Source: Alloprevotella sp. oral taxon 473 str. F0040 (lineage in GTDB: Bacteria; Bacteroidota; Bacteroidia; Bacteroidales; Bacteroidaceae). Taken from it: 34,848 bases of DNA. Below, in pieces: positions 1 to 34,848 of this stretch (positions within the stretch are counted from its first letter, which is position 1; each line of letters starts with the position of its first letter). Under the pieces are notes generated by a model. It was not told the origin of the DNA and ran no database searches. It worked only from the letters and a program-made list of their open reading frames with translations. Made by a program: the position numbers and the translations under genes. The stretch spans positions 325,751-360,598 of the forward strand of contig NZ_KB290716.1 in assembly GCF_000318095.2 (NCBI RefSeq), read 5' to 3'.

Positions 1-10
1 CAACAAGAAA

Positions 11-1351
11 ATGAAAGAGGTCAGGAAGTTATCTATTCAATTACGAGTAACTTATAACGGTCTAATGACCTATTTGGGTCTAATCATTTTACTCATGACA
101 CACACCTTTCACCAACTTCTCCACCGCTGTGCCCAGTGGTGGCAACAACTCTGGCACGAATCGCCAGCCACCGTCACCGCTTCCAACTCACCAAGCCACG
201 AACGTCGCTCTTATGTGCCTCAACAAGAAAAGGCTCTTCAGCTACTTCAAGCACGCTATGCCCTGCGCTACAACGTGATGACCGAAGAAGCGGAATATCG
301 GCTCAAAACTGATGTTGCTTCCCCATGGCGTTCACTCGACCAGCGCACTTTCAACACGATGACCATTGACACCATCGATGCCAAACTCGGCATGTGGGGG
401 CGCGATGTAGACCGCATCCTCCACTCTCACAAGATGGACAGCTTTCACCCCTTGCACGACTACATGGCACAACTTCCGGCATGGGACGGCCTTGATCGCG
501 CCACTCCTCTGGCACAGCGAGTGAGCCACCACCCTCTGTGGGTAAAAGGTTTCCGCATTTGGTTGCGCGCACTTGCTGCCCTCTGGATGGGGCACTCCGC
601 CTGTCGCAGCAATCAGCTCGTTCCCCTTTTGATCAGCGAGATGCAGGGGTGGCACAAGAGTAGTTTTTGCCGATTGCTCATGCCCGAACCGCTCCTGCGC
701 TACTACACCGACCAGTTCACTCCCAACAAGGGCGCAGAACCGCTGCTTGCGCGCATGGGGCTCATCAATCTCGATGAGTTCGACCGCTATTCTCCACAGC
801 AGTTGCCCAAGTTGAAAAACCTCATCCAACTCCAACACCTCTCTGTGCGCAGGCTCTACAAACAGGAGATGCTCGCCCTGCCGCGCACAGCTTCTTTCAT
901 CGGTACGAGCAATGAAGTTGAACTCCTCAACGACCCCACTGGTTCGCGCCGTTTTCTCTGCGTGCAACTTGAGCACGACATCGATTGCTCCCCACTCGAT
1001 CATGCGCAACTCTTTGCGCAACTCAAAGCGGAGGTATTGGCAGGTGCACCACTCTTTCTGTCGAAGTCGGAAGAGCGCGAACTCGAGGAGCACAACCGCG
1101 CCTTTTGGCGTCGTTCGCCCATGATAGAGGTGTTGTGGCAATGTTTCCGCCTGCCCCGTGGCAGAGAAGATGGGGAACATCTCACCGCTTCCCAGATTTT
1201 TGTGGCGATGCAACAGCGTTTCCCTGCTGCTCTGCGCCAGCAAACTCCCGAAGGTCTTGGCCGTCTCCTCCGTGGTGAGGGTTTGCGTCCCACCCACACC
1301 CGACAAGGCAACACCTATCGACTAGTCCAGCTAAAGGAAGAGGGGGCATAA
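11..1351 (+). CDS. VirE/VapE-family P-loop ATPase with C-terminal DUF3874-like domain
   Basis: This 446-residue protein resembles the VirE/VapE proteins of Bacteroidales, helicase-like ATPases usually found on integrated elements. Seen in the sequence: a conserved N-terminal block with NTMTIDTID and FHPLHDYMAQLPAWDGLDR; a phosphate-binding loop EMQGWHKSSFCR that keeps K-S-S but lacks the glycine before the lysine; a Walker B-like INLDEFD; the sensor-like SFIGTSNE and DPTGSRRF; and a C-terminal winged-helix-like part (ASQIFVAMQQRFP to GNTYRLV). The frame is open to the window edge, so the start is uncertain: ATG at 11, ATG at 95 (MTHTFHQ) or a start outside the window are all possible. No integrase, primase or transfer gene is visible beside it, so it may be an isolated remnant. 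Its role in replication of an element is inferred from the family only. Confidence 0.75.
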   Translation: MKEVRKLSIQLRVTYNGLMTYLGLIILLMTHTFHQLLHRCAQWWQQLWHESPATVTASNSPSHERRSYVPQQEKALQLLQARYALRYNVMTEEAEYRLKTDVASPWRSLDQRTFNTMTIDTIDAKLGMWGRDVDRILHSHKMDSFHPLHDYMAQLPAWDGLDRATPLAQRVSHHPLWVKGFRIWLRALAALWMGHSACRSNQLVPLLISEMQGWHKSSFCRLLMPEPLLRYYTDQFTPNKGAEPLLARMGLINLDEFDRYSPQQLPKLKNLIQLQHLSVRRLYKQEMLALPRTASFIGTSNEVELLNDPTGSRRFLCVQLEHDIDCSPLDHAQLFAQLKAEVLAGAPLFLSKSEERELEEHNRAFWRRSPMIEVLWQCFRLPRGREDGEHLTASQIFVAMQQRFPAALRQQTPEGLGRLLRGEGLRPTHTRQGNTYRLVQLKEEGA

Positions 1352-1392
1352 CATAATAATGTCTACCCACAAGACTAATGTGGAATATACTT

Positions 1393-1426
1393 CACGCGCC
1401 AACTTCACTTTAGAAATTGGCGCGTG
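1393..1426. terminator. Perfect 10-bp inverted repeat after the VirE-like gene
   Basis: CACGCGCCAA at 1393-1402 pairs with TTGGCGCGTG at 1417-1426, with further A/T pairing toward the loop. It lies 42 bases after the stop of the VirE-like gene. There is no clear T tract, so it may be a factor-assisted terminator or simply a stable hairpin. The remaining bases up to 1593 hold a G8 run and no recognisable gene. Confidence 0.4.
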
Positions 1427-1593
1427 CAAATGACATGTTGGATGAGCGATACATCCAAACTTAGGAAACGGAATTCCACGTGTAGCAAATGAAAAACATT
1501 TATCGGACTGCAATAATAAAAAACATTCCCTTTTATTGATAATACAAGTGGCTTATTTCTTATTATCATTCATCATTGGGGGGGGAGAAAATT

Positions 1594-2124
1594 CTAAACC
1601 TCTGATAACACCTTTTCCGGACTTAGCGTTACAATCGTCTTTTTATCTTGAACAATATCTACTTGCCCGTTATATACTATATCAGACTCTTCATATTTCA
1701 TATTTGGTTTGGCATAGTACACTTTCAGTCGATAATTGCCAGATGTCAATTTGCTCATCTTAAAATTGACATCGTATTTACAAATACAATCAGCAAGTGC
1801 TTCAAGGACATTATGGTACACGATAAGGGTTATCTGATTATCTTGATTAGCAATATTCACATAAATCTTTCTTACGGAACAGTTGGCTTTCAAATCTTCC
1901 AGTAGACACTGGGCTATACCGTCTTTGTCCAACTCTATACTTAATTTTGCTGGAATAGCATTGTTTTCTGCATAGAAGTCAGGACGTGTATCTGTCGGAG
2001 AGATGCTTAACTTACAATTAGAATTTGCAACATCATAAATTCTTAATGGCTCAAGAGCTACCTTCTCTGAGGAACATGCAGATAATCCACAGAAAAGGAT
2101 TAGGCTGTAAAATACTTTTTTCAT
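1594..2124 (-). CDS. Small cysteine-rich lipoprotein, last gene of the sigma/radical SAM island
   Basis: This 176-residue protein of unknown function has a signal peptide ending in the lipobox LSAC (Cys17), so it should be lipid-anchored in the envelope. The mature part has five further cysteines (about 37, 73, 82, 113 and 115), including a CIC pair followed by YDVNFKMSKL. That stretch, and the YRLKVYYA and QVDIVQDKKTIVTL strands, suggest a small beta-sandwich domain. It lies 129 bases after the preceding lipoprotein gene in the same direction, so it could be the distal gene of the operon or have its own promoter. As a secreted protein with extra cysteines beside a radical SAM maturase, it is a possible client of that enzyme, but this is inference. 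The start is an ATG followed by a Lys-Lys signal sequence. Confidence 0.7.
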   Translation of the reverse strand: MKKVFYSLILFCGLSACSSEKVALEPLRIYDVANSNCKLSISPTDTRPDFYAENNAIPAKLSIELDKDGIAQCLLEDLKANCSVRKIYVNIANQDNQITLIVYHNVLEALADCICKYDVNFKMSKLTSGNYRLKVYYAKPNMKYEESDIVYNGQVDIVQDKKTIVTLSPEKVLSEV

Positions 2125-2253
2125 AATTACAAGGATTTTATATGTTGATATTTATATAAACGTAATTACAAGTTATTTCTTGCTTATATTATTACGTATT
2201 TCTGTTATTGCTGAAATCCGCAATAAAGACACACATTTTATGGATAGTGTTTA

Positions 2254-2781
2254 CTATTCAATCAACTTCCCGTGTTTTTTGAGTATTGAGAGAAACTCTT
2301 CCCATTCTGCCGCTCTTTTTTCTTTTGCTTTTTGAATGGCCTTGTTCTCTTTAACATATTGACTATTGTCCTCAATATTGCGTGGGTAACAGTCACTCAG
2401 ATAAAACTTGCCAGATTCTGAAACTAATGATAAGTCTGTGAAGATTTGACTATTGAAAGATGCCACAAACGTTGAAATATGGAGTAGAACCTTACCATAC
2501 GAATGTATTTCTATGTTACGATAAATGGGAAAGAGCAGACTTGTCGGCTCAAAATCTTGAAAAATAATCTCACGGGTCTGCGCGTTGAAAGACTTGATGT
2601 TGTCAAGTGTAAAGAGATAGGGGCTTGAAGCGGCTCTTGTCATTCGGGCTGTCCCTATAGCAAACAATTCCGTTTTCGATGCTTGCACTGTGGGAGTTGA
2701 AGCAGACTCATCTTCATTGCTGCAACCAATAAACAGCAACGAGAAGATGAACGCCTGTAATACACAAAAGTACCTTTTCAT
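2254..2781 (-). CDS. Small lipoprotein of the sigma/radical SAM island
   Basis: This 175-residue protein of unknown function has a signal peptide with the lipobox LFIGC (Cys20) and an acidic Ser/Asp sequence after it, typical of surface-directed Bacteroidetes lipoproteins. The middle, with FTLDNIKSFNAQTREIIF, resembles a motif common in small secreted Bacteroides proteins. The C-terminus is a charged helix (ENKAIQKAKEKRAAEWEEF) that may form a coiled coil. It begins 23 bases after the Gfo/Idh/MocA gene on the same strand, so the two are probably co-transcribed. Its leader resembles that of the next lipoprotein gene: both have AAATCC shortly before an AATTATG-type start. The function cannot be told from the sequence. 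Confidence 0.7.
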   Translation of the reverse strand: MKRYFCVLQAFIFSLLFIGCSNEDESASTPTVQASKTELFAIGTARMTRAASSPYLFTLDNIKSFNAQTREIIFQDFEPTSLLFPIYRNIEIHSYGKVLLHISTFVASFNSQIFTDLSLVSESGKFYLSDCYPRNIEDNSQYVKENKAIQKAKEKRAAEWEEFLSILKKHGKLIE

Positions 2782-2804
2782 AATTTATTGGATTTAATTA
2801 GTTA

Positions 2805-3884
2805 TTATAATATGTGGTCGTCAATTATGTTCATATACTTCTTTATTTCTGCCATTAAGGAATAAACATGCTTGACACTTTCCAAGCAAAAGGCATGATT
2901 ATCCTCGCATCTGTTTTCAACCATATCGGCAAACGCTTGAATTTCCGAGAAGAACCCTTGTGACACAATTTGGTTATTCCCAACCGTTGGTACAAAACCA
3001 TTCCTTCCGTATAGGCTGACAACGGTTGCATTATTTTGGAAGACCTTTTCCAAAGGGATTCCCCATATAGCAGAGTGTCTTGGGGAAAAATCGAGTCTTT
3101 CCATTCTGTCCAATACATATTGTCCTTTGTCCGTACTAATACTTAATTGTTCCTGTGCATCCTGCCAAGAGTAATCTGTTGATAGTTCCAGCATCCCCGT
3201 TATACCTTGATGTTCCAACATAAGGAATAAGGTCTGGGTACCATCCTTACTGCGTATTTCCTCTGCCGCCTTTACCCTTGCTTTACCAAAGAGAAACGTA
3301 ACATAGTCAAGAGGATGGATGAACAGGTCGAGCAATGCATCACCTTCAGGGTATAACCCTGTCAAATAGCGATAATGGTAATGCCGTTTCCCTTCACCTT
3401 TCAATCTCTTTTGTAGGATTTGAGTAGCAGGGGCAAAACGTCTTTGTAGTCCGACAACAATATGTTGCGAGCCATATAACTTGACCATATCAGTCAAATC
3501 TTTTAGTTCTTTTTCGTTCTCACACGGCGGTTTCTCTATGAAAAGGGATTTTCCAGACTTTATAACCTCGCGCGCAATCGTGAAGTGAGAGTGGGGATTG
3601 GTAGCGACAAAAACGCCCTTTACGCTTTCGTCGTCCAACACTTCCTGCAAACAGGTTGTGCCTTTCACGCCCTTGTATTTTTGAGGTATCAAAGCTGCTT
3701 TTCGCTCGGAGGTGCAACAGATGTACTTCAAGGGCAGTTGCAGGTATTGCATAACTGGTAGCAGGTTGCCGACACAATGATTTCCAATGCCCACAAGCGC
3801 ATATTGCTGATTGTAGATCTTTTCCAAACCTCTGATGCTGCGGAAACGCTTGTATCTGTTAATGATTTTCCCAATATACTCCAT
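2805..3884 (-). CDS. Gfo/Idh/MocA-family NAD(P)-dependent oxidoreductase
   Basis: This 359-residue protein has the two-domain plan of the Gfo/Idh/MocA dehydrogenases, which usually oxidise or reduce a hydroxyl or keto group of a sugar or cyclitol. The nucleotide-binding motif is VGIGNHCVG (residues 31-39), after an unusual N-terminal extension of about 27 residues rich in Lys, Arg and Tyr. The family signature EKP is at 117-119 and a likely catalytic Asp/His pair at about 186 and 190 (DLFIHPLD). The gene starts 16 bases after the radical SAM gene and is followed 23 bases later by a lipoprotein gene, so all are probably one mRNA. Pairing with a radical SAM/SPASM enzyme suggests stepwise oxidation of one substrate, but no substrate can be named. 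The family call is firm and the reaction unknown. Confidence 0.85.
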   Translation of the reverse strand: MEYIGKIINRYKRFRSIRGLEKIYNQQYALVGIGNHCVGNLLPVMQYLQLPLKYICCTSERKAALIPQKYKGVKGTTCLQEVLDDESVKGVFVATNPHSHFTIAREVIKSGKSLFIEKPPCENEKELKDLTDMVKLYGSQHIVVGLQRRFAPATQILQKRLKGEGKRHYHYRYLTGLYPEGDALLDLFIHPLDYVTFLFGKARVKAAEEIRSKDGTQTLFLMLEHQGITGMLELSTDYSWQDAQEQLSISTDKGQYVLDRMERLDFSPRHSAIWGIPLEKVFQNNATVVSLYGRNGFVPTVGNNQIVSQGFFSEIQAFADMVENRCEDNHAFCLESVKHVYSLMAEIKKYMNIIDDHIL

Positions 3885-3900
3885 ATCTTGTTGTTCTTTC

Positions 3901-4971
3901 TTATATTCTCGTTATTTTCTTAAAATGCTTCTTGTAAGTAATTTTCCTGTCGTCTGTCCATTGGTACTTTCCATAGAACAGTTCTATCACTCGTTTCGGG
4001 AATATCCTCTCTAAGTTACGAAGCAGTATGATGTCGTACTTGCGATGGTAGTTAATCCAGCAACCGTTACACTCTTTGGAATATTGGCATTGGATGTCGC
4101 AGGTCTGCCGTGAATTGAAAATCTCGTCGAGTGTGTTCCTATGCACGTTTCCCAATACCACATCAAGGTTTTGGCACAACGGCACGTCGCCGTTCGAGTG
4201 GACGACCAACTCACTGAAAATGCTGTGGCAACGAAGTTTCAGCCTGTTGTGTTTCCATTCATCGTACAAAGCCACAAAGTCATAGTTCTCTTCGGTCTGA
4301 TGTATGGTTAGTGGAATGCTGCTTATGTAGTCGTTTTCGTCCGCTTCCATCAGTTCCTTTGTCGTGTCAAAGAAAGACATCGTGCTGTAAATGCCTATCC
4401 GCACGTCAATGTCGTATTTCTTGGCAATGCCGATAACGTGCCTCATGTCCTCAAACGAGTTCCACGGCGAGAGACAGAACATCAGCGAGATGGGTACACA
4501 GTCCTTGCATTCCTCTATGACCCGTATCACTTTATCGTAGCCGTTGCACCCACGCATATACAGATAGGTTTCCCGGTCGCCGTCAAGCGATATGTACAGG
4601 TGCTTGGGGTGGTGATTTCTCACAGCTTCAACGACCTTATCCACAGCGAGGCAGTTGGAAAGCAGTGTATAGTTGGGATGATGCGTATCGAACCATTCCA
4701 ATATCCTATCGGCATCGGGATGGAGCATGAATTCTCCTCCCTCCAATCCCACGACCGTTCGCTTTGACACGCATTGGCTGTTCATTATATTAATGATGTC
4801 CTCCAAGCTCAAGTTCTCCGTGGCTTTTTTCCAAATGGAGCAGTGTTTGCAACGCGACTGGCATCTTGTCGTCGAGTATATCATCAGTGACGTGAGTTCC
4901 TTGTGCTGCTTGCGCATCATGTTGTTGATAAATACTAATCCATTGTGGATATAGTCGTAAATTCCGTACAT
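3901..4971 (-). CDS. Radical SAM protein with SPASM/Twitch-like C-terminal cluster domain
   Basis: This 356-residue enzyme has the radical SAM motif CxxxCxxC (Cys37, Cys41, Cys44), which binds a 4Fe-4S cluster and S-adenosylmethionine, followed by the SAM-contacting GLEGGEF (GGE at 78-80) and the strand motif LYISLDGD. The C-terminal third has a SPASM-like cysteine set: Cys248, GX4C at 261-266, then Cys291, Cys295, Cys301 and Cys304 (KECNGC). Enzymes of this layout modify peptides or oxidise alcohols and sugars. A hydrophobic N-terminus (about residues 5-19) may touch the membrane. The ATG at 4971 lies 23 bases after a conserved two-part element that also precedes the sigma factor gene. The next gene is a Gfo/Idh/MocA oxidoreductase. 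No peptide-recognition domain is evident, so whether the substrate is a peptide, sugar or lipid is open. Confidence 0.88.
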   Translation of the reverse strand: MYGIYDYIHNGLVFINNMMRKQHKELTSLMIYSTTRCQSRCKHCSIWKKATENLSLEDIINIMNSQCVSKRTVVGLEGGEFMLHPDADRILEWFDTHHPNYTLLSNCLAVDKVVEAVRNHHPKHLYISLDGDRETYLYMRGCNGYDKVIRVIEECKDCVPISLMFCLSPWNSFEDMRHVIGIAKKYDIDVRIGIYSTMSFFDTTKELMEADENDYISSIPLTIHQTEENYDFVALYDEWKHNRLKLRCHSIFSELVVHSNGDVPLCQNLDVVLGNVHRNTLDEIFNSRQTCDIQCQYSKECNGCWINYHRKYDIILLRNLERIFPKRVIELFYGKYQWTDDRKITYKKHFKKITRI

Positions 4972-4994
4972 TCTGTTTCTTTGTCGGTTAATTA

Positions 4995-5037
4995 TTCCTT
5001 ATATTATCAAGGAGTACTAACCGATGAAAAGACTGCA
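4995..5037 (-). promoter_or_regulatory. Two-part conserved element before the radical SAM gene (copy 2)
   Basis: Read on the minus strand: TGCAGTCTTTTC (5037-5026), ten non-conserved bases (5025-5016), then a 21-base block (5015-4995) containing ACTCCTT, GATAAT and AAGGA. The 12-mer is identical to, and the 21-mer matches at 18 of 21 positions, the copy at 6797-6839, with the same spacing. The A/T core GATAAT begins 17 bases after the 12-mer, as in a -35/-10 promoter. It lies between ACTCCTT and AAGGA, which can pair (5 bp). It ends 23 bases before the radical SAM start codon. Confidence 0.75.
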
Positions 5038-5070
5038 AGCCCAGCATAACTTTTTAGAAGAAAGGTATAC

Positions 5071-6258
5071 TTACCATGTGAGTCGCAGCCCGAAGGGAAC
5101 AGTGATAAAGAATGGATGCTCGGTGCGATAGGTCTCTATTCCGCTGCCATTCCCAAAGTAATAGAACATGTTGGGTTCAAAGTACAGACTGAATGGCTTG
5201 AATATTTTGTACTGCACACCGATACCCAAGTTCACAGACAACTGATAACGTGGCTTGATGTCGCCTCTCAGCGTGAACGTCGAGTCGGACGTAACGACAT
5301 ACTTTTTATCAAACGAACTGTGGACAGGCATTTCAAATGTCACACCTCCCGTCGTATATGCGTTAAAGCGTCCCTTGCCCCATATACGATAGGTCAAGCG
5401 CAGTGGCATGCCAACATAATCTATCTTTTGTATTTTTATCAACTTCGCCTTGTGGTATTCACTTGTAAATTCAGACTTCAACCTCGTGTAGGTCAATCCC
5501 GTGCCGAAAATCCAATTCGGACTCAGCTGCTTGTTGAGGGATATTCCCAAGGTCTTCGGTCGATAGTGGTGCGCTTTCTCGTCCAACATGGCGTTTCCAT
5601 CCGTTGCATTGTTTTGAGCTATCCATTCCATTTTTGCCCTCTCCACGGAATCCATCAATGCCTTGTTTCTCGTTAAATAGTTGCTATAATCTTCCCATGT
5701 GTACAACTTCGCCATTGCGCCACCATTGGCATAATCCACTACGGACAGATAGCCCAAATTGGGCAATGTGGCATTGGAAGCGGCATTGGAAGAATATCCC
5801 AAGTTGAAAGTCCAGGGATATTTTTTCTTCCATGAAGTGGATGGATACCCGTGCGTGTTGAGAGCAACGAGTTTATCTGAAGATATTGATGGCAAACGGA
5901 ACAGAGAATCTATTACATTACTTTCCACCGCCAAGTGCTTTTGCAAGGAGTCTGTGCTGAGTGCCATTACATGCTGCTCGACATCCTTATTTTCTGTTCT
6001 TATTATATTTGTAGTATCGATCTTTGCGTACTGTTCATCTGTTCGCTCTTGCGCAAAATAGTTACTGATTTTTTTCTTGAGAGAGTCTGTTGTCTTTGTA
6101 TTGTTCAGTATGTTGGTGTTATTTTCTGACGTTCCTGACTCTCTCGTATCCTCCTTGCGAGATTTCACGAAAGCGAAACTGCTTCCAGACTTCTTTTCAT
6201 ATTGATTCTTTGTAATGAAGTAGATATATAGAGGTATGAAAACTGGAAGCAACAGCAC
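5071..6258 (-). CDS. Inner-membrane-anchored outer membrane beta-barrel protein paired with ECF sigma factor
   Basis: This 395-residue protein starts with a hydrophobic segment (about residues 1-16, ending ITKNQYEKK), then a long polar Ser/Asn/Asp-rich linker of about 110 residues. The C-terminal half consists of alternating strands typical of a porin-like barrel (LGISLNKQLSPNWIFGTGLTY, IDYVGMPLRLTYR, FGLRLTW at the end). Bacteroidetes ECF sigma genes are often followed by such hybrid proteins, in which a cytosolic anti-sigma region, one membrane helix and a barrel-like domain are joined. Here the cytosolic part is missing and the protein opens directly with the helix. The only plausible start is GTG at 6258, one codon after the sigma factor's TGA and in the same frame, so translation is probably coupled. 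The final Trp residue fits outer membrane barrels. The role is probably envelope sensing or anti-sigma activity, by inference. Confidence 0.7.
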   Translation of the reverse strand: MLLLPVFIPLYIYFITKNQYEKKSGSSFAFVKSRKEDTRESGTSENNTNILNNTKTTDSLKKKISNYFAQERTDEQYAKIDTTNIIRTENKDVEQHVMALSTDSLQKHLAVESNVIDSLFRLPSISSDKLVALNTHGYPSTSWKKKYPWTFNLGYSSNAASNATLPNLGYLSVVDYANGGAMAKLYTWEDYSNYLTRNKALMDSVERAKMEWIAQNNATDGNAMLDEKAHHYRPKTLGISLNKQLSPNWIFGTGLTYTRLKSEFTSEYHKAKLIKIQKIDYVGMPLRLTYRIWGKGRFNAYTTGGVTFEMPVHSSFDKKYVVTSDSTFTLRGDIKPRYQLSVNLGIGVQYKIFKPFSLYFEPNMFYYFGNGSGIETYRTEHPFFITVPFGLRLTW

Positions 6259-6261
6259 TTC

Positions 6262-6777
6262 TCAATAGTCGATCAGCATGTTGCGAAGTATTTTCTTTGC
6301 CCTAAACAACTGCGAGGAAGAACTGTGTGGGGCAATACCAAGCAACTTTCCGATTTCTTTGTGCGACAAACCATCCAAAACCGATAGTTTGAACACTTCC
6401 CTATCACCTTTGGGCAGGTTTTCGATGGCAGACAAAAGCACCTCCAATTCTATACTTTTGTCTAGGTCGCTTGATTCATCAACTGCAAAATCTATGTCCA
6501 ACTGAGATAATGGGAAGTTACGCTTATCTGTACTTTTCAAATACTTTAAGGAAAGGTTTCTCACGATGGTTATCATCCAACCTTCCAATTGAGAATTGTC
6601 CTTCAAGTCTTTCAGTGACATAAAGATAATGATAAAAGCATCGTGCAAAATGTCCTCTGCCACACTTTCATCCTTGATATAGTGTCGGCATACGCCCTCC
6701 AGTTTATGGGCATACACTGTGTAAAGTTCTCCAAGAGCGTCCTTATCTCCTTGCTTGCAAGCGTCAATCTGTATCAT
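6262..6777 (-). CDS. ECF-type RNA polymerase sigma factor
   Basis: This 171-residue protein has the standard two-domain plan of extracytoplasmic-function sigma factors. Sigma-2 spans about residues 10-82, with YIKDESVAEDILHDAFI (region 2.2-like) and LEGWMITIVRNLSLKYLKS (regions 2.3/2.4). Sigma-4 spans about 113-168, with IENLPKGDREVFKL, then a helix-turn-helix LSHKEIGKLLGIAPHSSSSQ ending in LFRAKKILRNML. The ATG at 6777 follows a two-part element (6797-6839) that is repeated before the radical SAM gene, suggesting autoregulation and control of the island. Its stop TGA (6264-6262) is in frame with the following membrane/barrel gene. The family call is certain and the regulon inferred. Confidence 0.93.
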   Translation of the reverse strand: MIQIDACKQGDKDALGELYTVYAHKLEGVCRHYIKDESVAEDILHDAFIIIFMSLKDLKDNSQLEGWMITIVRNLSLKYLKSTDKRNFPLSQLDIDFAVDESSDLDKSIELEVLLSAIENLPKGDREVFKLSVLDGLSHKEIGKLLGIAPHSSSSQLFRAKKILRNMLIDY

Positions 6778-6796
6778 TTATTTTATGGCAACAAAA

Positions 6797-6839
6797 CTCC
6801 TTTTATTATAAAGGAGTGGATGAATACGAAAAGACTGCA
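6797..6839 (-). promoter_or_regulatory. Two-part conserved element before the ECF sigma gene (copy 1)
   Basis: Read on the minus strand: TGCAGTCTTTTC (6839-6828), ten variable bases (6827-6818), then a 21-base block (6817-6797) with ACTCCTT, a TATAAT core and AAAGGAG. The arms CTCCTT and AAGGAG are perfectly complementary (6 bp). The core begins 17 bases after the 12-mer. The block ends 19 bases before the sigma factor ATG. The matching copy is at 4995-5037. I infer a promoter recognised by the sigma factor itself, with the inverted repeat as a possible operator or leader hairpin. Confidence 0.75.
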
Positions 6840-6934
6840 TGATTTTTCCTTGTTTTTTATAGCCATACCAACAATTTTTCATCTCTTCTTTTGTCTTAGA
6901 GTGTTATGTCGGTCGTAAAGTAGAAACAAATATA

Positions 6935-7039
6935 ACCTGAGTTCGGTCTAAGCAATTCTGCTTTCTCTTTAAATTATTTCTATATTGAGCGAGGGTTTCT
7001 TTGGTAATAAACTATATGCTACCTGAATTCTGTCTAAGC
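6935..7039. repeat. Pair of imperfect 19-base direct repeats in a gene-free stretch
   Basis: ACCTGAGTTCGGTCTAAGC (6935-6953) and ACCTGAATTCTGTCTAAGC (7021-7039) differ at two of 19 positions and start 86 bases apart. They lie in the roughly 330-base gap between the sigma element and the next terminator. No open reading frame of note is present in the gap. The repeats could be binding sites or remnants of an inserted element. Confidence 0.5.
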
Positions 7040-7053
7040 TTTTGCTAAAAAAA

Positions 7054-7090
7054 GAATCTCGCCGACTAATCAGCTTAATCGGCGAGATTC
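7054..7090. terminator. Strong bidirectional intrinsic terminator
   Basis: The arms GAATCTCGCCGA (7054-7065) and TCGGCGAGATTC (7079-7090) form a perfect 12-bp stem, preceded by seven A and followed by five T. It can therefore terminate in both directions. It ends the leftward lipoprotein gene at 7175 and separates the core genes from the accessory island. Confidence 0.92.
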
Positions 7091-7174
7091 TTTTTAAAAT
7101 TCATGTTGTTCTAAAAACATAATAACTTTGGAGCGTACAAACTAATAAGACACGACTATAACAACCTACGGTCT

Positions 7175-7813
7175 TTATCGAGGCAGCTCAACTTTGGTGA
7201 GCGACTGATGACCATCGGTGAAGGTCGTTTTCAACCAGAGTTCTTTATTGCGAATTCGAGGTAGAGTGCAACGAGTCACTTCTGACTTAGGCAACCATCG
7301 TAATTGTTCACGCGTGAGTTCTTTGAAACTTCCCTCTACCGTTGTCACCACACGATTTTGATAGTTAGAAGCTATAAAATCCTGTGCTGTTGGGAAAGAA
7401 AGACGAGCTTGCGACGAAACATCAACCGTATCTTTGGGAGCAGCCACGGCAAGTAATTGCAGGCGCGACACATTGGTTACAATAGTAGTGGGAACTCTGG
7501 ATAAAGCGTATGTAACCATAGGTGCGCCTTTCTCTCCATAGCTATTGGCTACAACCACAAACTCTTTACACTCACCAGATAAATCCTCTGAAGAATAAAA
7601 CGGATTAGCGCAATACAGAGAATTGGAGATTTCATAGATGAGCGGAAACCTCTGCGTATTCTGCGTATTAATACGCACTTCTCGAGCAGAATAATACGTA
7701 CGGATGGCACGGTCTATGGGAATAGGTGCCACGCTAGGAGTGGATTCAAAGTCACTACACGACCACAAACTGAATGCGCTCAACAAGAGCAGGATGCTTT
7801 TAACTGTTCTCAT
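7175..7813 (-). CDS. Hypothetical lipoprotein
   Basis: This 212-residue protein has a signal peptide and the lipobox LWSC (Cys19), so it should be a lipid-anchored envelope protein. The start is taken as the ATG at 7813, because the codon two positions upstream at 7819 is TTG. Beyond the lipobox I see no known catalytic motif. The chain contains several predicted strands (REVRINTQN, RLQLLAVAAP, LWLKTTF) and two cysteines in YCANPFYSSEDLSGEC that might form a disulphide. It follows the polyprenyl synthase gene by about 50 bases on the same strand and ends before a strong terminator, so it may be the last gene of the folB-to-synthase unit. Function unknown. Confidence 0.75.
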   Translation of the reverse strand: MRTVKSILLLLSAFSLWSCSDFESTPSVAPIPIDRAIRTYYSAREVRINTQNTQRFPLIYEISNSLYCANPFYSSEDLSGECKEFVVVANSYGEKGAPMVTYALSRVPTTIVTNVSRLQLLAVAAPKDTVDVSSQARLSFPTAQDFIASNYQNRVVTTVEGSFKELTREQLRWLPKSEVTRCTLPRIRNKELWLKTTFTDGHQSLTKVELPR

Positions 7814-7863
7814 AAACAAGGTATTGATGGGGTTAGTAAGGAGAAGTGCCCGAAAATTGAAGG

Positions 7864-8880
7864 CTATTTATTGCGATTCAACAACGAGAAGGCATAGTCG
7901 CGCAGAGGGGTGGCATCGACGGAAAGACGAGGAAGTTCGCCTTCGGCTTCGTCAAAATAGGCAGCAATGCGCTGTTGGCAGCGTTCGGCTACGTTGTAGC
8001 GTGTGTAGACCGCCATGATGTCGCTGATTTTCTCAGTTTCTGTGGAATACAAACCCGAAGAATCTCCGACTGGTGTGGAGAGTTTCTGTAAGAAGGTTTG
8101 GGCTTCCTCTGGAGTCATCTGAGCAGTGGCAGCGTGGACGAGGAAGGTCTTTTTGCCGCAGAGGATGTCGCCCCCGATTTTCTTGCCAAACACAGCGGGA
8201 TCGCCGAAAGCATCGAGATAATCATCTTGAAGCTGGAAAGCAAGTCCCACCTTCTCGGCAAATGAATAGAGCGCATCACAGTCATCAGCTGGGGCATCTG
8301 CCAAGAGTGCTCCCATCTTAGTGGCACAGCCCAAGAGGACGGAGGTCTTGAGACGAATCATCTCGATATATTCCGCTTCAGTGACGTGAGTGTCCTTTTC
8401 AAAATCGACGTCGTATTGCTGTCCTTCGCAAATCTCGATAGCACTGTTGGTGAAAAGGCGCAAGGCTTCGTGCCAGCGACCGATGCCTGTGGAAGAGATG
8501 AGTTTATACGCCAATAGGAGCATGGTGTCGCCCGAAAGAATGGCGGTGTTGTCGTCCCATTTCTGATGCACCGTTTCACGACCGCGGCGCATATCGGCAC
8601 GGTCCATCACGTCATCGTGCACGAGAGTGTGATTGTGATACATCTCAATGCCGACAGCTGCAGAGAGCGCGCGGACATAGTCCTCACGATAAAGGCTATA
8701 GGCCGTGAGCAAAAGCATGGGGCGCAAGCGTTTTCCCCCACCAGCGAGAATGTAACGAATGGGTTCGTAGAGTCCCTTCGGACGTTGGGGATAGTTGAGG
8801 GCTTCAATCGCCGCTTCGATGTGTTTCAGCATGGGCATAGTCGTGAGGTTTTGGCTAAACTCCCTGATGTCCTTCACCAT
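7864..8880 (-). CDS. Polyprenyl (isoprenoid) diphosphate synthase
   Basis: This 338-residue trans-prenyltransferase condenses isopentenyl diphosphate with an allylic diphosphate to make a prenyl chain for quinones or other isoprenoids. Seen: the substrate-binding GGGKRLRP (about 47-54), the first aspartate-rich motif DDVMD (89-93) with the following RRG, and the second DDYLD (219-223) preceded by FQLQ. Both motifs bind Mg-diphosphate and are intact. There is no two-residue insertion in the first motif, unlike classical bacterial farnesyl synthases, so chain length cannot be assigned. The gene follows tatD by 68 bases on the same strand. Family certain, exact product uncertain. Confidence 0.92.
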   Translation of the reverse strand: MVKDIREFSQNLTTMPMLKHIEAAIEALNYPQRPKGLYEPIRYILAGGGKRLRPMLLLTAYSLYREDYVRALSAAVGIEMYHNHTLVHDDVMDRADMRRGRETVHQKWDDNTAILSGDTMLLLAYKLISSTGIGRWHEALRLFTNSAIEICEGQQYDVDFEKDTHVTEAEYIEMIRLKTSVLLGCATKMGALLADAPADDCDALYSFAEKVGLAFQLQDDYLDAFGDPAVFGKKIGGDILCGKKTFLVHAATAQMTPEEAQTFLQKLSTPVGDSSGLYSTETEKISDIMAVYTRYNVAERCQQRIAAYFDEAEGELPRLSVDATPLRDYAFSLLNRNK

Positions 8881-8948
8881 TTGAAAGAGGGTGACATCAT
8901 AAACTCGGCTTCGGCAAGAAGAGCCTCGGCAGAGGGGAGGATAGGAGG

Positions 8949-9725
8949 TTATAACTTTAAGAGACGTCTTGCGTTGTCACAGGTGATGTACGACACTTCC
9001 TCGGGAGCTACTCCGTAGACTTCAGCCACTTTGTGGAGCACGAGGGGAATATGTGCTGGTTCGTTGCGCTTGCCCCGATAGGGGGTGGGAGCCAGATAGG
9101 GGGCATCCGTTTCGAGAACGATGCGCGAAAGGGGCACCGTAGTTTCGAGGACAGCTGGAAGGGTGCTTTTTTTGAAAGTCACTACCCCACCGATGCCGAG
9201 ATAGAAGCGATCGAAGGCAAGGAGGTCTTCGGCTTCTTTGGCACTTCCTCCAAAACAGTGGAAGATGCCACCTGGTAGTTCGTCTTTGAGAGGCGACAAC
9301 ACCTCTAGCAATTCGTCATGGGCAGAGCGCATGTGGATGACGAGGGGGAGTTGAAAACGGATGCTCCATTCAGCTTGTCGGCGCAGCACTTCCATTTGTT
9401 CTGCTCTGCGCGAAGCATCCCAATACAAATCCACGCCTACTTCTCCAATAGCAATGAAAGGATTCCCCTCAACCATGAGCATACGCTCCATCTGGTCGAG
9501 TAGCGGAGTGGGATTGGGAGGTAGCTCCGTGGGGTGCAGTCCCAACATGGGATGGCAGAGTTCGGGCCACTCATCGCAGACAGCTAACATGGGGCCAACG
9601 GTGTTGGCATCAATGTTGGGCAGAAGGATTTTGTCGGCTCCAGCCTCGAGGGCGCGCGCCACGACTTCTGCGCGGTCTTCGTCGAACTCTTCTGCATAGA
9701 GGTGGCAGTGGGTGTCGATAAACAT
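8949..9725 (-). CDS. tatD: TatD-family metal-dependent hydrolase (deoxyribonuclease-like)
   Basis: This 258-residue TIM-barrel protein has the TatD hallmarks: an HxH metal site in MFIDTHCHLY (His6, His8), GLHP, AIGEVGVDLYWD with the metal-bridging Glu, LVIHMR and the C-terminal ETDAPYLAPTPYRGKRNEP. TatD enzymes are metal-dependent 3'-exonucleases implicated in DNA repair, and some have other roles. The start ATG (9725-9723) overlaps the stop of the upstream dipeptidyl peptidase gene by one base (TAATG), so the two are probably translated in a coupled way. That pairing is likely a matter of operon economy rather than shared function. Confidence 0.93.
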   Translation of the reverse strand: MFIDTHCHLYAEEFDEDRAEVVARALEAGADKILLPNIDANTVGPMLAVCDEWPELCHPMLGLHPTELPPNPTPLLDQMERMLMVEGNPFIAIGEVGVDLYWDASRRAEQMEVLRRQAEWSIRFQLPLVIHMRSAHDELLEVLSPLKDELPGGIFHCFGGSAKEAEDLLAFDRFYLGIGGVVTFKKSTLPAVLETTVPLSRIVLETDAPYLAPTPYRGKRNEPAHIPLVLHKVAEVYGVAPEEVSYITCDNARRLLKL

Positions 9726-11983
9726 TATTTGAGATGCGCTTTGAGGTAGTTCAAGATATGGCTGAAAAGGTGATGGCGCGTGTTGCCACCATAGATGCTG
9801 TGGTTGCGGTTGGTGTAGACCTGCATGTCGAAAGGCTTATCGGCTTGCACCAAGGCCTCAGACATCTCAGCGCAGTTGCGGAAATGCACATTGTCATCGG
9901 CTGTGCCGTGAATGAGCAAGAGATCCCCATGAAGTTTAGCAGCACGAGCGATGGGATTGACCGCATCGTAATTGGTATTTTCCTTGGGCGTGCGCATATA
10001 ACGCTCGGTATAGACCGTGTCGTAGTACTTCCAGTTGGAAGGAGCAGCAACAGCAACACCACAACGGAAGACGGGGCGACCATCGGTCATGGCCATGAGG
10101 GTGTTGAAACCTCCGAAGCTCCAGCCCCAGAGTGCGATGCGCTGTGCATCGACAAAAGGCAAGGTGGCGAGATATTGAGCAGCTGCCACTTGGTCTTGCG
10201 ATTCGAGATCACCCAAACGCAAGTAAGTGCATTTCTCAAACTGTGCACCGCGTGCGCCTGTGCCGCGACCATCGACAATGACACTGATGAATCCTTCTTC
10301 GGCAAGCACACTTTCCCACTGACCACCGGCATAGAAACCTGTGCTCCAAGCATCTTTCACCTCTTGGCTACCAGGGCCGCTGTATTGATACATCACCACG
10401 GGATATTTCTTCGTGGCATCGAAGTTGCGTGGCTTCAACATCCAACCGTTCAACACGGTGCCATCGGCGAGTTTGAATTGGAAGAATTCTTGTGTAGTGC
10501 CGATTTTGTCGAAGCGTTCTTGCGCTTGCTTGTTGTCAATGAGCGTGGTGAGCACTTTTCCGCTGTGCCCCTCACGAAGCGTGGTCACAGGAACTTTGGC
10601 GAGTGCCGAGTGCACATTGAGGAAGTAGCGGAAGTCGGAGGAGAAGGTCGCTGCACTCGTACCACTTTCGGCGGTGAGGCGTTGCATCTGCCCTTTGACA
10701 TTGGCTGAGTAGATGGCGGTTTGCAAAGGACTATCCTTGTGTGCGGCAAAATAGAAACGGCCATTCTTGGCATCGTAACCATAGAAATTGCTCACCTCAT
10801 AGTCGCCTTTGGTGATTTGGCTCACGAGTTGTCCGTTGAGGGTGTACCAATAGAGGTGTTGATAACCGCTCTTTTCGGAAAGCATGGCGAAGTGTCCAGG
10901 ATAGAATTGCAAATCGGTGTAGGCTGATTCGCGGAGATAACGCTCATTGGTTTCGCGAAGGGCGAGTTTTGCCACCCCACTACGAGGATTGACCATGTAG
11001 AGATCCATCTGCGATTGGTGACGATTGAGGGTCACCACGGCGAGTTTGTCGGCATCACTTGTGGCGATGATGCGAGGGATGTAGCCCTCTTCGGGAAGGG
11101 GCACTGCGAGTTGGCGGGTGGCACGGCTCTTGAGGTCGTAACTATGGACAGACACGGTGGAGTTTTGCGCACCAGCGATGGGATATTTATAGTCGTAGGT
11201 GCCAGGATACTCGGCATATTCTGGATGACGTGGGGATTGTCCCTCAAACATCTGCATGCGATAGACGGGAACTTTGGACTCATCGTAACGCACCCAGCAC
11301 AACATCTGACTGTCGGCACTGAAATCGAAAGAAGCATTGGTGGAGAATTCTTCTTCATTCACCCAGTCGGGGATGCCATTGATGATTTCATTGCGCTTGC
11401 CATCTTTGGTGACTTGGGTTTCTGCATTGCCATAGAGGAGCTTCACGACAAAGAGGTTGTTGTCGCGCACGAAGGCAACGACATTGCCATCGGGAGAAAA
11501 GCGCGGAGACATCTGAGGACCTCCATCGGAAAGGGGAGTGAACTTGCCATTTGCCACATCGTAGATGTAGTAAACGGCTGTGGAAGTGCGACGATAGACG
11601 GCTTTGGTCTGCGTGCGCAACAAGATTTTCTTCTCATCAGGACTCATGATGTAGCCATCAATGCGCGAGAGTTTGGTGGTGCCGCGAGCTTTCTCTACAT
11701 CGAAAATCACCCCAATCTCCTTACCAGTCTTGAACGAACTGCGAACGATGCGTTTGCCATCGACAGAAAGTTGAGAGTAGCTTTCACCATCGTTGAGGGG
11801 ATGCACGCCATAAACGTGTTGAGGGGAGATGGTTCCTCCTGTGACGTCTTTAAGAGTGATGCCCGTAGTGGCTGATTGGGGTTGCGCTTCGTGAGAAGTA
11901 GCTGCGGAAACGGTGGTTTCTTGGCTAAATCCAAGCCCAAGCAAGAGTGTATAGAGGAGAGTTCTGATTTTAGACATGCGCAT
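9725..11983 (-). CDS. dpp4: Dipeptidyl peptidase IV, secreted S9 serine peptidase
   Basis: This 752-residue exported peptidase should remove Xaa-Pro or Xaa-Ala dipeptides from peptide N-termini in the periplasm. It has an N-terminal signal peptide, then a beta-propeller carrying the N-terminus-binding glutamates DWVNEEEF (Glu210-212), then an alpha/beta-hydrolase domain with the nucleophile in GWSFGG (Ser622), Asp696 in HGTADDNVHF and His728 in NRNHSIYGG. The combination of EE motif and GTADDNVHF is specific for the DPP IV branch of S9. The start may be ATG 11983 or ATG 11977. It follows folB by about 95 bases and overlaps tatD by one base. Together with the DPP III at 19100-21127 it points to peptide-based nutrition. 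Confidence 0.93.
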   Translation of the reverse strand: MRMSKIRTLLYTLLLGLGFSQETTVSAATSHEAQPQSATTGITLKDVTGGTISPQHVYGVHPLNDGESYSQLSVDGKRIVRSSFKTGKEIGVIFDVEKARGTTKLSRIDGYIMSPDEKKILLRTQTKAVYRRTSTAVYYIYDVANGKFTPLSDGGPQMSPRFSPDGNVVAFVRDNNLFVVKLLYGNAETQVTKDGKRNEIINGIPDWVNEEEFSTNASFDFSADSQMLCWVRYDESKVPVYRMQMFEGQSPRHPEYAEYPGTYDYKYPIAGAQNSTVSVHSYDLKSRATRQLAVPLPEEGYIPRIIATSDADKLAVVTLNRHQSQMDLYMVNPRSGVAKLALRETNERYLRESAYTDLQFYPGHFAMLSEKSGYQHLYWYTLNGQLVSQITKGDYEVSNFYGYDAKNGRFYFAAHKDSPLQTAIYSANVKGQMQRLTAESGTSAATFSSDFRYFLNVHSALAKVPVTTLREGHSGKVLTTLIDNKQAQERFDKIGTTQEFFQFKLADGTVLNGWMLKPRNFDATKKYPVVMYQYSGPGSQEVKDAWSTGFYAGGQWESVLAEEGFISVIVDGRGTGARGAQFEKCTYLRLGDLESQDQVAAAQYLATLPFVDAQRIALWGWSFGGFNTLMAMTDGRPVFRCGVAVAAPSNWKYYDTVYTERYMRTPKENTNYDAVNPIARAAKLHGDLLLIHGTADDNVHFRNCAEMSEALVQADKPFDMQVYTNRNHSIYGGNTRHHLFSHILNYLKAHLK

Positions 11984-12077
11984 AATGAGGTATAATGAAG
12001 GAAGAAATAAACAATGAAAGTGGGGGAACAGGAGCGTTCCCTACAATATAAAACAGAAGACGAAACCAAAGTGTTGA

Positions 12078-12491
12078 TTAAACCTCATCTTCTGCACGCG
12101 TGGCAGAGAGTCGCACACTACACCCCCGTAGATCTGCCCCCATAGGGGGATTGTCTTTTTGCACTTCCACGGTGGCACGTTGCACTTGTGGGAAGTGACG
12201 GAAGAGTTGTTGCAACAAGCGTGCGGCAACGTGTTCCAAGAGTTGCGAAGGTTGTGCCATCACTTCCTTTGCCAACTCGTAAACATCGGCATAGCTCACG
12301 GTGCCTTCGAGATCGTCGTGCTCCAATGCAGCAAGACTGGGCGCAAGCACTAGAAGAATCTGGAGGGTGAATCGACCACCCACCACACGCTCTTGGGGTA
12401 ATACGCCGTGATGGGCGTAGAAGTGGAGATTGTTTAACCGAATCTCAAGAGGGGAATATTGAAGGGAAACAGCTGAGGATGAACTATTCAT
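12078..12491 (-). CDS. folB: Dihydroneopterin aldolase (folate synthesis)
   Basis: This 137-residue protein matches FolB, which cleaves dihydroneopterin to 6-hydroxymethyl-dihydropterin and glycolaldehyde. Seen: the family start IRLNNLHFYAHHGVLPQERV, in which the usual catalytic Glu follows GVLPQ; VSYADVYELAKEVM with the conserved Tyr; and LEHVAARLLQQLF near the pterin-binding region. Length is slightly above the usual 120 because of a Ser-rich N-terminal lead of about 14 residues. It starts the leftward unit folB-dpp4-tatD-synthase. A GGGAAC/GTTCCC inverted repeat lies between it and dpp4. Confidence 0.9.
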   Translation of the reverse strand: MNSSSSAVSLQYSPLEIRLNNLHFYAHHGVLPQERVVGGRFTLQILLVLAPSLAALEHDDLEGTVSYADVYELAKEVMAQPSQLLEHVAARLLQQLFRHFPQVQRATVEVQKDNPPMGADLRGCSVRLSATRAEDEV

Positions 12492-12603
12492 GAAGAGAAG
12501 AGGAGAAATGGGGTATCAAACGAGCAAGGACGCTCTGCATGCAACAGTCTATAACTCCGTGGCACTATGAAGCGAAGCGGAGCAGGGGCTATGAAAAACA
12601 AGA

Positions 12604-12624
12604 ATTGATGCTTGTGGCATCAAT
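12604..12624 (-). terminator. Intrinsic terminator overlapping the stop of the ribonucleotide-reductase-like gene
   Basis: On the minus strand ATTGATGC and GCATCAAT form a perfect 8-bp stem around a 5-base loop, followed by TCTTGTTTTT. The TGA stop codon of the gene ending at 12620 lies inside the first arm. This ends the two-gene unit 13806-12620. Confidence 0.82.
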
Positions 12625-13366
12625 CTTGAGTAAGGGGTTCATCGGAATCTCCGCAATTATTCGTATACTTTTTGAGTGCGCGCACCACCCCAGCCTTCCA
12701 CGTGTTGATCGCATCGCTTTCGAGCTGGAGCGAATCAATGAGGCTGATGACATTCTCAACAGGCATGCCATGGCGCAACACCCCCGAAATGAGTTTGGCA
12801 TAGTTCCAATACTCCTTGTTGAAGCGTGCCGAAAGCCCTTCAACGGTGGTCTTGTAGCCTCTTCGATTTTGGAATGAGAAATCGTAGCGGGACGTGCCAT
12901 CGAAATTGAGATTCTTGACAATCCAACCCGTATTCACGCTTTTGGGAAGCACAATGCCTTCTTCGTCATCTTGAAGTCCCGTGAAAATCTCGTAGGGGCG
13001 ACCCTCAAGCAAACCTACAAAAGCTACCCACTTCTCTTTCTTGTTTTGAAACCTCCACACATCGCAAGCCAAACTCTGTGGGCGATGCTCAATGCTCGCC
13101 ATGAACTCACGCTCTTTGAGTTGCTCGAGTGCCAACTGCATGAGGCCTTGCACCAACGCTGGGGAAGCAGTACAAGCAGCAGCGGAGGTGGTGGCACTAG
13201 TTCCAGAAGAGACAGCACTCTCTGCAGCATACTGCAAGAGCCAATCCAGCACTTCTGCTTCAGAGTGCTGCACCTTCACCGCATCAAGCTGCAACAAAGC
13301 ATGAGCCAATCTCTGCAAATCCTTCTCGAGAGTGGATTTTTCGTCTGATACGGATACGTTCATCAT
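12620..13366 (-). CDS. Stand-alone C-terminal (TSCPD-like) domain of class II ribonucleotide reductase
   Basis: This 248-residue protein closely resembles the C-terminal module of adenosylcobalamin-dependent ribonucleotide reductase in Bacteroidetes. Seen: HRPQSLACDVWRFQN, KWVAFVGLLEGRPYEIFTG, a strand-rich middle, RGYKTTVEGLSARFNKEYWN, YAKLISGVLRHGMPVENVI and the C-terminal INTWKAGVVRALKKY. The radical-generating barrel and B12 site are absent, so it cannot reduce nucleotides alone. The N-terminal 100 residues are a helical region plus a Ser/Thr/Ala-rich linker. The start codon overlaps the stop of the preceding small gene (ATGA), implying tight coupling. No reductase gene is nearby. It could be an accessory or regulatory partner, or a separated domain with a new role. 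The family likeness is recalled from known proteins and not searched. Confidence 0.7.
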   Translation of the reverse strand: MMNVSVSDEKSTLEKDLQRLAHALLQLDAVKVQHSEAEVLDWLLQYAAESAVSSGTSATTSAAACTASPALVQGLMQLALEQLKEREFMASIEHRPQSLACDVWRFQNKKEKWVAFVGLLEGRPYEIFTGLQDDEEGIVLPKSVNTGWIVKNLNFDGTSRYDFSFQNRRGYKTTVEGLSARFNKEYWNYAKLISGVLRHGMPVENVISLIDSLQLESDAINTWKAGVVRALKKYTNNCGDSDEPLTQD

Positions 13367-13806
13367 TCAGCAGCCAGTTTTTGCCAGAAGGCATCCAAGT
13401 CATCCGAGAGTCCCACCATTAAATCTTGTCCAAGAATCATGGTGTCGTCGTCGATAAGGAAAAGCTCTGCCACCGTTTGTTGCTCATCGTCGAGCAAGAC
13501 GAAAGAGCAAGGGCGAAGCACTGACATCTCCTCTAAAAGAGGTTCGCAGCGTTTGAGCGCAGTATGAAGCACAGGCTGGATGGTGGTGTAGAAATCTTCG
13601 CTACAATTGCCGATCCATTCTTCCACTACACAGCGCGTAATTTCACGCTCATCATCATCGAAAACTAGAAGCTCTCCACTCTCTTGACGAACAAGCAGAT
13701 AGAAGTCGGTGAGCACCGCATCCTCTTGAGGAATGGCGGCAAACTTTTCGGCCGTCTTCTTGAGGGCACGTTCGATTTGGTGGAGGGTTTGTTCGTTGGT
13801 ATTCAT
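13363..13806 (-). CDS. Acidic conserved hypothetical protein coupled to the reductase-like domain
   Basis: This 147-residue acidic protein has no motif I can assign. It carries LTDFYLLVRQESGELLVFDDDEREITRCVVEEWI and ends LSDDLDAFWQKLAAE. Small acidic proteins like this occur in other Bacteroidales genomes, from recall. It is the first gene of a two-gene unit, overlapping the next gene by four bases (ATGA), so the two products are likely made in equal amounts and may interact. A near-perfect Bacteroidetes promoter lies 34 bases upstream of its ATG. There is no signal peptide, so it should be cytosolic. Confidence 0.75.
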   Translation of the reverse strand: MNTNEQTLHQIERALKKTAEKFAAIPQEDAVLTDFYLLVRQESGELLVFDDDEREITRCVVEEWIGNCSEDFYTTIQPVLHTALKRCEPLLEEMSVLRPCSFVLLDDEQQTVAELFLIDDDTMILGQDLMVGLSDDLDAFWQKLAAE

Positions 13807-13839
13807 AAAATCACTGTTGTCAGATGACCAATTCTACAG

Positions 13840-13870
13840 CAAAGTTAGTGGCTACTTGGCGAAATACAAA
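13840..13870 (-). promoter_or_regulatory. Housekeeping promoter for the 13806-12620 unit
   Basis: On the minus strand TTTG (13870-13867), 19 bases, then TAACTTTG (13847-13840). This matches the Bacteroidetes primary sigma consensus TTTG-N19-21-TAnnTTTG at every fixed base. It is back-to-back with the coaX promoter. Confidence 0.8.
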
Positions 13871-13877
13871 GATAAAA

Positions 13878-13909
13878 CTTGCTTTTTTTGCTGATAGGCT
13901 GTAACTTTG
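13878..13909 (+). promoter_or_regulatory. Housekeeping promoter for coaX
   Basis: CTTG (13878-13881), 20 bases, then TAACTTTG (13902-13909), with one mismatch to the Bacteroidetes -33/-7 consensus. The coaX ATG at 13946 is 36 bases downstream. The promoter overlaps the in-frame TTG at 13907, which rules that codon out as the start. Confidence 0.7.
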
Positions 13910-13945
13910 CTCTCAAAACCACGTTATTCTTTCTATTCATCGCCC

Positions 13946-14710
13946 ATGACGCTTACCATCGACCTCGGCAATACGCGCGCGAAACTCACTATTTTTGATG
14001 CGCAAGCCTCTATTTTAGAGCATCACTCGGTGGCACACGACGACCTCGTGGAGCAGCTGCGCCAGCTGCTGAGCATGCGCCCAGAGATTTGCCGCATCTG
14101 CTGGTGTGCTGTGGGAGAAATTCCAGCTGAATTTCCTGCGTTTTTGGCAAATTGCCGCTACGTGGTGCAACAACTCTGCCCTACGGCTCCGCCTTCGGGC
14201 ATCACCCTCGGCTATCGCACACCTGCCACGCTTGGAGCTGACCGTTTGGCCGCTGTGATGGGAGCGCAATCGCTCCTCCCTCATCGCACTGTGCTTGTCA
14301 TTGATGCGGGCACTTGCATCACTTTCGACCTCCTCCTCTCCGATGGTCACTACTTGGGCGGCAACATCAGCCCTGGACTCGAGATGCGCCTGCGAGCAAT
14401 GTACGAGTTTACCGCACGCTTGCCCCTCGTTAGTGCTGAGGGTGATAATCCCGACTATGGATATGACACCATCACGGCCTTACGGAGTGGCGCGAAAAGT
14501 GGCATTCGTCTAGAAATCATGGGTTATCTTGCACAAGTGCGTGCAAAACACCCAGATGCTTGCGCTTTTTTAACGGGAGGAAACCGTTTCGACTTCGGCA
14601 TTTCCACAGAAAGTTGCAACTTTGCAGCTGAAAGTGATGCTATTGCCATAGATAATTGTATCTTTGCAGATGAATATCTCGTGGCGCGCGGGCTAAATGC
14701 TCTGCCATGA
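13946..14710 (+). CDS. coaX: Type III pantothenate kinase
   Basis: This 254-residue cytosolic kinase catalyses the first step of coenzyme A synthesis, phosphorylating pantothenate. Type III enzymes belong to the ASKHA fold. Seen: the phosphate-binding LTIDLGNTRAKL at the N-terminus, GADRLAAVMGA, the second phosphate loop VIDAGTCITFDLL and GGNISPGLEMRLRAM. The start is the ATG at 13946, because the in-frame TTG upstream lies inside the promoter. The genes after it are an outer membrane protein and lptC, an arrangement common in Bacteroidales. coaE, the last CoA step, is also in this window but in another operon. Confidence 0.93.
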   Translation: MTLTIDLGNTRAKLTIFDAQASILEHHSVAHDDLVEQLRQLLSMRPEICRICWCAVGEIPAEFPAFLANCRYVVQQLCPTAPPSGITLGYRTPATLGADRLAAVMGAQSLLPHRTVLVIDAGTCITFDLLLSDGHYLGGNISPGLEMRLRAMYEFTARLPLVSAEGDNPDYGYDTITALRSGAKSGIRLEIMGYLAQVRAKHPDACAFLTGGNRFDFGISTESCNFAAESDAIAIDNCIFADEYLVARGLNALP

Positions 14711-14870
14711 TTCCCCGAGAGAATGCACCTATTTTGCCAGTGTCATGAAACTTTACTTCCTAGCTTCTGTAGGGCTTACTTTTTCTAGATTGTAAGCACT
14801 CGTTGCTAGATGGCGCAAACTCGTAGGTGCTACGTCTCCTTTTCGCTTTTCTCCACAAGACTCTCTTTGT

Positions 14871-16187
14871 ATGAAAAAAATACTGCTTTCTGCTCTCTTG
14901 CTTTCCACTGCTTTTCTCAACTTAGCCGCCCAAGAAACGGGGATAAACTCTGCCTTCACGCGCTATGGTCTGGGACGGATTAGCGACGGCTCGTTGGGCT
15001 TCAACAAAGCCATGGCGGGTACAGGCTATGCTTGGTACGATGGCAAGCAGCTGAACATGACAAATCCGGCTTCTTACGCACGTCTTGATTCGCTCACCTT
15101 CTTGATGGATGTGGCAGGTACGTTGCAAGCCTCTCGTCTCACAGCTACTGGACAGCACCACAGCACCAGCAGTCGCGCCTACTTCGATCATGTGGTGGGC
15201 GGTTTTCGCGTGCTTCCTGGATTGGGAGTCAGCTTTGGTCTACGACCTTTCACACAAGTGGGTTATGAGACTAAAACCAACGACGTGACTCTGCCTAACG
15301 GTTTTTCGAATGTTACCGCTATCCGCACCCACATCGGTGAAGGTGGTGTACATCGTGCTCATCTCGGTCTAGGCTATGCTCCATTGCGCAGTTTCTCATT
15401 GGGTGTGAATGCCAGCTATCTATGGGGTGTCACCACACACACAGCCACCACTTCTTTCACCGATGCCACTGTACCTACTCCGCGTGTGGCTTACGAATCG
15501 GAAGTGCGCTCACTGCACTTCGACTTTGGTGCGCAATACACTGCACGCCTCAACAAGAAGAATACACTGACCCTTGGTTTGACCTTCGCTCCCAGCCATG
15601 CTCTATCGGGCACCTCTACAGTCGATAATCAGATCATCTCTAACGGGCAGATTACATCTTCCAACGAACATTCTTTGAAAGATGCCTACAGTCTTCCTGC
15701 CACTTATGGTGCTGGTTTAATGTGGCAGCACAACGACCGCCTTCGTTTGGCTGTAGACTACACACACCAAGCATGGTCTAAAGCTACTCAAGCAGAAGTG
15801 GTGGCCAACAATAGCAATTCAAAGATGAGTTTCACCAAATCATCTGCTAATCTCCGTGATTTGGACAAAGTGTCTTTAGGACTGGAATACGTGCCCGCTC
15901 CACAAGGCTACACGTGGGCTGGACGTGTGCGCTATCGTCTCGGAGCTAGTTATGCTACTCCCTATACGCTTATCAATGGCCAAAAGGGAGCAGACACCTT
16001 TGTAGCTACTGCTGGAGTCGGTTTACCCATCTTGACCAACTACAATAATCGTAGTATGCTCAATATCTCCGCTTCTTACGAGCAACTTCGTTCGCAAGTG
16101 GGTAGCTCACTCACTGAGCGTAACTTCCTCCTCACCATTGGACTTACCTTCAACGAACGATGGTTCAAGAAATGGTTGGTAGATTAA
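14871..16187 (+). CDS. FadL/OmpP1-like outer membrane protein
   Basis: This 438-residue protein has a clear signal peptide ending AFLNLAAQ and then repeated amphipathic strands of an outer membrane barrel (VVGGFRVLPGLGVSFGLRPF, SLGVNASYLWG, NFLLTIGLTFNERWF). The N-terminal mature part (INSAFTRYGLGRISDG, NPASYARLDS) resembles proteins of the FadL/OmpP1 type, which carry hydrophobic compounds across the outer membrane. The gene lies about 160 bases after coaX and 94 bases before lptC. The neighbourhood with lptC suggests an envelope role but gives no substrate. Confidence 0.82.
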   Translation: MKKILLSALLLSTAFLNLAAQETGINSAFTRYGLGRISDGSLGFNKAMAGTGYAWYDGKQLNMTNPASYARLDSLTFLMDVAGTLQASRLTATGQHHSTSSRAYFDHVVGGFRVLPGLGVSFGLRPFTQVGYETKTNDVTLPNGFSNVTAIRTHIGEGGVHRAHLGLGYAPLRSFSLGVNASYLWGVTTHTATTSFTDATVPTPRVAYESEVRSLHFDFGAQYTARLNKKNTLTLGLTFAPSHALSGTSTVDNQIISNGQITSSNEHSLKDAYSLPATYGAGLMWQHNDRLRLAVDYTHQAWSKATQAEVVANNSNSKMSFTKSSANLRDLDKVSLGLEYVPAPQGYTWAGRVRYRLGASYATPYTLINGQKGADTFVATAGVGLPILTNYNNRSMLNISASYEQLRSQVGSSLTERNFLLTIGLTFNERWFKKWLVD

Positions 16188-16281
16188 TTCTGAACTTCTC
16201 CTTTCTCCCTATAGCATAGCTTCATTTATCGTCATTGTTCGACGGCCATCTTCTCTAGTCTCTCCGCGTTCCCCCTTTCAC

Positions 16282-16878
16282 ATGCGCCAACTCTGCTATT
16301 TTTTCCTTTTGTCGTTTGCCATTGGTCTTGGAGCATGCAGCAACGATGCGCCTCCCCAGGCCGCTGCAGTACGACAGCGCGATTCTCTCCCCCTCATGAC
16401 GAGTTACGGAATTTCCAAGCTCATCAGTGATTCGGGTGTAGTGCGTTATAAAATCATGACAGAAGAATGGCGTGTCTTTGATCGTACTTCCCCTCCTCGC
16501 AATGAGTTTCTCAAAGGGGTTTTTCTCGAACGCTATGATGCCAAGTTTAATGTAGACCTCTACATCACAGCCGACACGGCTTATTGGTATGATCAGAAGC
16601 TTTGGGAGCTGCGTGGACGTGTGCGAGTGCGGAATCTCCAAGATGGCACCACTTATACTAGTCAGCAACTCTATTGGGACAATGAGAAACATGAGTTTTA
16701 CTCTAACGTGCCGATGCACATTGTGACACCCGATCGCGACCTTCAAGGCGACCGCTTCCGCTCGGACGAACAACTCACCCGCTACGAAGTACGCCGCACC
16801 CGTGGTTTCATCCCGATGCCCTCAAGCATGAGTAGTAGTTCTTCTGCTACTCCCGACACAACAAATACAGCGCAATAG
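16282..16878 (+). CDS. lptC: LPS export component LptC (lipoprotein form)
   Basis: This 198-residue protein matches LptC, the periplasmic bridge that receives lipopolysaccharide from the LptBFG transporter and passes it to LptA. Seen: a signal peptide with lipobox GACS near residue 20, then the OstA/LptC-like beta-jellyroll repeats (DSGVVRYKIMTEEWRVFD, KGVFLERYDAKFNVDLYITADTAYWY, WELRGRVRVRN, TYTSQQLYWDNEKHEFYSNVPMHI, GDRFRSDEQ). Bacteroidetes LptC is commonly a lipoprotein, unlike the membrane-helix form of Escherichia coli. A Ser/Thr-rich tail follows, and the last five codons and the stop are encoded inside the terminator stem. Identification rests on the repeat pattern and the coaX neighbourhood. 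Confidence 0.85.
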   Translation: MRQLCYFFLLSFAIGLGACSNDAPPQAAAVRQRDSLPLMTSYGISKLISDSGVVRYKIMTEEWRVFDRTSPPRNEFLKGVFLERYDAKFNVDLYITADTAYWYDQKLWELRGRVRVRNLQDGTTYTSQQLYWDNEKHEFYSNVPMHIVTPDRDLQGDRFRSDEQLTRYEVRRTRGFIPMPSSMSSSSSATPDTTNTAQ

Positions 16879-16903
16879 CTTTGAGCTATTGCGCTGTATT
16901 TGT
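16861..16903. terminator. Perfect 20-bp hairpin ending lptC
   Basis: The arms 16861-16880 and 16884-16903 are perfectly complementary over 20 bases around a 3-base loop (TTG). The left arm contains the codons for T-N-T-A-Q and the TAG stop of lptC. No long T run follows, though the arm itself ends ATTTGT. It separates convergent lptC and the TfoX-like gene, so it probably works in both directions. Confidence 0.8.
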
Positions 16904-16934
16904 ATATTCTGCAATCCTTGATCATTGGAGAGTT

Positions 16935-17264
16935 TTATTCTGCTTTCACTTTCTTCTTTCTCGGTTTAGGAAAAGGAAGGAGCGGTGCCAAGGTTTGCAG
17001 CACTACGATAGCATGCTGCCGATGTTCAACCGAAAGCACATAATGCTCTTTTGCTCCAGGATAGGGAAAACCTGTTTCAGCCTCAGCCATCAAAGTGGAG
17101 AGTTCAGGGAGCATCTTCACATATACGGTGTCATCGCATACAAGTGCCACACACTTTCCATCGAGATAAAGACCATATTCTCCAAACATACGCTTGGTTT
17201 CCACCACGCCAGCAGTGGACACTTGCGCCACTACATAATCTATGTATTCTTTTGATGTTGCCAT
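16935..17264 (-). CDS. TfoX/Sxy N-terminal domain protein
   Basis: This 109-residue protein matches the TfoX N-terminal domain: ETKRMFGEYGLYLDGKCVALVCDDTVYVK, then GFPYPGAKEHYVLS, and a basic C-terminal tail (FPKPRKKKVKAE). The C-terminal TfoX domain is missing, as in many short homologues. TfoX/Sxy controls competence genes in gammaproteobacteria. In Bacteroidetes the short forms have no established role, so a link to competence would be speculation. It is a single gene convergent with lptC. Confidence 0.85.
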   Translation of the reverse strand: MATSKEYIDYVVAQVSTAGVVETKRMFGEYGLYLDGKCVALVCDDTVYVKMLPELSTLMAEAETGFPYPGAKEHYVLSVEHRQHAIVVLQTLAPLLPFPKPRKKKVKAE

Positions 17265-17331
17265 GACTCTACTAATTTCTTATTGATTATCTTAGTCTTT
17301 ATACTGCATATTACTCAGAGAGGAAATGGAT

Positions 17332-17370
17332 TTCCCCATCTGCACTTCCTATCGAAGCACAAATGGGGAA
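17332..17370 (-). terminator. Possible terminator after the NahK-like kinase gene
   Basis: TTCCCCAT (17332-17339) and ATGGGGAA (17363-17370) form an 8-bp stem, with an inner CTTC/GAAG stem in the loop. It lies 53 bases beyond the stop codon. No T tract is obvious, so this is tentative. Confidence 0.35.
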
Positions 17371-17422
17371 GAATCTAAACAATATGTTGCGATGCACGCC
17401 ACCTCTATCGGCGGAGCAAGGA

Positions 17423-18517
17423 TTATTTCGCAAGCTTTTCTTGGATATAAGCCTCCATCTTAGGAGTGGCTTCTTCCACACACTCGAGCAAACGGAATTG
17501 ATTGCAAGTACGCTCTAAATTGTGGAGAGGATGCTGCACCTTAAAGTAGGTGTCGCCATTGAGATAGTCTGCCAAGAAGCGGATGGCTTGCATGTAGGGG
17601 AAGAGAGCCACAGCATAAGGTAGATTTTCAATCTCGATGGGGGTGAGGAAGCTCTTGCCACCAGTGAGATAACCTTCGGTGAAGGCTTCAAACACATCAA
17701 AGCGGAAAGAGATATTATCGAGGTTGGGGTCATCTTCGCGCGTGGTGTTAGCAGCGGTGCGGAGGAAGTCACCAAAGTCAGAGAAGATAAATGAGGGCAT
17801 GACGGTGTCGAGGTCAATGACACAAAGCACGTTGCCTTCCTTATCAAAGAGGATATTATCTACCTTAGTATCGCAGTGGCAGATACGCTTGGGAAGTTTA
17901 CCTTCACGATAGAGCTTTTCACTCTTGGTCATCTCCTCTTCTCGTTTGAAGAGTTCATCGAGCAGGTGCTTCACCTCTGCCTCATCAGCGCGTCCAGCCT
18001 TATTTTCAGCTACAGCATCTTTGAGCTGCTTCAAACGGAACTCTATGTTGTGGAACTCCTTGATCGTTTCTCCTAGCTCTACTGGAATGTCTGCAAGCAT
18101 GGCTTGGAATTCAGCAAAAGTCTTACCTACAATTCTGGCATTCTCGATGCTTACCCCACTCTTTGAGGTGGTATCTGAGATGAGCACCATGATGCGCCAA
18201 TACTTCTCACCATCGAAATAATAGTAAGCACCTTCCTTAGTGGGAATGAAATGCAAAACTTTACGATCTATATCGGGCGTACCTGCAGCTTCCAATTTCT
18301 TGCGGATGTGCGAAGTTACTTCAATGATATTGTTCATCAATAGATCAATATCGGGGAAGATAGCCACGTTTACGTTCTGAAGCACGTAGTCAGGAGTATT
18401 TCCCGTGGTAGTTACGGCATAAGTAGTGTTGATAAGACCGTTTCCAAGGGGATGAATATCGGCAATTTCGCCTTCAATAGCGAATTGTTGAGCAATGTTT
18501 TTAAGATGTTGTTCCAT
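17423..18517 (-). CDS. Phosphotransferase of the N-acetylhexosamine 1-kinase (NahK)-like type
   Basis: This 364-residue kinase has the aminoglycoside-phosphotransferase fold. The N-lobe carries PLGNGLINTTYAV (about 23-35) and YVLQNVN; the catalytic loop is HCDTKVDN (His214, Asp216, Asn221) and the metal motif VIDLDTVMP (Asp235/237), then DFGDFLR. HxDTKxxN with IDLDTVMP is characteristic of NahK-like kinases, which phosphorylate GlcNAc/GalNAc at C1 in mucin or milk sugar use. The ATG at 18517 is chosen because the 43 codons upstream encode an unlikely Cys/Phe-rich lead and the family begins near MEQHLKNIA. The usual partner, a lacto-N-biose phosphorylase, is not in this window. Exact sugar specificity is uncertain. 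Confidence 0.82.
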   Translation of the reverse strand: MEQHLKNIAQQFAIEGEIADIHPLGNGLINTTYAVTTTGNTPDYVLQNVNVAIFPDIDLLMNNIIEVTSHIRKKLEAAGTPDIDRKVLHFIPTKEGAYYYFDGEKYWRIMVLISDTTSKSGVSIENARIVGKTFAEFQAMLADIPVELGETIKEFHNIEFRLKQLKDAVAENKAGRADEAEVKHLLDELFKREEEMTKSEKLYREGKLPKRICHCDTKVDNILFDKEGNVLCVIDLDTVMPSFIFSDFGDFLRTAANTTREDDPNLDNISFRFDVFEAFTEGYLTGGKSFLTPIEIENLPYAVALFPYMQAIRFLADYLNGDTYFKVQHPLHNLERTCNQFRLLECVEEATPKMEAYIQEKLAK

Positions 18518-18960
18518 TGTATATGGGAGCATTAGAAGATTTATGGGCGAAGTTACGTAAAATTTTCTACTTGAAGCCTGCTTATAGCAAGAAAAATGCA
18601 ACTGAATTTTGCAAAACCAAACATTAAACAATGCTACGGTGCACAACTATTGTTGCTGTTGCTCTCGCACTTGACTAGAAACGAGGTGCGGTAAAATGTG
18701 AAGTAAATGCTGGCATTTAAACCACACAAGTACGCATGCTTGTTTATCGTTTTAGATAGTGCGACAAAAAATTTCGGAGCAGAAATGTCAGGAAATAAGG
18801 GAAGGTGTAGAATAGTCTGTTGAATCCGATGTTCTTATAGCCTATTATTACCGTTTGGAAGTTTACCAGACAGCAATATTTCACAATATACGGCCTAAAA
18901 TCGGCACCAACTTCACATCTCCCTATTTTTGCGCATGCTATTAACGCATAAAAAAGAAAA
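18518..18960. other. Gene-free stretch between the kinase and the DPP III terminator
   Basis: No open reading frame with coding character, tRNA or recognisable RNA family was seen here. The segment next to the kinase start contains GTAACTTCG, one base off the Bacteroidetes -7 box, but no good -33 box. The remainder looks like ordinary AT-rich spacer. Confidence 0.5.
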
Positions 18961-18997
18961 TCCTCGCTCAGTATTCTCTTGGAATACTAAGCGAGGA
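18961..18997 (-). terminator. Intrinsic terminator of the DPP III gene
   Basis: TCCTCGCTCAGTATTC (18961-18976) pairs with 18982-18997 over 16 positions with one C-A mismatch. Read on the minus strand, it is followed by TTTTCTTTTTT. It lies about 100 bases past the DPP III stop. Confidence 0.85.
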
Positions 18998-19099
18998 AGG
19001 AGGGAATGCACGGTAACTAGAGTGTTACATCCAATGTTGAACACTTGATAGTGGAAAATCAGATGTTGCAACTAAAACCGACATTTTTGAGTTTAGCAC

Positions 19100-21127
19100 T
19101 TATTCATTGACGAGTGGCAAGAAGTGATAGTCACGTGAATAGCGCAAATTTTGTGCATCAAAGGCTTCGTCGTAACTGATGGTGACATCAGTAATGTTAC
19201 CCTGAGCATCACGCACAGCCTTGTACACAGGATTGATGAATCCCTTGTAAGGTGATAGCTTCAAGCGAGCATAACGGTCGAGTATCTCCTTGTGCACCTT
19301 GGCATCTACTTGCACACCATAGGTTTCTACGAGTTTACGTGCACCTTCATAGTCACCCTCACTCTTGATGCGCTGAATCTCAGCGAGCAGTGTACCAAAG
19401 AGGTGGCGCATTTCGGCATAGTCATTGACACGAACAAAGGTTTTACCTTTCTGCTTCACCAACTCTACACAGGGTTTAGCTGTCTTTTGAGACTTTGCTT
19501 GTTCGAGCACCCAATGTGCAATCAAAGCACGGTTGCGCATGTGAGCTTCTTCGATGGTGTTGCCAGGCTTAATGCGCACCAATTGAGTAAGCGCACCATT
19601 CTGAATGTAGCTATAGTAGGAAGCTTTGTGCGCATCCATGTTGGGAGTAAGCCCCAATTCTACAAGTTTTGGATCAGCTAAATAGTAGAGAGCAAAGAGG
19701 TCAGCACGGGCTTCTTCGATGGTAGATCCATAGGATTTCAATGAATCAGGGTCTGTGCCTGGGAGAAGTTGTCCACTACCATGTCCGAGGCATTCGTGAA
19801 GGTCGGTGTGCAAATCATCACAACGGTCGCCATACTTCAGAATCAACTGGCGCGTAGGCTCATCAATAATAAACTCCTTGTCCATGCCACTTCCATGAGC
19901 CGCCTTTGCATAAGCCGAAGTGAGGTTGGAAATGGTGACAGACTTAGAACCGAAGTCACGACGAACCCAGTCAGAGTTAGGGAGGTTGATGCCAATAGCT
20001 GTGGAAGGATAGAGGTCACCAGCTAGGATAGCTGCTGTGATTACCTTAGCCGAGATACCCTTTACTTCCTTCTTTTTGAAACGTGAATCTACTGGGCTAT
20101 GATTTTCAAACCATTGTGCATTGACGGCCAACTGATGTGCGCGTTCTGTTGCAGCAATGTCTTTGAAGTTGACAATGCTTTCCCAAGAGGCTTTCATACC
20201 GAGAGGATCACCATAGGTTTCGGTAAATCCATTGACAAAGTCTACCAAGCTCTCGGTGTCTTTGAGCCATTGGATAGAATATTTATCGAAAGTGCGGAGG
20301 TCACCCGTGCGGTAGTACTCAATGAGACGACGAATAACACCTGCTTGTTGCTCATTTTCAGCAAAAGGCTCTGCGGCTTCAAGGTGCTTGACTATCTGTT
20401 CGATGGCCGAACCATACAAACCTCCCACGCGCCACACACGCTCTTCGAGAAAACCATATTCGCCGCGCACTAAACGAGAGTTCAAACCCATCATCACTGG
20501 ACGTGGGTCGCCAGCGGGCTTACGTTGAGCATAGAATTGCTCTGCCTCAGCTTGGGTGACATCGTGGCCGTAGTAGTTGCCAGCACTAGTGAGCACAAGA
20601 TCGTCTCCATCCTTCTGATTGACACGCATCTTGAGGATATTGGGATTAAACATGGCCTCCAACACCTCATCATCTGCCTTATAGTTAAGACCAGCCAGCG
20701 TGGTGCGCAACCATTGTTCGGAGAATCCAGGCTCAAATTTCTCATTACCATAATGGTGATGGATACCTGCGGAGAACCAAACGCGCTTCAGATAGAGGGT
20801 GAGGGCTTGGAAGTCCTTAGACTTGCGGTCGCCCTTATAGTCGCGATAGACAGTTTCAAGCAAATCGCGGATGCGGAGATTGTAACGTCCGTTTTGGTCG
20901 AATAAAATATCGCGACCTGCTAGAGCTGCTTCGGAGAGATGATAGATCAGTGTCTTCTGTCGCAACGAGAGTTTCTCAAAGCCTTCCACTTTATAGCGGA
21001 GCATTTGAATGTCGGCAAACTGTTCGTTGGTGTACTTGAAGTCGTCGGTTTGGGCAGTGGCGGTCATTGTACCACCTGCTCCCAAAGCTGAAAGAGAAAT
21101 AAACATAGTAAGTAAGGAATGCTTCAT
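19100..21127 (-). CDS. Dipeptidyl peptidase III, secreted M49 zinc peptidase
   Basis: This 675-residue zinc peptidase removes dipeptides from peptide N-termini. The M49 zinc motif HECLGH (444-449) and the third-ligand motif EEARAD (471-476) are intact, with YGDRCDDLHTDLHE before and FALYYL after. A cleavable signal peptide (MKHSLLTMF to ATAQ, about residues 1-26) places it in the periplasm, whereas the eukaryotic form is cytosolic. Length fits the Bacteroides form, in which the zinc motif is one residue shorter than the classical HELLGxxH spacing. It is a single gene with its own terminator. With DPP IV (9725-11983) it would finish off oligopeptides before uptake. Confidence 0.92.
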   Translation of the reverse strand: MKHSLLTMFISLSALGAGGTMTATAQTDDFKYTNEQFADIQMLRYKVEGFEKLSLRQKTLIYHLSEAALAGRDILFDQNGRYNLRIRDLLETVYRDYKGDRKSKDFQALTLYLKRVWFSAGIHHHYGNEKFEPGFSEQWLRTTLAGLNYKADDEVLEAMFNPNILKMRVNQKDGDDLVLTSAGNYYGHDVTQAEAEQFYAQRKPAGDPRPVMMGLNSRLVRGEYGFLEERVWRVGGLYGSAIEQIVKHLEAAEPFAENEQQAGVIRRLIEYYRTGDLRTFDKYSIQWLKDTESLVDFVNGFTETYGDPLGMKASWESIVNFKDIAATERAHQLAVNAQWFENHSPVDSRFKKKEVKGISAKVITAAILAGDLYPSTAIGINLPNSDWVRRDFGSKSVTISNLTSAYAKAAHGSGMDKEFIIDEPTRQLILKYGDRCDDLHTDLHECLGHGSGQLLPGTDPDSLKSYGSTIEEARADLFALYYLADPKLVELGLTPNMDAHKASYYSYIQNGALTQLVRIKPGNTIEEAHMRNRALIAHWVLEQAKSQKTAKPCVELVKQKGKTFVRVNDYAEMRHLFGTLLAEIQRIKSEGDYEGARKLVETYGVQVDAKVHKEILDRYARLKLSPYKGFINPVYKAVRDAQGNITDVTISYDEAFDAQNLRYSRDYHFLPLVNE

Positions 21128-21221
21128 GCTTTATAAGAAATAGAGTATGAATAATATCGTGTTATATAGGAGATACACGGTGGAGAAGGCTTATCTTCTC
21201 ACACGGTATATCCATTTTATC

Positions 21222-21812
21222 TTATGGTAGTAAGCCTATTGAGCGAAGCTGCGTTGCGACATCTGCTTTACCATCATTAACAATGGTGAGATCTGCCAGC
21301 TTTTGCTTTTCTGTTTCAGGCATCTGCAGGGCTATCCATTGCAAGGCTGTCGGGCGATCGATGTGGTCGCGTGCCATAATACGAGCGATGCGCTCCTCTT
21401 CAGGACAAGTGACAAGAAGACTTTCATCTACCAATCGTTGCCACCCCACTTCAAAAAGTAAGGCACACTCCATATATATGATAGGGGATTCGGCATGTTC
21501 CTTCACAAAACTTCGCCAGGCTTCCTCTACTCGCGGATGAACGATGGCATTCACCCTTTGACTGTGGACTTCACCTTGACAAAGATAGGCCGCTACTACG
21601 GATTTCACCAAACGACCTTCTGCATCATAAACGCCTTCTCCCAAAAGATTACGCAATTCTTGTTGGACCCCGGCATGGGTGCGCATAATGTGCTTAGCAA
21701 CATCATCTGCATAGAAGATAGGAGTTCCCATCTGTACAAGCATTTGACATACATAGCTTTTACCAGATCCTATGCCACCTGTGACTCCTATGGTTCGTGG
21801 AGATGAAATCAT
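21222..21812 (-). CDS. coaE: Dephospho-CoA kinase
   Basis: This 196-residue P-loop kinase makes coenzyme A from dephospho-CoA and ATP. Seen: the Walker A loop IGVTGGIGSGKSYVCQ at the N-terminus, FYADDVAKHIM (the conserved Asp that binds the ribose), IVHPRVEEAW, and the lid region CPEEERIARIMARD. The start is set at ATG 21812, because the 13 codons further upstream are not part of the family and ybbR ends at 21873. It is the last gene of the leftward unit nusB-yajC-ybbR-coaE, a conserved Bacteroidales order. Confidence 0.93.
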   Translation of the reverse strand: MISSPRTIGVTGGIGSGKSYVCQMLVQMGTPIFYADDVAKHIMRTHAGVQQELRNLLGEGVYDAEGRLVKSVVAAYLCQGEVHSQRVNAIVHPRVEEAWRSFVKEHAESPIIYMECALLFEVGWQRLVDESLLVTCPEEERIARIMARDHIDRPTALQWIALQMPETEKQKLADLTIVNDGKADVATQLRSIGLLP

Positions 21813-21872
21813 ATAATTGGATGAAGTAATCTTGAAAACGTTTAAGAGCAACCACTTGAGTGTTTTCCAGAA

Positions 21873-22913
21873 TCACTCAGTTTCGCTACTATTTTCTTGG
21901 ATAATAAATTCCACCTGTTCAGGACGTACACGCACACGTCTTACTCCAGGAGGAGTCGAACGAGGACGCGCTGTAAATGTATTGCCAGGAAGATTGATTA
22001 AGTCTTCGTAGCGTGCTATAATGACAAAGCTGCTCGCATTGATTTTCTCATGATCACGCACGCCGACTTGATATTCTATGCGCACCTTCGAAGGATTGGT
22101 GTGGAGTGTCTTAGAGGCAGGGAAGTTTACACCTTGCACAGGCACTTCAACTACACGCTCTACCATGCGGTCGGTAATGATGCCCACACGTATACTAGAG
22201 AGTATGGTTTTCTTTGCATCGAGTGCCACATATTTCACCCCAGGCACTTTTACAAATCGACAGCGCATATTGAGAGTATCCTTGACCTTACCCACATGCA
22301 CAGGGTTGAGTCTAGCAAACTGCATGGTGTCTATGATGTGTTGTGGCCCATAGACCATCACGCGGGGATGAGCGATTTGCGTGTCTATCCAGGTATAGCC
22401 AGAGTCGGGCAAAACAGTGCCTTGAAACTTCACATCAAGCGTGCGACCCTTACCATAATAGTTATAGTAGATGTCAATGTTATCAGGGCGATAGCCAACC
22501 AATTGTGTGCCATCGAGGGTGGAAGCAAAGCTTTTAAGCAAGTCTCGTGTGCGAAGCGTAGCATGCCCTCGGCCGTTTTCAATGTCTTTCCAGTGAATAG
22601 CAACAGAGGGAAAACTACGTATGAACCGATAGCGCAACAAGGTCACCCCTTTATCTCGGAGCGTAACATGAATGTAGTCGGGAGGCCCCGTGGTGACATC
22701 CACATTACTGGGCACATCTACCAAACGCACGCGGAGTGCAAACTCGCGTTCATAGGTATCGTTGAGCTTCTGAAAGACCCAAAATGAAGCAGAAAGGAGC
22801 AGAAAAAACAAAAACGTGAGGAACTGCCTATTGTAAATGCGACGTAGGCAGTTCTTCACGAATTGAAGAAGGTCAAAATCACTGCGCATGATGGAGGAGA
22901 TTTTGGAGAACAT
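21873..22913 (-). CDS. YbbR/CdaR-like domain protein, membrane-anchored
   Basis: This 346-residue protein has a single N-terminal membrane segment (FLTFLFFLLLSASFWVFQKL) followed by repeated YbbR-like beta units (YEREFALRVRLVDVPSNV, IDTQIAHPRVMVYGPQHII, VERVVEVPVQGVNFPASKTL, RRVRVRPEQVEFII). YbbR repeats occur in CdaR, a regulator of the diadenylate cyclase CdaA in Firmicutes. Here there is no cdaA beside it, so a link to c-di-AMP is unproven. The ATG at 22913 is preferred over the upstream TTG at 22931, which lies against a hairpin. ATG 22889 is also possible. Its place between yajC and coaE is typical of the order. Confidence 0.85.
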   Translation of the reverse strand: MFSKISSIMRSDFDLLQFVKNCLRRIYNRQFLTFLFFLLLSASFWVFQKLNDTYEREFALRVRLVDVPSNVDVTTGPPDYIHVTLRDKGVTLLRYRFIRSFPSVAIHWKDIENGRGHATLRTRDLLKSFASTLDGTQLVGYRPDNIDIYYNYYGKGRTLDVKFQGTVLPDSGYTWIDTQIAHPRVMVYGPQHIIDTMQFARLNPVHVGKVKDTLNMRCRFVKVPGVKYVALDAKKTILSSIRVGIITDRMVERVVEVPVQGVNFPASKTLHTNPSKVRIEYQVGVRDHEKINASSFVIIARYEDLINLPGNTFTARPRSTPPGVRRVRVRPEQVEFIIQENSSETE

Positions 22914-22937
22914 GGGATCAGCCTCCCACAATATAAG

Positions 22938-22977
22938 AAGGAACTAAGTGTGGGTTATTGCTCACACTTAGTTCCTT
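22938..22977 (-). terminator. 15-bp hairpin between yajC and ybbR
   Basis: AAGGAACTAAGTGTG (22938-22952) and CACACTTAGTTCCTT (22963-22977) form a perfect 15-bp stem with a 10-base loop. On the minus strand it begins 17 bases after the yajC stop and ends 24 bases before the ybbR ATG. The following T content is modest, so it may reduce read-through rather than stop it, or protect the upstream mRNA. Confidence 0.6.
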
Positions 22978-22994
22978 TTGTGAGCTACGCTAGG

Positions 22995-23309
22995 TTATGC
23001 TTGCACGGGTGTGGTACCTGTGGGGTTGATAGCAGCTTTTTCAAAACGAAGATCCACACCTGTAGCCACATGAAGCGTTACAGTAGTGTCATCCATAGCT
23101 TTGATGGTGCCATGAAGTCCACCGATGGTCACTACAGCTTGGCCTACGGTGAGCGAATTACGGAAGTTATTGATTTCCTTCTGCTTCTTTTGCTGTGGAC
23201 GAATCATAAAGAAATACATCACAGCACCGAGAGCCACAAACATCAAGATGGTTGGCCACATAGAAGGTTGCTCAGCAGCAACGAGCATAGCGTTGAGAAG
23301 AGTAGTCAT
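22995..23309 (-). CDS. yajC: Preprotein translocase subunit YajC
   Basis: This 104-residue inner membrane protein is the accessory YajC subunit of the Sec translocon. It has one membrane segment (about residues 18-37, WPTILMFVALGAVMYFFMI) followed by the family signature RPQQKKQKEINNFRNSLTVGQAVVTIGGLHGTI and a short beta-rich tail. It starts 38 bases after nusB on the same strand, which fits one operon. A strong hairpin follows and may lower expression of ybbR and coaE relative to yajC. Confidence 0.95.
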   Translation of the reverse strand: MTTLLNAMLVAAEQPSMWPTILMFVALGAVMYFFMIRPQQKKQKEINNFRNSLTVGQAVVTIGGLHGTIKAMDDTTVTLHVATGVDLRFEKAAINPTGTTPVQA

Positions 23310-23347
23310 ATTAAGAACAAATGAATGAAAAAATTAGAAGAATCAGA

Positions 23348-24277
23348 TTACTTAAGCAGCACGCCCTCTTCCTTGAGTCGCTTGGTGATGTTATCAATCA
23401 TACCATGAATGAAACCAGCAGAACGAGGAGTACTATAAATTTTGGCGATATCAAGATACTCGTTGAAAGTAACATTGAGTGGAATGCTGGGAAACTCAAG
23501 AATCTCAGCCAAAGTGATTTGCATAATCACCAAGTCCATGAAAGCGATGCGATTGAACTGCCACTTTTTTGTGCTACTCTTGATGAGGTCTCTCAGTTCA
23601 CCACAGCGTTCAATCGTTGTTTTGAACAAACGGCCAGCAAACTCTTGGTCTTCTTGAGCTGCATAAGCAGGCAGCAATTCTTGTGCCACTCCATTCTCAG
23701 GCTGGAAGCGTTTGATGGTTTTCAGCACGAAAGAGTCCACTATCTCCTTGTCATCATTCCAATAGAGACTTTGCTCTTCTAGCAAGCTATCGAATTCTTC
23801 CGACTTTTCTACATGATTTTTATAGAGTTTGCGCACAAGTTCACGGTCTGTCTCGTAGTCATGCTCTTTCATATCGACATAACGCAAGAAAAGGTCGTCG
23901 TTAAGCCAAGCATCATAGAGTTTTTTGAGGAAGGTGTCTTCACTATTCCAGCTCCACTTCTGAGCAGCTTCAAATTCAAGCAGAGTTTCATTCTCAGAAA
24001 GTTGCTTCAAGAAAAGGTTATCAGCCAAAAGACGATCATTGGAAGGGGCATCATTGCCACCCACACGCTGTTTTTTAGCTTCACGAGCGACATCCACACG
24101 TTCTGCTCTGCGGCGGAGTTCCACCAAGAGCAAGAGCATAAGACGATAAAGGTCATAAGCCTTTTGAAGGCTAAAGTCAAGTTCTTTCAAGGCTACCTCT
24201 GTAGTTTTGCCTTCGTTCTGATAGTACGCATAGATAAGTTGAACGACTTTCAGACGGATAAGTGCACGATTAATCAT
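23348..24277 (-). CDS. nusB: Transcription antitermination factor NusB, long Bacteroidetes form
   Basis: This 309-residue protein is about twice the length of classical NusB. The C-terminal third is the NusB RNA-binding fold: FKTTIERCGELRDLIKSSTKKWQFNRIAFMDLVIMQITLAEI and NVTFNEYLDIAKIYSTPRSAGFIHGMID. The N-terminus MINRALIRLKVVQLIYAYYQNEG is also typical of the Bacteroidetes form, with a helical middle region between. NusB acts with NusE in antitermination of rRNA operons. It heads the leftward unit with yajC, ybbR and coaE, and a promoter is visible 52 bases upstream. Confidence 0.93.
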   Translation of the reverse strand: MINRALIRLKVVQLIYAYYQNEGKTTEVALKELDFSLQKAYDLYRLMLLLLVELRRRAERVDVAREAKKQRVGGNDAPSNDRLLADNLFLKQLSENETLLEFEAAQKWSWNSEDTFLKKLYDAWLNDDLFLRYVDMKEHDYETDRELVRKLYKNHVEKSEEFDSLLEEQSLYWNDDKEIVDSFVLKTIKRFQPENGVAQELLPAYAAQEDQEFAGRLFKTTIERCGELRDLIKSSTKKWQFNRIAFMDLVIMQITLAEILEFPSIPLNVTFNEYLDIAKIYSTPRSAGFIHGMIDNITKRLKEEGVLLK

Positions 24278-24328
24278 TGTCGCAAGATTTAATTCTGTAT
24301 GTGTCTCCGTTGAGACTGTTAAGTCCTA

Positions 24329-24359
24329 CAAAGATACAAACTAATGATGAGGTAGCGAA
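24329..24359 (-). promoter_or_regulatory. Promoter of the nusB unit
   Basis: On the minus strand TTCG (24359-24356), 19 bases, then TATCTTTG (24336-24329). The -7 box is a perfect TAnnTTTG and the -33 box has one mismatch. It lies 51 bases before the nusB ATG. Confidence 0.65.
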
Positions 24360-24462
24360 GACTTACACATCGTTTTCGCCAGAAAAAACAAGAAAGCTAC
24401 AAAAAACGTATTACGGACTGCAAAAAAGACGTTATTTACTTGGTGCTTCTCAAAAAATAATG

Positions 24463-24470
24463 CAATTTTG
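24463..24470 (+). promoter_or_regulatory. Possible -7 box for the DUF3276 gene
   Basis: CAATTTTG at this position is one mismatch from TAnnTTTG, with a TTGG 19 bases upstream as a weak -33 box. It is 62 bases before the ATG at 24533. Confidence 0.4.
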
Positions 24471-24532
24471 CTGCTGAAACACAAGGAGCTACTCGCTATA
24501 AGCGGATAACTTCTTCTAAACTTTAACACTGC

Positions 24533-24916
24533 ATGAGCACTCCTCTTGAACCATGGAAAGAACAAGCCGATAGCGACATCCTGTTTTCGCGAGTTGTCAA
24601 AGCCGGCAAGCGTGTCTATTACATTGACGTAAAAAGCGATCGTCGCGGAGAATACTATCTGGCGATGACAGAAAGCAAGCGCGTGAAAGACGGCACGGAG
24701 AATGAACGTCCAGTTTTTGAGAAACACAAGATATTTCTCTATCGCGAAGATATGTTGAAGTTCTTTGAGGCTTTTGGTGATGCTGTACATTATGTGGGTG
24801 AACATACCAGCTTGACGCGACGTCACACTGACACAGACAGCTCCTTTGACACAGAGTCTGAACAAGACACAGACTCTGCGAGCACACTTAGCACCAACTT
24901 CGACATCGAATTCTAG
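24533..24916 (+). CDS. DUF3276 (PUR-alpha-like) nucleic-acid-binding protein
   Basis: This 127-residue protein has the PUR-like fold of DUF3276: ILFSRVVKAGKRVYYIDVKSDR, YYLAMTESKRVKDG, FEKHKIFLYREDMLKFFEAF and an acidic, Ser/Asp/Thr-rich tail (SEQDTDSASTLST). PUR domains bind single-stranded DNA or RNA. The bacterial members form dimers and in Borrelia regulate outer surface protein expression. In Bacteroidetes the targets are unknown. The gene is single and divergent from nusB. The disordered acidic tail is longer than the core requires. Confidence 0.88.
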   Translation: MSTPLEPWKEQADSDILFSRVVKAGKRVYYIDVKSDRRGEYYLAMTESKRVKDGTENERPVFEKHKIFLYREDMLKFFEAFGDAVHYVGEHTSLTRRHTDTDSSFDTESEQDTDSASTLSTNFDIEF

Positions 24917-24933
24917 CCCCTTTTCTCATCTCC

Positions 24934-24952
24934 ACTCCCCAAAAAGGAGAGT
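24934..24952 (+). terminator. Probable terminator of the DUF3276 gene
   Basis: ACTCCCC (24934-24940) and GGAGAGT (24946-24952) pair with one mismatch around AAAAA, followed by CCTTTTG. It lies 18 bases after the stop codon. Confidence 0.45.
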
Positions 24953-25041
24953 CCTTTTGCTCTCGCATCTTAGTTGATTGCCACATCAGAGGCAAAATGC
25001 GCTTGGAAACACCCTTCCGAAGCTGCTTTTTCCTCCTAAAA

Positions 25042-25073
25042 TTTGCGCAATCAATAGAGAATGCGTAAATTTG
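25042..25073 (+). promoter_or_regulatory. Promoter of rplY
   Basis: TTTG (25042-25045), 20 bases, then TAAATTTG (25066-25073): a perfect match to the Bacteroidetes primary promoter. The leader to the ATG at 25172 is about 90 bases and may carry regulation of the ribosomal protein gene. I could not identify a structure in it. Confidence 0.85.
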
Positions 25074-25171
25074 CAGCCGAATTTGTCCTCCATAGGTCTA
25101 GACAAGACCACTGTGTGATGGCGAATTATACAAAATTTATTGTTTAATTCAGAGTAACACAACCCAAACTC

Positions 25172-25780
25172 ATGAAGTCAATCTCTATTACTGGTACTAA
25201 GCGTGCCGACCTCGGTAAGAAGGCTACCAAGGAAGTTCGTAAGCAAGGTCTCGTACCCTGCGTAATCTACGGTGAAAAGAAGGATGCCAATGGTGCTCCC
25301 GAAGCTATCCACTTCCTCGTTGACGAAAAGCAAATCAACAAGGTAGTTTACACTCCCGAAATCTATTTGGTAAACATCAACCTCGATGGTCAAGACTGCC
25401 AAGCTGTAGTTAAGGAAATCCAATTCCACGCTGTTAAGGACAACGTGCTTCACGTTGACTTCTACCAAGTGAACCCCACTAAGCCCATCGTTATGGGTGT
25501 GCCCATCGCTCCTACAGGTCTTGCTGAAGGTGTGCGTGCTGGTGGTAAGCTCGTTACCATGGTACGTAAGCTCAAGGTTCGCGCTACTGTAGACGCTATC
25601 CCCGAAAAGCTCACCATCGACGTGACTAGCCTCGGTCTTGGTAAGTCTATCAAGTGCGGCGATCTCTCTTACGAAGGTCTCGAACTCGTAACTCCTAAGG
25701 AAGTTGTTGTAGTGACTGTTAAGATGACCCGTGCTGCTATGGGTGCTGCTGCTGCCGCTGCCGCTGCTGCCAAGAAGTAA
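25172..25780 (+). CDS. rplY: 50S ribosomal protein L25 / general stress protein Ctc
   Basis: This 202-residue protein binds 5S rRNA in the large subunit. The N-terminal L25 domain shows ITGTKRADLGKKATKEVRKQGLVPCVIYGEKKD and the C-terminal Ctc domain (about 95-190) includes KPIVMGVPIAPTGLAEGVRAGGKL and LTIDVTSLGLGKSIK. The protein ends with a run of nine alanines and two lysines, a tail typical of Bacteroidetes L25. Codon use is strongly biased (AAG, CTC, GGT, GCT), which fits high expression. The gene is followed by a strong terminator, then pth, the usual pairing. Confidence 0.96.
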   Translation: MKSISITGTKRADLGKKATKEVRKQGLVPCVIYGEKKDANGAPEAIHFLVDEKQINKVVYTPEIYLVNINLDGQDCQAVVKEIQFHAVKDNVLHVDFYQVNPTKPIVMGVPIAPTGLAEGVRAGGKLVTMVRKLKVRATVDAIPEKLTIDVTSLGLGKSIKCGDLSYEGLELVTPKEVVVVTVKMTRAAMGAAAAAAAAAKK

Positions 25781-25807
25781 TAGCGCATTTCTGTGCAATC
25801 CCCTATG

Positions 25808-25833
25808 TGCCAGTGCCCCTTAGGGTACTGGCA
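25808..25833 (+). terminator. Intrinsic terminator of rplY
   Basis: TGCCAGTGCCC (25808-25818) and GGGTACTGGCA (25823-25833) form an 11-position stem with one G-T-type or mismatched position, followed by six T (25834-25839). It begins 27 bases after the stop. Confidence 0.88.
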
Positions 25834-25978
25834 TTTTTTATTACCCTTTCCCAATACCCACATCTAGCAACGCAGAGTTGGCCCTGAGCACCCGTCTGAG
25901 TCATCAGACCATTTCATCACTCGTCTGCCCTCTCCCTAAAAGTACAGCTCGCAGTGAGCACGCATTTCTATCATAACT

Positions 25979-26539
25979 ATGACGCATCTCATCGTAGGCC
26001 TTGGCAACATCGGCGCAGAATACGCAGGCACGCGCCACAACATCGGATTTGACGTAGTCGACAAACTAGCAGCCGATGCTGGCGCATCATGGGAAGACCG
26101 CCGCTATGGCGCAGTCTGCACCATTCGTGTGAAAAATCAAGTACTCGTTCTCCTCAAGCCCTCCACCTACATGAATCTTTCGGGCGATGCTGTGCGCTAC
26201 TGGATGAAAGAGAAAAAAGTGGATTTGCCGCAGATGCTCGTCATTGTGGACGATCTTGCCCTACCCTTCGGACAACTCCGCATGAAAGCCAGTGGCAGCG
26301 AGGCTGGACACAACGGTCTTCGCCACATCACACAAGTGTTGGGCACACAGGCTTACAATCGTCTCCGCTTTGGCATTGGCAACAACTTCCCACGTGGTGG
26401 ACAAGTAGACTTCGTGCTTGGCCATTTTGAAGGAGAAGATTTGGCGAAAAAGCCCGAAGCCTTGGCACGTGCTGCAGAAGCCGTCAAGAGTTTTGCCCTC
26501 CAAGGTCTCGATCGCACGATGAATCTCTTCAATCGCTAG
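25979..26539 (+). CDS. pth: Peptidyl-tRNA hydrolase
   Basis: This 186-residue enzyme recycles peptidyl-tRNA released from stalled ribosomes by cleaving the ester bond. The catalytic set is intact: the Asn of VGLGNIG, the His of TRHNIGFDVVD, the Asp in IVDDLALPFGQ and the substrate-binding LLKPSTYMNLSG and GSEAGHNGLRHI. Length is typical. It follows rplY, as in many bacteria, but after a strong terminator, so it probably has its own promoter in the roughly 140-base gap. An S4-domain gene follows 100 bases later on the same strand. Confidence 0.96.
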   Translation: MTHLIVGLGNIGAEYAGTRHNIGFDVVDKLAADAGASWEDRRYGAVCTIRVKNQVLVLLKPSTYMNLSGDAVRYWMKEKKVDLPQMLVIVDDLALPFGQLRMKASGSEAGHNGLRHITQVLGTQAYNRLRFGIGNNFPRGGQVDFVLGHFEGEDLAKKPEALARAAEAVKSFALQGLDRTMNLFNR

Positions 26540-26639
26540 ACAAATCTTTCGCTCCATTCGCAGCTATCATCTGCTATTGCTCTGAGCGCACAAACTGATT
26601 TCCATTCTTCGTCACCTCACTCCTCACTCTATATTGCTT

Positions 26640-27056
26640 ATGCCCACAGAAGCACGCATAGACAAATGGCTTTGGGCAGCGCGCATCTACAAGACGCGCA
26701 CACTTGCTGCCGATGCCTGTAAAAACAATCGCATCACCATCAATAGTGCTGCCGTAAAACCATCACGTTCTGTCAAGGTAGGAGATGAAGTGGGCGTAAA
26801 GAAATCGCCTATCACCTACACATTCCGCGTACTCCAAGCCATTGAGAAGCGCGTAGGTGCAAAACTCCTGCCCGAAATCCTGGAGAACATCACTCCTCCA
26901 GAGCAATATGAACTCTTAGAAATGAGTCGTATCAGCGGGTTTATTGACCGTGCGCGCGGCACTGGCCGTCCCACGAAGAAAGATCGCCGAGCACTCGATG
27001 ACTTTGCGGATGTTCCACTCTTCTTGGACGATGATTTCGATTTAGAAGAAGACTAG
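26640..27056 (+). CDS. S4-domain RNA-binding protein, Hsp15 (HslR)-like
   Basis: This 138-residue protein has an N-terminal S4 RNA-binding domain (RIDKWLWAARIYKTRTLAADACKNNRITINSAAVKPSRSVKVGDEV) and a C-terminal basic region GRPTKKDRRALDDF. Hsp15 binds 50S subunits carrying a blocked nascent chain, a recycling role that would fit its neighbour pth. The start is the ATG at 26640, since the in-frame codon at 26634 is TTG. The tail is acidic. Symbol withheld because the Bacteroidetes proteins are only related to Escherichia coli HslR. Confidence 0.88.
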   Translation: MPTEARIDKWLWAARIYKTRTLAADACKNNRITINSAAVKPSRSVKVGDEVGVKKSPITYTFRVLQAIEKRVGAKLLPEILENITPPEQYELLEMSRISGFIDRARGTGRPTKKDRRALDDFADVPLFLDDDFDLEED

Positions 27057-27090
27057 CGTTTGCTGCTTCCTTCCCATTTTACTCACTAAA

Positions 27091-27172
27091 ATCTCCGACT
27101 TTTTCCAAATTATCTCGGAGTTTTTTAGAAACATCTCGGAGATTTTTTAGAAACTCTCCGAGATATTTTTTG
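27091..27172. repeat. Tandem CTCGGAG/T-run repeats forming terminator-like hairpins
   Basis: ATCTCGGAG followed by TTTTTTAGAAAC occurs at 27112-27132 and again, with one extra A, at 27133-27154. The inverse CTCCGAGAT with ATTTTTT follows at 27156-27171, and a related ATCTCCGA lies at 27091-27098. The second copy and its inverse can form a 9-bp stem closed by a T run. Together they look like duplicated terminators after the S4 gene. No gene is present in 27057-27360. Confidence 0.7.
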
Positions 27173-27287
27173 TGCGCTCAGAGAGTTTCTTCTTTCTCCT
27201 CGCATATCGGCTTTCTAAATCATAGATACTTACAGCCATTCACCACCAAACTTTCCCGCGTCACCGCCACATTTCCTCTTTTCCAAC

Positions 27288-27329
27288 AAGGGGCACCCAC
27301 GTTTCATCCCAGAAACACAGGTGCCCCTT
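27288..27329. terminator. Two-part hairpin between convergent S4-domain and thiF genes
   Basis: AAGGGGCACC (27288-27297) pairs with GGTGCCCCTT (27320-27329), and an inner GTTTC/GAAAC stem (27301-27305 with 27312-27316) extends it. It sits 32 bases from the thiF stop, so it is a likely end for the thiamine operon and perhaps for the opposite strand too. Confidence 0.6.
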
Positions 27330-27360
27330 TCTCGTAGGCTGAACATTAGTCCACTTGCGC

Positions 27361-28086
27361 TTAGCGACGAATGCGCTGAAACGACAGACTAAGTCCGTCT
27401 ACCAGTAGTAAACTATCCGACAACGGAGTGTGAAGTCCCAACAAAAACTTGAGGGCTTCCGTGGCTGCCAATGCCCCCAACAAAGCAGGTGTAGTCGCCA
27501 TCATAGGAATGGGTGCGCTGCTCAAATGTCCCTTCTCCTTTACCATCACTTCATCGTCGCTGGTCGGAAATAAAGCTCCGTAAGTGAGATGCTCTGCATC
27601 GAAAAGTGCGATTTGCCCTTGCCAACTGTCCACAGAAACGTAAAGCCAAGGCATAGCATAAGATTCAGCATAGGCATCGAGCAATCTCCGTGTACCTTCA
27701 TTGTCAGTAGCATCTATGATGAGATCGCAGCTTCCTAAGATTAGCTCTGCATTTTCTTCGCGAAGCCGCTCACAAACGACCTCCACATCACAATGCGGAT
27801 TGTTGGCACGGAGATGCTCCGCAGCCAATACCGCTTTGGGTTGCCCGATTTGTGCAACAGTATAAAGCGTCTGGCGATGAAGATTGCTGAGCGACACTAC
27901 ATCATCATCGCAGACTCTGACATGCCCCACCCCACTCCCCACCAGAAGTGGCAGAATGGTGCAACCTAGTCCGCCAGCTCCCACCACGACCACACGCTTT
28001 TCAGCAAGAAGCCTTTGACCTACTCTCCCCACCTCGGGGAGCAACAACTGACGCTCATAGCGTTTGTCAAAATCATTGACCGACAT
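27361..28086 (-). CDS. thiF: ThiF-type adenylyltransferase for the sulfur carrier ThiS
   Basis: This 241-residue protein of the HesA/MoeB/ThiF family should adenylate the C-terminal Gly-Gly of ThiS so that sulfur can be loaded for thiazole synthesis. Seen: the nucleotide loop VVVVGAGGLGCTILPLLVGSGVG, the Asp/Arg set in VCDDDVVSLSNLHRQTLY, KAVLAAEHL and the DATDNEGTR motif. The zinc-binding CxxC pairs and the C-terminal catalytic Cys of Escherichia coli ThiF are absent: there is no Cys after residue 125 or so. I recall similar cysteine-poor ThiF proteins in other Bacteroidetes. The gene is last in the thiamine operon, 74 bases after thiH. The operon context decides ThiF over MoeB. Confidence 0.87.
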   Translation of the reverse strand: MSVNDFDKRYERQLLLPEVGRVGQRLLAEKRVVVVGAGGLGCTILPLLVGSGVGHVRVCDDDVVSLSNLHRQTLYTVAQIGQPKAVLAAEHLRANNPHCDVEVVCERLREENAELILGSCDLIIDATDNEGTRRLLDAYAESYAMPWLYVSVDSWQGQIALFDAEHLTYGALFPTSDDEVMVKEKGHLSSAPIPMMATTPALLGALAATEALKFLLGLHTPLSDSLLLVDGLSLSFQRIRR

Positions 28087-28160
28087 ATTGAGAATTATCC
28101 TTTGAAAATAAACGCATTATCTTTGTAGAAAGAAAGACGGTGATGAGATATTCTTGCCAG

Positions 28161-29276
28161 CTACAACCAACTATCCCAATCTTTCCACACAGGTTCGTAG
28201 CCCATAGACTGAAGATACTGCGCAAACTCTTCGGGACTACGTGCATCATTGATGGTGAACTGCTCCAACTCCTCATGCTGCTCGGCATAACCTCCGGGTT
28301 CGGTGTGGCTGCCAGCACTCATGCTCGTGACTCCTAAGGTGAGCACATGATTGCGGAAGGCTTCAGATTCGCGTGTGGAAAGTGATATATCTAGATGCTG
28401 ATCGAGCAGTCTGAAAGCCAAAATCAGCTGGAGCATCCCTTTGTCATCAATCGGGCAAGCAGGATTGTAGCCGCCCACAGCAGGACGAAGGCGAGGGAGG
28501 GAAACGGAATAACGTGCCAACCGATAGCGCCGTTTGAGATAGCTCAGATGAAGTGCCGTGAAAGCACTATCCGTGCGCCAATCTTCAAGGCCGAGCAGCG
28601 CACCGATACCTATTTTTTCAATGCCCGCTTGGGCTATGCGATCGGGAGTTTCGAGTCGATAGCGGAAGTCAGCCTTCTTTCCTGCAGGATGGTATTCGGG
28701 ATAGCGCGCTTCGTTGTAGGTTTCTTGGTAGACACAGACATTGCTTATGCCAGCAAGTCCAAGAGCCGCATATTGTTCTGTATCGAGCGGTTGAACTTCT
28801 AACGACAACTGTGCAAAATGGGGACGGAGATGCTTGACCACATCGAGATAGTATTGCCAAGAACGTAGGCCATGATCTTCGCCACTCACCAACAGCAGAT
28901 GCCGAAAACCAAGTTGCAGAATGGCTTCTACTTCTCTATCTATCTCCGCGAGAGTCAAGCGACGACGATGAATCTTATGTTCCACACTAAATCCACAATA
29001 CACACAACTATTAGAACAGATGTTGGAAAGATAGAGGGGAAGATAGAGTTGCATGGTGCGCCCGAAGCGTTCGACCGTGAGGCGGCGCGCTTCATGCGCC
29101 ATAGGTTCTAAATAGGCTTCGGCAGCTGGAGAAACCAAGGCTAGAAAATCCTCGACAGTGCGGTGAGTGTGAGCCAATGCTCGCTCCACATCCGCAGGTG
29201 TCTGGGCATAGATATTGCGTTTTACCTCATCAAAATCAAAACGCTTCAAGAATTCGTAAGCGGTAGTGTATAGCAT
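28161..29276 (-). CDS. thiH: 2-iminoacetate synthase ThiH (radical SAM)
   Basis: This 371-residue radical SAM enzyme splits tyrosine to 2-iminoacetate (dehydroglycine) and p-cresol, giving the C-N unit of the thiazole ring. The cluster motif CSNSCVYC (Cys87, Cys91, Cys94) sits in the family context YLPLYLSNICSNSCVYCGF. VSGEDHG, LSLEVQPLDTEQYAALG, VYQETYNEARY and SLPRLRPAVGGY are also ThiH-specific. It begins 11 bases after thiG and length is normal. It depends on anaerobic growth for activity, which fits a Bacteroidales host. Confidence 0.96.
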   Translation of the reverse strand: MLYTTAYEFLKRFDFDEVKRNIYAQTPADVERALAHTHRTVEDFLALVSPAAEAYLEPMAHEARRLTVERFGRTMQLYLPLYLSNICSNSCVYCGFSVEHKIHRRRLTLAEIDREVEAILQLGFRHLLLVSGEDHGLRSWQYYLDVVKHLRPHFAQLSLEVQPLDTEQYAALGLAGISNVCVYQETYNEARYPEYHPAGKKADFRYRLETPDRIAQAGIEKIGIGALLGLEDWRTDSAFTALHLSYLKRRYRLARYSVSLPRLRPAVGGYNPACPIDDKGMLQLILAFRLLDQHLDISLSTRESEAFRNHVLTLGVTSMSAGSHTEPGGYAEQHEELEQFTINDARSPEEFAQYLQSMGYEPVWKDWDSWL

Positions 29277-29287
29277 GATGCAGTCTT

Positions 29288-30055
29288 TTAGTCGAAGAGA
29301 AAAGCAGTGAGTGGGGAAGAAGCCTCTGCCTCTGCGCGCTGCGGGGCTAGTTTGGCGAGATAGGCTTCACGCCCTGCCTCTACGCCAAGACGAAAGGCAT
29401 GAGCCATCTTCACTGGATCGCGCGCCACGGCGATGGCCGTATTGACCAATACTGCATCGGCTCCCATCTCCATGCACTCCGCAGCATGACTAGGACTGCC
29501 CAAACCGGCATCGACCACCACAGGAATGTTGCTTTCGGCGATGATGATGCGCAGCATAGCTCGGGTGTCTAGCCCGCGGTTGCTACCGATAGGGGCAGCA
29601 AGGGGCATCACCGTGGCGCAGCCCACCTCTTCGAGACGTTTACACAACACGGGGTCTGCCTGCACATAGGGTAAGACCACAAAACCTCGCTTCACTAACT
29701 CGGCGGCAGCCTTTAGTGTCTCTATGGGATCGGGCATGAGATAGCGAGGATCGGGATGTATTTCGAGTTTCAACCAATTGGTTTGAAGCGCTTCTCTACT
29801 CAACTCGGCAGCAAGAATAGCCTCGGCAGCGGTGCGCGCTCCACTGGTGTTAGGCAAGAGTTGCAAGCCTTGATGCAAAAGGGGAGCTATCATGTCGTCC
29901 GTGGTGCAGGCAGAAAGTTCTACGCGCTTGAGAGCCACTGTCACGAGTTGTGAGCCTGAGGCTTTAGCAGCTTCTGCCATCAAGGCAGATGAAGCAAATT
30001 TTCCCGTACCTAGAAACAGACGGGAGGTAAAAGTGTTGTCGGCAATGTTCAACAT
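29288..30055 (-). CDS. thiG: Thiazole synthase ThiG
   Basis: This 255-residue TIM-barrel enzyme forms the thiazole phosphate from deoxyxylulose phosphate, dehydroglycine and sulfur carried by ThiS. The Schiff-base lysine is in [11 protein letters not shown], with [14 protein letters not shown] at the N-terminus, the strand [46 protein letters not shown] and the phosphate-binding [19 protein letters not shown]. Length is typical. It starts 11 bases after the triple-fusion gene. Confidence 0.97.
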
Positions 30056-30066
30056 AGGGTATGAGT

Positions 30067-33928
<3,862 letters not shown>

Positions 33929-34002
33929 CTAGATACGATGATTCCCCATTCTGCGGATAGCTGTAAGAATACGACTACTACCAAAAACAGGGACTAAAAT
34001 AC

Positions 34003-34206
34003 TCATCCACCAAAAGTTGGGCGGATTATCAAAAGTTCATCCTCTTCACTCAAAAAAGTATGAACAAACATGTCTCGGGAAATTACCTTTGCATTGAGAG
34101 CTACTGCACTACGAGTAGGTAAATCAATGCTCAGCTCTACAAGGGCTTGAGAGAGATTACAAGAACCGGTAATCTCTTTTGCTTCTCCATTTAGAAGGAT
34201 CTTCAT
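34003..34206 (-). CDS. thiS: Sulfur carrier protein ThiS
   Basis: This 67-residue ubiquitin-like protein carries the thiazole sulfur as a C-terminal thiocarboxylate. It ends with RPTFGG, the required Gly-Gly, and has the beta-grasp pattern MKILLNGEAKEI, LSQALVELS, VALNAKVISRDMF, EEDELLIIRPTFGG. It is the first gene of the operon, about 150 bases after the TPP riboswitch, so its expression is the step directly under thiamine control. Its adenylating partner ThiF is the last gene. Confidence 0.95.
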   Translation of the reverse strand: MKILLNGEAKEITGSCNLSQALVELSIDLPTRSAVALNAKVISRDMFVHTFLSEEDELLIIRPTFGG

Positions 34207-34271
34207 ATTCGTCGCATTTGGGTTTATACAAACTTATTATAAACGTACGCGACTCTAAGAGCTACTGCTTT

Positions 34272-34291
34272 CCTATCCTCTCTTGGATAGG
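34272..34291 (-). promoter_or_regulatory. Hairpin between the riboswitch aptamer and thiS
   Basis: CCTATCC (34272-34278) and GGATAGG (34285-34291) form a 7-bp stem with a 6-base loop, 65 bases before the thiS ATG. There is no T tract after it on the minus strand. It may be part of the expression platform. I could not resolve whether control is by termination or translation. Confidence 0.4.
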
Positions 34292-34354
34292 TGGATTCAT
34301 AAAGAACCATTAAAGCTCAATAGAAGATCATAATGGAGGTTGGACGTAAAAAAC

Positions 34355-34552
34355 GCCGCACTCTTTGCCTACGCCAGTATTATCTGGATCAGGTCTTCGG
34401 GTATAATCTCAGCACAGTATAGAACTATTCATACAAGTATGAACGACTAATGGTTAGCCATCTCGAGACTTTCAGTAATCAGACTAGCTATAATGCCAGC
34501 CTTTTCAGAACCTGAAGTCCCTAGGCGGATGTTCTATACCAGCACCCCTTAG
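34355..34552 (-). promoter_or_regulatory. TPP riboswitch (THI box) with enlarged P3 arm
   Basis: On the minus strand the conserved aptamer parts occur in order: AGGGGTGCT (34549-34541), CTGAGA (34412-34407), ATACCCG, ACCTGATC (34394-34387) and GATAATACTGGCGTAGG just before CAAAGAG. The P3 stem is visible as 9 perfect pairs between 34531-34539 and 34417-34425. Between these arms lie about 105 bases with their own small hairpins, far more than a usual bacterial P3. It controls the thiS-thiF operon by binding thiamine diphosphate. Confidence 0.93.
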
Positions 34553-34564
34553 AGTTGCTGATTG

Positions 34565-34572
34565 CAAAGTTA
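34565..34572 (-). promoter_or_regulatory. -7 box of the thiamine operon promoter
   Basis: On the minus strand this reads TAACTTTG, a perfect Bacteroidetes -7 box, about 15 bases before the first conserved riboswitch bases, so transcription would start just ahead of the aptamer. No good -33 TTTG is seen at the expected distance. Confidence 0.65.
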
Positions 34573-34848
34573 ATACATTTCTGCGAATAACTAGCTAAAA
34601 GATGATAGTTTTTGAGCGCAACCCCAAAGCTACTCTGCTATATAAAACTTAAATAGCTACGAAAAAAAAAGAGAAAAGCAGATGAAATATCTGTAAAACA
34701 TAATGCCCCCCAATGCAGATACGAAGAGACGAACACTATCCACCAGAACAACAACTCAATACTAGCACTATATAAACCAAACACTAGTACTCTATAGATC
34801 CTACACAAACAACATACAAACACAAAAAAGCCCCGAGTTGATTGTGAA
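34573..34848. other. AT-rich gene-free end of the window
   Basis: Apart from the thiamine promoter at its left edge I see no coding region, RNA gene or hairpin that can be supported here. The stretch is rich in A runs and short direct repeats (CACTAT, ACTAGTA-like words). A minus-strand frame of about 60 codons has no family likeness. Confidence 0.4.

What the first reader, a model, noticed from the sequence alone, without database searches (positions are those of the whole stretch)
4995..6839. Identical two-part control element before the sigma factor gene and the radical SAM gene
Seen: at 6797-6839 and 4995-5037 (minus strand) the same 12-mer TGCAGTCTTTTC is followed after exactly 10 unconserved bases by a 21-base block conserved at 18 of 21 positions, ending 19 and 23 bases before the start codons. 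The block holds ACTCCTT and AAGGA(G) arms around a TATAAT/GATAAT core that sits 17 bases after the 12-mer. Conserved ends with a variable spacer of fixed length is the pattern of a promoter. Inference: this is the promoter of the ECF sigma factor itself, giving autoregulation plus control of the radical SAM operon, and the arms may be an operator or leader hairpin.
Basis: partly seen in the sequence, partly recalled or inferred. Interest (0 to 1): 0.82.

Follow-up and report, generated by a model that had tools for sequence, protein, structure and literature searches.

The report
Self-regulating promoter nested in RNA hairpin
The repeated DNA block is most likely the on-switch by which an envelope-sensing bacterial sigma factor turns on its own gene and a neighbouring enzyme gene, and before the enzyme gene it sits inside a hairpin that may stop the enzyme being made by accident.

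Summary
In detail: both blocks are at the stated coordinates, and 12-mer-N10-ACTCCTT has just two exact copies in the 2.55 Mb genome. Relatives show a two-box promoter: TGCAGTCTTT, about 15 bases, then GGACTATATAA, GTATCTATAT or ACTCCTTTATAAT. TGCAGTCTTT lies upstream of 60 of 80 related sigma genes (0.014 expected). The element recurs before the radical SAM gene and often a small third gene; no convincing copy was found elsewhere. Recognition by this sigma factor is inferred. Two things go further. (1) The ACTCCTT/AAGGA arms are not generally conserved, but radical SAM copies lie inside a larger hairpin, its arms flanking box 2 and ending about 4 nt before ATG. It covaries (9 of 14 pairs changed on both sides; 0 of 500 shuffles). 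Read-through mRNA would fold shut; mRNA from the inner promoter would lack the 5' arm, as in phage T4 lysozyme. (2) In relatives the sigma factor is fused in one chain to a membrane helix, tether and outer-membrane barrel, a Dma-like sensor with sigma in place of the anti-sigma domain; in this window an in-frame TGA splits it. New variant of a known kind; no expression data.

The parts
6830..6839 (-). first promoter box (TGCAGTCTTT) before the sigma gene
   Evidence: TGCAGTCTTT within 170 nt upstream of 60 of 80 relatives' sigma genes, GCAGT[CAT] of 69 of 80
6797..6817 (-). second promoter box (ACTCCTTTATAAT...) with local ACTCCTT/AAGGAG arms; the arms are kept in a minority of relatives only
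   Evidence: leader fold z -2.13; flagged terminator-like
6262..6777 (-). ECF sigma factor (171 aa), ending at an in-frame TGA (6264-6262)
   Evidence: relatives continue through this point as one protein
5071..6258 (-). membrane helix, periplasmic tether and outer-membrane beta-barrel; same frame as the sigma gene and fused to it in relatives
   Evidence: (barrel match below Pfam cut-off for this copy)
5028..5037 (-). first promoter box before the radical SAM gene
4995..5015 (-). second promoter box before the radical SAM gene, with an inner stem
5016..5032 (-). 5' outer arm of the leader hairpin (includes TCGGTTAGT), mostly in the spacer between the two boxes
   Evidence: -17.5 kcal/mol, z -3.88, 1 of 200 shuffles as stable; arm covariation in relatives
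4978..4992 (-). 3' outer arm of the leader hairpin (includes TTAACCGA), just upstream of the start codon
3901..4971 (-). radical SAM/SPASM protein (356 aa), target gene
2805..3884 (-). Gfo/Idh/MocA-type oxidoreductase, next gene of the operon
   Evidence: follows the radical SAM gene in many relatives
2254..2781 (-). small protein P0005 (lipoprotein-like N-terminus, judged by eye); homologues in other genomes sit between the barrel and radical SAM genes with their own copy of the element
1594..2124 (-). small protein P0006 (lipoprotein-like N-terminus, judged by eye)

Best explanation
The repeated block is a promoter read by the ECF sigma factor that it precedes: box 1 TGCAGTCTTT as the -35 region, about 15 bases, and box 2 as the -10 region. 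It gives autoregulation of the sigma-sensor gene and direct control of the radical SAM gene (elsewhere also of a small third gene or of a methyltransferase gene). Before the radical SAM gene the promoter lies inside a long hairpin: the 5' arm is between the two boxes and the 3' arm ends about 4 nt before ATG. An mRNA reading through from upstream carries both arms and folds over the translation start; an mRNA started at the inner promoter lacks the 5' arm and is open. So basal transcription that keeps the sensor in place would not make the enzyme, and activation of the sigma factor would. In relatives the sigma factor is the N-terminal domain of one polypeptide with a membrane helix, a tether and an outer-membrane barrel, and is presumably freed by proteolysis on an envelope signal. 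Shown by sequence: element, spacing, confinement in the searches made, hairpin covariation, fusion. Inferred: recognition by this sigma factor, transcript starts, translation block, proteolytic release.
For: TGCAGTCTTT within 170 nt upstream of 60 of 80 sigma-fusion genes (0.014 expected in shuffled upstreams) and GCAGT[CAT] of 69 of 80 (6.98 expected); gapless alignment of 75 elements with fixed spacing. GCAGTCWTTN{9,13}GACTWTAWAA: 18 matches in 11 of 201 genomes, 0 for the reversed control, all 18 before the sigma, small third or radical SAM gene of this operon. Profile search of 10 genomes: all 22 hits with E < 0.1 are operon elements. Hairpin: spacer/downstream duplex median z -4.07 in 52 radical SAM leaders against 0.01 in 80 sigma and -0.04 in 34 small-gene leaders; own-arm pairing -11.24 against -5.86 permuted, 0 of 5000, over 21 arm clusters; at least 6 such pairs in 49 of 52, median 14, ending a median 4 nt before ATG; 9 of 14 pairs changed on both sides in 19 aligned leaders, 0 of 500 shuffles, slid structures far lower. 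Loop inserts in L019, L086 and L091 keep the outer arms. The same arrangement is described for T4 gene e (PMC3014915, passages). Fusion: of the listed matches in 301 family genomes, 68 near-full-length places, 66 without a stop.
Against: No transcript start or binding data. 11 of 80 sigma genes lack GCAGT[CAT] within 170 nt, 20 of 80 lack exact TGCAGTCTTT. A second pattern (GCAGTCTTT N10-14 GTATCT) in 34 genomes gave 9 matches against 5 reversed-control matches; 5 of the 9 are in sigma/barrel loci, 4 fall inside other ORFs. Two of four split sigma/barrel pairs read have no element in the stretch. The small third gene is also internal to the operon but its leaders show no excess pairing. At the lax criterion of 6 pairs, 17 of 34 small-gene and 20 of 80 sigma leaders also pass, with median 8 pairs, and sigma copies show a slight own-arm excess (9 of 5000 permutations). 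9 of 52 radical SAM leaders have duplex z above 0, mostly A/T-rich oral Prevotella. L019, L086 and L138 have strong hairpins without a close upstream ORF of 100 aa in the held stretch. Two of four element-less radical SAM leaders, from nearly identical paralogues, carry a perfect inverted repeat too.
Confidence: 0.64

Rival explanations
1. A plain autoregulated ECF promoter; the inverted arms at the radical SAM gene are a DNA operator for a dimeric regulator.
For: Same two boxes at sigma, small-gene and radical SAM starts. The arms flank box 2, where an operator could act.
Against: Arm sequences differ between lineages while staying complementary (21 arm clusters; 9 of 14 pairs changed on both sides within one clade) and stay complementary across large loop inserts. 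A fixed protein-binding site would keep its sequence and spacing.
Confidence: 0.12
2. The whole element is a structured 5' leader RNA (protein- or ligand-binding), with the real promoter further upstream.
For: Strong RNA-like covariation in radical SAM leaders; box 1 partly joins the stem in some (for example L013, L021, L130, L146).
Against: Sigma and small-gene copies keep both boxes and their spacing without excess pairing. No Rfam family reached its gathering score in 16 loci; the five matches with E up to 1 lie away from the leaders. Two boxes at fixed distance with an unconserved spacer are promoter-like.
Confidence: 0.12
3. The radical SAM hairpin is an intrinsic terminator or attenuator that stops read-through transcription rather than translation.
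For: 15 of the 49 hairpin leaders have at least five T in the eight bases after the stem.
Against: 34 of 49 do not. The 3' arm ends within 12 nt of ATG in all 49, which suits a block of translation start.
Confidence: 0.15
4. The element is a short leader peptide: [A/G/T]TG-CAG-TCT-TTT reads Met-Gln-Ser-Phe.
For: Box 1 reads as a start codon plus Gln-Ser-Phe in most copies, and in some relatives the frame runs on into the sigma gene.
Against: 17 of 166 copies lack a start codon there and 53 of 166 have a stop within 11 codons.
Confidence: 0.03

Closest known systems
[quoted passage not shown] the 2024 PNAS paper was not held), and a similar pair in Phocaeicola vulgatus (PMC9308784, passages seen)
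   Same: ECF sigma factor, one membrane helix, long tether and C-terminal beta-barrel, encoded together. Split sigma plus barrel pairs in G249 and G293 use the same two-box element.
   Different: Here the sigma factor itself is the N-terminal domain of the barrel protein, and the roughly 50-residue N-terminal domain of split barrel proteins is missing. The passages read describe no promoter motif.
IutY of Pseudomonas putida, a sigma/anti-sigma hybrid freed by regulated intramembrane proteolysis (PMC5411451, passages seen)
   Same: Cytosolic ECF sigma domain fused to one membrane helix and an extracytoplasmic part.
   Different: IutY ends in the periplasm and works with a separate outer-membrane receptor; here the barrel is part of the same chain.
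Phage T4 lysozyme gene e leader (PMC3014915, passages seen)
   Same: A late promoter lies in the region encoding the 5' strand of a hairpin that blocks translation from longer transcripts; short transcripts lack that strand.
   Different: Phage gene timing there, a bacterial sigma-controlled operon here; the translation block is not tested here.

Membership tests
autoregulated ECF promoter | sigma gene belongs to the ECF family | tested here: met
   Sigma70_r2, Sigma70_r4_2 and Sigma70_ECF above Pfam cut-off; TIGR02937 sigma70-ECF above cut-off
autoregulated ECF promoter | two conserved boxes at fixed distance upstream of the sigma gene and target genes | tested here: met
   11 of 80 sigma genes lack it
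autoregulated ECF promoter | transcription starts downstream of box 2 and depends on this sigma factor | not testable with these tools
   no expression data available
Das/Dma sigma/anti-sigma pair | separate anti-sigma protein with an N-terminal cytoplasmic anti-sigma domain | tested here: not met
   In 40 of 40 aligned relatives the most hydrophobic segment begins at residue 164-184, directly after sigma region 4; four split barrel proteins have 47-52 residues before theirs. In the window, sigma and barrel are separated by a stop, but the barrel ORF starts at the helix.
Das/Dma sigma/anti-sigma pair | transmembrane helix, tether and C-terminal beta-barrel | tested here: met
   OMP_b-brl_2 and sigma domains in 6 of 6 fused relatives; hydrophobic segment in 40 of 40. 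No structure model was obtained.
Das/Dma sigma/anti-sigma pair | sigma factor of ECF group 21 | not tested
   ECF-group models were not among the libraries used; best NCBIfam hit TIGR02985 is below its cut-off
T4 gene e type read-through silencing | promoter located between or overlapping the arms of a hairpin next to the start codon | tested here: met
   on the assumption that the two boxes are a promoter
T4 gene e type read-through silencing | lower translation from long than from short transcripts | not testable with these tools
   needs reporters or ribosome profiling

The most novel reading that the evidence does not exclude
A widespread Bacteroidales system in which the sigma factor is itself a dual membrane-spanning sensor (sigma, inner-membrane helix, tether and outer-membrane barrel in one chain, no anti-sigma domain) and fires a private promoter nested in a covarying hairpin, so that its radical SAM enzyme is translated only from sigma-initiated mRNA: an on/off gate made of promoter and RNA fold at one site.
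Probability: 0.45. Interest if true: 0.8.

Novelty: new variant of a known kind. Interest (0 to 1): 0.65.

Why it matters
It gives a defined promoter motif and a small, testable regulon for envelope-spanning sigma factors of Prevotella, Alloprevotella and Bacteroides relatives; the passages read on related systems describe no motif. It shows a sigma factor joined in one chain to an outer-membrane barrel, which makes the question of how an outer-membrane signal frees a cytoplasmic regulator directly testable. And it would extend to a bacterial operon a promoter-inside-hairpin arrangement that the literature read here describes for phage T4.

Tried and rejected
Local arms ACTCCTT/AAGGAG as a general hairpin or operator: not supported, 17 of 79 sigma copies with a local stem of 5 bp or more against about 5 expected. 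Leader peptide Met-Gln-Ser-Phe: rejected. Known RNA family: none at gathering score in 16 loci. Chance repeat: rejected. Regulon beyond the operon: nothing convincing, but the profile search scored only 150 candidates per genome and missed both known elements of G069, and the third hit in G000 (E 0.199) was not examined. Terminator in general: 15 of 49 only. A structure prediction of an intact relative (alignment A2, 40 sequences) never started because the machine was busy (17 tries). The 2013 EcfO paper and the 2024 Dma1 paper were not held. Ten paper searches listed no paper that by title or abstract describes a sigma factor fused to an outer-membrane barrel or this promoter motif; only open-licence papers are searched, and I looked into five papers by passages only.

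Rows dropped before counts: one search found 194 candidates (82 sigma, 68 radical SAM, 42 small-gene, 2 Gfo); one search kept 166 (80, 52, 34; totals rechecked) after dropping Gfo, GCAGTT-type matches (mostly inside the arms), distances above 140 and the small-gene rows of L102. A few second matches in one locus (L048, L081, L122, L148, L151) may remain in the sigma set. groups the rows into 41, 21 and 11 clusters. One search uses 19 of the 52 radical SAM leaders, one large clade, with a structure drawn by me from one row. The 80 loci are the best of 535 (capped list) and were picked with a fused query, so the fusion rate in them is biased. My counts for one search come from its listing, which is cut at weak matches.

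Full report
What was checked. In the whole genome (2,553,017 bases in 24 contigs) the combined pattern has two exact matches, both here, and none in the reversed control. Contig C3 of G015, a genome of the window's genus, has the same length (312,620) as Alloprevotella rava contig NZ_JACICA010000003.1, and both give the same alignment to the window, so the window is most likely an Alloprevotella.

Comparative evidence for a promoter. The radical SAM protein was searched in 201 genomes of the family (34 genomes with a match), and the sigma-barrel protein in a collection of named species genomes (best 80 of 535 relatives kept, capped list). Upstream of the 80 sigma genes, TGCAGTCTTT occurs within 170 nt in 60 and GCAGT[CAT] in 69, against 0.014 and 6.98 expected from shuffling. 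The 11 without it include several whose start lies close behind another coding sequence (seen by eye); one, L150, has a near match. Seventy-five copies align without a gap: TGCAGTCTTT, a poorly conserved spacer, then a second box of types GGACTATATAA, GTATCTATAT or ACTCCTTTATAAT. If GCAGTC is the -35 hexamer, a hexamer beginning two bases inside box 2 lies 17 bases away; the exact -10 hexamer cannot be fixed without transcript ends. A strict pattern for the GGACTATATAA type gave 18 matches in 11 of 201 genomes and none in the control; every match is before the sigma gene, the small third gene or the radical SAM gene of this operon. A looser pattern for the GTATCT type in 34 chosen genomes was less clean: 9 matches against 5 in the control, of which 5 of 9 are in sigma/barrel loci and 4 inside other ORFs. 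A sequence profile run over ten genomes gave 22 hits below E 0.1, all in the operon, though it missed both elements of one genome. The regulon therefore looks private to the operon, within the limits of these searches.

A wider family shares the promoter. In G249 and G293 the sigma factor (181 aa) and the barrel protein (412 aa in G249) are separate, as in Das/Dma, and the element stands before the sigma gene and again before a gene that I read as a class I methyltransferase (judged by eye from its sequence). Of four split pairs read, L194 has the element clearly, L197 has a variant (TGCAGTCTCATC), and L195 and L196 have none in the stretch.

The hairpin. Radical SAM copies have complementary arms around the second box. 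Pairing of the spacer with the downstream part has median z -4.07 in 52 radical SAM leaders, 0.01 in 80 sigma leaders and -0.04 in 34 small-gene leaders; p of 0.01 or less in 28 of 52, 1 of 80 and 0 of 34. Swapping arms among 21 arm clusters raises the mean duplex energy from -11.24 to -5.86 (0 of 5000 permutations as low); sigma copies show a slight excess (9 of 5000) and small-gene copies little (463 of 5000). Folding gives at least six such pairs in 49 of 52, median 14, ending a median of 4 nt before ATG; by the same lax count 20 of 80 sigma and 17 of 34 small-gene leaders pass, with median 8 pairs. Whole-leader folding z is -5.19 (median; 42 of 52 below -2) for radical SAM, -0.66 (15 of 80) for sigma and -0.45 (5 of 34) for small-gene leaders. 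In 19 aligned leaders of one clade, 9 of 14 pairs changed on both sides and 95.1% of cells pair; no shuffle of 500 reaches this, and slid structures fall to 21-44%. In the window the radical SAM leader folds at -17.5 kcal/mol, z -3.88. Large loop inserts keep the outer arms (L019, L086, L091). Forty-five of 52 radical SAM elements begin within 48 nt of the stop of an upstream ORF in the same direction, so read-through is expected. Nine of 52 leaders have duplex z above 0. Of four element-less radical SAM leaders used as controls, two (L012, L022) have no hairpin and two nearly identical ones (L037, L045) have a perfect inverted repeat.

Mechanism. The promoter would be nested in a hairpin. For T4 lysozyme the review says that longer transcripts form the inhibitory structure, reducing synthesis 100-fold, and that transcripts from late promoters lack its 5' portion and are well translated (PMC3014915, passages). 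The same reasoning fits here: the sensor must be made at some level before it can sense, and the hairpin would keep that transcription from producing the enzyme. The small third gene lacks the hairpin, so the enzyme seems to be the product that must stay off. Termination rather than translation block is possible in a minority (15 of 49 with a T-run).

The fused sensor. In nine relatives read first, sigma and barrel are one uninterrupted frame. In the 80 loci, 79 run on for 488-595 residues without a stop and one (L135) is cut by the contig end; these were picked with a fused query. A profile search of 301 family genomes (155 with a match) lists, by my count, 68 places spanning at least about 510 of 555 positions, of which 66 have no stop and two have one: the window and G152. 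The same listing shows split sigma (about 187 aa) and barrel (about 430 aa) ORFs in many genomes. Pfam finds sigma regions 2 and 4 and an outer-membrane barrel in 6 of 6 fused proteins, and the most hydrophobic segment starts at residue 164-184 in 40 of 40. Four split barrel proteins carry 47-52 residues before theirs, which fits the N-terminal anti-sigma domain described for Dma proteins (PMC13088901, passages); the fusions have the sigma factor there instead. In the window the sigma frame ends in TGA and the barrel frame continues in the same frame. If real, this separates sigma from its tether and may leave it permanently active; a sequencing error or stop read-through are alternatives.

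What is not shown. No transcript ends, binding or translation data, and no structure model (the service was busy, last try). The function of the radical SAM enzyme is unknown; the next gene is an oxidoreductase of the Gfo/Idh/MocA family, so modification of a sugar or surface molecule is a guess.

Verdict. Observation confirmed; promoter reading well supported by comparison but not by experiment; arms reading corrected; new variant of a known kind.

Noticed in passing
window 6262-6264: An in-frame TGA splits sigma factor and barrel that are one protein in relatives; of 68 listed near-full-length places one other (G152) has a stop.
   Followed up: partly
L037 (own genome, contig C17), 4234-6806: A second radical SAM plus Gfo/Idh pair lies in a segment 99.95% identical over 9.7 kb to G164, a genome of another genus, which suggests recent transfer. 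Its leader has a perfect inverted repeat but not the promoter element.
   Followed up: partly
window 1640-2900: The small genes downstream are 91% identical in DNA to Prevotella multiformis (L074), with protein P0005 about 99% identical, while the whole 4.2 kb match averages 81%: possible mosaic ancestry.
   Followed up: no
L207 (367-1200), L201, L206: In other genomes of the family the element precedes a methyltransferase-like gene after the barrel gene, so the sensor module is kept while the cargo changes.
   Followed up: partly
L019, L020, L086, L091, L139 (radical SAM leaders): Some radical SAM leaders carry long inserts in the hairpin loop that fold on their own while the outer arms remain (L020 and L139 judged by eye only).
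   Followed up: partly
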